From an uncultured Alphaproteobacteria bacterium (lineage in GTDB: Bacteria; Pseudomonadota; Alphaproteobacteria; HIMB59): a DNA stretch of 64,000 nucleotides. The translations under genes and the position numbers were made by a program. The DNA is taken from positions 62,001 to 126,000 of the forward strand of contig CABZCN010000003.1 of NCBI GenBank assembly GCA_902524245.1. Reading direction: 5' to 3'. The notes under the pieces were generated by a model. That model was not told where the DNA came from. It ran no database searches and worked only from the letters and a program-made list of their open reading frames with translations. Below are positions 1-64,000 of this stretch, piece after piece; position 1 is the stretch's first letter; the number at the start of each line of letters is the position of its first letter.

Positions 1-2
1 TA

Positions 3-566
3 AGATTTAGTGAATTAAATCTTAATAATATTGAAAACACAAATTTAGATGACATTTTTGACTTTGATATTGATTATCTTGTTCTAAATGCAGGGCTTAA
101 TAGAGATAATATTTTTTTGAGAATGTCTCCTGAGGAATGGAATAATGTTATAAATGTAAATTTAAACTCATCTTTTCATTTACTTAAACATTTTACTAAA
201 AAAATGGTTAAAAAAAGGTTTGGTAGAGTTGTATTTATATCATCTGTCGTAGCTCATACTGGTAATCCAGGTCAAGTAAATTACTCAGCATCCAAAGCTG
301 CTATTTCAGGAATGGTTAAAAGTCTTGCTTTGGAATTGTCAACTAGAAATATTACAGTTAACAGTGTGGCACCAGGATTTATTCAATCTAATATGACTGA
401 TAAGTTAAATGATGGCCAAAAAAACGCCATTTTAGAACGTATACCTATGAAAAAACTGGGTAATGCTAGTGATATAGCAAAAGTAGTAGGTTTTTTATGC
501 TCTGAAAACGCTGATTATATTACAGGACAAACCTTGCATGTAAATGGTGGTCTAGCGTTAATTTAA
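3..566 (+). CDS. fabG: 3-oxoacyl-ACP reductase, 5' end cut off by window
   Basis: NADPH-dependent beta-ketoacyl-ACP reductase of type II fatty-acid synthesis, a cytoplasmic short-chain dehydrogenase. The reading frame is open from base 3, so the start and the N-terminal glycine-rich nucleotide-binding loop lie upstream of the window. Visible are the NAG motif in LVLNAG (bases 81-95), the catalytic Ser of ISSVV (about 240-245) and the YSASK Tyr/Lys pair (282-296). The C-terminal APGFI and YITGQTLHVNGG segments are typical of FabG. It is followed 63 bp later by acpP and then fabF, the usual fab order. The TTG at 117 is internal and not the true start, because FabG similarity continues upstream of it. 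Confidence 0.93.
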   Translation, partial: RFSELNLNNIENTNLDDIFDFDIDYLVLNAGLNRDNIFLRMSPEEWNNVINVNLNSSFHLLKHFTKKMVKKRFGRVVFISSVVAHTGNPGQVNYSASKAAISGMVKSLALELSTRNITVNSVAPGFIQSNMTDKLNDGQKNAILERIPMKKLGNASDIAKVVGFLCSENADYITGQTLHVNGGLALI

Positions 567-582
567 TTATTTGAATATTAAC

Positions 583-588
583 TATAAT
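583..588 (+). promoter_or_regulatory. Possible -10 box of an acpP promoter
   Basis: A perfect TATAAT lies in the 63-bp fabG-acpP gap, about 41 bases before the acpP ATG. No convincing -35 hexamer is present 16-18 bases upstream, so in this AT-rich DNA it could be chance. A separate acpP promoter would fit the high expression usual for acyl carrier protein. Confidence 0.3.
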
Positions 589-629
589 GTGGTACGAACT
601 TTTAAATTTATTACTAAGAGGTTTATAAA

Positions 630-866
630 ATGAGCGATATTGAAGAAAGAGTTAAAAAAATTGTAGTTGAACATTTAGGTGTTGAAGAGTCCAAAATTCA
701 GAGCGACTCTAAATTTATTGATGATTTAGGTGCAGACAGTTTAGATACAGTTGAACTTGTTATGGCGTTTGAAGAAGAATTTGGTTGCGAAATACCAGAT
801 GATGCTGCAGAAAAAATAGTCACACTCAAAGATGCAGTTACTTATCTGTCAGCTAATTCAAATTAA
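630..866 (+). CDS. acpP: Acyl carrier protein
   Basis: Carries growing acyl chains on a 4'-phosphopantetheine arm during fatty-acid and lipid A synthesis. At 78 residues it has the standard length. It is highly acidic and contains the [10 protein letters not shown] motif, with the phosphopantetheine attachment Ser at residue 37. AcpS, which would attach the arm, is encoded at 27684. The ATG start is supported by an AAGAGG ribosome binding site ending 8 bases upstream. It lies between fabG and fabF, as in most bacteria. Confidence 0.97.
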
Positions 867-884
867 TTTTAGAAATTATATCAA

Positions 885-2117
885 TTGAGGCGAGTAGTAG
901 TTACCGGACTTGGAACAATTAATCCATTAGGTAATAATGTAAACTCCTCATGGAACTCTCTTATTGAGTCTAATAGTGGAATATCAAAAATTACTAAGTT
1001 TAATGTTGATAACTATCCATGCAAGATTGCTGGTCTAATAGAGGATACAGAAATAAATGAAGAAATTGTCAGCACTAGAGACCAAAGAAAAATAGATAGA
1101 TTTATTATTTTAGGTTTAATTGCTGCAGATGAAGCAATCAAAGACTCTGGTTTCGTGTCTCAAAATGAAAGTTCTTACAGATTTGGAGTTATGGTTGGGT
1201 CTGGAATAGGTGGACTAGATACCATTTACAAGAACTCTTCAATTTTAGATAATCAAGGAATAAGAAAAATCTCACCTTTTTTTATTCCATCATCTCTCAT
1301 AAATTTATTATCAGGCCATATTTCTATAAAGTATAATCTTAAAGGCCCAAACAGCTCTCCTGTAACAGCATGTGCTACTGGCACTCATGCAATAGGGGAC
1401 TCTTTTACATTAATTAAAAATAATAAAGCTGACTTAATGGTTTGCGGAGGTGCTGAAGCAGCAATATGTCCTTTGGGTATCTCAGGCTTTTCTGCAGCTA
1501 GAGCTCTTTGTGATACATTTAACGAAAATCCAGAGAAAGGTTCGAGACCTTGGGACAGAGACAGATCAGGTTTTGTTATGGGAGAGGGTGCTGGAGTTTT
1601 AGTGCTTGAGGAATATGAGCATGCAAAACAAAGGAATGCAAAAATTTACGGAGAGGTGAAAGGATATGGAATGTCAGGTGATGCCTATCATATTACTAAG
1701 CCCTCCGAAGATGGTAATGGTGGTTTTAGAGCCATGGAAATGGCTTTGCAGGAGTCTTTACTTAATGCTGAAGACATTGGTTATATAAATGCTCATGGAA
1801 CATCAACTCCAGTTGGAGATATCATCGAACTGTCTGCAGTTGAAAAATTATTTGGATCTAATAAAGATTTATTTATGAGTTCAAATAAATCTGCAATTGG
1901 TCATTTGTTGGGAGCTGCAGGAGCTGTCGAAGCAGTATTTTCATTTAAATCTCTTGAAACTAAAACCCTTCCACCAACTTTGAATCTTGATAACCCTAGT
2001 GCTGACACTTCAATAAATCTTATACCCCACGAGGCAATTTCTATGAGTGTAAATAACATAATATCTAATTCATTTGGTTTTGGAGGAACAAACGCAAGCT
2101 TAATATTTGGTGATTAA
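885..2117 (+). CDS. fabF: 3-oxoacyl-ACP synthase II
   Basis: Elongating condensing enzyme of type II fatty-acid synthesis, joining malonyl-ACP to acyl-ACP. The thiolase-fold protein has the full Cys-His-His triad: Cys163 in TACATGTHA, His304 in NAHGTSTPVGD and His340 in SAIGHLLGAAG. Its 410 residues match FabF. The start is a TTG placed so the protein begins MRRVVVTGLG, the usual FabF N-terminus; no ATG nearby fits. No fabH is seen in the window (see plsX), so chain initiation must be encoded elsewhere or done differently. The stop overlaps the start of gmk. Confidence 0.96.
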   Translation: MRRVVVTGLGTINPLGNNVNSSWNSLIESNSGISKITKFNVDNYPCKIAGLIEDTEINEEIVSTRDQRKIDRFIILGLIAADEAIKDSGFVSQNESSYRFGVMVGSGIGGLDTIYKNSSILDNQGIRKISPFFIPSSLINLLSGHISIKYNLKGPNSSPVTACATGTHAIGDSFTLIKNNKADLMVCGGAEAAICPLGISGFSAARALCDTFNENPEKGSRPWDRDRSGFVMGEGAGVLVLEEYEHAKQRNAKIYGEVKGYGMSGDAYHITKPSEDGNGGFRAMEMALQESLLNAEDIGYINAHGTSTPVGDIIELSAVEKLFGSNKDLFMSSNKSAIGHLLGAAGAVEAVFSFKSLETKTLPPTLNLDNPSADTSINLIPHEAISMSVNNIISNSFGFGGTNASLIFGD

Positions 2118-2727
2118 AAGTAATAACTTTTGTATTGTTTTGTCTTCACCCTCAGGTGCAGGAAAAACTACAATTTCAAAAAAGTTATTAAAAATTGACA
2201 AGTTTATATCCTTGTCAGTCTCCTGCACAACAAGGCCAAAGAGAAAAGGAGAAATTCATAAAAAGGACTATTTATTTTTAAGTGACAAGGAATTTTCAAA
2301 TTTAATAAAGAAAAATAAATTTCTGGAGTATGCTGAGGTATTTGGTTTCAAATATGGCACACTTAAAAAAACAATTATTACTTTTTTTGAAAAAAATAAA
2401 GATGTTTTGTTTGATATTGATTGGCAAGGTTTTCAGCAACTAAAGCAGAGCAAAATGGATGTCGTTGGTATATTCATTTTACCACCCAGTAAAAAAGAAT
2501 TAGTAAATAGACTAAAAACTAGAGGTAGAGATACAAATACAGAGATGAAAAAACGAATGAATTTAGTTCAAAATGAAATATCTCACTTTCCTGAATATGA
2601 TTATGTAGTTATTAATAAAGATATAAATATTTGTGTGAAACAAATTAAAAATATAATTGAGTCAGAGAGACTAAAAAGACCTAGACTCAATAATTTGACA
2701 AATTTTGTTGATAAATTTAGGAGCTAG
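2107..2727 (+). CDS. gmk: Guanylate kinase
   Basis: Phosphorylates GMP to GDP with ATP, for GTP and dGTP supply. The P-loop SSPSGAGKTT is at residues 13-22. The GMP-binding segment around SCTTRPKRKGE and the YAEVFGFKYGT stretch are typical of the family, and 206 residues is normal. The start is a TTG at 2107 or the adjacent GTG at 2110; both overlap the end of fabF by a few bases, suggesting translational coupling. Its 3' end overlaps the convergent rsmA gene by 11 bp. Confidence 0.94.
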   Translation: MVIKSNNFCIVLSSPSGAGKTTISKKLLKIDKFISLSVSCTTRPKRKGEIHKKDYLFLSDKEFSNLIKKNKFLEYAEVFGFKYGTLKKTIITFFEKNKDVLFDIDWQGFQQLKQSKMDVVGIFILPPSKKELVNRLKTRGRDTNTEMKKRMNLVQNEISHFPEYDYVVINKDINICVKQIKNIIESERLKRPRLNNLTNFVDKFRS

Positions 2728-3454
2728 TCGCTCTAAATATGCTTATTAATTCATCAAGTTTAAGATCTTCTACCCTTAAATTTAAATCATTTTTGCAATT
2801 AAGGTTATATTTTTTTAATAAATTTTTAAGTGACTTTCTTTTATGAGAAAATAAATTTCTCTTAAATGTTATATATTTATTAATTTCTTCAAAATTAAGT
2901 AACTTCTTTTTCAATTTCCTGAAAGTAAGAACAGATGAGTCAACTTTAGGTATTGGGCGATAACAATTTTTACTTACATTAAAATTCAACTCAATACTAT
3001 AAAAACATTTAATCAATGAGTTTATGGAGTTTAATTTTTTATCTAAAAGCCTTTGAGCGAATTCTTTTTGAAACATCAAAATTAAAGTATCTGGAGATAA
3101 AGTCATAGTAGATAATTTAACCAATATTTGAGAAGAAATATTATAAGGTAAATTAGAAATAATTAATTCATACTGATTTTTTATTTCGTACTTGAGGAAA
3201 TCTGCATTTATTAAATTAATTTTCTTGTTTGTTGAATATTTATTTTTTAAATTTTTAATTAGATCTTTATCTATTTCAACTAGTGTTAGCATTGATGGCT
3301 TTTTTAAAATAATCTTATCAGTTAATTTACCGTCCCCGGGTCCTATTTCTAAAATATTAAGATTTTCTGAATTAATTAGATTAGAAATTTTTAGGAGTAT
3401 GTTTTGATCAATTAAAAAATTCTGACCATATCTTTTTTTTAATACAAAAGGCAT
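2717..3454 (-). CDS. rsmA: 16S rRNA dimethyladenosine transferase (KsgA/RsmA)
   Basis: Dimethylates two adjacent adenines in the 3'-terminal hairpin of 16S rRNA late in 30S assembly. RYGQNFL at residues 8-14, the SAM-binding EIGPGDG at 36-42 and the catalytic NLPY motif at 101-104 are all present. At 245 residues it is slightly shorter than typical homologs (about 270). It is last in the lptF-lptG-lptD-surA-pdxA-rsmA operon, the order known from many proteobacteria, and starts inside the end of pdxA (16-bp overlap). Confidence 0.94.
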   Translation of the reverse strand: MPFVLKKRYGQNFLIDQNILLKISNLINSENLNILEIGPGDGKLTDKIILKKPSMLTLVEIDKDLIKNLKNKYSTNKKINLINADFLKYEIKNQYELIISNLPYNISSQILVKLSTMTLSPDTLILMFQKEFAQRLLDKKLNSINSLIKCFYSIELNFNVSKNCYRPIPKVDSSVLTFRKLKKKLLNFEEINKYITFKRNLFSHKRKSLKNLLKKYNLNCKNDLNLRVEDLKLDELISIFRATSS

Positions 3455-4356
3455 GTCAGATATGAATTATTATCAGCAATTGATTTATTTTTAATATCTA
3501 TTGCAGTTCCATGCGCTGGACTAAGTCTACGGTAATTTAAACCTAAAGTGATATTTATACTTTTTTTATTCAATAACTTAAAAGGTATCAAAGCTTGGTC
3601 ATGATAAGTTGAGATAAATAAAGTTTTTTTTTCTATTTTCATAAAAATACTATCTCCAGAGAAGGGCCCTTTAATTATCTTAAATTTTTTTAATATATTT
3701 TTTAATTTTATATCCTCATTACCAAGAGTTCCTTCCTCGCTGCAATGTGGGTTGTAGCATAAAAATTTAATATTTCGAAACTTAAGCTTATATTTGCTTT
3801 TTTTAATATTAATAAAAACTTTTTTTAAAAAACTATTTATTAATTTTGAATTAATATATTTGGACACGTCTTTTAAATTAATATGTGTTGTCAAAGGTAT
3901 GATTGAAAATTTATCACCATGCATTAACATTAGGGTATCACTTTCATTTATTTTACCTAGGTATTCAGTCATACCTATAAATTTTATCTTCTTTTTAAAA
4001 ATAGATTTGTTGATTGGCATAGTAATAAGATCGTATTTAGTATTGTTTGCTATGTTGTTTGATATTTTAATTTGATTTAGTAAGTTTATATATTTTTTTT
4101 TACTAATATTTTCTATGTTGAATATATTGAGCTGCCTTCTATTATAGTTATTAAAACTTAATGGATCTAGAATTTCATTTATTTTTAAATTAGATTTTTT
4201 GTAATATGAGTTTTTTATAAAATCATTTTTGTTACAAATTAAAATATAATTGACTTTATTTTTTAGATATTCAAAAGATTTAATTATTATTTCAATATTA
4301 ATAGATTCTACATCTCCTAAAAAAATATATTTTCTTTTAATTTCTTGTTTTTTCAT
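3439..4356 (-). CDS. pdxA: 4-hydroxythreonine-4-phosphate dehydrogenase, divergent
   Basis: Oxidises 4-phosphohydroxy-L-threonine in the DXP-dependent vitamin B6 pathway, feeding PdxJ (encoded at 26980). Metal-ligand histidines are recognisable in TTHI, NPH and TYHDQ, and INITLGLNYRRLSPAHGTA matches the PdxA C-terminal core. I chose the Met at 4356 (MKKQEIKRKY) because it begins just before the expected first strand and leaves a 20-bp overlap with the SurA-like gene; the frame is open to 4407. The usual N-terminal glycine-rich G-(D/E)-PAGIGP signature is replaced by GDVESINIEI. The Lys/Asn-rich composition shows strong AT drift. Confidence 0.85.
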   Translation of the reverse strand: MKKQEIKRKYIFLGDVESINIEIIIKSFEYLKNKVNYILICNKNDFIKNSYYKKSNLKINEILDPLSFNNYNRRQLNIFNIENISKKKYINLLNQIKISNNIANNTKYDLITMPINKSIFKKKIKFIGMTEYLGKINESDTLMLMHGDKFSIIPLTTHINLKDVSKYINSKLINSFLKKVFINIKKSKYKLKFRNIKFLCYNPHCSEEGTLGNEDIKLKNILKKFKIIKGPFSGDSIFMKIEKKTLFISTYHDQALIPFKLLNKKSINITLGLNYRRLSPAHGTAIDIKNKSIADNNSYLTCLLY

Positions 4357-5008
4357 AAACAAATTTTTCAAAATCTTCAGCTGTTTGAATTTGAATATAA
4401 TCAACAATTAATTTTTCAAGAGATTGAAATTTTAAATCATCCATACAAACTCTATATTTGACATTATTTAAAGTTACTTGAAAGTCTTTAGTGTTATTCT
4501 TTAAATTATTATAAAAATTTTTTATAAACTCTTCATTATCCTTTAGATCAAATACTTCTTTAATAATTAAACAATTATCAATACTCAATGGTAAAGTTAA
4601 ATTTTCCAGCCCACTGAATAACTTAATAAGCTCTGGTAGATTTAATTTATTTTGAAAATAATCAATCAAGAATTCATCTCTTATTCTTGCAAATCTAAAA
4701 AAATTTTTAATGCCATCATTTTCAAAAGATTCTTGGCCAAGTCTTAGTAAAATTTCATTATCAATTACATTCAAAAATTCGGGATTATTTATCTCTAAAT
4801 TTTTAATCAGATTGTTAATAAGAACAACATCTTTTAAAGAATTTGATTTATCAATATCAGCGTTGTAACTTTCTTTGTAAAGTTTTTGATAAATCTGTAT
4901 GTCAAACTCTGTAACAACAATATTATTTTTTTCATAAATAATATTAGATAATGATTGGCCATGCATTAAGAAAAATAAAAATATTGTTAAAAAAATTTTA
5001 ATTACCAT
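4337..5008 (-). CDS. Short SurA-like periplasmic protein
   Basis: Secreted protein of about 224 residues in the position normally held by surA, the outer-membrane protein chaperone and peptidyl-prolyl isomerase, between lptD and pdxA. The Met at 5008 gives a clean signal peptide (MVIKIFLTIFLFFLMHGQSLS) and overlaps lptD by only 11 bp. The segment NIIYEKNNIVVTEFDIQIYQ resembles the start of SurA-type domains, where the chain reads roughly VVNDEVIT. No parvulin domain is recognisable and the length is about half that of SurA. It is probably a reduced chaperone-only SurA; the assignment rests mainly on gene order and secretion signal. Confidence 0.55.
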   Translation of the reverse strand: MVIKIFLTIFLFFLMHGQSLSNIIYEKNNIVVTEFDIQIYQKLYKESYNADIDKSNSLKDVVLINNLIKNLEINNPEFLNVIDNEILLRLGQESFENDGIKNFFRFARIRDEFLIDYFQNKLNLPELIKLFSGLENLTLPLSIDNCLIIKEVFDLKDNEEFIKNFYNNLKNNTKDFQVTLNNVKYRVCMDDLKFQSLEKLIVDYIQIQTAEDFEKFVYEKTRN

Positions 5009-7139
5009 AATTAAATTCACCTGTTTTTTCAAAAAAAACATTACTTTTTTGTTCATATCCAAAGAAACCTAAGTAGTCCATTGATAAGCTTATATTAATT
5101 GTCTCACTAGGCTTAGTGTTGTAGTTATCATTAAACCTTTGATCTTTGTATGAAATATCTAATTTTGAACATTCATCAAATAAACTTAGTTTAATTGTTT
5201 GAGATAAAGGGCTGTAATCATTTTTTAAATCAAGATCTGAACTTACTGATAACATAACATTTTCATTTAATCTTTTTTCTATAGAAGCTCCTAAGAATTG
5301 TGTATCTGTTGACAAACTTTCAAATGCCTTTGCATCTGTTTCATTATAATTTAGTTTTAGATCAAATAAATTTGAGTAACCAAAGAAATAGTTCATCTCC
5401 TTTTTTTCAAGTTCCCTGTTGCTCAATCTACTATCTATTTTAAAAAATATATTATTTAAATTAGTTTTTGCTTCTAGTGCTAGATCAGAAAAATTTGATG
5501 TTTGATTGATTTTCTTTGCATAATTATTGTTTTTATTGAAATCGTATGACTGATTAATATTAAAAAATATATTCTTTTGATAAATATCAATTTTACTCTC
5601 CATTCCATAAACCACTCTTGAAGAATTATCCTCTAAATCACTACCATAAATCCTATTATCGGCGTATTGATTGTGATAGTTAAACGTTATAGATTTACTA
5701 TCTTCATTTATTATATTGTCAGATAGTATGTTTAAATTTTGAATAAGTTTTACTCTTGGCACAATATTCTTATTTACATTAAAAAAAACATCAGAAGATA
5801 AAAGAATATTGCTTTCAATAACATCATCGTTAAGACTCGGCTTATGTTGATATTCATAACTACCTAAATTATTAATTAAATTAATTTTGTTGTAAAATAC
5901 TGTGTTTTTATTCCTACTGTTTGATTTTAAAGAATTATTTGTTTTTAATGAGAAAATATTTGATGGTTTTCCAATACTTGACTCATTTCTCTTCAAATTG
6001 AGAATTTTCAAGTCATTTGTAAAAGTTAAGTCATCCATTAATAATTTTTGACTACTATATCTAATTGAGGGTGCTAACGGAATTAATCCAGAATTAGTAT
6101 TATCTAAAGCCTCAACAGTAGATAATTCACTCCTTAAATAATCTGAGTCATCAAAAATATCATAACTATCTAATCTAATAAAAATATCTTCAAATGTATT
6201 TGGATTTTCATTGATAGATCTTGTAGTTGAAACACTATTTGTAATCAGAGCTTCATAGCTCAAAATATTTTGTTTGTTTAATATTTGTTTGGAATTTACC
6301 CTGACAGAGGTGTAATTTTTTGAGTCAACATTAATTTTTTCATTGTAAATATCTATTAAAATATCACCACCCGGACCTTTGTGATTAATGTTTGTGTTTA
6401 AAGTGTATTTATCAAAATAGTTGATATTATTATCTAAAATAAATTTTGGTTTAAATAATATTTCTGTTTCATCTCTTAATGGATAATAATAAGGTGTTAT
6501 AATCCCAGCATCACCCCCGATATTAAATTCAATTGATGGTGTCAAAAAACCTTTTTGTCTTGGAGCTTTTGATCCATAGTGAGAAAAATATGGAAGATAA
6601 AAAACTTTATAATCTGCAATTTGTAAAAAACTATCAAAATGGTCAAATTTATCTTTATCAATATTATATATAGTTTTATCTATTCTAAGAGACCACGTAG
6701 GGCAATTGAAGTAACCATCTAATTCACAAGGTGTTAAAAAATTATTATAAAATGTTACAATTTCATCAGATCTTACAGCTCTATCTGAGTCTATTTTTAA
6801 GTCATTGTTATAAATGTAACTTACTTCACTAGTGGTAAAATTACTTAGCTTTGTATTACCAATTAAATTTTTTCCACTCAAAATATTAAACTCTTGGTAA
6901 AGATAAAAATTTCCAAAAATTTCAATAGAGTCATTATTGTAGTCAATTATTCCTCTATCTACTAGAATATTTGTATCATTAAAATTGATTTTTGAATTTT
7001 CAGCTAATTCAACAATATTATTTTTTTCATCATAGATAATATTGGAGGTATTTATATAAGTGTCATCATTAGCTTTTAGAATAATTACATGCCTTAAAAA
7101 AAATACAGCTATTAAAAAAATAATTAAAAACTTATTCAT
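4998..7139 (-). CDS. lptD: LPS-assembly protein LptD
   Basis: Outer-membrane beta-barrel that inserts lipopolysaccharide into the outer leaflet. A signal peptide spans residues 1-23, followed by an OstA-type periplasmic domain (about 30-130) and a long barrel. The segment YLPYFSHYGSKAPRQKGFLTPS is the conserved junction at the barrel start. Two Cys in TPCELDGYFNCPTW could form a disulfide. At 713 residues the length is normal. Upstream lptG and lptF encode the inner-membrane export permeases, with overlaps of 8 and 14 bp, so the three are co-transcribed. Confidence 0.92.
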   Translation of the reverse strand: MNKFLIIFLIAVFFLRHVIILKANDDTYINTSNIIYDEKNNIVELAENSKINFNDTNILVDRGIIDYNNDSIEIFGNFYLYQEFNILSGKNLIGNTKLSNFTTSEVSYIYNNDLKIDSDRAVRSDEIVTFYNNFLTPCELDGYFNCPTWSLRIDKTIYNIDKDKFDHFDSFLQIADYKVFYLPYFSHYGSKAPRQKGFLTPSIEFNIGGDAGIITPYYYPLRDETEILFKPKFILDNNINYFDKYTLNTNINHKGPGGDILIDIYNEKINVDSKNYTSVRVNSKQILNKQNILSYEALITNSVSTTRSINENPNTFEDIFIRLDSYDIFDDSDYLRSELSTVEALDNTNSGLIPLAPSIRYSSQKLLMDDLTFTNDLKILNLKRNESSIGKPSNIFSLKTNNSLKSNSRNKNTVFYNKINLINNLGSYEYQHKPSLNDDVIESNILLSSDVFFNVNKNIVPRVKLIQNLNILSDNIINEDSKSITFNYHNQYADNRIYGSDLEDNSSRVVYGMESKIDIYQKNIFFNINQSYDFNKNNNYAKKINQTSNFSDLALEAKTNLNNIFFKIDSRLSNRELEKKEMNYFFGYSNLFDLKLNYNETDAKAFESLSTDTQFLGASIEKRLNENVMLSVSSDLDLKNDYSPLSQTIKLSLFDECSKLDISYKDQRFNDNYNTKPSETINISLSMDYLGFFGYEQKSNVFFEKTGEFNYGN

Positions 7140-8088
7140 TCAAATAAACTTTTAAAAAAAATAAACTAGCTATAAAGCTCGCAAGAAATTCAAACTCTTG
7201 TTTATAAAAGCTTAAAGAATTATTAAATATAAAAAATGAATATATTAAAATAGTAATACATATAAATATTGGTTTTTTTAAACTATTTTTCGTACTTACC
7301 GTGTCTTTATTTAAAAAAGTTAAAAAAACATAAGAAAAAAAAAATATAAAAAATGATAGAGTATTTATTAATTTTTTATCAATTTTAATTTGATCATTTA
7401 TTGAAATATCCTTTACAAGAAAATTTTGGTAAATAAAATTACTAGCATCAAAATTAATTGACTTTGAGATCTGATAATCCTTAATAATATCATTTTGATA
7501 TTGAGTATAACTTTTTGCAACTAGAGTATTATTTGAATAAATTAAATTATCGCTAAATTGAGCTAATTTAATTTTTTTATCTAAAAGATCATATGACCTA
7601 TATTCAGCATTACTGGTATCATCAGGATTCACATTTTTTAAAATAATATATGATTTTGAATTGGTATTATTATTAATTATTATTTTTGTATTAAATTCAC
7701 TTCTATCTTTTATGAGGTTCTTTTTTAAATCCTCTAGAAGTAAACCAAAATCATTTTTATTTAATTCTAAAATTGTAAAAAAAATAACTATTGGTAAAAA
7801 AAATACAGCTAGCATTTTAATGTTCATATAACTTTTCACTATTATTATTTCATTTTTTGACCTCAAAAAAATGGTAAATAAAATTACAGATAATAAAAAA
7901 ATAAAAGCTGGAACATATGATAATATTTGTAAAGAATTATAAAAACTTACTTTCATTATTACATTAAATAAATATTTTTCATCTAAATTTCCTAATAAAG
8001 AAAAAATAAAAAATACTACCGAACTTGAAAGTAAACATATTAATAAAGATAAAATATATTTAATATAAAGAAGGTTAATTATTTTCAT
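7132..8088 (-). CDS. lptG: LPS export ABC permease LptG-like
   Basis: YjgP/YjgQ-family inner-membrane permease which, with LptF and the LptB ATPase, extracts LPS from the inner membrane. N-terminal transmembrane segments (about 10-115), a periplasmic beta-jellyroll region (about 125-235) and C-terminal membrane segments (about 243-315) give the family layout. The SKNEIIIVKSY segment after the third helix is the cytoplasmic coupling loop typical of LptF/G. At 318 residues it is shorter than the usual 350-370. The G assignment follows from being second after lptF. Confidence 0.82.
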   Translation of the reverse strand: MKIINLLYIKYILSLLICLLSSSVVFFIFSLLGNLDEKYLFNVIMKVSFYNSLQILSYVPAFIFLLSVILFTIFLRSKNEIIIVKSYMNIKMLAVFFLPIVIFFTILELNKNDFGLLLEDLKKNLIKDRSEFNTKIIINNNTNSKSYIILKNVNPDDTSNAEYRSYDLLDKKIKLAQFSDNLIYSNNTLVAKSYTQYQNDIIKDYQISKSINFDASNFIYQNFLVKDISINDQIKIDKKLINTLSFFIFFFSYVFLTFLNKDTVSTKNSLKKPIFICITILIYSFFIFNNSLSFYKQEFEFLASFIASLFFLKVYLNE

Positions 8089-9112
8089 TTGAATTGAATA
8101 TTAAATAAGTAAACAAAAATAGTACCAATAAATTAATTAAATAATAAAAATATAAGTTAAAACTTGTGTTGTTATTTAATAAAAATAATAAATATGAATT
8201 TATAACGTGTATTATTAAAACAATAAAAAATACTACAAAATGATATTTAAAGTTACTTTTTTTTGAAGCATAATTAAAAAAAATTTTAAATGAACAAATA
8301 ATAATTCCGAATGTGAGAATATACTGATAAATCCTATTATGTCCATGATAGTAAAATTCTTTATCATCATTTTTAAGTAACTCTAAAGTATTGTAATGCT
8401 CTCTATCCATCATTAGAATTTCGACTGCTTTATTTTCAATTCCATAAATAAATTTATCAAAAATTGTTTTACTTTTCTCAACATTGTTTAAGATAACACG
8501 CTCTCCATTATTGAAAATTATATTATAATTTCTATTTTCAATTTCTATGTATGCTTCTTTTGCTGTAATAAATTGTCCGCCATCATAAATGAATGCCTCT
8601 ATATCTAAGAATTTATTATTTTGTTGTTTACTAAAAAAAATACTTACTTCCCCTTCAATGTGGAATTCATTTTGTGAGGGAACACCTAGCTTCAGATTAT
8701 TTCTAATCTCTAATTCTTGAATTTTATATTTGTGATATAAATTTACAGATAGAAATTCATTGTTAATAAAATAGAAAAAAAATATACCACTAAATAAAAT
8801 AAAAAATAAAATTAAATTATTTTTAAATGAAAAATACTGTTTAAATATAATAATTTCATTACTGCTACTGAATTTATAATTTAAAAAAAAACTAGCTATA
8901 ACTAATAAAAAAGGCATTAGTGGACTTATAAAACTTGGCAAAACAAACAATGTGGTTTTAATTACTTCAAATAGTTGTGTAGTAATTGAATGTTGTAATT
9001 CTAATATTCTTAAAATTTGAGAAAGCCATATCAATCCAATAAAAATTACAATGTTTACTAAAATATATTTTAAATAAGTTAAAATTATGTATGATCTTAT
9101 TCCTCCAAACAT
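8075..9112 (-). CDS. lptF: LPS export ABC permease LptF-like
   Basis: First gene of the LPS export/assembly operon; partner of LptG. The YjgP/YjgQ layout is clear: N-terminal helices, the SSSNEIIIFKQY coupling segment near residue 85, a periplasmic domain in the middle, and three C-terminal helices from about 262. The ATG at 9112 overlaps the ATG of divergent pepA in the palindrome CATG, so there is no intergenic promoter region; any promoter must lie inside pepA. No clear Shine-Dalgarno sequence precedes it. Confidence 0.84.
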   Translation of the reverse strand: MFGGIRSYIILTYLKYILVNIVIFIGLIWLSQILRILELQHSITTQLFEVIKTTLFVLPSFISPLMPFLLVIASFFLNYKFSSSNEIIIFKQYFSFKNNLILFFILFSGIFFFYFINNEFLSVNLYHKYKIQELEIRNNLKLGVPSQNEFHIEGEVSIFFSKQQNNKFLDIEAFIYDGGQFITAKEAYIEIENRNYNIIFNNGERVILNNVEKSKTIFDKFIYGIENKAVEILMMDREHYNTLELLKNDDKEFYYHGHNRIYQYILTFGIIICSFKIFFNYASKKSNFKYHFVVFFIVLIIHVINSYLLFLLNNNTSFNLYFYYLINLLVLFLFTYLIFNSNENN

Positions 9113-10490
9113 GAAAGCTCAATTTAACTTAATAAATAAACCTAATCAAAGTATAAAATTACTAGTTAATGTAATTGATCAAACACCCTCAAAAAAAGAT
9201 TTAGTAGATTACAAATATAATAAAATAGTCATTTTTAAATACTCATTAATTATCAAAAACTCTCAATTCCTTTTAAACATATACTCCAAAAGTATATCCA
9301 AAAACCATTTTAAAAAAACTATTTTAGGATCTTTTATATATGATAAATCCATAAAATATTTAATTTCTAATGTTGTCATTAATACAAAATTAAAAAAAGA
9401 TTTAGATCCAATAGTTTATGGTTTTTTGCAGAAAGATTTTATTTATTCTATTTATAAAAAAAACTCAATATTAACAAAATATAAAACTACTTTTAAACTC
9501 TCACAGAATTACCATAGCTTGTTAAAGTCTATTAATTTTTTGAAAGAGTTAGTAACTGAACCAAGTAATATTATATATCCAAATTCTTTTTCAAGAAGAA
9601 CACAGTCACAAATTAATAAAAAGACTGTAAAGATATCTACCTTAGATAAAAAAAAATTAATGAAAATTGGTATGAATTGCTTATTGGCAGTTAGTCAAGG
9701 CAGTAAAAGAGATCCATTAGTGATGGAATTTATTAAGAATAAGTCAAAAAAAAATGTTGATATTTTGTTTGTTGGTAAAGGTGTCTGCTTTGATAGCGGA
9801 GGAATATCAATTAAGCCAAGTGGCGGTATGGAAGATATGAAATGGGATATGGCTGGTGCTGCAGTTACCGTTTCTATAATTAAATATTTAAGTGAAATAA
9901 AAACAAATTTTTCTTTTGCAGGAATTGTTGGACTTGTTGAAAATATGCCAAGTGGAAGTGCTTATAAACCTGGAGATATCATTAAATCCTATAAAGGAAT
10001 AAATGTAGAAGTCTTGAATACTGATGCTGAGGGTAGACTTGTTCTAGCCGATATAATTACCTATGGCTGTGAAAAATATAAACCAAAAGTTGTAATTGAT
10101 TTTGCAACACTTACAGGAGCAATTATGGTTGCTTTAGGACAACATTATGCAGGATTATTCAGTAATGATGATAAATTAGCTGACGCACTTTATCAATCTG
10201 GACAAGATACCAATGAAAAAGTCTGGAGAATGCCTTTACATGATGATTTCGATAAAGAACTTAACTCACCATTTGTAGATTTGAAAAATATTGGAGTGGG
10301 CAGATATGGTGGATCTGTAACTGCAGCTCAGTTTTTACAAAGGTTTGTACCTAAGGACACTAAATGGGCACATCTTGACATTGCTGGAACCACTTGGAAA
10401 AATGCTGGAGATATTATGAACAATAAAGGTTCTACAGGTTTCGGCTTGACATTGATTGCAGATTTTATAAATAAATATTTCAAAAATTAG
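9111..10490 (+). CDS. pepA: Leucyl aminopeptidase (M17 family)
   Basis: Cytosolic metallo-aminopeptidase removing N-terminal residues from peptides; some PepA proteins also bind DNA. The C-terminal catalytic domain has [31 protein letters not shown] (the M17 signature) and [11 protein letters not shown]. The N-terminal domain is diverged and Lys/Asn-rich, as usual in M17. I prefer the ATG at 9111, which shares CATG with lptF; an ATG at 9087 is also in frame but would lie inside lptF. No Shine-Dalgarno is evident. It is followed 8 bp later by ndk. Confidence 0.93.
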
Positions 10491-10498
10491 GTGTTAAA

Positions 10499-10912
10499 AT
10501 GCAAAAAACTTTTTCAATAATTAAGCCGGATGCAGTAAAAAGAAATTTAATTGGTCATATTAATCAAATGATTGAAAGTGCTGATTTAAAAATTTTAGCT
10601 TCAAAAAAAATATATTTAACTAAAAATCAAGCACAAATTTTTTATGATGTCCATAGAGAAAGACCTTTTTTTGATAGCCTGGTCAAGTTCATGACATCCG
10701 GTCCTGTTCAAGTACAAGTTTTAGAGGGAGTGGACGCTGTAATAAAATATCGTAAAATTATGGGCGCGACTAACCCAGATGAAGCAGAAGAAGGAACTAT
10801 AAGAAAAAAATACGCTGAGTCTATTGAAGCAAACTCAGTTCATGGAAGTGACTCTGAGGAAAATGCAAAAATTGAAATCAGTTTCTTTTTTTCAGGATTT
10901 GAACTAGTTTAG
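10499..10912 (+). CDS. ndk: Nucleoside diphosphate kinase
   Basis: Transfers the gamma phosphate of ATP to nucleoside diphosphates via a phosphohistidine. His115 lies in [12 protein letters not shown], the family signature, and the N-terminus [12 protein letters not shown] is canonical. At 137 residues it is full length. It begins 8 bp after pepA, so the two are probably co-transcribed. Its end overlaps convergent purN by 9 bp. Confidence 0.97.
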
Positions 10913-11449
10913 TAAATAATTAACTAGTTGTTTGTATACAAATTGATGCTCTAAACTTTTATGTTTTTTCATAAGATCTGACTCATTTTTAGTGTTAATT
11001 TTTTTTGATTTATTTGAGATTATTTGACCATCGTCTAATTCAGGAGAAACCTTATGAATGGTAAAACCATAGTATTTTTCATTATTTATTAACATTCTTT
11101 TTTGTGTCATAAGTCCTTTATAACTAGGAAGGATGGAGGGATGTAAATTTATAACATCAAAGTTATTTATAATTCTCTTTTCAATGACTTTCATATAACC
11201 AACTGAAAAAATAATTTCTGTATTATTGAAATTTTCTTTTTGTAATGTTCTTTGGTATTCATTAACCAACACATCTTTATAAATCTTACCCACATAAGAT
11301 TTAATTCTTGTTGAGATATTATTATTACTGATAATAGCTATGACTTTAAAATCTTTATTTATATGATTTTTTTTTAATATTTTTAGAAGATTAGAACCAC
11401 TCCCTGATATTAAAAAGGATACTTTTTTATGATTATTTAATTTCACCAA
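10904..11449 (-). CDS. purN: Phosphoribosylglycinamide formyltransferase
   Basis: Third step of purine synthesis, transferring a formyl group from 10-formyltetrahydrofolate to GAR. The ISGSGSNL phosphate loop is at 14-21. The catalytic trio is intact: Asn101 and His103 in [13 protein letters not shown], and the Asp of [10 protein letters not shown] near 140. At 181 residues it is compact (E. coli about 212). It overlaps the end of purM by 17 bp, the normal purM-purN pairing. Its intact Asn contrasts with the formyltransferase-like protein at 57227. Confidence 0.92.
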
Positions 11450-12383
11450 TTAGACTAAACAAGTTCCTTTTAATAAATCTCTTATAATATTTTTTGTTAA
11501 TTACAAATATCATTCCTATTCCACAATTGAAAATTTCCATTAATTCAAGGTCAGAAATATTTATGTTATCTTTAATAAAATCGTACTCCTTAGGTAGCTT
11601 AATTATATTTAAATCAAATTTTGTACCCTTAGGTATACTACGTTTGAAATTTGAATAAACACCACCTCCAGTAATATGGGAGAGTGTCTTTATATACTTT
11701 AAATCATAATAATTAATATACCTATGGTAAAGACGTGTAGGTCTCATTATAAGATTAGAAAGCTTTTGTTTATTAAATTTTGCCCTTTTAATATTAATTT
11801 TATTTTTACTAATAATTTTTCTAATAAGAGAAAATCCATTTGAGTGAAATCCATTTGATTTTATTCCAAATATAAGATCCCCTCTTGTTACATTTAAAGT
11901 TTTATATCTCTCTTTTATACCTAATAGAAAACCAGCAATATCAAAATGATTACTCTTATATAAAGATGGCATTTCAGCAGTTTCACCTCCAATAAGTGAG
12001 CAATTAATTTTTTTGCAGGCACCTGTGATACTTCTCAATATTTCAGTATATTGTTTAGACTTGACCGAACCGCAGGCAAAGTAGTCTAAAAAAAATAGTG
12101 GTTTTGCCTTGTTGCAAAGCAAATCATTTGAGCACATCGCAACCAAATCTTGTCCAATTCCTTTATAATCATTAAGCTCAGCAGCCAATATAGCCTTAGT
12201 TCCAACTCCATCCGTGGCGGCACAAAGCGTAACATCCTTATTGACTCTATATTCTGCACTAAAACCTAATTTATTTCCTAAAACTTTATCATTGTGAGAG
12301 CTTTTGATGAATTTTAGTGCCTGACTAATAAGTTTATCAGTTTTTATTACATCAACACCCGATTTTTTGTATAGTTTGCTCAA
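11433..12383 (-). CDS. purM: Phosphoribosylformylglycinamidine cyclo-ligase
   Basis: AIR synthetase, the ATP-dependent ring closure of FGAM in purine synthesis. The segments AATDGVGTKAILA, GQDLVAMCSNDLL, SLIGGETAEMP and HITGGG are diagnostic. At 316 residues it is a little shorter than typical (about 345). The start is a TTG at 12383 giving MSKLYKKSGVDV, which aligns with the standard start; there is no closer alternative. The start is back to back with the divergent gene at 12383, leaving no intergenic DNA. Confidence 0.94.
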   Translation of the reverse strand: MSKLYKKSGVDVIKTDKLISQALKFIKSSHNDKVLGNKLGFSAEYRVNKDVTLCAATDGVGTKAILAAELNDYKGIGQDLVAMCSNDLLCNKAKPLFFLDYFACGSVKSKQYTEILRSITGACKKINCSLIGGETAEMPSLYKSNHFDIAGFLLGIKERYKTLNVTRGDLIFGIKSNGFHSNGFSLIRKIISKNKINIKRAKFNKQKLSNLIMRPTRLYHRYINYYDLKYIKTLSHITGGGVYSNFKRSIPKGTKFDLNIIKLPKEYDFIKDNINISDLELMEIFNCGIGMIFVINKKYYKRFIKRNLFSLIGEIK

Positions 12384-13018
12384 TGAAATATTTATATCTA
12401 ATTATTATATTCCTTGCATTTAATTTAAAAAATTTATCAGCTTATCAAGAAATTACTATTCAAAAAGACAGCAATCTTAAAAATTATCAAGAATTACTTT
12501 TAAGAATAAATAATTCAATTACCGAGGAAGACATTATACCTTCAATAGAAGAAAATATTTATAATATTAATTTTAGTAATACTCAAATATCTTTTAATGT
12601 TGATATAGATAATTTATCCAAAGATTTATATGCAAAAAATATCAATCATAATTTATTTTTTTTAAATTGTTCATTACTAGAAAATTTTTTTAAATTTAAT
12701 AATAAATTTGAAAATTGTCCGAATTTTATTATTCAAAAATTTGAAAAAGACTCTTATATATACTTAAACTTTAATGAAAATTATTTTCGATTACAAAAGT
12801 TCTCAAAAAATATAAATTTAAAATCATTATGGTTTAATCTCTTGGATAAAAATAAAAGCTCTTATCGATTATCTATAGATCCATCAAATTATAAGAAATT
12901 AAAATACTTTACTGGTTTAGAACCCAAGATATTATCTTATGAACAAAACAAATTTTTATTAGATTTCGAAAATATTTATGATGATAAACAGATTAATTTC
13001 TTGGTAAACTTTTTTTAG
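12383..13018 (+). CDS. Secreted protein of unknown function beside hda
   Basis: I do not recognise this 211-residue protein with confidence. A signal peptide is visible (hydrophobic residues 4-16, cleavage likely near LSA-YQE), so it is exported, probably to the periplasm. The rest is Asn/Lys/Phe-rich with predicted alternating strands and two Cys (near 95 and 111). Many alphaproteobacteria have a DUF2066 protein between purM and the DnaA-like hda gene, and this could be a diverged member; that rests on position only. It overlaps hda by one base, indicating coupling. Confidence 0.6.
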   Translation: MKYLYLIIIFLAFNLKNLSAYQEITIQKDSNLKNYQELLLRINNSITEEDIIPSIEENIYNINFSNTQISFNVDIDNLSKDLYAKNINHNLFFLNCSLLENFFKFNNKFENCPNFIIQKFEKDSYIYLNFNENYFRLQKFSKNINLKSLWFNLLDKNKSSYRLSIDPSNYKKLKYFTGLEPKILSYEQNKFLLDFENIYDDKQINFLVNFF

Positions 13019-13638
13019 TGCAAACATTTTTAAATTTAGACAGCTCTGATGAGGAAATTATACTTTCTTCAGAAAATGATTCAGTAATTCAATCGCTCAA
13101 GAAAAGAGTAAAATACCTAATTATTTATGGACCTAGAAAATCTGGTAAAACCTCGATTGCAAATAATTTTTCTAAGGTTTTTGAAACTAATTTGATTAAT
13201 AAATTACCTAAAGATTTACACATAAAGAAAGAAACTTATTTAGACCTAAATAATTTACCTGCAAAAGATGAAAATTTTTTTCACTTCTTACAGCACTTTA
13301 TATCAAATAATATTCCATTGACTATATTTACCTCTGACAGTTCAATTGAAAATTTATCTGACAAAATTTATTTACCAGATATTGACTCAAGGTTAAGACA
13401 ATTTAATTTATCCAATATACAAAACCCTAATAAAGATCTTCTTTTAAAATTAATAAAAAAATATTTGTCTTTAAAATCCATAACTGTTCCAGAACAGATT
13501 ATTATTGAAGTAATGAGTCATATTGAAAGAACATATCTAGGAGCATTTGAGGCAGCAAAAACCATTAATCATTTGCTTTATGAGAATAACCATAATATTA
13601 ATTTGTCACTAATTAGAAAGTATTATGAACACTTATAG
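13018..13638 (+). CDS. hda: DnaA-related AAA+ protein, Hda-like
   Basis: Homolog of the regulatory inactivator of DnaA, which with the sliding clamp promotes hydrolysis of DnaA-bound ATP to prevent re-initiation. The protein (206 residues) has a Walker A YGPRKSGKTS near residue 38 and an arginine-bearing sensor 2 region (IERTYLGAFEAAKTIN) near 168-184. It lacks the DnaA DNA-binding domain. The N-terminal QTFLNL could be a clamp-binding motif. The Walker B acid is weakly preserved. The start is a GTG overlapping the previous stop by one base; its 3' end overlaps aspS by 14 bp. Confidence 0.82.
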   Translation: MQTFLNLDSSDEEIILSSENDSVIQSLKKRVKYLIIYGPRKSGKTSIANNFSKVFETNLINKLPKDLHIKKETYLDLNNLPAKDENFFHFLQHFISNNIPLTIFTSDSSIENLSDKIYLPDIDSRLRQFNLSNIQNPNKDLLLKLIKKYLSLKSITVPEQIIIEVMSHIERTYLGAFEAAKTINHLLYENNHNINLSLIRKYYEHL

Positions 13639-15400
13639 AGATTATTATTTAAAAGATATTGATAATAAACTAGTAGATAAAAAAATTACGGTCTCCGGAT
13701 GGGTTAATAGATCAAGAGATCACGGAAATCTATTATTTATAGATTTAAGAGATTCAACCTCACTTTTACAATGTGTAGTAGATAATACATCTGTTAATTT
13801 TTCTGAATTATCAAAAATAAAAAACGAGGATGTAATTAAAATTTCTGGCCTAATAACTAAAAGAAGCGAGGAAACTATTAATACAAATTTGGAGTCAGGC
13901 GAAGTTGAATTGAAAATAGAGAGTTTTGAAATATTAAGCCGATGCTCTAAAGCTCTCCCGCTTGAGGTAAATTCAGATAGTGATTATGGTGAAGAGGTAA
14001 GACTAAAGTATAGGTATTTAGACCTTAGAAGATCCAAAATGCAACGTAACATTAAGCTAAGAAATCAAATTATAAATTATGTAAGAGATTTTATGAATAA
14101 AGAGGGTTTCATGGAATTAGCAACTCCAATTCTAACAGCTCCTTCTCCAGAAGGCGCTAGAGATTACCTGGTACCTTCCAGATTACATAAAGGATCTTTT
14201 TATGCTTTGCCTCAAGCACCTCAGCAATTTAAGCAACTTTATATGGCCTCTGGTGTTGATAAATATTTTCAAATAGCCCCATGTTTCAGAGATGAAGATA
14301 GTAGGGCTGATAGATCCCCTGGTGAATTTTATCAAATTGATATGGAAATGAGTTTTGCCACACAAGAGGATGTTTTAGACGTCATCAGTCGTTTACTATT
14401 TAATACTTTTGATAGATTTAAACCTACAGACAAATCAGTTAATAAGCTTCCATTCCCAACTTTTACTTACAAAGATAGTGTTGAGAGTTTTGGATGCGAT
14501 AAACCAGATTTAAGAAATCCTCTGAGATTAGCTAATGTAACAAATTATTTTGAGGGTTCAGGTCTTCAAATTTTTGAAAATTTAATAAAAAAGGGCGCTA
14601 TTGTTAATTGTATTCAAGCCCTCAATTCTGAGGGTAAGCCAAGAAGTTTTTATGATAACCTTAATAAATGGGCTCAAGAACAAGGAAAAAAAGGTCTTGG
14701 ATATATAAACTTTGAAAATTCACTACCTAAAGGCCCATTAGCTAAAAATTTTAATCAAGAAAAGTTAAACCAAATGATTAAAGATAATAATTTTAATCCA
14801 AATGATGGATTACTTTTTGTGTGTGATTTACCAGATGAGTCATATGAGTTTTCATCAAAAGTTATTTCAAAAGTAGGAGAGGATTTAAATTTAATTGATA
14901 AAAATAAATATGAATTTTGCTGGATTGTAGACTACCCTATGTATGAAAAAGATGTTTTAACTGGCAAGATTGACTTTAGTCACAATCCTTTTTCTATGCC
15001 TCAAGGAGGAATGGATGCATTGACGAAAGATGAACCCTTGAATGTTTTAGCATATCAATACGACATCGTATGTAATGGAATAGAATTGTCATCTGGAGCC
15101 ATAAGAAACCATAGACCAGATATCATGAAAAAAGCTTTCGAAATTGCAGGATATGGCGAAAGTGAGATTAAATCAAAATTTAGTGCTTTGTTTGATGCTT
15201 TTCATTATGGAGTTCCCCCTCACGGAGGATGTGCACCGGGTTTAGACAGAATAATTATGTTACTCAGTGAAAATGAAAATATAAGAGAAGTAATAGCTTT
15301 TCCGTTTAACCAAAGAGCTCAAGATTTAATGATGAATGCACCAGTTAAAATAGATAATAAACAATTAAAAGAGTTAAATTTAAAAAAAGTTAGCGATTAG
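13625..15400 (+). CDS. aspS: Aspartyl-tRNA synthetase, probably non-discriminating
   Basis: Class II synthetase with an N-terminal anticodon-binding OB fold (about 1-110), catalytic core with YRYLDLRR, FRDEDSRADR and GLDRIIMLL, and the bacterial GAD insertion. At 591 residues it is full length. His33 in SRDHGNLLF occupies the position where the non-discriminating AspRS of Pseudomonas has His and the discriminating E. coli enzyme has Leu. With gatCAB in the window, it probably also charges tRNA-Asn with Asp for transamidation. Its end overlaps convergent topA by 11 bp. Confidence 0.95.
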   Translation: MNTYRDYYLKDIDNKLVDKKITVSGWVNRSRDHGNLLFIDLRDSTSLLQCVVDNTSVNFSELSKIKNEDVIKISGLITKRSEETINTNLESGEVELKIESFEILSRCSKALPLEVNSDSDYGEEVRLKYRYLDLRRSKMQRNIKLRNQIINYVRDFMNKEGFMELATPILTAPSPEGARDYLVPSRLHKGSFYALPQAPQQFKQLYMASGVDKYFQIAPCFRDEDSRADRSPGEFYQIDMEMSFATQEDVLDVISRLLFNTFDRFKPTDKSVNKLPFPTFTYKDSVESFGCDKPDLRNPLRLANVTNYFEGSGLQIFENLIKKGAIVNCIQALNSEGKPRSFYDNLNKWAQEQGKKGLGYINFENSLPKGPLAKNFNQEKLNQMIKDNNFNPNDGLLFVCDLPDESYEFSSKVISKVGEDLNLIDKNKYEFCWIVDYPMYEKDVLTGKIDFSHNPFSMPQGGMDALTKDEPLNVLAYQYDIVCNGIELSSGAIRNHRPDIMKKAFEIAGYGESEIKSKFSALFDAFHYGVPPHGGCAPGLDRIIMLLSENENIREVIAFPFNQRAQDLMMNAPVKIDNKQLKELNLKKVSD

Positions 15401-17903
15401 CTTTAAGTATTTTTTCTACATCCTCAATTGTTAAATTTTCTCCATCATATTCTGGAGGAATTTTATAATTCATTATCCCTATCTTAAAATAAAATTTCCC
15501 TGACTTACCTTTATAGAGATTTGCTCTTTGCTTTCTTCTCTTTAGGACTCCTATTTCTCTTACTTTATTTGTAGGTTTATTTTTTTTAATAGTTATCAAT
15601 TCCACTGCTTGATCTAAACTAATTTCCAAGACATCATATTTTCTTCCCAAAGAGGCAAAAATATCTTGGTATTTAACATATGGTCCATACGCGCCTATGT
15701 TTGCTATTACCGGATCTTCACTATTTGGAAAATTTCCAAGTGTTATTGGTAGCTTAATTAACTGACTAGCAATATTCATACCAATAGTATTTTGATCATA
15801 GCTTTTAGGAAGAGTTACTCTTTTAGGTTTATCTTCATCAGTTTCTTTTCCTAATTGTAGATAATAGCCATAAGGACCCAAGTGAACTGCTATTTCTTTT
15901 TTAGAGTCAGCATCTATTCCTAGGGTTCTTGGAAAAGTGATGATCTCATCTCCCTCACGATTTTTTGGATTTACCTCTTTAATGAATGCACCTATAGAAA
16001 TTGTAAATTTACATTCAGGGTAATTTGAACAGCCAATAAATCCTCCCATTTTTCCAACTTTCACACCCAAATTGCCCTCACAATTTTCTGTGTTGGCCCA
16101 AGAGGAACATTTGATATCTATGTCTCCTCCAATTTTTTTAAAAATTACTGGTGATAATTCTTCATTTATCACATCAATAACTTCTCTATTAGGCTTACCC
16201 ATAACCTCATTAATGAAAAACTCAAAATCCTTCCAAAAATTTAAAACAATATTTTTCCATTCTGCTTTATCAGCAGCTACATCATCAAGCTGATTTTCTA
16301 AATCAGCTGTAAATTTATATTCAAGAAATTTTTTAAAATAATTACATAAAAATACATTTACTACTCTACCACGATCATTAAGTATGAATGATTTTCCACT
16401 TTTTAAAACATAACCTCTATTAACAATTGTTTGAATTATAGAGGCATATGTTGAAGGTCTTCCAATTTCTAACTCTTCTAATTTTTTTACTAAACTGGCA
16501 TCAGTATATCTAGATGGGGGAGAAGTATATGACTCTAGTGTTTCAACATCACTTACTATGTACTTATCATTTTCTTTTATATTTTCTAATAGTGAAATAA
16601 TCTGTTCTTCATCATCTTCTTGTAAATTATAAACTTTTTTATATCCATCAAAAATTAATTTACCAAGCGTTGCTTTTAAAGTTATATTTTTTTCTTCACA
16701 ATCTATTTGAAGTGTATTTTGGTTCGTTTGTGCACTTGTCATTTGAGAGGCTAATGTTCTTTTCCAAATTAAATCATAAAGTTTAAATTGTTCTTCACTT
16801 AGATAATCTTTTATACTTTCAGGTTTTATTGAAATATCTGTTGGTCTAATTGCCTCGTGAGCTTCCTGTGCATTCTTTTTCCTAGACTTATATTCGATAG
16901 GCTTATCTGGTAAATATTTATCACCATATTCATCACTTATATTTTTTCTAATTATATCAATTGAGTCTTTAGAAAGCGTTATACTATCAGTTCTCATATA
17001 AGTAATTAAAGCTATAGTTTCTTTATTTATATCTATCCCCATATATAAACCTTGAGCGATAGTCATAGTTTGACTGGCACTAAAATTTAGTTGACTATTT
17101 GCTGTTTGTTGCAAGGTTGAAGTATTAAAAGGTGCTTTTGGTTTTCGAGATATTGTCTTTTCATCAATTTTTCTAATGAAAAATTTGTTGGTATTTAAAT
17201 AATTTTTAGCTTTTTCAGTTAAAGCCTCGTTTTTAAAGAAGAGTTTGTCTACTTTTTGCCCATCTAGACTTGTAATGGATGTATCGAGTTTTGCACCGTT
17301 AATTTCCCCATGTACATTTATTTTATAGAATTTTTCTGGCTCAAATTGTTCTATCTCAATTTCTTTTTCATAAATGAGTCTTACTGCTACAGATTGCACT
17401 CTTCCTGCAGATCTACTGCCAGGCATTTTCCTCCAGAGAACAGGAGATAAACTATATCCCGCTAAATAATCTAAACTTCTTCGGGCTAAATAAGCAGAAA
17501 CTAGATTATCATCAACTTTCCTAGACTCTTTAAAACTATTTATTACTGCATTTTTAGTTATTTCATTAAATGTAATTCTCTCAAATTTATTTTTATCTAT
17601 TTTTTTTTCTAAAGATTTCACTAAATGCCATGTAATCGCTTCACCCTCTCTGTCTGGATCAGTTGCAAGGTAAATTTTTTCATAACCTTCTGCTTTTTTC
17701 TCTATACTGTCCAACATTTTCATTCCAGCAGTTGTTGTTTCCCAATTCAACTCAACATCACTATAGTCTTCAGTCACTTTTACACCATCTTTTTTTGCTA
17801 AATCTCTAAAATGACCAACCGTAGCTATGACTTCAAAGTCATTTCCAAGATATTTATTAATCGTCTTAGCTTTTGCGGGTGACTCTACAACAAGTAAGTT
17901 CAT
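15390..17903 (-). CDS. topA: DNA topoisomerase I
   Basis: Type IA topoisomerase relaxing negative supercoils. The TOPRIM domain has VVESPAKAKT at 5-14 and TDPDREGE at 81-88, and the catalytic Tyr302 lies in ALITYMRTDS. After the core comes one four-cysteine zinc-ribbon motif (Cys in DIKCSSWANTENC and IGCSNYPEC), followed by the topA C-terminal repeats typical of alphaproteobacteria and a basic tail. At 837 residues it is complete. It lies 2 bp downstream of plsY, so the pyrB-plsY-topA run is likely one transcript. Confidence 0.96.
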   Translation of the reverse strand: MNLLVVESPAKAKTINKYLGNDFEVIATVGHFRDLAKKDGVKVTEDYSDVELNWETTTAGMKMLDSIEKKAEGYEKIYLATDPDREGEAITWHLVKSLEKKIDKNKFERITFNEITKNAVINSFKESRKVDDNLVSAYLARRSLDYLAGYSLSPVLWRKMPGSRSAGRVQSVAVRLIYEKEIEIEQFEPEKFYKINVHGEINGAKLDTSITSLDGQKVDKLFFKNEALTEKAKNYLNTNKFFIRKIDEKTISRKPKAPFNTSTLQQTANSQLNFSASQTMTIAQGLYMGIDINKETIALITYMRTDSITLSKDSIDIIRKNISDEYGDKYLPDKPIEYKSRKKNAQEAHEAIRPTDISIKPESIKDYLSEEQFKLYDLIWKRTLASQMTSAQTNQNTLQIDCEEKNITLKATLGKLIFDGYKKVYNLQEDDEEQIISLLENIKENDKYIVSDVETLESYTSPPSRYTDASLVKKLEELEIGRPSTYASIIQTIVNRGYVLKSGKSFILNDRGRVVNVFLCNYFKKFLEYKFTADLENQLDDVAADKAEWKNIVLNFWKDFEFFINEVMGKPNREVIDVINEELSPVIFKKIGGDIDIKCSSWANTENCEGNLGVKVGKMGGFIGCSNYPECKFTISIGAFIKEVNPKNREGDEIITFPRTLGIDADSKKEIAVHLGPYGYYLQLGKETDEDKPKRVTLPKSYDQNTIGMNIASQLIKLPITLGNFPNSEDPVIANIGAYGPYVKYQDIFASLGRKYDVLEISLDQAVELITIKKNKPTNKVREIGVLKRRKQRANLYKGKSGKFYFKIGIMNYKIPPEYDGENLTIEDVEKILKANR

Positions 17904-17905
17904 AA

Positions 17906-18490
17906 TTATAAATTTATTTTATTTTCTTCGCCTTTAATTAATCTTTTAATATTTGAACTGTGTTTAAAAAATATTAAAAGAAAAATAATTAAAACTATTC
18001 CTTTTTCTAAGTTGCCATAAATAAAAATTAATTGATAAATTGTCAAAAGAAATATTGATAAAAGGGCTCCTAAAGAAGAGAGTTTAGTAATTTTGACTGT
18101 AAAAAACCACAGGATCATTGCTAAAATCGTTGGTATAGGAGTTAAAAATAAATTTGCACCAAAAAAGCATGCAACACCTTTTCCACCTTTAAAATAAAGC
18201 CAAATTGGAAAAATATGTCCAATTATAGAAAAAAGAAAAATTGAATATTTATATTTTAGGTAGTGTTCTGGAAATAAATAATAAATTATTAAAAATGCAC
18301 AAATTGGTTTTATTCCGTCTAATAAAAGGACAGCAATACCTGCTTTTTTTGATACACTTCTGTATACATTGGTTGCACCTATATTACCTGATCCTGTCTT
18401 GGTTATGTCTTTGTTTGTTAAAAATTTGGTTATTAGTTTCCCAAAAGGTATAGATCCCATCAAATAGGCAAACGTTAATATTAGAAACAT
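17906..18490 (-). CDS. plsY: Glycerol-3-phosphate acyltransferase PlsY
   Basis: Inner-membrane enzyme moving the acyl group from acyl-phosphate to glycerol-3-phosphate. It works with PlsX (encoded at 38197) to begin phospholipid synthesis. The conserved loops SGNIGATN, GHIFPIW and FKGGKGVA are present, with about five transmembrane segments. The Met at 18490 is chosen over 18514 because its ATG overlaps the pyrB stop as TGATG and the protein then starts directly with the first membrane helix, as in homologs. Confidence 0.93.
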   Translation of the reverse strand: MFLILTFAYLMGSIPFGKLITKFLTNKDITKTGSGNIGATNVYRSVSKKAGIAVLLLDGIKPICAFLIIYYLFPEHYLKYKYSIFLFSIIGHIFPIWLYFKGGKGVACFFGANLFLTPIPTILAMILWFFTVKITKLSSLGALLSIFLLTIYQLIFIYGNLEKGIVLIIFLLIFFKHSSNIKRLIKGEENKINL

Positions 18491-19383
18491 CACTTTAATA
18501 TATAATGTAAACAAGCCATCCTGAGGTAAACACCCATCTCAACTTGTTTTAAGATCAGAGATTTAGGATAATTATCTAAAACTTCATCACTAATCTCAAT
18601 GTTTCTATTTACTGGGCCAGGGTGCATCAAATAGGGCATATTTAATAGATGGTTATTTTGTAAACAAAATTCTTTTTTAAAAGATTTCATCATATTCTTT
18701 GCACCTTTTGGAATTCTCTCTTTTTGAACTCTCAACATCATCAAGACATCTAGTTTTTCAAGATAATTCAGATTTTTATGAAATTTAATTTTATCATTTA
18801 TTTTAATCAATTCATTTCTGTTTAAAAAATATGTAGGTGCAATTATATGAATTTGATAGCCCATTTTTGAAAGAAGTTTGATATTTGAGTGAGCTACTCT
18901 GCTATGTTTAATATCTCCACAAATACCAATTTTTATTTTTTTGTTTTTAAAAATTTCTTTTATTACACAATAATCAAGTAGTGCCTGTGTGGGATGTTCA
19001 TTAGTTCCATCTCCAGCATTGATTACAGGAACATTACTTTTCTTTGCTATGTTCATTGGTGAAAAATTATTTTTATCTCTGATGACTAAAGCATCTGGTT
19101 TCATACTCATCAAAGTATCCATGGTGTCATTAAACGTTTCACCTTTAGACAAAGAACTTTTTTCAAAATTTATGTTAACTGAATTGTATCCCAAATTTTT
19201 TGCTGCAAGCTCAAAACTTATTGTAGTTCTTGTAGAGGGCTCTAAAAATAGATTAAAAATATTTTTTGTTTTATTTCCTGCAATTTTTTTTTTTGATTTT
19301 TTAAATTTTATAGCTAACTCAGCAATAGAGTGAATATCCTTAGCTGATAGATCGTCTATAGAAGTGATATTTCTATTTTTCAC
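18490..19383 (-). CDS. pyrB: Aspartate carbamoyltransferase catalytic chain
   Basis: Condenses carbamoyl phosphate with aspartate in pyrimidine synthesis. The carbamoyl-phosphate loop FLEPSTRTTISFE is near residues 46-58, with HPTQALLD and HPGPVNR further on. At 297 residues it is full length. No pyrI regulatory gene is adjacent; alphaproteobacterial enzymes more often pair with a pyrC-like dihydroorotase, which is also not here. It overlaps ruvX by 11 bp and plsY by one base. Confidence 0.95.
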   Translation of the reverse strand: MKNRNITSIDDLSAKDIHSIAELAIKFKKSKKKIAGNKTKNIFNLFLEPSTRTTISFELAAKNLGYNSVNINFEKSSLSKGETFNDTMDTLMSMKPDALVIRDKNNFSPMNIAKKSNVPVINAGDGTNEHPTQALLDYCVIKEIFKNKKIKIGICGDIKHSRVAHSNIKLLSKMGYQIHIIAPTYFLNRNELIKINDKIKFHKNLNYLEKLDVLMMLRVQKERIPKGAKNMMKSFKKEFCLQNNHLLNMPYLMHPGPVNRNIEISDEVLDNYPKSLILKQVEMGVYLRMACLHYILK

Positions 19384-19819
19384 TAGAGGAGTTTCTATAC
19401 AAACTTAGGAAATCATCAAGTATTAAACATGCACTTTTTTCATGAATATGAGTGTTTTCTGATTTTTTCCTTGATTTATAGGGATTACTAGACAATCTCT
19501 CATCGATAAACAAAATTGGACAAGAAATGATTTTCTCTAATTTTTCGGCAAATTTTTCAACTTTATTTACCATTTCAGATAAAGAACCATCAAGATGGTA
19601 AGGTTTACCAATTACGACTCCATGAACATTTTCATTTGTTATAATTTCTTTAATTTTTTCGAATAATAATGTTTCGGTAAAAGTTCCATAAGGAACAGAA
19701 ATGATATTTGATGGATCGCTGATAGCTATTCCAATGTGTTTTAGACCATAATCTATAGCAATAAATTTCTTGGTATAATTATTGCTTACAAGAAAATCTG
19801 ATATAGTATCGACGACCAT
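19373..19819 (-). CDS. ruvX: Holliday-junction resolvase-like protein RuvX/YqgF
   Basis: RNase H-fold nuclease linked to processing of pre-16S rRNA 5' ends and proposed as a junction resolvase. IAIDYGLKHIGIAISD (acidic strand 1), VVIGKPYHLDG, the DERLSS segment and the late Asp pair in LILDDF complete the active site. The Met at 19819 is chosen over 19831 because homologs do not extend further and the longer form would overlap gatC. Start codons of ruvX and divergent gatC are separated by a single base. Confidence 0.88.
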   Translation of the reverse strand: MVVDTISDFLVSNNYTKKFIAIDYGLKHIGIAISDPSNIISVPYGTFTETLLFEKIKEIITNENVHGVVIGKPYHLDGSLSEMVNKVEKFAEKLEKIISCPILFIDERLSSNPYKSRKKSENTHIHEKSACLILDDFLSLYRNSSSEK

Positions 19820-19820
19820 T

Positions 19821-20102
19821 ATGAGTGACATTGATATTAAAAGAATTTCTTATTTAGCAAAGCTAAAATTACCCCCAGAAAAAGAAGAATTTTACTCTAA
19901 TTCTTTAAAAGATATAATTAAATGGGTAGATAATCTTAAAAAAGTTGACACAAGTAAAACAGAACCTTTGCATAATGTAACTGAAAAAACCGTATCAATT
20001 AGAAATGATGAGGTAAGTAAAAGTAATTCTGTTGATGATATATTAAGAAATGCTCCAGAGAGAGCACAAAATTTTTTCAAAGTTCCTAAAGTGGTTGAGT
20101 AA
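19821..20102 (+). CDS. gatC: Asp/Glu-tRNA amidotransferase subunit C
   Basis: Small subunit stabilising GatAB, which converts mischarged Asp-tRNA(Asn) and/or Glu-tRNA(Gln) to the amide. MSDIDIKRISYLAKLKLPPEK and a C-terminal RNDEV plus APERAQNFFKVPKV are characteristic of GatC. The ATG at 19821 gives the standard 93-residue protein; the longer frame from 19782 runs into ruvX. gatA follows immediately. Confidence 0.94.
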   Translation: MSDIDIKRISYLAKLKLPPEKEEFYSNSLKDIIKWVDNLKKVDTSKTEPLHNVTEKTVSIRNDEVSKSNSVDDILRNAPERAQNFFKVPKVVE

Positions 20103-21545
20103 GTGAAGAATTCAATTAGCCAAATTAAAAAAGCTCTTATTGAAAAAAAAATAAGTGTAGGTGAACTTTATGACGAATATTTAGCAAAAGCTAAATCTGG
20201 TAATAGCAACAGCTTTAACTTAGTGATTGACAGGGAAAACAATATTTCATCAATTAACGACTCTCAAAACAGATATGACAATGGCAATCCTTTACCTTTA
20301 GATGGTATTCCTTTAGGTATTAAAGATTTATTCTGTACCAAAGGTATAAGAACAACAGCATCATCTAAAATTCTGAGTAATTTCATCCCTAATTATGAGT
20401 CTTTTGTGACTCAGCAACTTTTAAATGATGGTTCAATTTTTATTGGCAAAAATAATTGTGATGAATTTGCGATGGGCTCTTCAAATGAAACTAGTTATTT
20501 TGGTCCTGTAATTAATCCTTGGAAGAATAAAAATACTCAAAAAGATAATCTAGTTCCAGGCGGCTCCTCAGGGGGATCAGCAGCAGCTGTGGCAGAGGGC
20601 TCATGTGTAGCGTCAATGGGCACAGATACTGGTGGCTCAATTAGACAGCCAGCTAGCTTATGCGGAATAGTTGGTTTAAAGCCCACATTTGGCTCATGTT
20701 CTAGATGGGGAATTGTAGCTTTTGCCTCTAGTTTAGATCAAGCAGGACCTTTGACAAACTGTGTAGAGGATGCGGCTTATGTTTTAAATTCAATAAACAA
20801 ACATGATTTTAATGACTCTACCAGCTCAAATCATCAGAGAGAAGATTATTTAATTGATATCAACAACAGCTTTGAAAAAAAAATTAAAATTGGAATTCCC
20901 TCTGATTATCTTGAAGATGTCAGTGACGACATTTCAAATCAAATTGATAATACAAAAAAAGCACTCTCCAAACATGGCATAGAATTTGTTGATGTAAAAT
21001 TTAAGACTACTGAATACGCACTTTCAACTTATTATATTTTAGCACCAGCTGAAGCTTCGTCAAATTTAGCAAGATATGATGGAATACGTTACGGTTTTAG
21101 AGAAGACGGCGAAAGTCTTGATGATATTTATCTAAATTCCAGAACAAAGGGATTTGGTGATGAAGTGACCAGAAGAATACTTATAGGCACTTATGTATTG
21201 TCAGCTGGTTATTACGATGCTTACTACAGACAAGCTCAAAAAGTTAGAAGATTGATTAAAAATGATTTTCAAAGAATTTTAAACAAAGTTGACTTTATAC
21301 TAACACCGACAACACCAAATGAGGCTTTTAAAATTGGTGATAAACTTGATCCTATATCTATGTATAAAAATGATATTTATACTGTTCCCACAAGTCTTGC
21401 TGGCCTTCCTGGCATATCTATTCCATCTGGTTTAAGTAAAAATGGTCTACCTTTGGGAGTTCAATTTATTGGAAATTATTTTGAAGAAAAATCACTTTTA
21501 CAGTTAGCAGCGCTCGCAGAAAAGGAATTAAGTTTCAATGAGTAG
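20103..21545 (+). CDS. gatA: Asp/Glu-tRNA amidotransferase subunit A
   Basis: Amidase subunit releasing ammonia from glutamine for tRNA-dependent amidation. The Ser-cisSer-Lys triad is visible: Lys74 in LGIKDLF, the cis-Ser in PGGSSGGSAAA (about 155) and the nucleophile Ser179 in TDTGGSIR. Length 480 is typical. It starts with GTG directly after the gatC stop and overlaps gatB by 8 bp, so the three are translated as a unit. Confidence 0.96.
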   Translation: MKNSISQIKKALIEKKISVGELYDEYLAKAKSGNSNSFNLVIDRENNISSINDSQNRYDNGNPLPLDGIPLGIKDLFCTKGIRTTASSKILSNFIPNYESFVTQQLLNDGSIFIGKNNCDEFAMGSSNETSYFGPVINPWKNKNTQKDNLVPGGSSGGSAAAVAEGSCVASMGTDTGGSIRQPASLCGIVGLKPTFGSCSRWGIVAFASSLDQAGPLTNCVEDAAYVLNSINKHDFNDSTSSNHQREDYLIDINNSFEKKIKIGIPSDYLEDVSDDISNQIDNTKKALSKHGIEFVDVKFKTTEYALSTYYILAPAEASSNLARYDGIRYGFREDGESLDDIYLNSRTKGFGDEVTRRILIGTYVLSAGYYDAYYRQAQKVRRLIKNDFQRILNKVDFILTPTTPNEAFKIGDKLDPISMYKNDIYTVPTSLAGLPGISIPSGLSKNGLPLGVQFIGNYFEEKSLLQLAALAEKELSFNE

Positions 21546-22974
21546 TAATTGGGAAATGGTCATAGGTCTTGAAGTGCACGCCCAACTTAAAACTTCATCT
21601 AAATTATTTTCCTCCTCACCAAATCAATTTGGATCTGAGCCAAATGAAAATGTAAATTTTATTGACTCAGGAATGCCTGGAATGCTTCCAGTTATGAACT
21701 TTGGTTGTATTGAAATGGCAATAAAAACAGGATACGCATTAAATTTTAAGATTAACAAGCATTCTGTGTTCGAAAGAAAAAATTACTTCTATCCTGATTT
21801 ACCTCAAGGTTACCAAATTAGTCAATTTGAATTCCCCATTCTTAGCGAGGGTTATATAAATATTGAAAGTGGTGATAATCAAAAAAAAATTAGAATTGAG
21901 AGAGCCCATTTAGAACAAGATGCTGGCAAGAGCATTCATGATATTGATCCAAAATATAGCTTTATTGATCTTAATAGAGTAGGCACACCGTTATTAGAAA
22001 TAGTTTCTTATCCTGATTTATCATCTGCAGATGAGGTAATAAACTACATGTCTTCTTTAAGACAATTACTTATGTACATAGATGTGTGTGATGGAAATAT
22101 GCAGGAAGGTTCTTTAAGAGCTGATGTAAATTTATCTGTTCGCAAAAAGGGCCAAGAACTTGGCACTAGATGTGAAATTAAAAATTTAAATTCATTTAAA
22201 TTCATAAAACAAGCTATCGAATATGAATTTCAAAGACAAATTAATATAATTGATGGTGGTGGAGAAATTGAACAGAATACCATGCTGTTTGATACAAGCA
22301 CCGGGGAAACAAGAGCAATGAGAAGTAAGGAATTCTCACATGATTATCGTTATTTTCCTGATCCCGATTTATTACCTGTAAATTTAAGCCAAGAGCAAAT
22401 TGATAAAATAAAACCCCTAGTAGGAGAGCTTCCCCAAGATAAGTTAAATAAATACTTAGATAATTATAGTTTAGATAAAGACATAGCTAAAATCATAATT
22501 GCTGAAAAACAAAACGCAAATTTATTTGAAAAAATGATTTCTGAGTCAACTGTAAAACCAAAATTTATAGCAGCTTGGCTAGTTGGAGATATATTTGCAT
22601 TTATCAAAGAAAATAATTTAGAAGTAAATAGTCTAAATGATAAAACAAAAGATATTACTGATCTTTTGAGATTAATTTCTGATGATGTAATTTCAAATAA
22701 AGCTGGTAAAGAAATTTTACCGAAAGTTTTAAATGGTCAAGGTAAGCCATCTGAACTTGTTAAGGAATTAGGACTTGAACAAGTATCTGACTCTGGAGAA
22801 TTGGAAAAAATAATTGATGAAGCTTTAGTTGGAGAAGATGAGAACATTTTAAAATTTCAAGGTGGTTCTGATAGAGTTTTAGGATATTTTGTCGGTAAAT
22901 GTCTGAAAGCTACAAAAGGTAAAGGTAATCCAAAATTAATAAATAAAATCCTTCTAGAAAGACTTAAAAAGTAA
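21538..22974 (+). CDS. gatB: Asp/Glu-tRNA amidotransferase subunit B
   Basis: Kinase/tRNA-binding subunit that phosphorylates the mischarged amino acid before amide transfer. VIGLEVHAQLKTSSKLFSS at the N-terminus, YPDLPQGYQISQ, HLEQDAGKSIHD and the C-terminal YqeY-like tail domain (from about 330) are all typical. Length 478 is normal. It is the last gene before a 214-bp gap containing the tRNA-Ser gene. Confidence 0.96.
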   Translation: MSSNWEMVIGLEVHAQLKTSSKLFSSSPNQFGSEPNENVNFIDSGMPGMLPVMNFGCIEMAIKTGYALNFKINKHSVFERKNYFYPDLPQGYQISQFEFPILSEGYINIESGDNQKKIRIERAHLEQDAGKSIHDIDPKYSFIDLNRVGTPLLEIVSYPDLSSADEVINYMSSLRQLLMYIDVCDGNMQEGSLRADVNLSVRKKGQELGTRCEIKNLNSFKFIKQAIEYEFQRQINIIDGGGEIEQNTMLFDTSTGETRAMRSKEFSHDYRYFPDPDLLPVNLSQEQIDKIKPLVGELPQDKLNKYLDNYSLDKDIAKIIIAEKQNANLFEKMISESTVKPKFIAAWLVGDIFAFIKENNLEVNSLNDKTKDITDLLRLISDDVISNKAGKEILPKVLNGQGKPSELVKELGLEQVSDSGELEKIIDEALVGEDENILKFQGGSDRVLGYFVGKCLKATKGKGNPKLINKILLERLKK

Positions 22975-23003
22975 CCGCATATATTTTTTTATAAATAATA
23001 AGA

Positions 23004-23031
23004 ATGACAATCCTTTTTATTCGACTATATT
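23004..23031 (+). promoter_or_regulatory. Likely promoter of tRNA-Ser
   Basis: ATGACA at 23004-23009 and TATATT at 23026-23031 with a 16-base spacer match sigma-70 elements at five of six positions each. The predicted transcript would start near 23038, about 14 bases before the tRNA. The location in one of the few real gaps supports it; AT richness weakens it. Confidence 0.4.
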
Positions 23032-23051
23032 TCGGCTATAAATAAGCCTAT

Positions 23052-23143
23052 GGAGAGGTGGGTGAGTGGCTGAAACCAGCGGTTTGCTAAACCGCCGTAC
23101 GACGCAAGTTGTACCGAGGGTTCGAATCCCTCTCTCTCCGCCA
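23052..23143 (+). tRNA. tRNA-Ser (anticodon GCT)
   Basis: A 92-base class II tRNA with a long variable arm. The acceptor stem GGAGAGG pairs with TCTCTCC (one G-T pair), the anticodon stem-loop GCGGT-TTGCTAA-ACCGC exposes GCT, and a T-arm GAGGGTTCGAATCCCTC is followed by discriminator G and an encoded CCA. It reads AGC/AGT serine codons. Confidence 0.96.
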
Positions 23144-23188
23144 TAAAAAAAACATATATATTTGATATAAAAATAGTAAAAAATAATA

Positions 23189-24061
23189 ATGCTCACAGGA
23201 TCTATACCAGCAATAATAACTCCCTTTTCAAAAAGTGATGTTGATTATGATAGTTTTGAAAAACTATTAAATTGGCAAATCAAAAGTGGAATATCTGGGG
23301 TAACAGTTTGCGGAACAACAGGGGAGTCCCCAACTTTATCACATGATGAGCATATGAAGTTAGTTGAATTCGCAATAAAAGTTGCTTCAAAAAAAATACC
23401 TGTTATCGCCGGCACGGGATCTAATTCCACTAAAGAGGCAATTGAATTTACCAAACACGCCTATAAAGCAGGAGCAAACTACGGATTAGTTGTTACACCA
23501 TATTATAATAAACCTAATCAATTAGGTTTGATTAACCATTTCAAAAAAATTGCAAAAGTTTCACCATTAAAACAACTAATTTACAATATACCAGGAAGAT
23601 CAATTGTAGACTTGTCTTTTGATAGTTTTAAGGAACTAAATAAAGTATCAAACATTGTCGGAATTAAAGACGCTTCCAATGATATGTCAAGACCTTTGAT
23701 TATGAGAACTTTTATGAAAAAAGATTTTAATTATTTGTCTGGTGAAGATGGAACTATTGCTGGTTTTTTAGCTCAAGGCGGGCATGGCTGTATATCAGTT
23801 ACAGCTAATGTTGCTCCTAAACTTACATCAATGCTCCACTATCATTGGAAAAAAAAGAATTATAAGGAATTTGATAAAGTAAATTTAAAATTAGCTCCAT
23901 TGTCAAAAATATTGTTTGCTGAACCTAATCCTACACCAGCTAAGTATGCCCTCTCTTTAATGGGTAAATGTAAAGCTGATGTAAGAGAACCTTTGTGTGA
24001 ATTAAGCTCTGATACAAAAAAACAAGTAAGAAAAATAATAAAAGATTTAAATTTTATTTAA
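23189..24061 (+). CDS. dapA: 4-hydroxy-tetrahydrodipicolinate synthase
   Basis: Condenses pyruvate with aspartate semialdehyde, the first committed step to lysine and diaminopimelate. The (beta/alpha)8 aldolase-type protein has GTTGESPTLS for substrate binding, the YNIPGR tyrosine, and the Schiff-base Lys160 in GIKDAS. Length 290 is standard. It begins 45 bp after the tRNA. The order dapA-smpB-rpoZ-rsh is common in alphaproteobacteria. hom at 40964 draws on the same aspartate semialdehyde. Confidence 0.96.
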   Translation: MLTGSIPAIITPFSKSDVDYDSFEKLLNWQIKSGISGVTVCGTTGESPTLSHDEHMKLVEFAIKVASKKIPVIAGTGSNSTKEAIEFTKHAYKAGANYGLVVTPYYNKPNQLGLINHFKKIAKVSPLKQLIYNIPGRSIVDLSFDSFKELNKVSNIVGIKDASNDMSRPLIMRTFMKKDFNYLSGEDGTIAGFLAQGGHGCISVTANVAPKLTSMLHYHWKKKNYKEFDKVNLKLAPLSKILFAEPNPTPAKYALSLMGKCKADVREPLCELSSDTKKQVRKIIKDLNFI

Positions 24062-24499
24062 TTGTCTATTCAAAATCGTAGAGCAAAATTTGATTATGAA
24101 ATCAAAGAAACTTATGTTGCTGGAATAGTGCTTGAAAGCAATGAAGTTAAACCACTTCGAAGTGGAAAAGCCTCTATTCAGTCAAGTTTTATTAATGAGC
24201 AAAAAGGTGAAATTTACATCAATAATTTTGAAATTATTTCAAGAGATAAGAATTTTGACCTCAAAAAGAAGACGAGATCTGTTAAAAAACTTTTACTTAA
24301 TAAAAGAGAGATAAAGAAGATTTTAGGAATGTTGACCACAAAAGGTTTTACAGCAGTTCCTATGGAGATTTTCTTCAATGAAAAAGGCTTAGCAAAAGTA
24401 AAATTTGGAGTTGGCGTTGGTAAAAAGAAATTTGATAAAAGGGAGACAATTAAGCAAAGAGAGTGGGATCGCAAAAGACAAAGAATTTTAAAAAAATAA
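24062..24499 (+). CDS. smpB: SsrA-binding protein SmpB
   Basis: Binds tmRNA and brings it to stalled ribosomes for trans-translation. [10 protein letters not shown] at the N-terminus and the basic tail [15 protein letters not shown] that occupies the mRNA channel are both present. At 145 residues it is slightly compact. The start is a TTG immediately after the dapA stop. No tmRNA gene was seen in the window. Confidence 0.94.
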
Positions 24500-24507
24500 T
24501 AATTTTC

Positions 24508-24536
24508 TTGAATTTTCACTTACTTTTTCATATAAA
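24508..24536 (+). promoter_or_regulatory. Strong promoter giving a leaderless rpoZ mRNA
   Basis: TTGAAT at 24508-24513, a 17-base spacer and TATAAA at 24531-24536 form a good sigma-70 promoter in the 43-bp smpB-rpoZ gap. A start 7 bases after the -10 box falls exactly on the A of the rpoZ ATG at 24543, predicting a leaderless transcript. There is no Shine-Dalgarno between box and ATG, which agrees. Confidence 0.55.
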
Positions 24537-24542
24537 CCTCAC

Positions 24543-24809
24543 ATGGCAAGAGTCACTGTAGAAGATTGTACTAAACACGTTGATAGTCTCTTCGATTTAG
24601 TTTTACTGGCTTCTCACAGAGCAAAGGTTCTTAACGCAGGTAATGAGGCCCAAGTTCCATTAGATAATGATAAAAGCACAGTTATAGCTCTTAGAGAAAT
24701 TGCCGATGAAAAAATTAGTGTTGGAGATGTCAAAGAAGACATTATTAAGAGTTATCAATTAGTTCAAGAGAAAGAAGAAGAAAACGAAGATCATCTTCTT
24801 GAAGATTAA
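24543..24809 (+). CDS. rpoZ: RNA polymerase omega subunit
   Basis: Small subunit that helps assemble the beta-prime subunit and, in proteobacteria, contributes to a ppGpp-binding site. [27 protein letters not shown] is close to the universal omega N-terminus, here seen in two parts around the Cys; [12 protein letters not shown] follows, then an acidic tail. At 88 residues it is normal. Linkage to the (p)ppGpp synthetase gene 29 bp downstream is the usual arrangement. Confidence 0.95.
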
Positions 24810-24838
24810 AAGTTATATTTAGTTTATTATTTTAGCTG

Positions 24839-26980
24839 ATGTTTCAAACCAGCTACTTCAATGAGAGTTACAGCGAGTTTAAATCTGCGTTAGAGTCATA
24901 TGACAAAAATTTTAGAGAGGATCTATTTGTAAAAGCTATTGAGGTTGCTGAAAATTCACATAAGGATCAATATCGTGCCTCTGGAGACCCATATATAATT
25001 CATCCATATGAAGTTTGTAAATCACTTATTGAATTAAAATTAGACACTGAAACTGTAATAACTGGTTTGCTTCATGATGTTATTGAAGATACTGAATTTT
25101 CTAAAGATGAATTAAAAAAAAATTTTGGTGATGCAATATCTGGTCTTGTTGATGGTTTGACAAAAATTGATTTTTTGGAAGAAAAAAAAACAACAAGATC
25201 AGAAAAGGAGGCCGAAAATTTCAGAAAATTATTAATTTCTACTGCTAAGGATATAAGAGTTTTAATTATAAAATTAGCTGACAGACTTCATAATATTAAA
25301 ACTATTCATTATTTTAAAGATGTTGAAAAAAGAAAAAGAGTAAGCAATGAAACTTTATTAATTTATGCCCCGCTTGCTCAAAGATTAGGATTTGAGAATT
25401 GGAAATCAATTTTAGAAAACATATCTTTTAAAAATTTACACCCAGATATTTTTAATAGGATCAATGATAAAATAGATAATACCTTCAAAAACTTAGAAGG
25501 TTCATTTATTGATCTTGAAAATTTAATGAGGGAGCAACTTTCCAAGTCAGATATTGATGCTGAGATTCATTACCGAAAAAAAAATCCTTACTCTATTTGG
25601 AAAAAAATAAATAAGAAAAATACAGATTTAAATTCTATATCTGATATAGCTGCTGTCAGGATCATTACTAAATCAACAAGAGATTGTTACAGAGTTCTTG
25701 GTATTATTCACCGAAATTTTTCTGCAAAAGTTGGAAGAACAAAAGATTATATATCTAGTCCAAAACCCAATGGATATAGATCGATACATTCTGATCTTAT
25801 TTTTCAAAAAAAAATATTTGAAGTACAAATAAGATCAAGAGCTATGCATATGATAGCGGAAAATGGTATTGCTGCACATTGGAGATATAAATATTTAAAT
25901 AAAGATAGTCAAAGCGAGGGTGTCTATGCTTGGTTAAGAGATGCTGTAAATTATGTTGAGGAAAAAGATGAACAACATCTCATCCTTAACAAAACCTCAC
26001 AACAATTTTTTGATGAACAAATTTATGTTTTCTCACCTAAAGGGGAATTATTTACACTTCCACTTGACTCCACCCCAGTTGACTATGCGTATACTATTCA
26101 TACAGATATTGGTGATAGATGCGCTGGAGCAATAGTTAATGGACAAGAGTCACCTTTAAGTACAAAACTAAATAATGGAGATCAAGTTGAAATCATTCTT
26201 GATGAAAACACAACAATTTCACCCTTATGGATTAGATTTGTAAAAAAAGAAAAAGTAAAAGAAAAAATAAGGTATTTTTTTAGGTCAAAAAGAAGAAGAG
26301 AGTTTGAAATATTAGGTAAAGATATATTAAACTATATCGCAAAGTCAAAAAACATTGCTGCCGATGAAAATACTTTTAACAAAATTTTAACCAAAACTGA
26401 TTTTAAATTTAAAAATAAACTTTTTGAAAATGTTGGAAGAGGTTTTTTATCTAGAGCTGAACTAGATAAATTATTTAAGGAAATGGAAGATAATATTGTA
26501 AAAAAAATTTTTCAATCTAATGATGACGAAGAAAGAGTAGATGTTTTAAAATATGAAAATGGTATTGCTGTTAATTATGCAACTTGTTGTTCTCCTATTA
26601 AGGGCGATAGCATTATCTCAATAATGTCATATGGTCGAGGTCTAGTAGTACACAATACAATTTGTGACAGTTTAGGTTATTATCATAAAGATAATTTTTA
26701 TAAATCTGAATGGGGGGAAGGAGAAAGTCAATCTGAATTTAACTCAAGGATAGAGATAGTTATTAAAAACCAACCTGGAGCTCTATTTAGTATTACATCA
26801 ATCTTTGATAAGCATGAAATTAATATTGAAAATATTCGTATCGCTAATAGAACTAAAAAAGTTTACACATTTATTATTGATATAAGTATTGAAAGTTCAG
26901 ATAAACTAAAATTTGTTCTTGCCGAAATGAAAACTTTAAGCCAAGTTGATAAAGTTAAAAGACAATCAATTAATTATTAA
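24839..26980 (+). CDS. spoT: Bifunctional (p)ppGpp synthetase/hydrolase (RSH)
   Basis: Makes and degrades the stringent-response alarmone. The domains in order are: HD hydrolase (His79-Asp80 in GLLHDVIEDT), synthetase (about 230-350, with PKPNGYRSIHSD and FEVQIRSRAMH), TGS (about 390-450, YVFSPKGELFTLP), a conserved helical/Cys region (YATCCSPIKGD), and a C-terminal ACT domain (about 640-713). At 713 residues it is complete, and the intact HD motif indicates a bifunctional Rel/SpoT. As the only such gene here it would be the single long RSH usual in alphaproteobacteria. Confidence 0.94.
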   Translation: MFQTSYFNESYSEFKSALESYDKNFREDLFVKAIEVAENSHKDQYRASGDPYIIHPYEVCKSLIELKLDTETVITGLLHDVIEDTEFSKDELKKNFGDAISGLVDGLTKIDFLEEKKTTRSEKEAENFRKLLISTAKDIRVLIIKLADRLHNIKTIHYFKDVEKRKRVSNETLLIYAPLAQRLGFENWKSILENISFKNLHPDIFNRINDKIDNTFKNLEGSFIDLENLMREQLSKSDIDAEIHYRKKNPYSIWKKINKKNTDLNSISDIAAVRIITKSTRDCYRVLGIIHRNFSAKVGRTKDYISSPKPNGYRSIHSDLIFQKKIFEVQIRSRAMHMIAENGIAAHWRYKYLNKDSQSEGVYAWLRDAVNYVEEKDEQHLILNKTSQQFFDEQIYVFSPKGELFTLPLDSTPVDYAYTIHTDIGDRCAGAIVNGQESPLSTKLNNGDQVEIILDENTTISPLWIRFVKKEKVKEKIRYFFRSKRRREFEILGKDILNYIAKSKNIAADENTFNKILTKTDFKFKNKLFENVGRGFLSRAELDKLFKEMEDNIVKKIFQSNDDEERVDVLKYENGIAVNYATCCSPIKGDSIISIMSYGRGLVVHNTICDSLGYYHKDNFYKSEWGEGESQSEFNSRIEIVIKNQPGALFSITSIFDKHEINIENIRIANRTKKVYTFIIDISIESSDKLKFVLAEMKTLSQVDKVKRQSINY

Positions 26981-27687
26981 TGAAACTAGGTGTTAATATA
27001 GATCATATAGCGACTCTTCGTAATGCTAGGGGTCAGGATAATCCAAATTTAATTAGAGCATTGAAAGTTTGTCAAGATGCAAAAATTGATACACTAACTG
27101 TTCATTTAAGAGAAGATAGAAGGCACATAAAAGATAAAGATCTCTTTGAATTAAAAAAATATTCTAAAATTCCTATTAATCTTGAATTGGCGCTTACGGA
27201 AGAGATGATAAAAATAGCAAGCAAGATCAATCCAAAATTTATTTGTATTGTTCCCGAAAAAAGAAATGAAATTACAACAGAGGGTGGTCTTAATTTAAAC
27301 AAAATATCACAAACAAAATTAAAAAAATTATTAAAAATATCTGGAAAAAAAAATATACAATTAAGTGCCTTTATAAACCCAACAAAAAAAATGATTAATT
27401 TAGCTAAAAATTTAGGTTTTGATACAGTAGAACTACACACAGGTAATTTAGATAAAAAAATTGTTAGAAAATCCACAATCAATCAAATTAATGAAATGAT
27501 TGAATATGCATACTCTAAGAAATTAATTGTTAATGTAGGTCATGGTTTAAATTTTAAAAATATTAAGTTTATAAAAAAAAGAAAATACGTTGATACTGTT
27601 CACGTTGGTCATTTTATAATATCTGAAGCTATATTTATCTCACTAATCAAGACCATAAAAACTTTTAGAAATTTAATAAAACAATGA
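26980..27687 (+). CDS. pdxJ: Pyridoxine 5'-phosphate synthase
   Basis: Joins 1-deoxy-D-xylulose 5-phosphate and the product of PdxA to form pyridoxine phosphate. LGVNIDHIATLRNARG, TVHLREDRRHI, and the C-terminal VNVGHGLN and DTVHVGHFIISEA segments are characteristic. Length 235 is normal. It overlaps rsh by one base (TAATG) and acpS by 4 bp. With pdxA it shows that B6 is made de novo. Confidence 0.95.
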   Translation: MKLGVNIDHIATLRNARGQDNPNLIRALKVCQDAKIDTLTVHLREDRRHIKDKDLFELKKYSKIPINLELALTEEMIKIASKINPKFICIVPEKRNEITTEGGLNLNKISQTKLKKLLKISGKKNIQLSAFINPTKKMINLAKNLGFDTVELHTGNLDKKIVRKSTINQINEMIEYAYSKKLIVNVGHGLNFKNIKFIKKRKYVDTVHVGHFIISEAIFISLIKTIKTFRNLIKQ

Positions 27688-28052
27688 TAATTGGTCATGG
27701 AATAGATCTAGTTGAGATAGATAGAGTAAATAATATCTACGCTAAATATAAAAAAAGTTTCATATCCAAATATTTTTTAAATGATCAATTCAAAACAATT
27801 AATACAAATTTACTGGCAAATAATTTTGCAATTAAAGAGGCTTTTTCTAAAAGCATAGGTATGGGTTTTAGATCTCCATGTTACCCAAATAATATCATGG
27901 TTAGTCGTAATAAATTAGGAAAACCAGTGATTTCACTTAAAAATAAACTTGAAAGTTATTTGAATGATACTTTTGGGAAATATGTTATTCATGTTAGCCT
28001 AACTGATACAAAATTATATTCGATTGCGTCGGTAATTATTGAGCAAAGTTAA
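27684..28052 (+). CDS. acpS: Holo-[acyl-carrier-protein] synthase
   Basis: Transfers phosphopantetheine from CoA to AcpP (Ser37). IGHGIDLVEIDRV near the N-terminus holds the Mg-binding Asp; FAIKEAFSKSIGMG corresponds to the family WxxKEAxxKAxG motif with Phe replacing Trp. Length 122 is normal. It sits in the pdxJ-acpS-lepB-rnc order common in alphaproteobacteria and overlaps pdxJ by 4 bp and lepB by 14 bp. Confidence 0.92.
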   Translation: MIIGHGIDLVEIDRVNNIYAKYKKSFISKYFLNDQFKTINTNLLANNFAIKEAFSKSIGMGFRSPCYPNNIMVSRNKLGKPVISLKNKLESYLNDTFGKYVIHVSLTDTKLYSIASVIIEQS

Positions 28053-28770
28053 ATCATCATTAATTAATAATTTTAAAGCACTTTTTTGGGCTTTAATCAT
28101 TGCGGGAGTAATTAGAACTTTTGCTATCGAGCCATTTAAAATTCCTTCTGGATCAATGAAGCCCAACTTATTGGTTGGTGATTTTCTATTTGTTTCCAAG
28201 TGGGATTATGGGTACTCAAGATACTCATTTCCTTTTGGACTTCCTCCGTTCAAAGGAAAAATATTTGAGAGTAATCCTGAAAGAGGGGATATAATTGTTT
28301 TTAAACTTCCAGGGCAAGAAAATATCAATTATGTGAAAAGATTAGTTGGATTACCGGGAGAAACAATAAAAGTTGTAAATGGCAAAATCTATCTAAAGAC
28401 CAAAAATTCAACTGATTTTGAAGTGCTAGATCAGATAGAAGATGGATTCTTCTATGATGATCAATACGGTAAGGAAATTCAGCAGTTAATTGAAAATGAA
28501 TATAGGATATTAAATATCACGAATGATGGACCACTTGATTATACTCCAGAGTACGAAATCCCAAATGATAAATTCTTTTTTATGGGTGATAACAGAGATA
28601 ACTCATCAGATAGTAGAATTTTAAGTGGAGTTGGATTTGTGCCAAAAGCTAATATAGTTGGCAAAGTTTGGTTCATTTGGTTTTCAGTTGATACAGACTT
28701 TTCTCTATCAAAATTTTGGAATTTACCCCTTCATATTAGATATGATAGGCTATTTAACGTTATCAAATAA
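28039..28770 (+). CDS. lepB: Signal peptidase I
   Basis: Membrane-bound serine protease removing signal peptides of exported proteins. One N-terminal membrane helix (about 13-28) precedes the Ser39/Lys100 dyad, in KIPSGSMKPNLLVGD and YVKRLVGLPGE, and box E FFMGDNRDNSSDSR is present. Length 243 fits alphaproteobacterial SPase I. The start is a TTG at 28039 inside acpS. Confidence 0.95.
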   Translation: MSKVKSSLINNFKALFWALIIAGVIRTFAIEPFKIPSGSMKPNLLVGDFLFVSKWDYGYSRYSFPFGLPPFKGKIFESNPERGDIIVFKLPGQENINYVKRLVGLPGETIKVVNGKIYLKTKNSTDFEVLDQIEDGFFYDDQYGKEIQQLIENEYRILNITNDGPLDYTPEYEIPNDKFFFMGDNRDNSSDSRILSGVGFVPKANIVGKVWFIWFSVDTDFSLSKFWNLPLHIRYDRLFNVIK

Positions 28771-28775
28771 AAATT

Positions 28776-29429
28776 TTGAATAGGACACAAATTTTCAAAA
28801 CAATTAAAAGACTTGAGGGTTTTAATAAAAGTATTGAACACGATAGTTTTGAAAAATCAAAAAAAAATACCGATAAACCCTTTCAAAAATATGAATTTCT
28901 AGGAGATAGAGTTTTAGGTTTAGTAATTTCAGAATATTTGATAACCACTTTTTCACACAATACTTTAGATGAGATCTCAAGAAGGTTTATTCATCTTGTT
29001 AATACAAACACCTTAGCAAAAATATTCAGAAAAAATAATTTAGGTGACATTTTTAAACATCAACTTGATCCCAACTCAAATAAAAATTCTATATACGCTG
29101 ATGCATTAGAGTCTCTCATCGGATTTGTTTATACAAGAAAAGGTTTAGTGTTTTCAAAAAAATTAATAATGGAATTATGGCAAGATGAATTAGATACACT
29201 TCCTCAAAAAGATCCTAAAACATTTATACAAGAATATTGTCAAAAGAGATATAGGACAATTCCTTTTTACAAATTGATCGAGGAATCTGGTACAAAACAT
29301 AAACCTAAATTTTTAGTATCATTGAAAATTAAAGATAACGAAGTAGAAGCTGAGGGAGTTTCAAAACAAAAAGCAGAAATCTTAGCTGCAAAAAAAATGA
29401 TTAAGATCATCAATAAATTTAGTAAATAA
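28776..29429 (+). CDS. rnc: Ribonuclease III
   Basis: Cleaves double-stranded RNA, notably rRNA precursors. The catalytic signature EFLGDRVLGLVISEYL contains the Glu/Asp metal ligands, and a second acidic pair lies in YADALESLIGFVY. A C-terminal double-stranded RNA-binding domain covers about 142-215. TTG start, 5 bp after lepB. The usual downstream GTPase gene era is missing; recO follows directly. Confidence 0.93.
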   Translation: MNRTQIFKTIKRLEGFNKSIEHDSFEKSKKNTDKPFQKYEFLGDRVLGLVISEYLITTFSHNTLDEISRRFIHLVNTNTLAKIFRKNNLGDIFKHQLDPNSNKNSIYADALESLIGFVYTRKGLVFSKKLIMELWQDELDTLPQKDPKTFIQEYCQKRYRTIPFYKLIEESGTKHKPKFLVSLKIKDNEVEAEGVSKQKAEILAAKKMIKIINKFSK

Positions 29430-29433
29430 TCTA

Positions 29434-30066
29434 TTGTACAAAACTGAGGCCATAATAACGAAAGTAGAAAATTTTAAAGAAAATCATTTAAGTATTTCAG
29501 TTTACTCATCTGAGTATGGACAAAAATCTCTAGTAGTATTTGGAGGAAAATCAAAAAAAAAAAATTCAACATATGTTAAGGGATCACTTAATAATATAGA
29601 ATTTGATGATAATAATGTTTGCCTTTCCTCAACATCTAATAATACATTTAAATGGTTTTTGTTTTCAAAATATGAGTTAAAGACTATTGATTATTTTTGT
29701 TTTTTAATTAATAAATTATTATTTTTAGCTGACCAAAATTCTAATGTTGTAAGTTATTATTTGTTATTGATTTCTAAATTGAATGAAAGATCTAATTACC
29801 TTCCAGAGCTATTATTACTAGAGCTTGAAATTTTAAAAGCTTCAGGTTACCAACCTGATTTGAATGAGAGTGTTTTAAAAAAAATTTTCAATCTCAACGA
29901 TAAAAGTAATTTGAAAACTTATGAGCTTATTTATGAATATTTGATAGATAATAAAGATCAACAGTTAGTTTTTTTTGATTTTATGAGCAGAATAGTTAAC
30001 AGAGTATTGATTAATTTGAATATTAATTTACCTTTTTCTAGAGATGAAATTACCAGGAAAATATAA
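29434..30066 (+). CDS. recO: DNA repair protein RecO, divergent
   Basis: Recombination mediator that helps load RecA on SSB-coated DNA. The N-terminal OB-fold segment (TEAIITKVENFKENHLSISVYS, readable as the usual EAIVL...GE.. pattern; SLVVFGGKSKKK follows) and the position after rnc support the call. The C-terminal helical domain is strongly diverged and the zinc-binding cysteines are not evident. At 210 residues it is short (E. coli 242). TTG start; 23-bp overlap with rpiB. Confidence 0.78.
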   Translation: MYKTEAIITKVENFKENHLSISVYSSEYGQKSLVVFGGKSKKKNSTYVKGSLNNIEFDDNNVCLSSTSNNTFKWFLFSKYELKTIDYFCFLINKLLFLADQNSNVVSYYLLLISKLNERSNYLPELLLLELEILKASGYQPDLNESVLKKIFNLNDKSNLKTYELIYEYLIDNKDQQLVFFDFMSRIVNRVLINLNINLPFSRDEITRKI

Positions 30067-30484
30067 AAATATTTATATTGCCTCTGATCATGCGGGTTTT
30101 AGATTAAAATCTTTTATTATTGAGGAATATTTGGTCAAAAAAAAACTTATTTTCTTCGATTTAGGCACTAATTCAGATAAATCTGTAGATTATCCAAAAT
30201 TTGCAAAAAAATTATGTAAAAATATCAATCAATCAAGCATGGGTATCTTGATCTGTGGATCAGGAATAGGAGTAAGTATTAGTGCTAATAGACATAAGCA
30301 TATAAGGGCATCGCTTTGTCACAACGCACAAACAGCAAAAATGACCAGAAAACACAACAATAGTAACGTTATATGTCTAAAAGGAAGACCTTTTGTAAAA
30401 AAAAATATTTTTGCTATGCTCAACGCCTATTTTAAAACAGAATTTGACAAAGGGAGACATTTAAGGAGAATATCGCAACTATGA
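30044..30484 (+). CDS. rpiB: Ribose-5-phosphate isomerase B
   Basis: Interconverts ribose-5-phosphate and ribulose-5-phosphate. [11 protein letters not shown] near 12-22, [17 protein letters not shown] with the general-base Cys71, and TRKHNNSNV are the RpiB signature elements. Length 146 is standard. It is directly upstream of glyA, a neighbourhood typical of alphaproteobacteria, and overlaps it by 4 bp. Confidence 0.94.
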
Positions 30485-31755
30485 CACTTAGTGAGAATTT
30501 TTTTTCTAGTAATCTAGAACTTGCAGATAAAGATTTATATCAGAGTATTTCACAAGAACTTTCAAGGCAACAAAACCAAATCGAATTAATTGCTTCTGAG
30601 AATATTGTCTCTAAAGCTGTGCTTGAAGCACAAGGCTCCATAATGACCAATAAATATGCTGAGGGTTATAGTGCTAAAAGATACTATGGTGGTTGTGAGT
30701 TCGTAGATATTGCTGAAAATCTAGCAATTGATCGTTTGAAACAATTGTATGGTTGCAGTTATGCTAATGTTCAACCTCACTCTGGCGCACAAGCTAACCA
30801 AGCTGTATTTTTAGCACTGATTAAACCAGGTGACACCATTTTAGGAATGTCTTTAGATGCTGGAGGTCACTTAACACATGGTTCGAGACCAAATCAATCT
30901 GGAAAATATTTTAATGCTGTTCAATACGGTATAAATCCAGAAACATCTTTAATAGATTATGATGAAGTCGAAAGACTAGCTATTGAACACAAACCGACCT
31001 TGATTATTGCTGGTGGTTCAGCCTATCCAAGAAATATCGATTTTAAAAAATTTAGAGAGATAGCAGATAAGATTGAAGCTTATTTACTAGTTGATATGGC
31101 GCACTATTCAGGTTTGGTTGCCGCTAAAGAATACCCAGATCCACTGCCACACGCACATGTGGTTACATCTACAACTCATAAGACTATCAGGGGTCCAAGA
31201 GGGGGAATGATACTTTCAAATGATTTAGACCTTGGAAAGAAATTTAATAGTTCTGTTTTTCCTGGTTTGCAAGGTGGACCACTTATGCATGTAATTGCAG
31301 CTAAAGCTGTTGCTTTTGGAGAGGCCCTTCAACCAGAGTTTAAAACATACATTCAACAAGTAAAAAAGAATGCATCAATTCTTGGTGAAGTTCTTATGTC
31401 AAATGGAATAGATATTGTTACTGGTGGCACAGACTCTCACATGGTTTTAGTAGATTTAAGATCAAAAAATGTAACTGGTAAAGACGCAGAAGAAAGTCTA
31501 GAGAGGGCGGGAATGACTTGTAATAAAAACGGTGTTGCAAATGACCCAAATCCTCCAACTATTACTTCAGGCATTAGATTAGGATCTCCAGCAGCAACAA
31601 CTAGAGGTTTTAAAGAAGAAGAGTTTAAGTTTATTGGAGAGAAAATATCAACAATAATTAATAATCTCTCAGTATCTAACTCTGATATTTCAATGCTTGA
31701 AAGTTCTATTAATAAAGAAGTTCATGATCTTTGCTCTAAGTACCCAATTTATTAG
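30481..31755 (+). CDS. glyA: Serine hydroxymethyltransferase
   Basis: PLP enzyme converting serine plus tetrahydrofolate to glycine plus methylene-THF, the main C1 entry point. LIASENIVS near the N-terminus, AHYSGLVAA, and the PLP Lys234 in [14 protein letters not shown] are diagnostic; 424 residues is full length. In this organism it would connect to the serine-glyoxylate aminotransferase at 45098 and the folate-linked protein at 57227. Confidence 0.97.
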
Positions 31756-31760
31756 ATCTG

Positions 31761-32219
31761 ATGAAATGTCCTTTTTGTATTGACAAAAACAAAGAGACTT
31801 CTGTTTTAGACTCAAGACCATCAGAAAATGGCTCCGTAATTAGGAGAAGAAGAGTTTGTATTGATTGTAAAGGTAGATTTACAACACACGAAAGGATTCA
31901 GTTTAGAGAAATAGTTGTTGTTAAAAAAGATGGAGATAAGGTAAATTTTGACAGAGACAAAATAGCAAAATCTGTTGAGTTGGCATTACGCAAAAGACCT
32001 GTTGATACTGACGCTAAAGAAAAACTTATTTCTAGAATAGTAAACGATGTTGAGGGTATGGGTGAAAACGAGATTAGTTCTAATGTAATAGGTGAGGCTG
32101 TAATGAAAGCTCTTTTTACAATCGATAAAGTAGCTTATGTGAGATTTGCTTCTGTTTATAGAGATTTCAGAGAAACTAAAGATTTTGAGCAGTTTTTAGA
32201 TACAATAGATAATAAGTAA
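31761..32219 (+). CDS. nrdR: Transcriptional repressor NrdR
   Basis: Nucleotide-sensing repressor of ribonucleotide reductase genes. The N-terminal zinc ribbon has CPFC at residues 3-6 and CIDC near 33-36, followed by the RFTTHERI segment and an ATP-cone domain (about 49-139). Length 152 is standard. It lies 5 bp after glyA and before the riboflavin genes, the conserved alphaproteobacterial order. No NrdR boxes were recognised in the window. Confidence 0.95.
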   Translation: MKCPFCIDKNKETSVLDSRPSENGSVIRRRRVCIDCKGRFTTHERIQFREIVVVKKDGDKVNFDRDKIAKSVELALRKRPVDTDAKEKLISRIVNDVEGMGENEISSNVIGEAVMKALFTIDKVAYVRFASVYRDFRETKDFEQFLDTIDNK

Positions 32220-32222
32220 AAT

Positions 32223-33212
32223 TTGATTAGTTCTAATCACTTAAACTATATTCAAAGTGTAAATAACTTATCTATAAAAAATATTGGATTAACTGGCAAA
32301 AACCCCTCGGTTGCATGTTTGATAGTAGACTACTCTAAGTCTTCAAAAGGAATTATCCTTAGTTATGGTTTGACATCAAAAAATGGTAGGCCACATGCAG
32401 AAATTAACGCCTTAAATAAATTATCTAAAAAAGAAATAAATAATAATACCGTTATGTATATTAGTTTAGAACCTTGTTTTAAAAATAATAGCTGTTGCGC
32501 AAAAGCAATTGCCAATGCTGGAATAAAAAAAGTTTTTATAAGTTCATTAGATCCAAACCCAAATATAAAAGGAAAGGGGATCAAATTTTTAAAGCAGCAA
32601 AATATCAAAGTAATTCATTCATCAAAATCCTTAGATAAATTTCAAAAAATTAATAAATATTTTTACACTTACCAAACATTAAATAGGCCTTTTATTACTC
32701 TCAAAATTGCTATCTCCAAAAACGGTTTTAGTAAAAGCCCAACAATTAAGAATATTACCTCTGAACAAACTCAATATTTTATGCATCGGATGAGATTATC
32801 ACACGATGCTATAGCTGTCGGCATGAACACATTGTTGGATGATAAACCAAAATTAACTTGTAGATTACAGGGGATTGAAAAAAACATACAAAAAATCATT
32901 TTCTCAAATAAAAAAAATAAAATTAAAAATTACTTGTCACTTAATGTTGATTACAAAAAATTATTAAATGAGGATTTTTCTTTATTTAGAAATTTACAAG
33001 TTCAATCTATTTTAATCGAAGGCGGAATTAGCACTTTTAAATATTTTCTTAATTGTAATTTGTTTGATGAGATTATAGTCTGCCAATCAAATATGATTAT
33101 AAAAAATCCTAGTAAAAAATACTTTTTATCAATGAAATCGTTAAAAAATAATTTTAAATTAAAATCCTCTTATCAATACGGACAGGATACAATTTATAAA
33201 TTTGTAAATTAA
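32223..33212 (+). CDS. ribD: Riboflavin biosynthesis deaminase/reductase RibD
   Basis: Two-domain enzyme performing deamination then reduction of the pyrimidine intermediate. The N-terminal deaminase has HAEINAL (zinc ligand His and catalytic Glu) and EPCFKNNSCC; the spacing between the last two zinc Cys is two residues shorter than the usual PC-x8-C. The C-terminal reductase (from about 155) is diverged and Lys/Asn-rich but retains AVGMNTLLDDKPKLTCR and ILIEGG. At 329 residues it is slightly short. TTG start. Confidence 0.9.
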   Translation: MISSNHLNYIQSVNNLSIKNIGLTGKNPSVACLIVDYSKSSKGIILSYGLTSKNGRPHAEINALNKLSKKEINNNTVMYISLEPCFKNNSCCAKAIANAGIKKVFISSLDPNPNIKGKGIKFLKQQNIKVIHSSKSLDKFQKINKYFYTYQTLNRPFITLKIAISKNGFSKSPTIKNITSEQTQYFMHRMRLSHDAIAVGMNTLLDDKPKLTCRLQGIEKNIQKIIFSNKKNKIKNYLSLNVDYKKLLNEDFSLFRNLQVQSILIEGGISTFKYFLNCNLFDEIIVCQSNMIIKNPSKKYFLSMKSLKNNFKLKSSYQYGQDTIYKFVN

Positions 33213-33790
33213 TGTTTAGCGGAATAATTCAATCTCAAGGTAAAATTATAAAACTATCCAGAGAAGAAAAATCTTTGGTAGTTGAAATTCATTCCTCTTT
33301 AAATGGATATAAATTAGGTTCTTCAATATGTTGTTCTGGTATTTGTTTGACAGTCACATCAAAAAATAAAAATACCTTTAAAGCTGATATTTCATATGAA
33401 ACTATGAATAAAACAAATGCTAAATATTGGAAAGTTGGAAAAAAAATAAACTTAGAAAAATCTTTAAAAGTTGGTGATGAGATCTCTGGTCATTTTGTTT
33501 TTGGTCACATTGATACCACTTGTTCTGTTGAAGAATTATATAAAGTTGGAAGTAGTTGGTTTTTATCTTTTAAGTTCCCAAAAAATCTTAAAAAATTTAT
33601 TGTCCAAAAAGGTTCTATTTCTCTGAATGGTATTTCACTAACAATAAATGAAGTTAAGTCAAATAAATGTCATTGTATGATTATACCTCATACGTACAAA
33701 TATACTGATATTCATACATATAAAAAAAATGAAATTTTAAATCTTGAAGTCGATATGCTAGCAAGATACGCTCACTCCTCAAAATCATAG
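33212..33790 (+). CDS. ribE: Riboflavin synthase alpha chain
   Basis: Dismutates two lumazine molecules to riboflavin. The protein consists of two similar beta-barrel halves: MFSGIIQSQGKI and SSICCSGICLTV in the first, GHFVFGHIDTTC and GSISLNGISLTINEV in the second. Length 192 is typical. It overlaps the ribD stop by one base (TAATG), so the two are translationally coupled. Confidence 0.95.
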   Translation: MFSGIIQSQGKIIKLSREEKSLVVEIHSSLNGYKLGSSICCSGICLTVTSKNKNTFKADISYETMNKTNAKYWKVGKKINLEKSLKVGDEISGHFVFGHIDTTCSVEELYKVGSSWFLSFKFPKNLKKFIVQKGSISLNGISLTINEVKSNKCHCMIIPHTYKYTDIHTYKKNEILNLEVDMLARYAHSSKS

Positions 33791-33802
33791 TTTATTAAAT
33801 TA

Positions 33803-34876
33803 ATGTCAGATTTTACAAATATTGAAAATATTATTAACGATGCCCGCAATGGTAAGATGTATATTTTAGTTGATAGCGAGGATAGAGAGAATGAGGGTGA
33901 TTTAATCATACCTGCATCTCTTTGTAAGCCAGAACACATCAATTTTATGGCAACTTATGGCAGAGGTTTAATTTGTTTATCTATATCTGAGACAAGAGCA
34001 GAAGAGTTAAAACTTCCATTGATGAATCCTGACAACTGGAAAAAAAAGACCACAGCATTTACTGTCTCAATAGAGTCGAGTACTAACATAACAACAGGTA
34101 TTTCAGCATTTGATAGAGCAGAAACAGTAAAAGCTGCTATAAATCCAAATTTTAAATCGGGTGATATTGTTAGTCCTGGTCATGTATTTCCATTAATTGC
34201 ATGGGACGGCGGAGTTTTAACCAGAGCAGGGCATACAGAGGCGGCAGTAGATATATCAAGACTAGCTGGATTAAATGACTCTGCAGTAATTTGTGAAATT
34301 ATGAATGATGACGGCACTATGGCTAGAGTTCCAGATCTCATACCCTATGCTAAAAAACATTCTATAAATATTGGGACAATTCAAGACCTTATCGCATATA
34401 GGATTAAAAATGATTTACTAATAAAAAAAATTCCTGAAAAGCAACACCAGATTAAAAATATTTATTCAGACATTTTTGAATTTAATGTCTTTGAAAACAC
34501 TATTGATGGATTACATCATGCAACATTACACCTAGGTGATTTATCAAAACAAGATAGCGTAATGACAAGAGTTCATCCTGTTCAGGGTTTCGATGACATA
34601 ATTATGAATTTTAATAACCCTAAAACAAAAGACTTACATGCTTCAATTGAAAAAATAAAATCTCATGGATCTGGAATTATAGTGCTAATAAATAATCCTA
34701 TATTAGGTGATCTAGGAAAGTTATCAAATGATGAAAAGGTGAAATATTACGGTCTAGGCGCCCAAATTCTTAAAAATTTCTCTATTAATAATATTTCTGT
34801 ATTATCTAATTCACTTGCAGAGGACTTAGACCTTGGTATTTATGGATTAAGCGTAAATAAAATAGAGAGTTTATGA
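33803..34876 (+). CDS. ribB: DHBP synthase with degenerate GTP cyclohydrolase II domain
   Basis: The N-terminal half (about 1-205) is a complete 3,4-dihydroxy-2-butanone 4-phosphate synthase, with EDRENEGDL, ATYGRGLICLS and AGHTEAAVDISRLAG. The C-terminal half is related to GTP cyclohydrolase II but lacks the zinc-binding cysteines and catalytic residues expected in the C-x2-D-x-F-x8-C-x-C region, showing instead RVHPVQGFDDIIMNF. It is therefore a RibBX-like protein that can make DHBP but probably not open GTP. A separate functional ribA must be elsewhere in the genome. Confidence 0.9.
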   Translation: MSDFTNIENIINDARNGKMYILVDSEDRENEGDLIIPASLCKPEHINFMATYGRGLICLSISETRAEELKLPLMNPDNWKKKTTAFTVSIESSTNITTGISAFDRAETVKAAINPNFKSGDIVSPGHVFPLIAWDGGVLTRAGHTEAAVDISRLAGLNDSAVICEIMNDDGTMARVPDLIPYAKKHSINIGTIQDLIAYRIKNDLLIKKIPEKQHQIKNIYSDIFEFNVFENTIDGLHHATLHLGDLSKQDSVMTRVHPVQGFDDIIMNFNNPKTKDLHASIEKIKSHGSGIIVLINNPILGDLGKLSNDEKVKYYGLGAQILKNFSINNISVLSNSLAEDLDLGIYGLSVNKIESL

Positions 34877-35289
34877 AAAAATTAAAAATAAAAATAGTAG
34901 TAGCGGATTATTACAAAGAAATAACAAATCCATTAACACAATCCTGTATTGAGATTTTAGAACAGTTTAAACTTAAATATGAAATTTTAACTGTTCCTGG
35001 TGTTTATGAAATACCTCAAATGATAAAATGGAAAATTAAACCAAATAATTACAATTTATTTATTGCCTTAGGTTGTGTTATCAAGGGTGAAACATATCAT
35101 TTTGAAGTAATATCTGACTCTGTTGGAAAAGCACTTTTAGATATCGTAAATCAAAATAAAAATACACTAATATCCAATGGTATAATAAATGCTAATAACA
35201 AGTCTCAAGCAGTAAAAAGATCTAAATCAAAGAATAAAGGAAAAGAGGCTGCTAATGCTATGGTTAATATGATCAAATGCTTAATTTAA
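34873..35289 (+). CDS. ribH: 6,7-dimethyl-8-ribityllumazine synthase
   Basis: Penultimate step of riboflavin synthesis. VPGVYEIPQMI (residues 41-51) and ALGCVIKGETYHFEVISD, with catalytic His76, are diagnostic. Length 138 is standard. It overlaps ribB by 4 bp and nusB by 13 bp. The C-terminal SKSKNKGKEAANAM fits the usual end of the protein. Confidence 0.94.
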   Translation: MKKLKIKIVVADYYKEITNPLTQSCIEILEQFKLKYEILTVPGVYEIPQMIKWKIKPNNYNLFIALGCVIKGETYHFEVISDSVGKALLDIVNQNKNTLISNGIINANNKSQAVKRSKSKNKGKEAANAMVNMIKCLI

Positions 35290-35663
35290 ATAAAAACACT
35301 AGATTATTTTTCTTTCAGTTTATTTTTCAAAGAAATTATACTACGGACTTTGAGTTAGATGACTTTATAAAACAAAACATTAAAAAAAGACCATTCAACA
35401 AAAAAAAATTACTTTCTTTGAATGAGAGTTTTAACTCTAATTTAGAAAAAATCAAAGGATTGATAGATTCTAATATTATTGAAAAAACCAACAAAATAAC
35501 AGTTTTCCTTCTTTATGCCTTTTGCTCCGAGTATCTTTTAAACAAAGATAAAAAAAAGATATTAATGAGTGAATATATCAAGCTTTCCAAGGATTTTCTT
35601 ACCCAAGAAGAGGTAAAATACTTCAATTATTTGTTAGATGATGCCTCTAAAAAAGCACCTTGA
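35277..35663 (+). CDS. nusB: NusB-like antitermination factor, divergent
   Basis: All-helical RNA-binding factor for rRNA antitermination with NusE (S10). The call rests on position directly after ribH (a widely conserved pair), length 128 and N-terminal RLFFFQFIFQRNY, which matches the R..A.Q.LYQ pattern of NusB. The C-terminal region EYIKLSKDFLTQEEVKYFNYLLD fits the usual INE.v..ak.f......kfiNg.Ld pattern. Otherwise it is strongly diverged and Lys-rich. Confidence 0.7.
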   Translation: MLNLNKNTRLFFFQFIFQRNYTTDFELDDFIKQNIKKRPFNKKKLLSLNESFNSNLEKIKGLIDSNIIEKTNKITVFLLYAFCSEYLLNKDKKKILMSEYIKLSKDFLTQEEVKYFNYLLDDASKKAP

Positions 35664-35694
35664 AAATAAAATTAAAATAGATTAACAACTTACC

Positions 35695-37818
35695 ATGTCT
35701 CAAATACAGTTCTTGCAAATAGTAATATTTGCTGCGATAGCAGCAATTGCTTTCGGATTATTAACAACCAATAAGATTCTAAGTTTACCAAAAGGCACAA
35801 AAAGAATGACCTCAATTTCCAGTGCTATTCAAGAAGGTGCTAAAGCTTACCTAAATCGACAGTATACAACCATAGCTATTGTTGGAATTGTTATTTTCTT
35901 CGCATTTTTTTTAATTCCTTTTAAACATATTTACGATGTACCTGTTGGTTTTTTGATTGGTGCAGTTCTCTCTGGTCTTGCTGGTTACATAGGAATGAAC
36001 GTTTCCGTGAGAGCTAATGTTATAACTGCTCAAGCAGCAAGTTCTTCTCTTAAAAAAGGACTTTATGTTGCTTTTAACGCTGGAGCTGTAACTGGATTAT
36101 TAGTAGTCGGATTAGCTTTGGCAGGCATAGCTGGTTATTTTATGATTTTATTTTATGGTTTCGAAAGAACTGGAAGAGAGCTCATCGAACCTTTAGTTGC
36201 TCTTGGTTTTGGGTCCTCATTAATTTCAATATTTGCAAGATTGGGTGGTGGAATATTTACCAAAGGAGCAGATGTCGGAGCTGATTTAGTAGGAAAAGTG
36301 GAAAAAAATATCCCTGAAGATGATCCAAGAAACCCGGCTGTTATAGCAGATAATGTTGGAGACAATGTAGGTGACTGTGCAGGTATGGCAGCAGACTTAT
36401 TCGAAACTTATGTTGTATCTATTGTTGCTACTATGGTGCTAGCTATTATTTTTCAAGGAGCTGTTAGCGAACTAACTATTTACCCTCTGTTAATTGCAGG
36501 TTCTAGTATTTTAGCCTCTATAATTGGTTCTCAGTTTGTATCAATATCTACTCCTAAGTCGTCCATTATGGGTGCGTTATACAAAGGGTTTTTTATGACG
36601 TTATTTATTTCAGTAATCTTATTTGCAATCATCACACAGTACTCAATTGGCTTTGATAAGTTTTTCCAGTTAGGTAACAAATGGTATAATGGAATGGATT
36701 TATTCCTTTGTGCAGTTTACGGATTATTGATCACTTTGGCACTTGTTTTCATTACAGAATATTACACTAGTACTGAGTATAGACCTGTAAAAAGTGTTGC
36801 TGAAGCATCCCAAACTGGTCATGCAACTAATATTATTCAAGGACTTGCTATGGGCATGGAATCGACTGCTATACCTGTATTAATTATTTGCGCTGGAATT
36901 GGCTTAACTTTTTCAACAGCTGGACTTTTTGGTATCGCAATCGCTGTCACTTCAATGTTGGCTCTTGCAGGAATGGTAGTTGCTCTTGACGCATATGGAC
37001 CCGTCACAGATAATGCAGGCGGTATAGCTGAAATGTCGGGTTTGAACAAGAGAGTCAGAGAGAGAACAGATGCTTTAGATGCTGTTGGAAATACCACAAA
37101 AGCTGTTACTAAAGGATACGCAATTGGTTCAGCTGGACTTGGCGCATTAGTATTATTTGCAGCTTATACTGAAGATCTTAAATTCTTTAATCAAGAAACT
37201 GGCAATAATGCCTTTAAAGTATCTTTTGATTTATCAGAACCTTATGTGATAATTGGATTATTATTAGGTGGATTATTACCTTTTCTATTTAGCGCTCTAA
37301 GTATGACTGCAGTAGGAAGAGCTGCTGGTTCAGTTGTGTTAGAGGTCAGACAACAGTTTAAAGAAAAAAAAGGTATAATGTCCGGAAAAGAAAAACCTGA
37401 TTATGGTAAGTGTGTTGATATACTTACAAAAGCAGCAATTAAAGAGATGATTATCCCATCTCTATTGCCTGTACTTTCGCCAGTTATAATTTTCTTTGGA
37501 GTTTATTCTCTCACAGGAAGTGTGAATACTGCATTTCAAGCACTCGGTGCTCTTTTAATAGGAGTTATAATCACTGGTTTTTTTGTAGCTATATCGATGA
37601 CCGCTGGTGGTGGTGCATGGGATAACGCAAAGAAATATATTGAAGATGGCAACCTAGGAGGAAAGGGTAGTGAAACTCATAAGGCGTCTGTTACTGGAGA
37701 CACTGTTGGCGATCCTTATAAAGATACAGCTGGTCCAGCTGTCAATCCAATGATTAAAATTACAAATATAGTATCAATCCTATTGCTATCAATAGTTGTA
37801 CATTTAAATATTATTTAA
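35695..37818 (+). CDS. hppA: Membrane H+-translocating pyrophosphatase, K+-independent type
   Basis: Integral membrane pump using pyrophosphate hydrolysis to export protons. About 16 transmembrane segments; the catalytic loops include [32 protein letters not shown] and [11 protein letters not shown]. The subclass-determining position is Lys469 in GNTTKA, where K+-dependent enzymes have Ala, which indicates the K+-independent H+-pumping subclass. At 707 residues it is full length. It conserves energy from biosynthetic PPi. Its 3' end overlaps convergent bamE by 4 bp. Confidence 0.96.
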
Positions 37819-38147
37819 TTTAAGTTAATTTCTTCAACGGACCTTAAAATATTATCTTCAAATTTAAATTTTAAGGTCCTGTTGTAAATTGTTTGTTTAA
37901 AAGCAGCAATTCCTGTTTTTTTATCCGTTCTATAAATCCACAAATTGTCTGAGTTCTCTTTTATCAATGGTGGGCCAATAATTTTTAGTACATCATCTTT
38001 TGAGTAATTAATGTTTTGATAATTTTCTTTAATTTCATTAAAGCTGGTTTCTGAAATACCAGAGAAATATATGTCTTTAGAGCAAGAAATTAGAAATATT
38101 GAGCTTAATAAGGCCATGAAAATTAAAGGTATTTTTAAAATATTCAC
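37815..38147 (-). CDS. bamE: BamE/OmlA-family outer-membrane lipoprotein
   Basis: Small lipoprotein of the BAM outer-membrane protein assembly machine. The lipobox LISC ends a signal peptide at Cys22. The SmpA/OmlA fold follows, with [13 protein letters not shown] and [10 protein letters not shown] matching the conserved V...lG.P and W.Y motifs. Length 110 is on the short side. The start is a GTG at 38147. It is divergent from plsX across 49 bp, the usual alphaproteobacterial neighbour. Confidence 0.85.
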
Positions 38148-38196
38148 AATAAAAACAAATAAGGTATAAGTTTCCTTAAAGCAATAATAAACATTA

Positions 38197-39201
38197 ATGA
38201 GTGAATATATAATAAACCTTGACCTACACGGCGGAGACTTTGCTCCACAATCAGTTCTACAAGGGGCATTAATAGCTCAAACAAAAAATCCGACTATTAA
38301 CTTCAATTTACATTCTGATAAACAAATTTACGAGAAATTTAAACCATTATTTTCAAAGTTATTTAATAACTCTGAATGGATACAATCTGAAAATTTTATT
38401 ACTCCTGAAATGAAACCAAGTGACGCTTTAAAAAAGGACAATCGAAATAGTTCTATGTCAAATGCTATTTTAAATTTAAAAGAAAATAAAAATCAAATAA
38501 CTATTTCTGCAGGAAACACTGGTGCCATGATGGCTTACTCAACTGTATATCTTAGAACCATTGAAAATATCACAAGACCTGCAATTGCCTCATTTTTTCC
38601 TTCAGAGAAACATCCGGTATGTTTTTTAGATTTAGGTGCAAATGCTGAGTGTAACTCAGAAAATCTTTTGGATTTTGCTGTTATGGGAAGTACTTATTAC
38701 AAAGTTCTCTATCCACAAATTGATACCAAAGTGGCACTTTTAAATATTGGATCAGAGGAGCTCAAAGGCAATAATTTGATACAAGAGACACATGATTTAA
38801 TGAAGAGTGATAAAAGAATAAATTATCAAGGATTTGTCGAAGCTGATAAAATTACTTCAACAAAAAATCATGTTATTGTCACAGATGGATTTTCCGGAAA
38901 TATTGCGTTGAAAACAGCTGAGGGTGTATCTAAATTTATAACTGACTCTTTAAAAAAAAGTCTAACTTCCTCCTCTTACTCAAAAATACTATCTTTTCTC
39001 TTAAAAAAAAATTTCAAAGACTTTAAAAATTTAATTGATCCTAGAAACTACAATGGTGGAATGTTTATAGGTGTAAATGGTATTGTAATTAAAAGTCACG
39101 GGAATGCTGACTCACATGCATTCGCAAATGCGATAGAGTTTGGTGTAAGATGTATTGACAATGATTTATTAAATGAGATTAAGAAAAATGTCTCAAGATA
39201 A
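38197..39201 (+). CDS. plsX: Phosphate acyltransferase PlsX
   Basis: Makes acyl-phosphate from acyl-ACP for PlsY (encoded at 17906). LDLHGGDFAP at the N-terminus, SAGNTGAMMAYS and the VTDGFSGNIALKTAEG segment are diagnostic. Length 334 is normal. In most alphaproteobacteria fabH lies between plsX and ihfA; here plsX overlaps ihfA directly by about 14 bp, so fabH has been lost or moved. Confidence 0.95.
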   Translation: MSEYIINLDLHGGDFAPQSVLQGALIAQTKNPTINFNLHSDKQIYEKFKPLFSKLFNNSEWIQSENFITPEMKPSDALKKDNRNSSMSNAILNLKENKNQITISAGNTGAMMAYSTVYLRTIENITRPAIASFFPSEKHPVCFLDLGANAECNSENLLDFAVMGSTYYKVLYPQIDTKVALLNIGSEELKGNNLIQETHDLMKSDKRINYQGFVEADKITSTKNHVIVTDGFSGNIALKTAEGVSKFITDSLKKSLTSSSYSKILSFLLKKNFKDFKNLIDPRNYNGGMFIGVNGIVIKSHGNADSHAFANAIEFGVRCIDNDLLNEIKKNVSR

Positions 39202-39463
39202 AGCAACAAGAGAGAGTATTGCTAAACAAATATCTATTGAATTTGGCATAGCATACTCCACGGTTTACAAAAAAATTGATAAAATTCTTGAAATTTGGAG
39301 CAATGAAATGATTATTTCTGATTTATCAATAAGTAATATTGGTTCATTTAAAATAAAAAAAAAAAATGAGAGAATAGGCAGAAATCCAAAAACTCAAAAG
39401 GAGCATTTAATAAAATCAAGAAAAGTTATAAGTTTTAAAAAATCAAATAAATTAGTCTTATGA
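39188..39463 (+). CDS. ihfA: IHF/HU-family nucleoid protein, IhfA-like
   Basis: DNA-bending architectural protein of about 91 residues. The HU/IHF fold is shown by LSISNIGSFKIKKK followed by the DNA-intercalating arm segment GRNPKTQKEHLI and a C-terminal ISFKKSNKL. The position between plsX and a merR-type gene is that of ihfA in alphaproteobacteria. I prefer the ATG at 39188 (MSQDKATRES); an ATG at 39173 is also in frame. It is divergent in the N-terminal half, so alpha versus HU is decided mainly by context. Confidence 0.85.
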   Translation: MSQDKATRESIAKQISIEFGIAYSTVYKKIDKILEIWSNEMIISDLSISNIGSFKIKKKNERIGRNPKTQKEHLIKSRKVISFKKSNKLVL

Positions 39464-39768
39464 ATAAAAATTTTTACAATATTGATGATGTGTCTCAATT
39501 AGTGGGAGAGCAGAAACATACAATCAGATTTTGGGAGAGTAGAATAAAAAAACTTAAAGTTATTAGGACTCAATCTGGACATAGATTATATGATTATGAA
39601 AACTTGCTTCTTCTAAAAAAAATAAAATACTTACTTGATGTTCAAAAATTGACACTTGATGGGGTCAATGATTATTTATCAAAATCAAAGCTGAAAATGA
39701 AATCGCTAGATGATAATATCCTTTCAGACTTGAAGGATTTATTGGGGCTATTAAAAAAGTCAAGATAA
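39460..39768 (+). CDS. MerR-family transcriptional regulator
   Basis: A 102-residue DNA-binding protein with an N-terminal winged helix: YNIDDVSQLVGEQKHTIRFWES, read as two halves, is the MerR recognition helix, and SGHRLYDYENLLLLKKI is the wing and hinge. The short C-terminal coiled region lacks an obvious effector domain or metal-binding cysteines. Its place after ihfA is conserved in alphaproteobacteria; the target is unknown. It overlaps ihfA by 4 bp. Confidence 0.87.
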   Translation: MNKNFYNIDDVSQLVGEQKHTIRFWESRIKKLKVIRTQSGHRLYDYENLLLLKKIKYLLDVQKLTLDGVNDYLSKSKLKMKSLDDNILSDLKDLLGLLKKSR

Positions 39769-39769
39769 T

Positions 39770-39846
39770 CGGGGGTTAGCTCAGTCTGGTAGAGTGCGCG
39801 TCTGGGGGGCGTGAGGTCGCTGGTTCAAGTCCAGTACCCCCGACCA
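39770..39846 (+). tRNA. tRNA-Pro (anticodon GGG)
   Basis: 77 bases including CCA. The acceptor CGGGGGT pairs with ACCCCCG, with the C1-G72 pair typical of bacterial proline tRNA. The anticodon arm CGCGT-CTGGGGG-GCGTG exposes GGG, and the T-arm is GCTGGTTCAAGTCCAGT. It starts one base after the merR-type stop codon, so it may be processed from a read-through transcript. Confidence 0.95.
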
Positions 39847-39915
39847 AAAAAATGAGAATAATGTTTAAAAATTAAGTTTATTATCAATTAATGAGGAAAA
39901 TTTTATCTATAATCC

Positions 39916-39943
39916 TTGATTTTTTAATGATTTTACTTATATT
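39916..39943 (+). promoter_or_regulatory. Promoter of rplM-rpsI, near-leaderless
   Basis: TTGATT at 39916-39921 and TATATT at 39938-39943, with a 16-base spacer, lie in the tRNA-Pro to rplM gap. The predicted start (about 39950) is only about 3 bases before the rplM GTG at 39953, and no Shine-Dalgarno is visible. A second TATAAT at 39908-39913 lacks a -35 partner. Ribosomal protein operons are expected to have a strong promoter. Confidence 0.5.
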
Positions 39944-39952
39944 CCCTCTATC

Positions 39953-40420
39953 GTGAAAACTACTACTTTAAAAAAATCTGAATTTCAAAAAGAATGGCAT
40001 TTGCTAGATGCCACCGATATCTCTGTTGGAAGGCTTGCTTCAAGGGTAAGTTTAATTCTTAAAGGTAAAAACAAACCACAATATTCTCCTAATTTACCAG
40101 TCGGAGATGGAGTGATTATTGTTAACACAGATAAAGTAAAATTTTCAGGCAATAAAAACACTGACAAAAAATATTACAAACACACTGGTCACCCTGGTGG
40201 AATTAAAGAAACTACACCTGACAAACTGAGAGAAAATAATAAATCTGACGATATTATTAAAAAAGCAATAAAAGGAATGCTTCCAAACTCTCCTTTATTT
40301 AGAGACCTTATGAAAAATAATATAAAATTTTATAGAGATGCTAATCATCCACATGAGTCTCAAAATCCAAAAAACTTAGATTTTAAGTCTATTAATAGGA
40401 AGAATAAAGTAAATGTCTGA
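39953..40420 (+). CDS. rplM: 50S ribosomal protein L13
   Basis: Large-subunit protein binding 23S rRNA domain [24 protein letters not shown] and [16 protein letters not shown] (each read in part) are typical, and the C-terminal [14 protein letters not shown] is the alphaproteobacterial form. Length 155 is standard. GTG start; overlaps rpsI by 8 bp. Confidence 0.97.
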
Positions 40421-40802
40421 TCAAGTCTATAGTACCGGAAGACGTAAAGAGTCTATTGCAAGAGTTTGGATTACTAATGGAACAGGAAATATAACAATTA
40501 ATAAAAAAAATATTGATGATTATTTTCCTGACAAAGCACTAAGAATGATAATTAACCAACCATTAGAGGTTGCAAAAAAATCAGATTCTGTGGATCTTAG
40601 AATTACAGTGTTAGGTGGAGGTTTATCTGGTCAAGCTGGAGCTATCAAACATGGACTTAGCAGAGCTTTAACAAAAATAGATCCAAACACCAAAGATGTT
40701 TTAAAGAAAAATGGGTTTTTAACAAGAGACTCTAGAACAGTAGAACGAAAAAAGTATGGTAGGCAAAAAGCTAGACGAAGTTTTCAGTTCTCTAAAAGAT
40801 AA
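40413..40802 (+). CDS. rpsI: 30S ribosomal protein S9
   Basis: Small-subunit protein whose C-terminal Lys-Arg tail reaches the P-site t[37 protein letters not shown] and the end [16 protein letters not shown] are canonical. Length 129 is normal. It is translationally coupled to rplM by overlap. A possible small gene begins inside its 3' end. Confidence 0.98.
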
Positions 40803-40977
40803 TTTTTTATTTATTTTTTCTGTTATTTCACTATCAATAATTACTATTTCTTGCGAAAGATCATTCCAAAATTTCGATAAAAATTTGATGGAAAAGAAAA
40901 AAGAATTAGAGGAATTCAACGAAAAGAGTAGTATTAGAAAAGAACAAATTTTAAAATCTCAAAATGAACAAGATTAA
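40756..40977 (+). CDS. Possible small lipoprotein or membrane protein
   Basis: A 73-residue frame bridging rpsI and hom, overlapping rpsI by 47 bp and hom by 14 bp. After a polar start it has one hydrophobic segment ending SIITISC, which resembles a lipobox, then a charged, potentially coiled-coil tail ([11 protein letters not shown]). The first 16 residues are a shadow of the rpsI tail, so a later non-ATG start is possible. I recognise no family. It fills an otherwise empty 161-bp gap, which supports it being real in such a compact genome. Confidence 0.4.
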
Positions 40978-42250
40978 AATAGCAGTTTTAGGTTTAGGAG
41001 TCGTAGGCTCTCATGTTGTAAAGCTATTAGAAAAAAATTCATACATTTTAGATGATACTAAATGTGAAATAGTTGCTATTGGTGCAAAAAATAAGAAAAA
41101 GAAAAGAATAATCAATACTAGTAAATACAAATGGGTAGGCGATTATAAGAGCTTAATCCAATTTAAACCTGACTTAATCATTGAAACTATTGGAGGTACA
41201 GGGAAATACATAAATGATCTATATAAATTTTGTTTAAAAAACAAAATATCTCTTATTACAGCTAATAAGGCTCAATTAGCAGAAAAGTCTAATTTGTTTT
41301 TTGAGGGCTTTGATAAGTCGAATTTATTTTTAGGTTTTGAGGCTGCTGTATTAGGTGCCGTGCCAGTAATAAGAACGATAGAGAATAGTATTCACCCCTC
41401 AAAGGTTAATTCAATTTATGGAATTTTCAATGGCACAACTAACTATATCATTTCAAAAATGTATGAAAATAAGATCAGTTTCAAAGAAACATTAGAACTA
41501 GCTATTAAAAATGGATTTGCTGAACAAGACTCTAGTGCTGATTTATCTGGAAAAGATGCTATGCACAAACTTGTTTTACTCTCAAATATATCTTTTGGAA
41601 AAAAGTTTAAATTTTCTGATATGCACTACGATGGAATTGAGAATATTAAGCTAATAGATTTAGAACAAGGTCTTAACCTTGGTTATAAATTAAAACTTGT
41701 CTCTTTAACAGAGAGATATAAAGATAAGTTTTTTTCATCTGTAGCACCTTGTTTTGTGCAAGAGTCAAGTTTGATTGCAAAAACTAATTTTGAAGAAAAC
41801 GTTATTACTTTAGAAGGTGAGAATTTTTTAAAAACTAGCTTAGTTGGCAAAGGAGCTGGAGGTTACCCAACAGCTACTTCTATTATCTCAGATTTAAAGA
41901 AATTTATTAATTATTCTTCTATTAAAGGTATTTTTATAAAAAAATACTCACAAATGTTGAATGCAAAGTTTGTCAATCAATCTCAAAGAATTAGACCATA
42001 TTACTTAAGAATGTCTGTGCTCAATAAAGTTGGTGTTCTTAAATCGATTGCCCAATTATTTTCTCAAAAATCAATTTCCATAAAATCAATAATTCAATTG
42101 AATACTAATAACGAAAAAGTTGTTCCTATAATTATTATATCTGATCCTGTTGGTATTAAAAATATCACTCAAGTTGTAAATAATTTAAAGAAGACAAGTT
42201 TTATTAAAAACGAGATATCAGTTATCAGGATAGAGGAAAATATTGGATAG
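40964..42250 (+). CDS. hom: Homoserine dehydrogenase
   Basis: Reduces aspartate semialdehyde to homoserine for threonine and methionine. The N-terminal Rossmann motif VLGLGVVGSHV (8-18), TANKAQLAE, GIFNGTTNYI and FAEQDSSADLSGKDA with catalytic Asp/Lys are present, and a C-terminal ACT domain (about 350-428) suggests feedback regulation. Length 428 is typical. It shares the substrate branch point with dapA at 23189. The stop overlaps the glpX start by 8 bp. Confidence 0.94.
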   Translation: MNKIKIAVLGLGVVGSHVVKLLEKNSYILDDTKCEIVAIGAKNKKKKRIINTSKYKWVGDYKSLIQFKPDLIIETIGGTGKYINDLYKFCLKNKISLITANKAQLAEKSNLFFEGFDKSNLFLGFEAAVLGAVPVIRTIENSIHPSKVNSIYGIFNGTTNYIISKMYENKISFKETLELAIKNGFAEQDSSADLSGKDAMHKLVLLSNISFGKKFKFSDMHYDGIENIKLIDLEQGLNLGYKLKLVSLTERYKDKFFSSVAPCFVQESSLIAKTNFEENVITLEGENFLKTSLVGKGAGGYPTATSIISDLKKFINYSSIKGIFIKKYSQMLNAKFVNQSQRIRPYYLRMSVLNKVGVLKSIAQLFSQKSISIKSIIQLNTNNEKVVPIIIISDPVGIKNITQVVNNLKKTSFIKNEISVIRIEENIG

Positions 42251-43196
42251 AAATCTTGCTATAGAGTTAGTTCGAGTTTCTGAATTTGCAGCATTAGCTG
42301 CTTCTAAGCATATTGGAAGAGGAAATGAAAAGGCAGCTGATCAGGCTGCAGTTGACGCAATGAGAAAATGTCTAAATTCTCTTACAATATCTGGGACAGT
42401 AGTTATAGGTGAGGGTGAGAGAGATGAAGCACCCATGCTCTACATAGGTGAGAAAGTTGGACAGGGTGGCCCTAATGTGGATATAGCCCTTGATCCTTTA
42501 GAGGGCACTACAATAACTGCAAAAGGTGGAGAGAACGCTATGGCTGTTATTGCGTTGGCTCAAGATGGTGGTTTTTTAAATGCACCAGATGTCTATATGA
42601 AAAAAATTTCAGCAAAGGTTGAAAATGAAAATGTTGTATCTCTCAACCAAGATCTTAGATCAAATATTAAAGCACTTGCAGAATATAAAAAAATTAATAC
42701 TGAGGATTTAGTAATATGTGTTTTAGATCGAGAAAGACACCAAGAAGATATTGAAATAATAAGATCTGCAGGTGCTAGAATAAAAATTATTGGTGATGGA
42801 GATGTCAGTGCTGTCATTTCCTCTGTCATAGATAGTAGTAACATTGATATGTATTACGGTATAGGTGGCGCTCCAGAGGGTGTGCTAGCCGCTGCCGCTT
42901 TACAATGTGTTGGAGGATATTTAGAGGGGCAGCTTATTTTTTATAATGACCAAGAAACTGATAGAGCGAAAAAAACGGGCATAACAAATTTAGATAAAAT
43001 TTATAAGCTCAACGATCTAGCTAAAGGAGATGTTATGTTTTCAGCTACAGGTGTAACTGATGGTACAATGCTTCGTGGAATTAACATAAACAAGAATTTT
43101 GCTACAACACACTCTATTGTGATGCGTTCAAAAACAGGAACTATTAGAGAGATTGATGGAAAACACAACTTTGACATCAAACAACTTGACTACTGA
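42243..43196 (+). CDS. glpX: Fructose-1,6-bisphosphatase class II
   Basis: Gluconeogenic phosphatase. The metal-binding VVIGEGERDEAPMLYIGE and ALDPLEGTTITAKG motifs, plus IGGAPEGVLAAAALQC, identify GlpX. Length 317 is standard. TTG start at 42243 inside the hom end; 41-bp overlap with recJ. hom-glpX-recJ is a known alphaproteobacterial run. Confidence 0.96.
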   Translation: MDRNLAIELVRVSEFAALAASKHIGRGNEKAADQAAVDAMRKCLNSLTISGTVVIGEGERDEAPMLYIGEKVGQGGPNVDIALDPLEGTTITAKGGENAMAVIALAQDGGFLNAPDVYMKKISAKVENENVVSLNQDLRSNIKALAEYKKINTEDLVICVLDRERHQEDIEIIRSAGARIKIIGDGDVSAVISSVIDSSNIDMYYGIGGAPEGVLAAAALQCVGGYLEGQLIFYNDQETDRAKKTGITNLDKIYKLNDLAKGDVMFSATGVTDGTMLRGININKNFATTHSIVMRSKTGTIREIDGKHNFDIKQLDY

Positions 43197-44874
43197 TAAG
43201 AGTTTTAACGGTACTATTTGGAGACCATTGAATTCAGATTTAAATGATGAATTAGTTTTTGAAGTAGCTCAAAAGAATAATATATCTATTAATCTTTCAA
43301 AATTATTAATAAATCGTAAAATTAGTAAAATACCAAATTTTTTAAATTCAAAATTAAAAGATAACATATCTTTTAATGAAATTTTAAAATTAAATAATTT
43401 AAAAAAAATAACTTCATTTTTTAAAAAAATAAAAAATGACAAAAAAATTTCTATATTCTCAGATTATGATGTAGACGGAGCCTGCGCTGCATCAATTTTC
43501 AAAAAATATCTAACTCAATTTGACATTGAGGTTTTTGTTTATATTCCAAATAGATTAAATGAAGGGTATGGTTTAAGCACACCCGCCTGTAACAAATTAC
43601 TAGAATTTAGCTCGAACATTTTGGTTTTAGATTGTGGTAGCAATAATTTTGATGAACAGAGGTATATTAACAGCCAAGGTGCAGAACTTCTTGTAATTGA
43701 TCATCATGAATGTGATAATTATTTTAATGAATCGATTGTTATAAATCCTAAAACACCGGAGGATAAATCTAATCTTGATGATTTATGTGCAACAGCTCTA
43801 TCATTTTTAGTTATCGTTTTTTTAAACAATGAGGAAATATTTGAAAAAAAAGACGTATTACAATATTTAGATCTTGTTTCTCTTGCTACTATTTGTGATT
43901 TAGTTCCTTTAAACAACATAAATCGAACACTTGTAAAACAAGGACTGAGACTAATTAATTCTGATAACAGTAATAAAGGCATACAAACTCTTATTAATCT
44001 TTCGAAGATAAAACAAAAAATATCAGAATATCATCTTGGATATATTATAGGCCCTAGAATTAATGCTGGAGGAAGAATGGGAGAGTCTTTACTCGCTTAT
44101 AATCTTTTATCTTCAGAAAATATACACCAAGCTGTTCAGTTTGCGCAAATTATTGAGCTACACAATCAAAACAGACAAAAAATTCAATCGAAAATTGTTA
44201 AAGAAATAGACATCAACATCAATAACAATTTAAATATAAATTTTTTCTATGATGAAAAATGGCATATTGGCGTTGTAGGAATTATAGCTGGAAGATTAAT
44301 GCGTATTAATAATCGTCCATCATTTGTAATGACTCAATCAAACGATTTGGTTGTTGGATCAGGTAGATCGCAGGGTGAAAAAAATATTGGATTATTGATG
44401 ATGCAAGCTACAGAAAAAGGTATTTTGATTAAAGGTGGTGGTCACCATAAAGCCTGTGGTTTTACTTTAAAAAAAGAAAATGTTGATGACTTCAAAAACT
44501 TTTTAATTGAAGAGACAAATAACCTGGAAATCTTAAATGAAAAGTCTTATGACTCTTTAATTGATGTTAATGTGATCAATAATAATCTTTTGAGTGACCT
44601 TGAGTCTTTAAGTCCTTTTGGCCAACAAAATGCTGAGCCAATATTTAAAATTGAAAATGCTAAAATTGAAATATTACAAATTTTTAAAGATAAGCATGCC
44701 AAATTAAAATTATCTGATAATCTTGGCTTTTCATGTGAGGGCATGTTCTTCGATATTTCATCGAAAGAATTAAAAAATTATTTATCAAACAAACCTGAGT
44801 TTAATTGCTATTTTAAGGTAAAAAAAGATACTTATAGTGAAAAAACTATAATTCATCTTGAAGATATTCATTGA
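43156..44874 (+). CDS. recJ: Single-stranded-DNA exonuclease RecJ
   Basis: 5'-3' ssDNA exonuclease of the RecF pathway and mismatch repair. DHH-family motifs: ISIFSDYDVDGACAA (motif I), VLDCGSNN (II), VIDHHECDN (III, the DHH) and GPRINAGGRMGES. The DHHA1 domain has VGSGRSQGEKNIGL and GGGHHKACGF. Length 573 is normal. The ATG at 43156 is preferred over a TTG at 43153; either overlaps glpX by about 41 bp. recO at 29434 belongs to the same pathway. Confidence 0.94.
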   Translation: MENTTLTSNNLTTDKSFNGTIWRPLNSDLNDELVFEVAQKNNISINLSKLLINRKISKIPNFLNSKLKDNISFNEILKLNNLKKITSFFKKIKNDKKISIFSDYDVDGACAASIFKKYLTQFDIEVFVYIPNRLNEGYGLSTPACNKLLEFSSNILVLDCGSNNFDEQRYINSQGAELLVIDHHECDNYFNESIVINPKTPEDKSNLDDLCATALSFLVIVFLNNEEIFEKKDVLQYLDLVSLATICDLVPLNNINRTLVKQGLRLINSDNSNKGIQTLINLSKIKQKISEYHLGYIIGPRINAGGRMGESLLAYNLLSSENIHQAVQFAQIIELHNQNRQKIQSKIVKEIDININNNLNINFFYDEKWHIGVVGIIAGRLMRINNRPSFVMTQSNDLVVGSGRSQGEKNIGLLMMQATEKGILIKGGGHHKACGFTLKKENVDDFKNFLIEETNNLEILNEKSYDSLIDVNVINNNLLSDLESLSPFGQQNAEPIFKIENAKIEILQIFKDKHAKLKLSDNLGFSCEGMFFDISSKELKNYLSNKPEFNCYFKVKKDTYSEKTIIHLEDIH

Positions 44875-44902
44875 TTGATTTTTTAGTAAATCTAGCTATT
44901 TT
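44875..44902 (+). promoter_or_regulatory. Possible promoter of tRNA-Glu
   Basis: TTGATT at 44875-44880 and TATTTT at 44897-44902 are 16 bases apart, just after the recJ stop. A start near 44909 would leave a 13-base leader before the tRNA. The -10 match is only moderate. Confidence 0.3.
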
Positions 44903-44921
44903 GTTTGTTTTAAACACCGAT

Positions 44922-44996
44922 GTCTCCTTCGTCTAGCGGTTAGGACATCACCCTTTCACGGTGAAGACACGGGTTCGATTCCCGTAGGAGATGCCA
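44922..44996 (+). tRNA. tRNA-Glu (anticodon TTC)
   Basis: 75 bases including CCA. The acceptor GTCTCCT pairs with AGGAGAT (G-T at position 1-72). The anticodon arm TCACC-CTTTCAC-GGTGA exposes TTC, and the T-arm is ACGGGTTCGATTCCCGT. Discriminator G and CCA are encoded. Confidence 0.96.
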
Positions 44997-45001
44997 AAAT
45001 A

Positions 45002-45049
45002 TTGACTTTTTTATTTCACTTTGTGAAATTTTAATAAATATTGTATTAA
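45002..45049 (+). promoter_or_regulatory. Promoter with palindromic operator upstream of the aminotransferase
   Basis: The perfect 7-bp inverted repeat ATTTCACTTTGTGAAAT (45013-45029, 3-base spacer) overlaps TTGTGA (45021-45026), which pairs as a -35 with TATTAA (45044-45049) over a 17-base spacer. The transcript would start near 45056, giving a leader of about 42 bases with AAGGA ahead of the ATG at 45098. A repressor bound to the palindrome would block this promoter. The arms are too AT-rich for an intrinsic terminator of the preceding tRNA. Confidence 0.45.
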
Positions 45050-45097
45050 AGCAATCCATAAGGTCATTATTTGTATAGAAAGGATATAGAATAAATT

Positions 45098-46258
45098 ATG
45101 CCAGGTAAAATTTCACTTTTCGTACCAGGACCTACAAACATGCCAGATAGGGTAAGACAGGCGATGGATATTTCAAACGAGGACCATCGTGCACCCGGTA
45201 TGGATAAATTTTGGCACCCGCTAATAAACGATTTAAAAAAAGTTTTTGAGACGACATCTGCACAACCAATTATATTTCCTGGTACAGGCTCAAGTGGATG
45301 GGAAGCAGCACTTACAAATTTATTAAGTAAGGGAGATAAAGTTTTATCAGCTAGATTTGGACATTTTTCACACCTTTGGATAGAAATGTGTAAAAAACTA
45401 CACATTGAAGTTGAGGAAGTTGATCTAGAGTGGGGTTCTGGGACACCTCATGACGAATTTGAAAAAATATTATCAGAAGATAAGGATCATAAAATTAAAG
45501 CAGTTCTTGTAACTCACAATGAAACCTCCACTGGGGTTACAAACGATGTTAAAGCAACAAGAGACCTTTTAAATAATCTTAATCATCCTGCCTTACTATT
45601 TGTTGATGGTGTAAGTTCAATAGGCTCAATCAAATTTGAAATGGACACATGGGGGGTTGATGTTGCAGTTTCAGGCTCTCAAAAAGGATTTATGTTACCT
45701 GCTGGTTTGGCTATATCTTGTGTAAGCCAAAAGGCTTTAGAAATTGCAAAAACATCGAATTTACCCAGAGCTTACTATGATTATCATGATATGCTTAAAA
45801 TAAATGAAACAGGCTATTGGCCTTATACTAATCCAATGCCACTTCTAAGAGGACTTAGAGAGGCACTTAATATGATGATGGAGGAGGGAATTGATAATAT
45901 TTATGCACGTCATAAATTTTTAGCACAAGCTGTTCAAAAAGCATCTAGTGCATGGGGTCTTAAACTTTGTGCAAAGGATCCCTCACTTTATTCAAATACT
46001 GTTACTGCAATAATGGTACCAGAGGGAATTGACTCTACTGATGTAGTTAAAACAGCATACAACAAGTATAACACCTCATTTGGAGGAGGGCTTAATAAAG
46101 TAGCTGGAAAGTTGTTTAGAATTGGCCATCTTGGAGATTTAAATAGCACTATGATTTTAGGTGCAATTTCTACTGCAGAATTAGCCATGTACGATGTTGG
46201 AATAAAATTTGAACTTGGAAGTGGTGTTGCTGCTGCCATCAAACATTTAAAGGTTTAA
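45098..46258 (+). CDS. sgaA: Serine-glyoxylate aminotransferase
   Basis: PLP enzyme transferring the amino group of serine to glyoxylate, giving hydroxypyruvate and glycine. The protein aligns throughout with methylotroph SgaA: LFVPGPTNMPDRV at the start, ARFGHFSHLWIEM, VTHNETSTGVT, FVDGVSSIGS, the PLP Lys196 in SGSQKGFMLPAG and the C-terminal FRIGHLGDLN. Length 386 is typical. Alanine/phosphonopyruvate aminotransferase activity in the same family cannot be excluded. It has its own promoter region and is followed immediately by a PanE-like reductase. It ties glyoxylate to serine/glycine C1 flow. Confidence 0.9.
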   Translation: MPGKISLFVPGPTNMPDRVRQAMDISNEDHRAPGMDKFWHPLINDLKKVFETTSAQPIIFPGTGSSGWEAALTNLLSKGDKVLSARFGHFSHLWIEMCKKLHIEVEEVDLEWGSGTPHDEFEKILSEDKDHKIKAVLVTHNETSTGVTNDVKATRDLLNNLNHPALLFVDGVSSIGSIKFEMDTWGVDVAVSGSQKGFMLPAGLAISCVSQKALEIAKTSNLPRAYYDYHDMLKINETGYWPYTNPMPLLRGLREALNMMMEEGIDNIYARHKFLAQAVQKASSAWGLKLCAKDPSLYSNTVTAIMVPEGIDSTDVVKTAYNKYNTSFGGGLNKVAGKLFRIGHLGDLNSTMILGAISTAELAMYDVGIKFELGSGVAAAIKHLKV

Positions 46259-47236
46259 ATGAAAATTTGTATTTACGGTGCAGGAGCTATTGGTGGTTAT
46301 CTGGGAGCAAAACTTACTGAGATAGGTGCAGATGTAACTTTAATTGCTAGAGGGCCTCATTATCAAGCTATCAAGCAAGATGGTCTGAGATTAAGAAAAG
46401 ATGGCAAAGAACTAGTTGTATATCCAAAATGTGTAGACACAGCAGAAAAAGCTGGAAAGCAAGATTATATTTTTGTAACTCTAAAAGCTCATTCAGTTCC
46501 GGGTTGCCTTGATGCATTTGAAGTCCTTATGAAAGATGATACTTCATTTGTTTGGGGTGTGAATGGTATCCCATGGTGGTATTTCTACAATCACACTAAT
46601 CCTGATTTCAAAGATAAAAAAGTTACTTCAGTTGATCCTGATGGAAGTCAATGGGATCGTATTGGCCCTGAAAAAATAATTGGCTGTATAGTTAATCCCG
46701 CATCAGAAGTTATCAAACCAGGCGTTATTCAGCACTTAGAGGGAGATAAGTTTCAACTAGGAGAAATAAATGGAGAGGAAACAGATAGAATTAAAAATCT
46801 TTCTGAAACTTTAGAGAAAGCAGGCTTTCAAGCACCTGTTAGACCTAATATAAAAGGTGATATCTGGTTAAAACTTTTTGGTAATCTTTCTCTTAATCCT
46901 ATTAGTGCACTTACAACATCTACACTTGTCAAAATTTGCAGCAACGACGAAGTCAGAGCTGTGATAAAAAATATGATGAATGAGGCTCATGCAATTTCTC
47001 AAAATTTAGGAATAGACAAGCCTTTCGATGTTGAGAGAAGAATTGATGCAGCTAAAGCAGTTGGCGAACATAAAACATCTATGCTCCAAGATTTAGAACG
47101 CGATCGACCTATGGAGATTGATGCTTTAATCACTTCTGTTCAAGAGCTTGGAAAAATTACAAATGTTCCAACACCTACAATTGATACAGTTCTTGCTTTA
47201 ACCAAACTTAGAGCTAAAGAAGCTAAATTATATTAG
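46259..47236 (+). CDS. 2-dehydropantoate 2-reductase family protein
   Basis: NADPH-dependent 2-oxoacid reductase of the PanE (6PGDH-like) fold. [13 protein letters not shown] at residues 6-18 is the nucleotide loop. The catalytic Lys/Asn segment is [18 protein letters not shown] and the C-terminal [16 protein letters not shown] matches the SSMxQDxxxxRxTEID motif. Length 325 is normal. It begins immediately after sgaA, so a role with that enzyme is plausible, for example reducing hydroxypyruvate or another 2-oxoacid. Equally it may be the pantothenate enzyme. Ends overlapping convergent sucD by 4 bp. Confidence 0.8.
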
Positions 47237-48105
47237 TCTAAAGCTTCTTTGATTGTCTCACCTAGCTTTGCTGGTGATTTGGATATATGAACTCCTGCTT
47301 CTTCTAAAGCACTAAACTTTGACTCTGCGGTGCCTTTTCCACCAGAAATAATTGCACCTGCATGACCCATTCTTTTTCCAGCAGGAGCACTAGCACCGGC
47401 TATAAAAGAAGCAACTGGTTTTTTTATTTCAGATTTTTTAATAAATTCCGCAGCTTCCTCTTCAGCAGTTCCACCAATCTCTCCGATCATTATGATTCCT
47501 TCGGTTTCCGGATCTTTTAAAAAAAGATCAAGGCAATCTATAAAGTTTGTTCCGTTAATAGGATCTCCCCCAATACCAATACAAGTCGATTGACCTAGAC
47601 CTACAGCAGAAGTTTGTGCTACTGCTTCATATGTCAATGTGCCAGATCTGCTAACAACTCCTATTTTTCCTTTTTGGTGAATATGACCTGGCATAATGCC
47701 TATTTTGCATTCATCAGGAGTAATTATTCCAGGGCAGTTGGGTCCAATTAAACGCGATTTTGATTTTTCCAATTTTCTTTTTACTTGCATCATATCAAGA
47801 ACTGGAACTCCTTCAGTTATACAAACAATTATTTCCATGTCTGCATCAATCGCTTCAGTTATAGCACCTGCTGCAAAAGGAGGTGGAACGTATATTACAG
47901 TTGCATTTGCATCTGTGTTGTCTTTTGCCTCTTTAACACTATTAAACACAGGAAGTCCTAAATGCTCTTGACCACCTTTCTTTGGTGTCACACCACCAAC
48001 CATTTGAGTTCCATATTTTATAGCTTGTTCAGAGTGAAATGTACCTTGAGAACCAGTAAAACCCTGGCAAATAACTTTTGTGTTTTTATTAATTAATACT
48101 GACAT
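47233..48105 (-). CDS. sucD: Succinyl-CoA synthetase alpha subunit
   Basis: TCA-cycle ADP- or GDP-forming succinate-CoA ligase, CoA-binding and phosphohistidine subunit. [16 protein letters not shown] near the N-terminus binds CoA; GPNCPGII and the active His248 in [10 protein letters not shown] are present. Length 290 is standard. It lies 10 bp after sucC, with an AAAGGAG ribosome binding site. The malate-CoA ligase of the serine cycle is a homolog but fits less well. Confidence 0.94.
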
Positions 48106-48115
48106 AATTTCTCCT

Positions 48116-49303
48116 TTAGTTTAAAGCCCTAACTGCCTTTTGAGCTGCATCTTCTAAATTATCTGCCGAAATAATTGACAGCCCAGATTTATTTAAAATT
48201 TCTTTTCCTAGGTCAACATTGGTCCCTTCTAATCTTACTACCAATGGAACTTGAATAGATAGCTCTTTAGCTGCAGCTACCACACCCTCAGCGATAATGT
48301 CACATTTCATAATGCCACCAAAAATATTTACCAAAATAGCTTTTACATTTGGATCTTGCAAAATTATAGAAAAAGCTTTTGCAACTCTCTCTTTTGTAGC
48401 TCCTCCTCCTACATCTAGAAAATTTGCAGGACTTCCACCATGTAATTTAATTATATCCATTGTCCCCATTGCAAGACCAGCTCCATTTACCATGCATCCA
48501 ATTTGACCATCTAATTTGACGTAGTTAAGCTCATGTTTTGAAGCTTCAATCTCTGCAGGGTCCTCTTCAGTTTCGTCTCTCATTGAAGCTACATCTTTAT
48601 GTTTATAAAGCGCATTATCGTCTATCGATACCTTCGCATCTAAAGCCAAAAAATTACCCTCACCAGTCAATACAAAAGGATTAACCTCTACTAAAGAGGC
48701 ATCTGAAGACAAAAAGCTATTGTAAATTTTTTGAATTTGATCACAAAAATCGTTTGATAGGTTTTGATCTATATTAAGACCTTCAGTTAATTTATTTAAA
48801 CTTTTTTGGTCAATAATACTGTCCCCAGGGACATTGACAGTAATAATTTTTTCAGGTTGCTTTTCTGCTACCTCCTCAATTTCCATGCCACCCTCAGTAG
48901 AGGCTATAATTGAAATTGAAGATGAGGCTCTGTCCACGAGCATACTTAGATAGTACTCTTTTTTGATATCACACCCTTCCTCAATATAAAGTCTATTTAC
49001 CTGTTTTCCACTTGGACCAGTTTGTTTTGTAACTAAAGTTTTACCAAACATTTTTTTTGCATTGTCTTTGGCTTCATCTTTTGAGAAGCAAACTCTCACA
49101 CCGCCTTTGTCATCACCACTATCTGTAAATTTTCCCGCGCCTCTTCCACCTGCATGAATTTGAGACTTCACAACCATAACGGGTGTTTGGATAGAGTCTA
49201 CAGCAGTTTCTATATCGCTATCATCTAATACTGGGTAGCCATTTAAAACTCTAACGTTATTATTTTTTAATAATATTTTCGCTTGGTATTCGTGCAGATT
49301 CAT
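48116..49303 (-). CDS. sucC: Succinyl-CoA synthetase beta subunit
   Basis: ATP-grasp subunit of succinate-CoA ligase. [58 protein letters not shown] and [11 protein letters not shown] match SucC closely. The insertion after the AGGRGAGK loop is the alphaproteobacterial form. Length 395 is normal. It starts in TAATG overlap with qor but also has a strong AAAGGAG site inside qor. mdh and sucAB, the usual partners, are not adjacent. Confidence 0.95.
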
Positions 49304-50310
49304 TATTTTTCTCCTTTTATGCTTAAAACTATTTTTCCTGTATGGTCAGATTTTTCCATAACCTCATGTGCTTTATTTGCATCACTCATATTAAAAGTTT
49401 CAAAAATCGTTGGTTTATATTTATCATTCTCTATCAAAGGCCATATTTCTTCGACAACCTGATTAACAATATTTCCCTTTTCAGATGGAGATCTTGATCT
49501 TAATGTTGATCCAGATATTTTTAATTGTTTATTCATTATATGTAAAAGATTAGTTTCTGCTTTAATCCCACCGAGAGCAGCAATATAAGTAAGTCTTCCT
49601 TTAAAGTTTAATATTTTTAAATTTTTTTTTAAATAATCTCCTCCAACCATATCTAATATTACATCAACCTTTAATTTTTTCTCATTAAAATATTCTTCAA
49701 AATCTGTATCTTTGTAGTTAATAGCATCAGTGGCTCCTAATTCGATACAACTCTTACATTTCCCACTCGTACCAGCGGTTACAAAAATATTTTTTGTATA
49801 ATTTTTAAGAATTGAAATAGCAGTTGTGCCGATACCACTACTTCCACCATGTATCAAAATCGCCTCATCTCTTTGAAATTTAGATACATTGAAAATATTC
49901 TCAAAAACAGTGAGTGTTGTTTCTGGTAAGCAGCCAGCTTCATGTAAATTTAAATTTTTTGGTAATGGCATTACTTGTTTTTCATTGACATTTACGTACT
50001 CCGCATATCCACCACCTCCAAGAATTGCACAAACTTGTTCTCCTAAACTAAAGTTTTTTACTGACTTTCCTAATTTGGTAACTATTCCGGAACACTCTAA
50101 TCCAATAATTTCACTCTCACCTGAGGGTGGTGGATAATGTCCGTTTTTTTGGAGAATATCTGCTCTATTTATCCCAGCGAAATGAATTTCAATTTGGATT
50201 TGTTCATCAAGAGGGTCAGCGATCTCTTTTTCGTCTAGAAACAAACTTCCATCTTTATAATTTATAAACTTCAATTTAACTGCCTGTGGTATTTTGTATA
50301 CATTATACAA
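49303..50310 (-). CDS. Zinc-free quinone oxidoreductase (MDR family)
   Basis: NADPH:quinone oxidoreductase of the PIG3/QorA-like medium-chain reductases. [19 protein letters not shown] and GLECSGIV (N-terminal domain), [14 protein letters not shown] (NADPH loop, about 152-165) and DMVGGDYL are characteristic; the zinc ligands of alcohol dehydrogenases are absent. The frame opens with TTG at 50310, inside a 17-bp palindrome; a TTG 12 codons later is a possible alternative. It leads the qor-sucC-sucD operon. Substrate unknown. Confidence 0.85.
50294..50310. promoter_or_regulatory. Candidate GntR operator at the qor start
   Basis: Perfect palindrome TTGTATACATTATACAA with 7-bp arms and a CAT centre. 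It shares the 13-base core GTATACATTATAC with the site at 54226-54242. On the minus strand it contains TATAAT, so it may cover the -10 box of the qor-sucCD promoter. The likely binder is the GntR/FCD protein encoded at 53537. Confidence 0.65.
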
Positions 50311-50397
50311 TTAAATAACACAATCACTGTTGTAAAAGTTAGGAAAATCAATGCTAAAACAAGGTTTTTTTCTAATTTTAAACTAAATCCTAAATTA

Positions 50398-50418
50398 AGA
50401 ATATATTTTTAATATTCT
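50398..50418. repeat. Inverted repeat upstream of tctC
   Basis: Arms AGAATAT and ATATTCT (7 bp, perfect) separated by 7 bases, 45 bases before the tctC ATG. It is purely AT except for one pair, so not a terminator. It could be an operator or chance in AT-rich DNA. The rest of the 152-bp gap (50311-50462) shows no clear -35/-10 pair but ends in an excellent AGGAGG ribosome binding site at 50450-50455. Confidence 0.3.
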
Positions 50419-50462
50419 CTTAAATAGTTTATTGTACTGCTTAACCTATAGGAGGAAACAAT

Positions 50463-51440
50463 ATGTCAATAATCAAAAAATTAGCATTAGTTATTGTTTC
50501 ACTTTCACTTGTCGCTGTTAGCTCAGTGTCTTCTGCGAAGCCTTTTAGTCCAAAGAAGCCTATTGAGCTTATTATCCCAGCTGGTCAAGGTGGTGGAGCT
50601 GACGAAATTGCTAGATTAGTTCAAGGTGTTATCGAGAAAAACGACTACGCATCTAAGCCAGTGATTCCAATTAATAAAAAAGGTGGTTCTGGTGGTGAAG
50701 CTATGACTTATGTTAAGAAAAAAGCTGGTGATGAGCACACACTTATCATTACTCTTAACAACGTTCTAACTACACCTGTTAACCAGCCTGAGTTAGGAAT
50801 TGACTTCTTTAATGACTTCACACCATTAGCAAGACTTATTACCGATACATTCTTAGTATGGATTGCAACTGAAGGTAAAAATACTCAAGGTGTAGAAACA
50901 TTTGATGACTTCATCGCACTTGCTAAAGGCAATGGTCTAGTAATGGGTGGTACAGGAAGTATGTCTGAGGACGAATTACTTCTTGGTATGATGAGAGGTC
51001 AGTTTGGATTTGATGCAAAGTACGTACCATATGACGGTGGTGGTGCTGTTGCAAAAGGTCTAGTTGGCGGCGAGTCAGATTTTACATTAAACAACCCTTC
51101 TGAGCAGATGGGATTCTATCAATCAGGTGATTCAAAAGCATTAGTTATGATGACTCCTGAGAGAAATCCTGCATTCCCAGAAGTACCATCTTCATATGAA
51201 TTAGGTTATCCTGATCTTGAATACTATATGATGAGAGCATTCATGGCTCCAGCTGGTGTTGATGCAGAGGTAGAGAAGTACTACACAGGACTTCTTCACA
51301 CTGTTTATCATGATGACGAGTTCCAAACTTTCAACATCGACGATGGAAAGTTAATGAGCTGGTTAGAGGGTTTTGGTCTTAAAGATTTCTTAGCAATCGA
51401 ATATGCTAAGCACGGTGAGATCATTAAAAACTTTGACTAA
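50463..51440 (+). CDS. tctC: Tripartite tricarboxylate transporter substrate-binding protein
   Basis: Periplasmic Bug-family receptor that captures a carboxylate and delivers it to TctAB. A signal peptide (residues 1-25, ending SVSSA) is followed by FSPKKPIELIIPAGQGGGADEIAR, read in parts, and the GGSGGEAM and YVPYDGGGAVAKGLVGGESD segments typical of the family. Length 325 is standard. A perfect AGGAGG lies 7 bases before the ATG, and C-ending codons (ttc, gac, aac) are more frequent than in its neighbours, suggesting very high expression. The substrate cannot be read from sequence; oxalate or another small carboxylate is suggested by context. Confidence 0.93.
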   Translation: MSIIKKLALVIVSLSLVAVSSVSSAKPFSPKKPIELIIPAGQGGGADEIARLVQGVIEKNDYASKPVIPINKKGGSGGEAMTYVKKKAGDEHTLIITLNNVLTTPVNQPELGIDFFNDFTPLARLITDTFLVWIATEGKNTQGVETFDDFIALAKGNGLVMGGTGSMSEDELLLGMMRGQFGFDAKYVPYDGGGAVAKGLVGGESDFTLNNPSEQMGFYQSGDSKALVMMTPERNPAFPEVPSSYELGYPDLEYYMMRAFMAPAGVDAEVEKYYTGLLHTVYHDDEFQTFNIDDGKLMSWLEGFGLKDFLAIEYAKHGEIIKNFD

Positions 51441-51459
51441 TATTTAAATTAAGAGTGAT

Positions 51460-51984
51460 ATGAGCGTAACAAACAAAATAACTGTCAAAAGAGCAGAAAT
51501 TGTGGTGGCCGTTATTTTAGCGTTATGCTCAATCGCTCTGATGATTAAAAGTGCTGAGAATAGAATTACATGGAACGCAGAAGAAAACATGGGTGCGGGA
51601 TTTCTTCCTTTTTACCTTTCTCTTGGCATGCTTATTTGCACTGTCCTTACCATAATTAAATTCGTTCTAAAAAGGTCACCACAATCTAAAGATGACTCTC
51701 CTTTTATTGAGGCTGAAGCATTCAAATATATTGCAGTAACAATTATTTCATTAGTTATTTTAGTCTTAGCAATAGGCTATTTGGGAATTTACTTTTCACT
51801 TATCTTTTTTTTAGCTTTTTATCTTAGATATTTTAGTTCTAAAAGTGTCCTTTTTATATCTGTATTCTCTTTAATCACACCAGTTTTAACCTTTTTATTT
51901 TTTGAATGGCTTTTAAAAATACCTTTACCCCAAGGTATTTCAGAGCCCTTATTTTATCCAGTATACGATTTTATGTATTCTTAA
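51460..51984 (+). CDS. tctB: Tripartite tricarboxylate transporter small membrane subunit
   Basis: TctB-family protein of 174 residues with about four transmembrane helices. MGAGFLPFYLSLGMLI is the conserved first-loop motif (G.GffP). It pairs with the large permease TctA encoded 28 bp downstream. Membrane helices lie near 13-28, 46-64, 86-120 and 130-152. Confidence 0.88.
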   Translation: MSVTNKITVKRAEIVVAVILALCSIALMIKSAENRITWNAEENMGAGFLPFYLSLGMLICTVLTIIKFVLKRSPQSKDDSPFIEAEAFKYIAVTIISLVILVLAIGYLGIYFSLIFFLAFYLRYFSSKSVLFISVFSLITPVLTFLFFEWLLKIPLPQGISEPLFYPVYDFMYS

Positions 51985-52012
51985 TGAGATTGGTAAAGTA
52001 AAGACATAAAAG

Positions 52013-53536
52013 ATGGATGTATTTATACTTCTTCTAGAGGGAATTTTTGTATCCTTTGAACCCTTAAACCTTGGTCTTTTAGTATTTGGCTGTCTAATTG
52101 GTTTATTTGTGGGTGCAATGCCTGGTCTTGGTTCAGTTAATGGTGTTGCAATACTTATTCCAATTACATTTATTATACCACCCACTGCAGCAATAATATT
52201 TTTAGCAGCTGTCTATTACGGCGCTATGTATGGAGGTGCCATAAGTTCCGTTATGTTAGGTATACCTGGAGCTTCTACTGCAGTAGCTACAGTTTTTGAT
52301 GGAAGACCCTTAGCTGTTAAGGGAGAAGCTATGACAGCTTTAACTGCAGCAGCAGTAGGTTCCTTCGTTGGTGGAACTGTATCCGTTATTTTATTTACTT
52401 TATTTGCACCACCTCTGGCTGAGGTAGCACTAAGATTTAATGCGCCTGAAACCTTTGCATTAATGGTAATGGCCTTTGCAACATTTGTAGGCTTAGGTGG
52501 AGATGACGTTCCAAAAACTATTTTTTCTATATTAATTGGATTAGCTTTATCAACTATAGGCTTAGATCTAATTACAGGAAAGCCAAGATTAATTTTCTTT
52601 AATATCCCTGGATTTCTTCATGGAATTAATTTCCTTGTACTTGCTATCGGTATTTACGGAATTGGCGAGATGCTTTGGACCCTTGAAGAAACAAAAGGTA
52701 AAGTTCAAATGTCAAAATTATCAGTCAACATGAAGGAAGTTGGAAGAGCATTTGGTGCTCTTAAAAAAACTATAATGGCAATGAACATTGGTTCATTTCT
52801 AGGTTTCTTTGTGGGAATTCTCCCTGCGGCAGGTGCCACACCGGCATCACTTATGTCATATGGAATTACAAAACAATTATCAAAAAATTCAAAAGAATTT
52901 GGTTCAGGTGTTCCTGCTGGAGTTGTTGCTCCGGAATGTGCAAATAATTCTGCTAGTACTGGAAGTATGCTCCCTATGTTAACATTAGGTATTCCAGGAT
53001 CACCTACAACTGCTATTTTACTTGGTGGCATGATTTTATGGGGGCTTACACCAGGTCCTCTTTTATTTACTCAAGAACCCGAGTTTGTTTGGGGCTTAAT
53101 TGGTAGTCTTTACATCGCTAACTTCTTTACCCTGGTTTTAAATATTGCGTTAATTCCAGCTTTTTTAATGGTATTAAGGATACCATTTGCCATCTTGGCC
53201 CCGGTTATTTTTGTTCTTTGTGTAACAGGCGGTTATGCACCTACACAAAGTCTTCACGACGTATGGTTAATGTTGCTATTCGGTTTCGCTGGATATATTT
53301 TGAGAAAATTAGATTACCCTGTGGCACCAGCTGTTTTATCTATTGTTCTTGGTCCATTAGCTGAAAAAGCTTTAAGACAGTCTCTAATTTTATCTGATGG
53401 TAGTATGGGAATATTTTTTGATATGGCAGAAAAACCTATTGCTGCAATCATAATGTATATTGCAATTGTACTTTTAATTATGCCAGCATTTGGCCCTCTC
53501 TACAGAAAATTATTTAAAAAAGCACAGACTACATAA
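52013..53536 (+). CDS. tctA: Tripartite tricarboxylate transporter large permease
   Basis: TctA-family permease with about 11-12 membrane segments that takes up the TctC-bound solute by a cation gradient. GAMPGLGSVNGVAILIP and YYGAMYGGAISSVMLGIPG near the N-terminus, and the repeated counterpart GILPAAGATPASLMSYG with LTLGIPGSPTTAILLGG, are the family duplicated motifs. Length 507 is standard. The stop is directly followed by the ATG of gntR, with no spacer. Confidence 0.95.
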   Translation: MDVFILLLEGIFVSFEPLNLGLLVFGCLIGLFVGAMPGLGSVNGVAILIPITFIIPPTAAIIFLAAVYYGAMYGGAISSVMLGIPGASTAVATVFDGRPLAVKGEAMTALTAAAVGSFVGGTVSVILFTLFAPPLAEVALRFNAPETFALMVMAFATFVGLGGDDVPKTIFSILIGLALSTIGLDLITGKPRLIFFNIPGFLHGINFLVLAIGIYGIGEMLWTLEETKGKVQMSKLSVNMKEVGRAFGALKKTIMAMNIGSFLGFFVGILPAAGATPASLMSYGITKQLSKNSKEFGSGVPAGVVAPECANNSASTGSMLPMLTLGIPGSPTTAILLGGMILWGLTPGPLLFTQEPEFVWGLIGSLYIANFFTLVLNIALIPAFLMVLRIPFAILAPVIFVLCVTGGYAPTQSLHDVWLMLLFGFAGYILRKLDYPVAPAVLSIVLGPLAEKALRQSLILSDGSMGIFFDMAEKPIAAIIMYIAIVLLIMPAFGPLYRKLFKKAQTT

Positions 53537-54196
53537 ATGATCCAAAAAATAGGACCGGTAAACCTAAAAGGTAAGGTATACGATTCACTAAAAAAATATA
53601 TTTTGTCACTTAATATATATTTAAAACAAAGTGATTTTCATCTAGATGAGAGGCAATTATCTGAAAAGCTAGGAGTTAGTAGGACACCTATTCGAGAAGC
53701 TGTTGCTAAATTAGAGCAAGAGGGAATTGTTAAAACAGTTCCAAGAAGAGGCGTATTTGTGCACAGAAAATCAAAAAAAGAATTGATTGACATTGTAACT
53801 GTATGGGCAGGTCTAGAGGGTTATGCAGCTCATTTAATTATTGCTAATTCAACTAAAGATGAGATTGAAAGTTTAAATAAGTATTGTCATTACTCAAAAG
53901 AGAACGTTTTGTCTGAACTTGATAACTACTCAAATGATAATATTAAATTTCATAATCAAATTATGAAATTAACTAAAGTAAAATTAATGGGAGAAATTTT
54001 AGAGTCACAGTTAATTCATTTACAATACTTGAGGAAAAAATTTGTAATAGAGTCACATAGAGCTGTGAAATCAATTGATGAACACAATGACATTGTTAGA
54101 TCTCTTGTCGCAGGCCAGGGATCAAAAGCAGAAAAACTTCTTAAAAATCACGCACTTACTTTAGTTGATAAGATACAAGAAAGCATTAATTCATAA
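53537..54196 (+). CDS. GntR-family regulator with FCD domain
   Basis: 219 residues. The N-terminal winged helix shows LDERQLSEKLGVSRTPIREA (about 37-56) and LEQEGIVKTVPRRGVFV, followed by an all-helical FCD ligand domain (about 85-210). The metal-binding Asp/His pattern is partly visible (DNIKFHNQIM). It is encoded between the transporter and the CoA enzymes, so it very likely senses the imported acid or its product. The palindromes at 50294 and 54226 have the size and symmetry of FCD operators. Confidence 0.93.
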   Translation: MIQKIGPVNLKGKVYDSLKKYILSLNIYLKQSDFHLDERQLSEKLGVSRTPIREAVAKLEQEGIVKTVPRRGVFVHRKSKKELIDIVTVWAGLEGYAAHLIIANSTKDEIESLNKYCHYSKENVLSELDNYSNDNIKFHNQIMKLTKVKLMGEILESQLIHLQYLRKKFVIESHRAVKSIDEHNDIVRSLVAGQGSKAEKLLKNHALTLVDKIQESINS

Positions 54197-54207
54197 GGCA
54201 AAATTCT

Positions 54208-54242
54208 TTGCAAGACCTCTAAATCTGGTATACATTATACCA
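54208..54242 (+). promoter_or_regulatory. Promoter with candidate GntR operator before the ThDP-enzyme gene
   Basis: The palindrome TGGTATACATTATACCA (54226-54242, 7-bp arms, CAT centre) differs from the 50294 site by one base per arm. TTGCAA at 54208-54213 with a 17-base spacer to TACATT (54231-54236) is a possible promoter whose -10 lies inside the operator, so binding would repress. It gives the enzyme genes their own control, separate from the transporter. Confidence 0.6.
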
Positions 54243-54259
54243 CCAGAGAGAGGTTAAAA

Positions 54260-55936
54260 ATGTCTACAGGATCTAACGAACAAATGATAACTGGCGGGGA
54301 GCTGGTTGCTAAAGCCCTTAAAGCAGAGGGAGTTGAGGTTATTTACACTTTATGTGGAGGACACATTATTGATATTTACAATGGATGTCTAAACGAAGGA
54401 ATTAAAATTATTGACGTACGTCATGAAGAAGTTGCCTCTCATGCAGCTGATGGTTATGCAAGAATGACAGGTAAACCTGGGTGTGCAGTTGTTACTGCTG
54501 GACCAGGCACGACACATGCATTAACAGGAGTAGCAAATGCTTTTAGAGCTGAAATCCCAATGCTTTTAATAGGAGGACAAAGTTCACTCACACAACATAA
54601 AATGGGATCTTTACAAGATTTACCTCACGTAGACATGATGCAACCAATTACAAAATTTGCAGCAACTGTAATGTCAACCGAGAGATGTGCAGACATGGTA
54701 TCAATGGCTTTTAGGGAAACTAGAAATGGATCTTTTGGTCCATCATTTTTAGAAATTCCAAGAGACATACTTGACTCTTCAATTCCAATGAGCAAAGCCG
54801 TCTTACCAGAAGCTGGAAAATATAGTGCTTCATCAAAAACATTAGCAGACCCAGTAGATGTACAAAAAGCTGCAGACATAATTTCAAATGCAGAGAGACC
54901 ATGCATACTTCTAGGTCAACAGGTTTGGACTTGCCAATCTACGAAAGATGCAATCGACTTTGTTAAAAATATGAATATCCCTGCTTATTTAAATGGTGCT
55001 GCAAGAGGTTCAATGCCTCCTGGAGACCCACATCACTTTCACAGAACAAGAAGAAATGCCTTTACCAAGTCAGATTGTATTATAATTGTTGGAACACCTT
55101 TTGATTTTAGAATGGGTTACGGTAAAAGATTAAATCCTAACGCAACTGTTATTCAAATTGATATGGACTATAGAACTGTTGGAAAAAATAGAGATATATC
55201 ACTTGGTTTAGTTGGACATATAGGAACAACTCTAAAGGCTATCTCTGAAGCAGGAACAAAAAAAGATCGATCAGATTGGTTTAATGAACTTCGATCTGGA
55301 GAAGAGGCAGCTTTAGAAAAATTGATGCCTACATTTACAACAGATAAATCTCCTATTAGTCCTTATAGAGTAGCTTGGGAACTCAACCAGTTTTTAAATG
55401 ATGATACTATATACATAGGTGATGGAGGAGACGTTGTAACCATAAGTGCTCAAGCAGTTCAACCTAGAATGCCTGGTGCATGGATGGACCCAGGGCCCCT
55501 TGGAACTTTAGGTGTCGGAGTACCATACGCGCTTGCAGCCAAATTAGCTGCACCTGAAAAAGAAATTCTTTTATATTGTGGTGATGGTGCTTTTTCGATG
55601 ACCGGAATGGACTTCGAGGCTTTTGTCAGACACAAAGCACCTGTTTTAACAGTTATTGGTAATAACTCTGCTCAAAACCAGATCAGATTTGGTCAAATTA
55701 TGAAGTATGGTGAAGATAAAGGAAATGTTGGAAACATCTTGGGTGATGTTAACTTTGATGAGTTTGCAAAAATCTTTGGTGGTCATGGCGAAGCTGTTAG
55801 AGAAGCAAAAGAAATCCAACCTGCCCTTCAAAGAGCTAGAGAAGCCGTAAAGTCAGGTATACCTGCAATCGTAAATATTTGGGTGGATAAAGAAGAATTT
55901 GCTCCTGGTACAAAAAACCAGACTATGTACAAATAA
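54260..55936 (+). CDS. ThDP-dependent enzyme, oxalyl-CoA decarboxylase/2-hydroxyacyl-CoA lyase-like
   Basis: Thiamine-diphosphate enzyme with the acetolactate-synthase architecture: PYR domain (about 10-175, activating Glu56 in RHEEVASHAADGYA), central domain (about 195-330) and PP domain (from about 365) with GDGAFSMTGMDFEA and NN as the ThDP/Mg motif. At 558 residues it is close to oxalyl-CoA decarboxylase (about 565). No regulatory subunit gene is adjacent, so acetolactate synthase is unlikely. The neighbour frc suggests oxalyl-CoA or 2-hydroxyacyl-CoA as substrate, releasing formyl-CoA. Glyoxylate carboligase or sulfoacetaldehyde acetyltransferase remain possible from sequence alone. Confidence 0.75.
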   Translation: MSTGSNEQMITGGELVAKALKAEGVEVIYTLCGGHIIDIYNGCLNEGIKIIDVRHEEVASHAADGYARMTGKPGCAVVTAGPGTTHALTGVANAFRAEIPMLLIGGQSSLTQHKMGSLQDLPHVDMMQPITKFAATVMSTERCADMVSMAFRETRNGSFGPSFLEIPRDILDSSIPMSKAVLPEAGKYSASSKTLADPVDVQKAADIISNAERPCILLGQQVWTCQSTKDAIDFVKNMNIPAYLNGAARGSMPPGDPHHFHRTRRNAFTKSDCIIIVGTPFDFRMGYGKRLNPNATVIQIDMDYRTVGKNRDISLGLVGHIGTTLKAISEAGTKKDRSDWFNELRSGEEAALEKLMPTFTTDKSPISPYRVAWELNQFLNDDTIYIGDGGDVVTISAQAVQPRMPGAWMDPGPLGTLGVGVPYALAAKLAAPEKEILLYCGDGAFSMTGMDFEAFVRHKAPVLTVIGNNSAQNQIRFGQIMKYGEDKGNVGNILGDVNFDEFAKIFGGHGEAVREAKEIQPALQRAREAVKSGIPAIVNIWVDKEEFAPGTKNQTMYK

Positions 55937-55952
55937 ACTTTAGGAGGAAACT

Positions 55953-57200
55953 ATGGAAGCTTTAAAAGGTGTCAAAATATTAGACATGACACACGTCCAG
56001 TCCGGACCAACTTGCACGCAATTACTAGCTTGGTTTGGTGCAGATGTCGTAAAAGTTGAAAGACCAGGAGTGGGTGATGCTACAAGAGGTCAGCTAAGAG
56101 ACGTTCCTGATGCAGACAGTTTGTACTTTACAATGCTAAACTCAAATAAAAGAAGCATAACATTAAACCCAAAGAAACCAGAGGGTTCAAAAATATTTAC
56201 TAAGTTAATCCAAGAGTGTGATGTCATGGTAGAAAATTTTGCTCCTGGTGCTTTAGATAGAATGGGCTTTTCATGGGAAAAAATTCAAGAAATAAATCCA
56301 AGAATGATTTATGCGTCTGTTAAAGGTTTTGGTCCTGGCAAATATGAAGATTGTAAAGTTTATGAGAATGTTGCTCAGTGCGCAGGTGGATCTGCTTCAA
56401 CTACAGGTATGCTTGGAGAAGTTCCTTTAGTCACTGGTGCACAAATAGGAGATAGTGGAACAGGACTACACTTAGCATTGGGTATAGTTACTGCTTTATT
56501 CCATAGAGAAAAGTCAGGAAAGGGACAAAGAGTATCTGCCGCAATGCAAGATGGAGTTTTAAATCTTTGCAGAGTTAAACTTCGTGACCAACAGAGACTT
56601 TCAAGAGGGCCTTTAAAAGAATACTCTCAATTTGGAGAAGACATTCCTTTTGGTGACTCTACGCCTCGCGCAGGTAACGACTCAGGTGGTGGTCAGCCAG
56701 GGAGAATTCTAAAATGTAAAGGTTGGGAAAAGGATCCTAATGCATATACATATTTTATTACCCAGGCGGCTGTTTGGGAAAAAGTATGTGATGTTATTGG
56801 TAAACCCGAATGGAAAGAGGATGAAAATTACTCAACTCCTGCTAAAAGACTACCAAGATTAAACGAAATATTTGATACAATTGAGTCATGGACAATGACC
56901 AAGACTAAATTTGAGGTTATGGATATATGTAACCCTTTAGATATACCAGTTGGTCCAATATTATCTCTAAAAGAATTAGCTGAAGATCAAGGCCTGAGAG
57001 ACACTAATACTATAGTCGAAGTCGATCACCCTGAACGAGGGAAATATTTGACTGTTGGTAATCCAATTAAGTTATCTGACTCCCCAGCAAAAGTTGAAAG
57101 ATCTCCACTTCTCGGAGAGCATACTGATGAGATATTAAAAGAATTTTGTCAGATGAGTGACGATGAAATTAAAGCTGTAAGAGAGGCCGGAGCAGTATAA
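55953..57200 (+). CDS. frc: Formyl-CoA:oxalate CoA-transferase
   Basis: Class III CoA-transferase moving CoA from formyl-CoA to oxalate. The protein is strikingly similar to E. coli Frc throughout: [43 protein letters not shown], the catalytic Asp167 in AQIGDSGTG (Frc Asp169), [14 protein letters not shown], and the mobile glycine loop in [16 protein letters not shown]. Length 415 matches. A strong AGGAGG site precedes the ATG, 16 bp after the ThDP gene. The oxalate specificity is inferred from this close resemblance; other acyl acceptors are possible. Confidence 0.9.
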
Positions 57201-57226
57201 GATATATTTTAATTTAAGGAGCAATA

Positions 57227-58144
57227 ATGAAAATAATTTTAATGGGGCAACAGGCATTTGGAAAAAGTGCTTTAGAAAAATTTCATACAGAAACAGATCA
57301 TGAAGTAGTAGCGGTATATTGTGCACCTGACAAAGAGGGTAAACCAGTCGATCCTGTTAAAGAATACGCTCAAAGTGTTAGTTTGCCTGTTTACCAACCC
57401 TCAAATTTTAAAGACCAAGAGGTACTAGACCAAATTAAGTCTCATGGTGCCGATTTATGTGTCATGGCTTATGTAATAATTTTTGTGCCTGAAGGAGCGA
57501 GAGATATTCCCACTCATGGATCTATTTGTTTTCACCCCTCACTACTTCCACTCCATAGAGGACCAAGTTCAATAAACTGGCCTATAATTGGTGGCTCCAC
57601 AAAAACAGGTCTTTCAATTTTTTATCCAAATGATGGGCTAGATGAGGGTGAAATATTACTTCAAAAAGAAGTTGATATTGGTCCTGATGATACTTTAGGA
57701 GATGTTTACTTTAAAAAGATATTTCCATTAGGTCTTGAAGCTTGTGTTGAAGCTGCAAATTTAATTGAGTCTGGTAATGCACCAAAGACACCTCAAGATG
57801 ACTCTAAAGCAACATATGAGTCTTGGTGTAAAAAAAGTGATGCAAGAATTGATTGGAAAAAACCCGGAAACGAAATTTATAATTTAATAAGGGGTTGCAA
57901 CCCTCAGCCTGGTGCATGGGCTGAATTCATGGGTGATGAGTACGTCTTTTATGACACTAAGTTTATTGACGAGCAAAGTGCTGAGCATTTTCCAGGTCAA
58001 ATCATATCAATTAATGCTGAAAACGTCAGAATCGCAGTTAAAGGTGGATTTATTGAGGTATCAAGATTTAAATCAGACCAAGGTAAATTATTTGTTAAAG
58101 ACATGAATACTGCAGTATTTACAGAGGGTGATTTATTCTCATAA
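57227..58144 (+). CDS. Stand-alone 10-formyl-THF hydrolase/formyltransferase-like protein
   Basis: 305 residues resembling the N-terminal domain of eukaryotic 10-formyltetrahydrofolate dehydrogenase more than methionyl-tRNA formyltransferase. MGQQAFGKSAL, VPEGARDIPTHGSI, HPSLLPLHRGPSSINW with His103, NDGLDEGEILLQKE with Asp139, and RGCNPQPGAWAE are shared. The Asn two residues before the His in true formyltransferases (INLHPS in PurN) is Cys101 here, as FDH has Ile, pointing to hydrolase-like chemistry. A C-terminal FMT-C-like barrel spans about 205-300. With frc upstream it may move or release the formyl group between formyl-CoA and folate. AAGGAG site present. Confidence 0.75.
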   Translation: MKIILMGQQAFGKSALEKFHTETDHEVVAVYCAPDKEGKPVDPVKEYAQSVSLPVYQPSNFKDQEVLDQIKSHGADLCVMAYVIIFVPEGARDIPTHGSICFHPSLLPLHRGPSSINWPIIGGSTKTGLSIFYPNDGLDEGEILLQKEVDIGPDDTLGDVYFKKIFPLGLEACVEAANLIESGNAPKTPQDDSKATYESWCKKSDARIDWKKPGNEIYNLIRGCNPQPGAWAEFMGDEYVFYDTKFIDEQSAEHFPGQIISINAENVRIAVKGGFIEVSRFKSDQGKLFVKDMNTAVFTEGDLFS

Positions 58145-58153
58145 TAGCTTTTA

Positions 58154-58648
58154 GTGGCTAAACTTAATAAAGATTCACTTAAGACCTTATCATTTATAAC
58201 TTATTTCATAATACTTTTTGTATTCTGGTTTATTTTATCTGGTTACCTTAAATCGCTTTTACTTTTTTTTGGACTAGTCAGTGTTCTTTTTGTTTTTTGG
58301 ATGTCTTATAGAGCTAAAGCTCTCGAGGAAGACTCTCTTCCTTTAAAAATTATTCTTAGATTACCATTTTATTGGATTTGGTTATTTAAAGAAATTTTTA
58401 AATCTGGAATTACGACAACAGCTTTAATATGGAATGGTAAATACTCTCCACAACTAATAAGTGTTAAAGCATCTCAGAAGAATAGAACAGGTATTGCAAA
58501 CTATGCAAACGCTATAACTCTTACTCCGGGTACAGTAACAATAGAAGTAGATAAAAAAACATTTCTAGTTCACGCATTAAGTAAGAAGCTATCAGAAGAC
58601 TTGCAAACAGATGATATGAACAAAGTAATTACGGATTTAGATAAATGA
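58154..58648 (+). CDS. mnhE: Cation/proton antiporter subunit E
   Basis: MrpE/MnhE-family membrane protein of 164 residues. Two to three N-terminal helices are followed by the conserved LPFYWIWLFKEIFKSG and NAITLTPGTVTIEV segments typical of MnhE. GTG start only 9 bases after the previous stop, so it may be co-transcribed with the C1 module. It is the first gene of a continuous antiporter operon. Confidence 0.88.
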   Translation: MAKLNKDSLKTLSFITYFIILFVFWFILSGYLKSLLLFFGLVSVLFVFWMSYRAKALEEDSLPLKIILRLPFYWIWLFKEIFKSGITTTALIWNGKYSPQLISVKASQKNRTGIANYANAITLTPGTVTIEVDKKTFLVHALSKKLSEDLQTDDMNKVITDLDK

Positions 58649-58914
58649 TTTTTTTTGCAACTTTAATTGTTCTGGGCGTCTCTGTAGCATTATGTTTAGT
58701 TCGAGCAATCAAAGGACCAACTCCTTTTGATAGAATATTATCTATATCAAGCATTGGAACTATTATAGCCATAGGTATCAGTGTTCATGGTTTTGCATTT
58801 GATAGACCTGATTTTGTCGATATTTCTTTGATGTATATACTTTTGAATTTTTTAGGCACCATTGCAATACTTAGGTATTACAAAATAAAAAGAAAAAAAA
58901 GTAATGTCGTATAA
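58645..58914 (+). CDS. mnhF: Cation/proton antiporter subunit F
   Basis: 89 residues, three helices. RAIKGPTPFDRILSISSIG and FVDISLMYILLNFLGTIAILRY (read in part) are the MrpF signature. Overlaps mnhE by 4 bp and mnhG by 11 bp. Confidence 0.88.
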   Translation: MIFFATLIVLGVSVALCLVRAIKGPTPFDRILSISSIGTIIAIGISVHGFAFDRPDFVDISLMYILLNFLGTIAILRYYKIKRKKSNVV

Positions 58915-59218
58915 TTATATCGAGTTAATTTCTTTAGTCTTATTAGCTATTGGCTGCTTCTTCATTTTATCTGGAAGTCTAGGCCTTATAAAGTTACCCG
59001 ATGTATTTAGTCGAATTCATGCTGCTGGTTTAATTGATACTCTAGGATCAGGTTTTATAGTCTTAGCTTTGATAGTTTATTCTGGTTTTAGTTTATTAAG
59101 TCTTAAACTTTTATTAATACCGTTATTTTTAATATTTACTAGCCCTGTAACAGGCCATGCAATAGCTCTATTTGCACATGAGTCGGGGTATAAGCCAAAG
59201 GGAAAAAATAAAAAATGA
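58904..59218 (+). CDS. mnhG: Cation/proton antiporter subunit G
   Basis: 104 residues, three helices. GSLGLIKLPDVFSRIHAAG and FLIFTSPVTGHAIALFAH are the MrpG signature. Overlaps the next gene by 4 bp. Part of the E-F-G block at the head of the operon. Confidence 0.9.
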   Translation: MSYNYIELISLVLLAIGCFFILSGSLGLIKLPDVFSRIHAAGLIDTLGSGFIVLALIVYSGFSLLSLKLLLIPLFLIFTSPVTGHAIALFAHESGYKPKGKNKK

Positions 59219-59784
59219 ACTTTTTATTAATTAATTTTTTCTTAATTTCGCTTCTATTGGTAACAACCTTTTTTATTTTTAAAACCACGTCATTAATAAG
59301 TGTTGTTGCACTCACAGGCGCTTTTACTTTGTTATGCTCAGCTATATATGTGAATTTAGATGCGGTTGATGTAGCATTTACTGAAGCTGCAGTTGGTTCT
59401 GGTATATCAACAATTTTAATGGTAATGGCTGCTGCGAAATTACCAGAAGGAAAAAAAAATAAATTAATAAACTTATTTCCGAGCATTATTCTTGCAGTAG
59501 CGATATCACTTATATTGATTATTATAATTGCAAACCTCCCTTTATTAGGAGATCCTAATGCACCAATACATCTTCATGTAGTTCCAGAGTACTTAAAGGA
59601 AAGTAAAGATTTTTTTCATATACCTAATGTTGTTACTAATATTTTAGCAAGTTATAGAGGTTTTGATACTTTGGGAGAAACAATAGTAATATTTACCGCA
59701 GGCTTAGGTGTCATTGCTTTATTAACTAGCAACACTCTTAATCGTAAAACTAATTTTAAAAAAAATAAAAAAAATGAGAGATAA
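59215..59784 (+). CDS. MrpA C-terminal-like subunit (MbhD/MbhE type)
   Basis: 189 residues, about five helices. The segment VNLDAVDVAFTEAAVGSGIS is the DUF4040/MbhD motif found in the tail of long MrpA, and a second part (YRGFDTLGETIVIFTAGLGV) corresponds to MbhE. It therefore encodes as a separate protein what is the C-terminus of MrpA in Bacillus-type systems. Overlaps mnhB by 11 bp. Confidence 0.82.
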   Translation: MNFLLINFFLISLLLVTTFFIFKTTSLISVVALTGAFTLLCSAIYVNLDAVDVAFTEAAVGSGISTILMVMAAAKLPEGKKNKLINLFPSIILAVAISLILIIIIANLPLLGDPNAPIHLHVVPEYLKESKDFFHIPNVVTNILASYRGFDTLGETIVIFTAGLGVIALLTSNTLNRKTNFKKNKKNER

Positions 59785-60211
59785 AATTTCATCTAGTCCA
59801 GTATTAAGCGTTGTTAGCAAAATTCTTTTTGCACCGATTATTATATTTGGGCTTTACGTTCAATTTCATGGTGACTATGGACCAGGCGGTGGATTTCAGG
59901 CTGGGGTAATTGTAGCGGCAGCATTTATATTGTATTCAATGATATTTGGGCTTTCAAAAGGAGAAACTTTAGTTCCAATAATGATCAATCGATATTTAAT
60001 GTGCATAGGTGTTTTGTTATATGCAGGTGTCGGAATAGTTTCAATATTTCTTGATGGGATGTATTTAGATTACAATGTTTTGTCATCAGACCCATCAACT
60101 GGTCAACATATTGGTATTATATTAGTTGAGCTAGGAGTAGGCATTACAGTAGCAACTGTAATGATTGCTTTGTACCACTCTTTTGCTTCCTTTGGGGAAA
60201 TTAATGAGTAA
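59774..60211 (+). CDS. mnhB: Cation/proton antiporter subunit B
   Basis: 145 residues, four helices. FAPIIIFGLYVQFHGDYGPGGGFQAGV (read in part) is the MnhB signature, and ILVELGVGITVATVMIALY closes it. Overlaps mnhC by 8 bp (ATGAGTAA). Confidence 0.9.
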   Translation: MRDKISSSPVLSVVSKILFAPIIIFGLYVQFHGDYGPGGGFQAGVIVAAAFILYSMIFGLSKGETLVPIMINRYLMCIGVLLYAGVGIVSIFLDGMYLDYNVLSSDPSTGQHIGIILVELGVGITVATVMIALYHSFASFGEINE

Positions 60212-60566
60212 TTTTATTTATTTTTGGAACCATTTTGCCTTTATTCTACTTATGGTTGGCGGATTATTTATAATCATCACAAGTCAAAACTATTTAAAAA
60301 AAGTAGTTGGCTTAGCAATTTTTCAGACTGCAGTTTTTGTATTTTTTGTATCACTTGCAAAAGTTTTAGATGGAACCGCCCCTATATTAACAAAAATGGC
60401 AAATGCCTATTCAAATCCATTGCCACACGTCTTAATACTGACCGCTATCGTCGTTGGAGTGGCTACTTCAGCGCTTGGATTAGCTTTAGTATTACAAATT
60501 TACAAGAACTACGAAACAATTGAAGAAAAAGAAATAGAGTCTTTGGAGCTAAAGTCAGATAAATAA
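60204..60566 (+). CDS. mnhC: Cation/proton antiporter subunit C
   Basis: NuoK-like subunit of 120 residues with three helices. NYLKKVVGLAIFQTAVFVFF, NPLPHVLILTAIVVGVATSA and LALVLQIYKNY are typical MrpC elements. The ATG at 60204 is preferred over the upstream frame start at 60165, because homologs begin here and GGGGAAA precedes it. Confidence 0.9.
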   Translation: MSNFIYFWNHFAFILLMVGGLFIIITSQNYLKKVVGLAIFQTAVFVFFVSLAKVLDGTAPILTKMANAYSNPLPHVLILTAIVVGVATSALGLALVLQIYKNYETIEEKEIESLELKSDK

Positions 60567-62063
60567 ATGTTTGATATATTTTTAGACGATGCTCCTGCAT
60601 TGGTTGTAGTTTTACCTCTACTTATTTCTGCAATTATTGCATTTATGCCGTCAAAAATATGGCCTTGGATATTTTCAATCATCACTTTGTTGTTACATTT
60701 ATTTTTATCTTTGCATCTTCTTAAAGAAATTTCTGTTTCTGGTTTAATTATATATGAGTTTGGAAATTGGGAACCACCATGGGGTATTTCTTTTAAAATA
60801 GATGGGGTGAATATTGGACTTCAATTGTTATTTTCAATTTTTGTTTTGGTATCAACATTTTACTCAAGAAAAATCTTCTTGAATGAAATTGACTATAGGG
60901 ACTCTGGAAAGGCCTATTCTTTGTGGTTATTGGCAGTTGGAAGCCTGAACGGGATTATTTTAACTAATGATATTTTCAATTTATTTGTCTTTTTAGAAAT
61001 ATCTGCATTAGCTTCTATTTCTTTAATTGCCTTAGGTGCAGGACAAAATAGAAAAGCATTACTCGCAGCTTTTAATTATCTAATTATCGGGGCGATCGGG
61101 GCTACATTTTATGTAATTGGGGTTGGCTTTGCCTACGCTATGACAGGTACGTTGAACATGAATGATCTTGTAATTCAACTGGCCCAATATTCCGATGGTC
61201 AGTTAGCTATCTTCGCAGGTATGTCATTCATGCTTATAGGTCTTATGGTAAAGGCTGCGATTTTTCCTGTACATATTTGGTTACCACCTGCATATAGTTA
61301 TGCTCCATCAGCTGTCTCAACACTTTTGGCTGCTTTAGCAACAAAAACAATTCTTTATTTTTTTGTGAGACTTTTGTACGAAGTATTCATAATTTATCCG
61401 AGCTATTTAAGTTTGTTTTTAGATTTTGTTTTATATCCTCTATCTTTACTGGCTATATTCATTGGGACTGTAATAGCCATCTATCAAGATGATATCAAAA
61501 AACTTTTGGCATTTTCCTCAATTGCGCAAATTGGTTACATCACACTGGCTTTTAGCCTTAAAGACCACAGTGGAGTAGCTTCGGGCTTTGTGCATATATT
61601 TAATCATGCTTTGATCAAAGGAGGATTATTTATGGCTGTTGGTTACTTCGCTATTCTTTATAAGGATCGAGTAACCCTAAACAGTTTAAAAGGTTTTGGC
61701 TATAAATACCCCATAACTTCATTTGCTTTATTAATTTGTGGATTATCTTTAATTGGATTACCTCTAACAAATGGCTTCATTTCAAAATTATATTTATTTC
61801 AAGCTCTTTATACAAACCAGATGTATTTTTCAATCGCTTTAGTTGCGGTAAGCTCCGCATTAGCTGTTGTATATTTCTGGAAAATAGTGGAACAGATGTG
61901 GTTTTCAGAAATTAAATTTAAATCTGAAAAAGAAGATGCTTATATTTATTTACCAATATGGATAGTTACAATTTCAATCATTGTTTTTGGGATATATTCA
62001 ACACCAATAATTGAATTTTCTAACTTGTCCGCAGACTATTTAATATCAGGTTATCAAAATTGA
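60567..62063 (+). CDS. mnhD: Cation/proton antiporter subunit D (first copy)
   Basis: NuoN/NuoM-like large subunit, 498 residues, about 14 helices. The proton-path residues include the Glu in FVFLEISALASISLIALG, the Lys in MVKAAIFPVHIWLPPAY, SAVSTLLAALATK and the Lys in YQDDIKKLLAFSSIAQIGY. Starts directly after mnhC. It matches MrpD in position and motifs. Confidence 0.92.
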   Translation: MFDIFLDDAPALVVVLPLLISAIIAFMPSKIWPWIFSIITLLLHLFLSLHLLKEISVSGLIIYEFGNWEPPWGISFKIDGVNIGLQLLFSIFVLVSTFYSRKIFLNEIDYRDSGKAYSLWLLAVGSLNGIILTNDIFNLFVFLEISALASISLIALGAGQNRKALLAAFNYLIIGAIGATFYVIGVGFAYAMTGTLNMNDLVIQLAQYSDGQLAIFAGMSFMLIGLMVKAAIFPVHIWLPPAYSYAPSAVSTLLAALATKTILYFFVRLLYEVFIIYPSYLSLFLDFVLYPLSLLAIFIGTVIAIYQDDIKKLLAFSSIAQIGYITLAFSLKDHSGVASGFVHIFNHALIKGGLFMAVGYFAILYKDRVTLNSLKGFGYKYPITSFALLICGLSLIGLPLTNGFISKLYLFQALYTNQMYFSIALVAVSSALAVVYFWKIVEQMWFSEIKFKSEKEDAYIYLPIWIVTISIIVFGIYSTPIIEFSNLSADYLISGYQN

Positions 62064-63511
62064 GTAATTCGTTTTTAATTATACTGGGTATTATCACCCC
62101 ACTTTTTGCAGCATTATTTTCTTATGTCTGTAGATATAATAATAACTTAAGAGACTCTTTTGGTATAATTGGAGGTCTCATAACCTTTGTAATCAGTTTA
62201 AAAATTTTTCATGGAATACAAAATAATGAGGTATATCAAATAACTTTTTTTACACTTTTTGATGGGGTAGATTTTGCTTTTAAAGTATCAGCTCTTGGAT
62301 CTATTTTTAGTTTAGTGGCATCTTCATTATGGATACTGGCATCTATCTACACTATTGGTTATATGAGGGGTGCTGGTGAAAAAAATCAAACAAGATTTGT
62401 AATTTTTTATTCAATCGCAATCCATGCTGCATTGGCAATAGCTTGGTCTGGAAATCTTCTAGTCCTATTTATTTTTTATGAAATATTAACTTTTTCAACT
62501 TTCCCATTAGTTGGACATAAGCAAAACGCTGAATCGCAATCTGCAGGAAGGCTCTATTTGTCGATTTTAGTGGGTACCTCTTTAATATTTTTCTTGCCAG
62601 CTATATTTTGGATTTGGCTTAAAACAGGGACTTTAGATTTTCAAGATGGGGGAATACTTATGAATAAATTCCCAGCAGAGTACCTATCTTTTCTAATAGC
62701 TATGCTTGTGTTTGGTATAGGTAAAGCAGCAATTATGCCTATTCATCGTTGGTTGCCTGCTGCAATGGTGGCGCCAACTCCAGTTTCTGCATTACTCCAC
62801 GCCGTTGCTGTAGTAAAAGCTGGTGTATTTAGCTTTCTCGTGGTCGTTGTTTATATTGTTGGGCCAGACTTTTTACTTCAAACAAAAAGCTCTGACTGGT
62901 TAGTCTGGTTAGCATGTTTCACTATAATGGCTTCTAGTATCATAGCGATAACAAAAGATGACTTAAAAGCGAGATTAGCTTATTCTACTATAAGTCAACT
63001 TTCCTATATTATTTTGGGAGCAGCTTTGGCTTCATCTTTAGCTCTAAAAGGGGCATCTTTTCATATTATAACTCATGCTTTAGGTAAGATAACTCTATTC
63101 TTCTGTGCAGGTGCTATTTATGTAACTGCCCATATTAAAAAGGTGAGTGACCTAAAAGGTATGGGCTACAAATTACCGTTAATATTTTTTGCTTACACTT
63201 TAGGGGCTCTATCTATCATTGGGGTTCCTCCCTTTATTGGTTCTTGGAGTAAATTTTATTTAATCATGGGTTCTATTGAGAGAGAATTTATAATCGTTTC
63301 AATAATCTTAGGTATTTCCTCATTGCTAAATATTTATTATCTATTACAGCCTGTAGTAATAGGCTTCACCCAAAACTCTAAGAAAGAAATAAAATTAATT
63401 AAAGCCCCTTTAACTGTTTGGCCACCATTAATTACAGGTTTAGGCTGTTTAGTTTTCTTTTTTTATGCAAACTATTTTTTGAATAATATTAGTGGAGTAA
63501 TAGTGAATTAA
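62060..63511 (+). CDS. Second antiporter-like large subunit (MrpD/MrpA-N type)
   Basis: 483 residues, about 14 helices. FYEILTFSTFPLVGH (Glu), FGIGKAAIMPIHRWLPAAMVAPTPVSALLHAVAVVKAGVF (read in parts) with two Lys and the HAV motif, and ITKDDLKARLAYSTISQLSY are NuoL/MrpA-like features. It may supply the N-terminal part missing from a classical MrpA. TTG start overlapping the previous stop. Confidence 0.85.
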   Translation: MSNSFLIILGIITPLFAALFSYVCRYNNNLRDSFGIIGGLITFVISLKIFHGIQNNEVYQITFFTLFDGVDFAFKVSALGSIFSLVASSLWILASIYTIGYMRGAGEKNQTRFVIFYSIAIHAALAIAWSGNLLVLFIFYEILTFSTFPLVGHKQNAESQSAGRLYLSILVGTSLIFFLPAIFWIWLKTGTLDFQDGGILMNKFPAEYLSFLIAMLVFGIGKAAIMPIHRWLPAAMVAPTPVSALLHAVAVVKAGVFSFLVVVVYIVGPDFLLQTKSSDWLVWLACFTIMASSIIAITKDDLKARLAYSTISQLSYIILGAALASSLALKGASFHIITHALGKITLFFCAGAIYVTAHIKKVSDLKGMGYKLPLIFFAYTLGALSIIGVPPFIGSWSKFYLIMGSIEREFIIVSIILGISSLLNIYYLLQPVVIGFTQNSKKEIKLIKAPLTVWPPLITGLGCLVFFFYANYFLNNISGVIVN

Positions 63512-63745
63512 ATGAAAAAAAATGATTTAAAGAGTATGGGTAAAAGCTTTACAAAGTACATACTTATAATTGGAGCACTTTTAATTCTTTTAGACTTTAC
63601 TTTTCACAGACATGAATACTTTTCCTTTGCCGAGATATATGGCTTCCCAGCATTTTTCGGTTTTGTAAGTTTTGTTTTTATAGTCATGTTAGGAAAGTGG
63701 CTGAGGAAATTCTTAATGAGGAAGGAGGATTATTATGATCAGTAA
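63512..63745 (+). CDS. Small two-helix membrane protein in antiporter operon
   Basis: 77 residues, starting directly after the previous stop and overlapping the next gene by 11 bp. Two hydrophobic segments (about 14-29 and 43-60) flank FHRHEYFSFAEIYGFPAFFG. I recognise no family, but its fixed place between two large subunits suggests it is an accessory subunit of the complex. Confidence 0.7.
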   Translation: MKKNDLKSMGKSFTKYILIIGALLILLDFTFHRHEYFSFAEIYGFPAFFGFVSFVFIVMLGKWLRKFLMRKEDYYDQ

Positions 63746-64000
63746 TTTTATTCCCGGTTTAATTATGATAATTGCTTCATTCTTATTGCCAATCATTCCT
63801 CAATACTTTAGACATCCTGCGATGTTATTATCGGTGGGTTTATCTGCTTTATCTTTATTTAATGGTTATGGAACTTTTTTAGAGTGGGACATACTTGGTT
63901 TAAATTTAATATTATATCAATCTGATAGTTTAACTCTTCCATTTGCTATTATTTTTCATATTGCAGCTATACTTGTAATAATTTTTAGCTGGCACAGTAA
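63735..64000 (+). CDS. Third antiporter-like large subunit, cut by window end
   Basis: Begins at ATG 63735 with AAGGAGG six bases upstream and remains open to the window end. The visible 88 residues hold three hydrophobic segments and the pattern GLNLILYQSDSLTLPFAIIF, which matches the start of NuoN/MrpD-like proteins (a strand reading ..l..D.ls..f..i). It would be the third such subunit in the operon. Confidence 0.75.
   Translation, partial: MISNFIPGLIMIIASFLLPIIPQYFRHPAMLLSVGLSALSLFNGYGTFLEWDILGLNLILYQSDSLTLPFAIIFHIAAILVIIFSWHS

Follow-up and report, generated by a model that had tools for sequence, protein, structure and literature searches.

The locus

The window (the whole 64-kb stretch of DNA analyzed here) carries genes for a tripartite tricarboxylate-type transporter, a GntR-family regulator, a ThDP-dependent enzyme, a CoA-transferase, and a formyltransferase, with qor and sucCD diverging from tctC (Table 1). 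No NCBIfam match was found for the tctB-like and tctA-like products. The claim of an earlier note on this DNA that a GntR/FCD gene lies between two palindromes is borne out, as the protein scores above cut-off for both Pfam domains (PF00392, 49.1 against 27 bits; PF07729, the FCD domain, 50.8 against 24.3). Metal-type FCD domains have a metal-binding Asp-His-His-His set; among 12 aligned GntR sequences the three His are present in all 12, and the Asp position is Asn in all 12.

Table 1. Features of the transporter-regulator locus, in window positions.
Feature	Coordinates	Strand	Basis or remark
sucD, succinate-CoA ligase alpha	47233..48105	-	possible operator 1 target through qor
sucC, succinate-CoA ligase beta	48116..49303	-	possible operator 1 target through qor
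qor, PIG3-type quinone oxidoreductase	49303..50274	-	TIGR02824; possible operator 1 target
Operator 1 (predicted), TTGTATACATTATACAA	50294..50310	.	divergent qor/tctC intergenic region
tctC, solute-binding protein of tripartite tricarboxylate-type transporter	50463..51440	+	PF03401
tctB-like small membrane subunit	51460..51984	+	position and conservation; name inferred
tctA-like large membrane subunit	52013..53536	+	position and conservation; name inferred
gntR, FCD-type (FadR subfamily) GntR regulator, 219 aa, proposed binder	53537..54196	+	Pfam and cassette conservation
Operator 2 (predicted), TGGTATACATTATACCA	54226..54242	.	between gntR and ThDP-enzyme gene
ThDP-dependent enzyme	54260..55936	+	nearest solved relative 2-hydroxyacyl-CoA lyase
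frc, formyl-CoA (oxalate) CoA-transferase	55953..57200	+	TIGR03253; alignment to E. coli Frc
fmtL (label given here), formyltransferase	57227..58144	+	nearest 10-formyl-THF dehydrogenase N-terminal domain

Both palindromes are perfect, with 7-bp arms around three bases, and have an identical 13-base core, as the note had described; the gap from the second to the ATG of the ThDP-enzyme gene, given there as 18 bases, is 17. Within the window, the pair is unexpected only to a modest degree. The window has 23 perfect palindromes of this form, where shuffles average 11.8 (sd 3.7); a pair with a common 13-bp core arises in 7 of 200 dinucleotide shuffles, figures that favor an origin as chance AT-rich palindromes. 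At up to three mismatches the pattern has 8 matches in the window where 2.0 are expected, a number reached by one of 100 shuffles. Across the organism's own genome the motif proved rare, since matches with 0–1 mismatch occur at three places only, namely the two palindromes and position G000:C7:7002. At three mismatches the genome has 28 matches on both strands, no more than the 35 of the reversed-pattern control, and such weaker matches are therefore uninformative. Conservation of a site-like stretch within tctA (53169–53185) ends at close kin (0 mismatches in L050, 3–6 in seven others). The window scan detected no site with three or fewer mismatches upstream of the neighboring aminotransferase-panE genes, and a scan of 50200–50500 gave no sigma-70-like promoter where 2.0 are expected by chance.

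Conservation of the site beside gntR

It is conservation that decides for reading the palindromes as operators, given the modest weight of the window statistics. On the gntR side the motif core is present in 39 of the 40 genus loci (L050–L089), the fortieth (L086) breaking off within this gene. For the qor/tctC side the count is 38 of 40, L061 and L070 being too short for the region; the loci are closely related. Alignments of 15 and 14 sequences show the motif as invariant blocks amid otherwise divergent DNA, and the site flanks gntR in relatives as far as 73–75% GntR identity. A scan of the genus allowing at most one mismatch yields 171 matches in 52 genomes, compared with 10 for the reversed control pattern.

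The site also accompanies gntR in cassettes of distant families in which GntR is 38–46% identical, and in all eight it is no more than 300 bp ahead of the gene, where shuffled-arm controls occur in at most one of eight. When 0–4 mismatches are allowed, the DNA upstream of the targets, 6.9 kb in all, contains 16 of the 18 matches on the distant cassettes and the other 122 kb contain two, a tally that counts overlapping matches separately and includes an antiporter target (L268) added post hoc, its site having already been seen. For 55 shuffled-arm palindromes on the same cassettes the mean number of target matches is 0.13 and the maximum 1. At two spirochaete loci with a GntR of 30–33% identity the motif was not found. 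The conservation check proposed earlier is answered positively, as the motif is kept beside gntR in relatives including these distant cassettes. A chance origin is contradicted by the conservation and the control results together, is rejected in view of the shuffled-arm controls from the distant cassettes, and is regarded here as extraordinarily improbable.

A third site upstream of fhs

The third near-perfect site in the genome, outside the window, lies 28 bp before fhs, the gene for formate-THF ligase (NF010030, 911 bits against an equivalog cut-off of 652). Within the genus, fhs was found in 42 of 52 genomes, three of the matches lacking the N-terminus, and each of the 39 upstream regions that could be read has a site with 0–1 mismatch. 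In the sister family f2, by contrast, the DNA before fhs was readable in 28 cases, all of them with nothing better than five mismatches; this difference reflects one evolutionary split, and the 39 regions are not 39 independent events. In three distant genomes (L266, L267, and L269) fhs lies within the cassette. In the upstream read-out of the five mcl loci, one (L210) had no readable start. On this evidence fhs, which the earlier note did not include, appears to be the strongest additional target of the predicted regulon.

No close gntR was found in 10 of the 52 genus genomes, all of which are at most 79% complete, and at least seven of these ten still have the fhs site, which could reflect either missing contigs or another binder. 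On a second explanation, the palindromes would be bound by another FCD/GntR regulator of similar specificity. The f2 genomes provide some support for it. Among 110 of these there are 128 matches at one mismatch, of which 10 loci were inspected and two sequences dominate; TTGTATACCATATACAA is found repeatedly in the interval separating transaldolase-like from priA-like genes, and ATGTATACATTGTACAA lies inside a nuoG-like coding gene (all named by eye). None of the 48 f2 genomes searched contains a close gntR, so the retention of TTGTATACCATATACAA indicates that this regulator is not needed for a similar site to be present. GntR paralogs of ∼30% identity also occur in three genomes (G029, G038, and G009), and TKGT/ACMA boxes are common to FCD regulators according to the cited part of PMC4494728. 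Nevertheless, every f2 match carries one mismatch, an exact match being present in none of the 110 genomes, and across distant families the site is conserved together with this particular gntR. A different regulator is thus considered improbable.

Sites at two mismatches require caution. A scan of 12 distant genomes gives 22 sites on one strand against 7 for the control in the eight having gntR beside the cassette, and 7 against 17 in the four without it, and any single 2-mismatch site may therefore be due to chance. Those that may be so include the sites at TRAP genes, at panE in G221 (859 bp), at the L268 antiporter, and at an unlinked tctC in G261.

The regulator and its proposed operator

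The predicted palindromic operator adjoining gntR is, as judged in silico, of the TKGT/ACMA type with unusual box spacing. AT-rich palindromes with TKGT and ACMA boxes are likewise described for the FadR/FCD regulators DgoR, ExuR, GlcC, LldR, PdhR, and others, and members of this subfamily govern carboxylate metabolism; additional half-sites of lower strength occur 7–12 nt away, and the usual GT-to-AC distance is 2–3 nt (PMC4494728, in the part cited), whereas here 9 nt separate the outer boxes. The 17-mer can be parsed as one TKGT-AT-ACAW unit and a second box, 7 bp farther along, that overlaps it, and some distant sites show TGGTATACCA plus a third box. E. coli NanR, which recognizes (GGTATA)3, is likewise a GntR-type repressor with GGTATA boxes, and its binding is weakened by an effector; its boxes, however, are direct repeats serving a sialic acid regulon (PMC8012715, in part), whereas those described here are inverted, and the window protein scores 58 against a cut-off of 260 for the NCBIfam NanR model. 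Paracoccus GlcR is likewise an alphaproteobacterial FadR-subfamily protein, which represses a small-hydroxyacid pathway and is released by its substrate glycolate, although its target, glycolate oxidase, differs from the window genes (PMC11323563, in part).

The enzymes and their possible substrates

Frc scores 694 bits with TIGR03253, above the equivalog cut-off of 504. The adjacent ThDP enzyme can be rejected as a canonical oxalyl-CoA decarboxylase (TIGR03254, 247 bits against a cut-off of 739), the active-site Tyr-Glu pair of that enzyme (Y134-E135 in MeOXC; E121 in OXC P40149) being replaced by Leu-Gln. TIGR03254 matches above cut-off were found in none of 19 genus genomes and none of 14 genomes having the ThDP-frc pair, as compared with one of 14 control genomes; another match to this model, at 534 bits, occurs in G335. 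The best NCBIfam score of the ThDP enzyme is 487 bits to an acetolactate synthase model with a cut-off of 587, and automatic naming may consequently mislead. Residues G43, H44, and T88 of AcHACL (Gly-Gly-His and Thr) are retained, as is Gln at the position of Q128, where OXC has Glu; the same Gln is given for AHAS and POX too and hence is not specific. The catalytic E493 is Ile, a residue also present at this position in human HACL2, Glu not being universal in HACLs (PMC13327070, Table 1). The enzyme looks lyase-like. It may replace oxalyl-CoA decarboxylase or be a further formyl-CoA-releasing lyase, and fmtL suggests a putative formyl-CoA:THF transferase.

The E. coli frc-oxc locus (L279) similarly places a Frc CoA-transferase beside a ThDP enzyme, but E. 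coli Oxc has the Tyr-Glu pair where Leu-Gln stands in the enzyme described here, which also has an AcHACL-like loop, and formyltransferase, fhs, and gntR are not present in that 8-kb stretch. An actinobacterial 2-hydroxyacyl-CoA lyase cluster likewise combines a GntR-family gene with a formyl-CoA-releasing ThDP enzyme, but activates by CoA-ligase (PMC7176365, in the part cited), whereas the cassette here has a CoA-transferase and Ile for E493.

Transporter genes also bear on the substrate. In L268 the place of Tct is taken by an oxalate/formate antiporter (TIGR04259, 611 against 335 bits), for which OxlT is the nearest solved chain and which has a 2-mismatch site 161 bp upstream; L271 has a homolog. 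G221 and G202 have sites with two mismatches ahead of related TRAP-type transporter genes, and the G221 genes adjoin an apparent 2-hydroxyacid dehydrogenase gene (named by eye).

Oxalate appears to be the likeliest substrate. Alternatively, the same operators and regulator may serve a 2-hydroxyacid, with Frc making 2-hydroxyacyl-CoA from formyl-CoA, the ThDP lyase yielding formyl-CoA and an aldehyde or ketone, and formate or formyl-CoA passing to THF. This alternative agrees with the nearest solved relatives of the ThDP enzyme being 2-hydroxyacyl-CoA lyases, with the retained AcHACL residues, and with the G221 and G202 TRAP sites, but it is at odds with the score of Frc as an oxalate enzyme, with the L268 antiporter, and, allowing for human HACL2, with Ile in place of Glu493. 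We consider a 2-hydroxyacid a minority possibility, though one of some weight.

Possible extent of the regulon at qor-sucCD

The earlier note placed the first palindrome at the start of qor-sucCD. However, qor homology in divergent relatives begins at about codon 13, where four aligned relatives (L078, L084, L085, and L087) have ATG; the TTG at 50310 is therefore probably not the start of qor, which is placed instead at ∼50274, so that the palindrome lies 19 bp upstream rather than at the start codon. The distance to the tctC ATG is 152 bp.

Membership of qor-sucCD in the regulon is plausible, although this is its least certain part. Because site 1 falls between divergent genes and might act on tctC only, the link stays conjectural. 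That operator 1 controls only tctCBA-gntR, with qor-sucCD a neighbor outside regulation, is judged only slightly short of an even possibility. The site lies upstream of tctC in L266, L267, and L269, beside which qor-sucCD was not found; a 2-mismatch site precedes the unlinked tctCBA set of G261 by 271 bp; and the window sucC, the only copy found in a 94.6%-complete genome, is presumably a housekeeping gene. Spacing argues the other way, being tighter on the qor side (6–38 bp, the 38 bp of L076 probably reflecting a misassigned start) than to tctC (107–181 bp) in 13 loci. Indirect support for the link comes from three distant genomes (G261, G233, and G221) that have sites ahead of sucC-type genes.

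Proposed regulon and pathway

We consider it highly probable, from site conservation and gene families, that the FCD-type GntR encoded between the palindromes uses them as its operators, and that it controls tct-gntR, the ThDP enzyme-frc-formyltransferase genes, and fhs in a route through formyl-CoA. The regulon proposed earlier is thus partly supported: the rarity of its predicted operators at 0–1 mismatch genome-wide and their conservation beside gntR hold, and qor-sucCD is the doubtful member. GntR would most likely be a repressor rather than an activator, released by a small carboxylate or CoA-thioester inducer, and acting through operator 1 on the tctCBA-gntR operon, through operator 2 on the ThDP enzyme-frc-formyltransferase operon, and through the third site on the unlinked fhs. 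A small imported acid would then be converted to formyl-CoA and formate and passed as a one-carbon unit to tetrahydrofolate. If the acid is oxalate, Frc would make the CoA ester and the ThDP enzyme would free formyl-CoA, with the formyltransferase and Fhs loading THF.

A more speculative extension, which we rather doubt, is a natural and hitherto undescribed formyl-CoA cycle in marine bacteria. In it the transferase and the lyase-like ThDP enzyme would free formyl-CoA from imported oxalate or 2-hydroxyacid, and the formyltransferase, as a separate protein, would shuttle the formyl group directly from formyl-CoA to tetrahydrofolate and back, with no free formate on the way; a single FCD regulator would keep uptake, cleavage, and the loading of one-carbon units in step. 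No such regulon appears in the titles or abstract openings examined on oxalate/SAR11/formyl-CoA and FCD/GntR/oxalate, and searches on HIMB59 with the serine cycle, or on the tripartite tricarboxylate transporter with formyl-CoA transferase, found no papers in the library searched. The present analysis names a specific candidate operator, its proposed regulator, and the genes of what may be a pathway from a small acid to one-carbon units in ocean bacteria of the HIMB59 type and in distant alphaproteobacteria.

The palindromes and their gene setting

The two 17-bp palindromes reported by the earlier note are present precisely as described, and on sequence grounds the neighbouring FCD regulator very probably uses them as its operators. 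Judged within the window alone, the pair is only modestly unlikely: the window contains 23 perfect 7-3-7 palindromes vs 11.8 in shuffles, and a pair with a common 13-bp core arises in 7 of 200 shuffles. The concern that the motif might be frequent at random positions is not borne out in the organism's own genome (1.37 Mb, 94.6% complete), where it occurs with 0–1 mismatch at just three places, operators 1 and 2 and G000:C7:7002. This third site, TGGTATACAATATACCA, lies 28 bp upstream of the formate-THF ligase gene fhs (NF010030, 911 bits vs a cut-off of 652).

Features of the probable operator region in the window
Feature	Position	Arrangement
BhcA-like aminotransferase gene, then panE-type reductase gene	45098-47236	
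panE-type gene	46259-47236	
sucD, sucC, qor		left part of locus, in that left-to-right order; minus strand
TTG at about codon 13 of qor	50274	
Operator 1	50294-50310	divergent qor/tctC region
Second palindrome-like block	~50372-50390	upstream of tctC
tctC, tctB-like, tctA-like, gntR, ThDP enzyme, frc, fmtL		right of qor, in that order; divergent from qor
gntR	53537-54196	
Operator 2	54226-54242	between gntR and ThDP-enzyme gene

Because qor homology in divergent relatives begins at about codon 13, where L078, L084, L085 and L087 have ATG, operator 1 is placed 19 bp upstream of qor; it lies 152 bp before tctC. The site-to-qor gap is 6–38 bp in 13 loci (the 38 bp in L076 probably reflecting a misassigned start) and the site-to-tctC gap 107–181 bp. 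The minus strand of operator 1, read by eye, holds TATAAT pointing at qor, but no promoter was reported when this region was scanned. The second palindrome-like block is degraded in the window and conserved in many aligned relatives (L079, L085 and L087 among them), reading GTTTCATATTATGAAAC in L079; we take it to resemble an IclR-type operator.

FadR-subfamily operators carry TKGT and ACMA boxes with usually 2–3 nt from GT to AC, additional half-sites being described 7–12 nt off (PMC4494728). In our own parsing the window motif fits this form, as a TKGT-AT-ACAW unit with a second box overlapping 7 bp on. NanR, also a GntR repressor, has GGTATA repeats as its operator (PMC8012715).

Conservation beside gntR

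Conservation beside this regulator, another point on which the earlier proposal depended, holds in the genus loci. Among 40 loci (L050–L089) the core is kept on the gntR/ThDP side in 39 and on the qor/tctC side in 38, the exceptions being L086, which stops inside gntR, and L061 and L070, which fall short of the qor/tctC side. Loci with the core include L084, L085 and L087 (GntR 73–75% identical); on the qor/tctC side L083 has two copies and L084 two overlapping copies. The motif is absent from two spirochaete loci with GntR at 30–33% identity. Alignments of 15 and 14 sequences show the sites as conserved blocks amid divergent DNA. Scanning 52 genus genomes at ≤1 mismatch gave matches in 51, 171 in sum, vs 10 for the reversed control pattern. 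On C3 and C4 of the 69%-complete genome G038, internal stops interrupt the gntR match and the fhs match; the sites are nevertheless still present.

A ThDP-enzyme search of 386 genomes of the class (E ≤1e-100) found 23 positive: 4 of the same genus, 12 at 62–71% identity and 7 at 35–42%. Loci were examined for the whole group of 12 and for three of the group of seven. The 12 distant cassettes, some on contigs cut short, contain frc (formyl-CoA CoA-transferase) in 12, gntR in eight, tct in seven and the formyltransferase gene fmtL in four, with fhs inside the cassette in L266, L267 and L269. The eight GntR proteins are 38–46% identical, and the site is again conserved, ≤300 bp upstream of gntR in all eight with 0–4 mismatches. 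At 0–4 mismatches, 16 of 18 matches fall within 6.9 kb of DNA upstream of targets, with the other two in 122 kb elsewhere, a count in which the L268 antiporter was made a target after its site was seen and overlapping matches were tallied separately; 55 shuffled-arm control palindromes gave ≤1 target match. Since these loci have 62–66% G+C, the A+T-rich site is conspicuous there.

The link to fhs

fhs was detected in 42 of 52 genus genomes, and the site precedes it at 0–1 mismatch in all 39 with readable upstream DNA (G010, G034 and G038, whose match lacks the N-terminus, are left out): at 27–30 bp in 30 genomes, at 29–49 bp from the match start in six, and in three further genomes. A search of 48 genomes from the sister family f2 turned up no close gntR (best E ~1e-9). 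In this family an exact motif match is absent from all 110 genomes (all 128 matches carry one mismatch), and fhs, matched in 31 of 31 genomes searched, has best upstream matches of 5–7 mismatches in 28 readable regions. This difference is one evolutionary contrast, not 28. Two points argue against the gntR–fhs link: no close gntR was found in 10 of the 52 genus genomes, all ≤79% complete, and at least seven of these have the fhs site; and a palindrome resembling the motif, TTGTATACCATATACAA, is found repeatedly in f2, flanked by genes that look like transaldolase and priA (L157, L159, L160, L161 and others).

Enzymes and candidate substrate

As candidate substrates, oxalate ranks first and a 2-hydroxyacid second. 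Oxalate is favoured by the Frc score, which exceeds its equivalog cut-off, by an antiporter and by PanE-type neighbours. The Tct position in L268 is taken by an oxalate/formate antiporter (TIGR04259, 611 vs cut-off 335 bits; 221 bits to OxlT, its nearest solved chain) with a 2-mismatch site 161 bp upstream, and L271 has a homolog. The cassette stretches of L268 and L272 include PanE-type genes, as does the DNA behind a sucC-type pair in L307; Methylobacterium PanE is an oxalyl-CoA reductase (PMC9485241). No site precedes the window's own panE-type gene. The BhcA-like aminotransferase beside that gene scores 573 bits (cut-off 650).

The ThDP-enzyme residues count against oxalate. In this enzyme the Tyr-Glu pair found in oxalyl-CoA decarboxylase is missing; it shares Gly-Gly-His, Thr and Gln with the 2-hydroxyacyl-CoA lyase AcHACL and has Ile in place of E493, as does human HACL2 (PMC13327070 and PMC8411744). 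An oxalyl-CoA decarboxylase over the family cut-off was found in 0 of 19 genus genomes and 0 of 14 searched genomes with the ThDP-frc pair; G335 has one other family match, at 534 bits, under the cut-off. The closest relative of FmtL is the N-terminal domain of 10-formyl-THF dehydrogenase; by analogy with HypX/HoxX, a putative formyl exchange between formyl-CoA and THF is suggested.

Wider regulon candidates

A 2-mismatch scan of the 12 distant genomes gave 22 motif matches vs 7 for the control pattern in the eight with gntR beside the cassette, and 7 vs 17 in the other four, so any one 2-mismatch site could have arisen by chance. The sucC of G261, 61% identical to that of the window, has a perfect-arm site 151 bp upstream, and a sucC-type gene of G221 has one at 102 bp; in G233 a 1-mismatch site stands 48 bp ahead of a sucC-type gene, after which come sucD and a panE homolog. 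In the genus, a CitE/malyl-CoA-lyase-like gene has an upstream site at 2–4 mismatches to the TGG consensus in four of the five genomes having this gene, the fifth being unreadable, and the next gene in G003 scores over the malate-CoA ligase cut-off. This recurrence of CoA-ligase genes beside the site lends indirect support to the earlier note's idea that sucCD belongs to the regulon, and regulation of qor-sucCD through operator 1 is plausible.

Further sites lie ~145 bp before succinate dehydrogenase genes (G221, 1 mismatch), 271 bp before an unlinked tctCBA set (G261, 2 mismatches) and 16–17 bp upstream of a transhydrogenase-alpha gene in five genus genomes (G029, G025, G037, G009 and, with 1 mismatch, G038; gene family checked in G029). 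In G221 and G202 (L310, L311) 2-mismatch sites stand ahead of TRAP-type transporter genes that are related to each other (dctP 64% identical). Four genus genomes (L124, L126, L127, L130) have ATGTATACAATATACCA at, or close to, the start of a gene for a small membrane protein, the adjoining gene in L124 scoring as an MltB-type transglycosylase. In L122 (G029:C1:646065) a 0-mismatch site directly precedes, by eye, an apparent ABC sugar-transporter operon, whose first gene has no NCBIfam match.

The regulon predicted from these sites unites uptake, formyl-CoA chemistry and formate activation.
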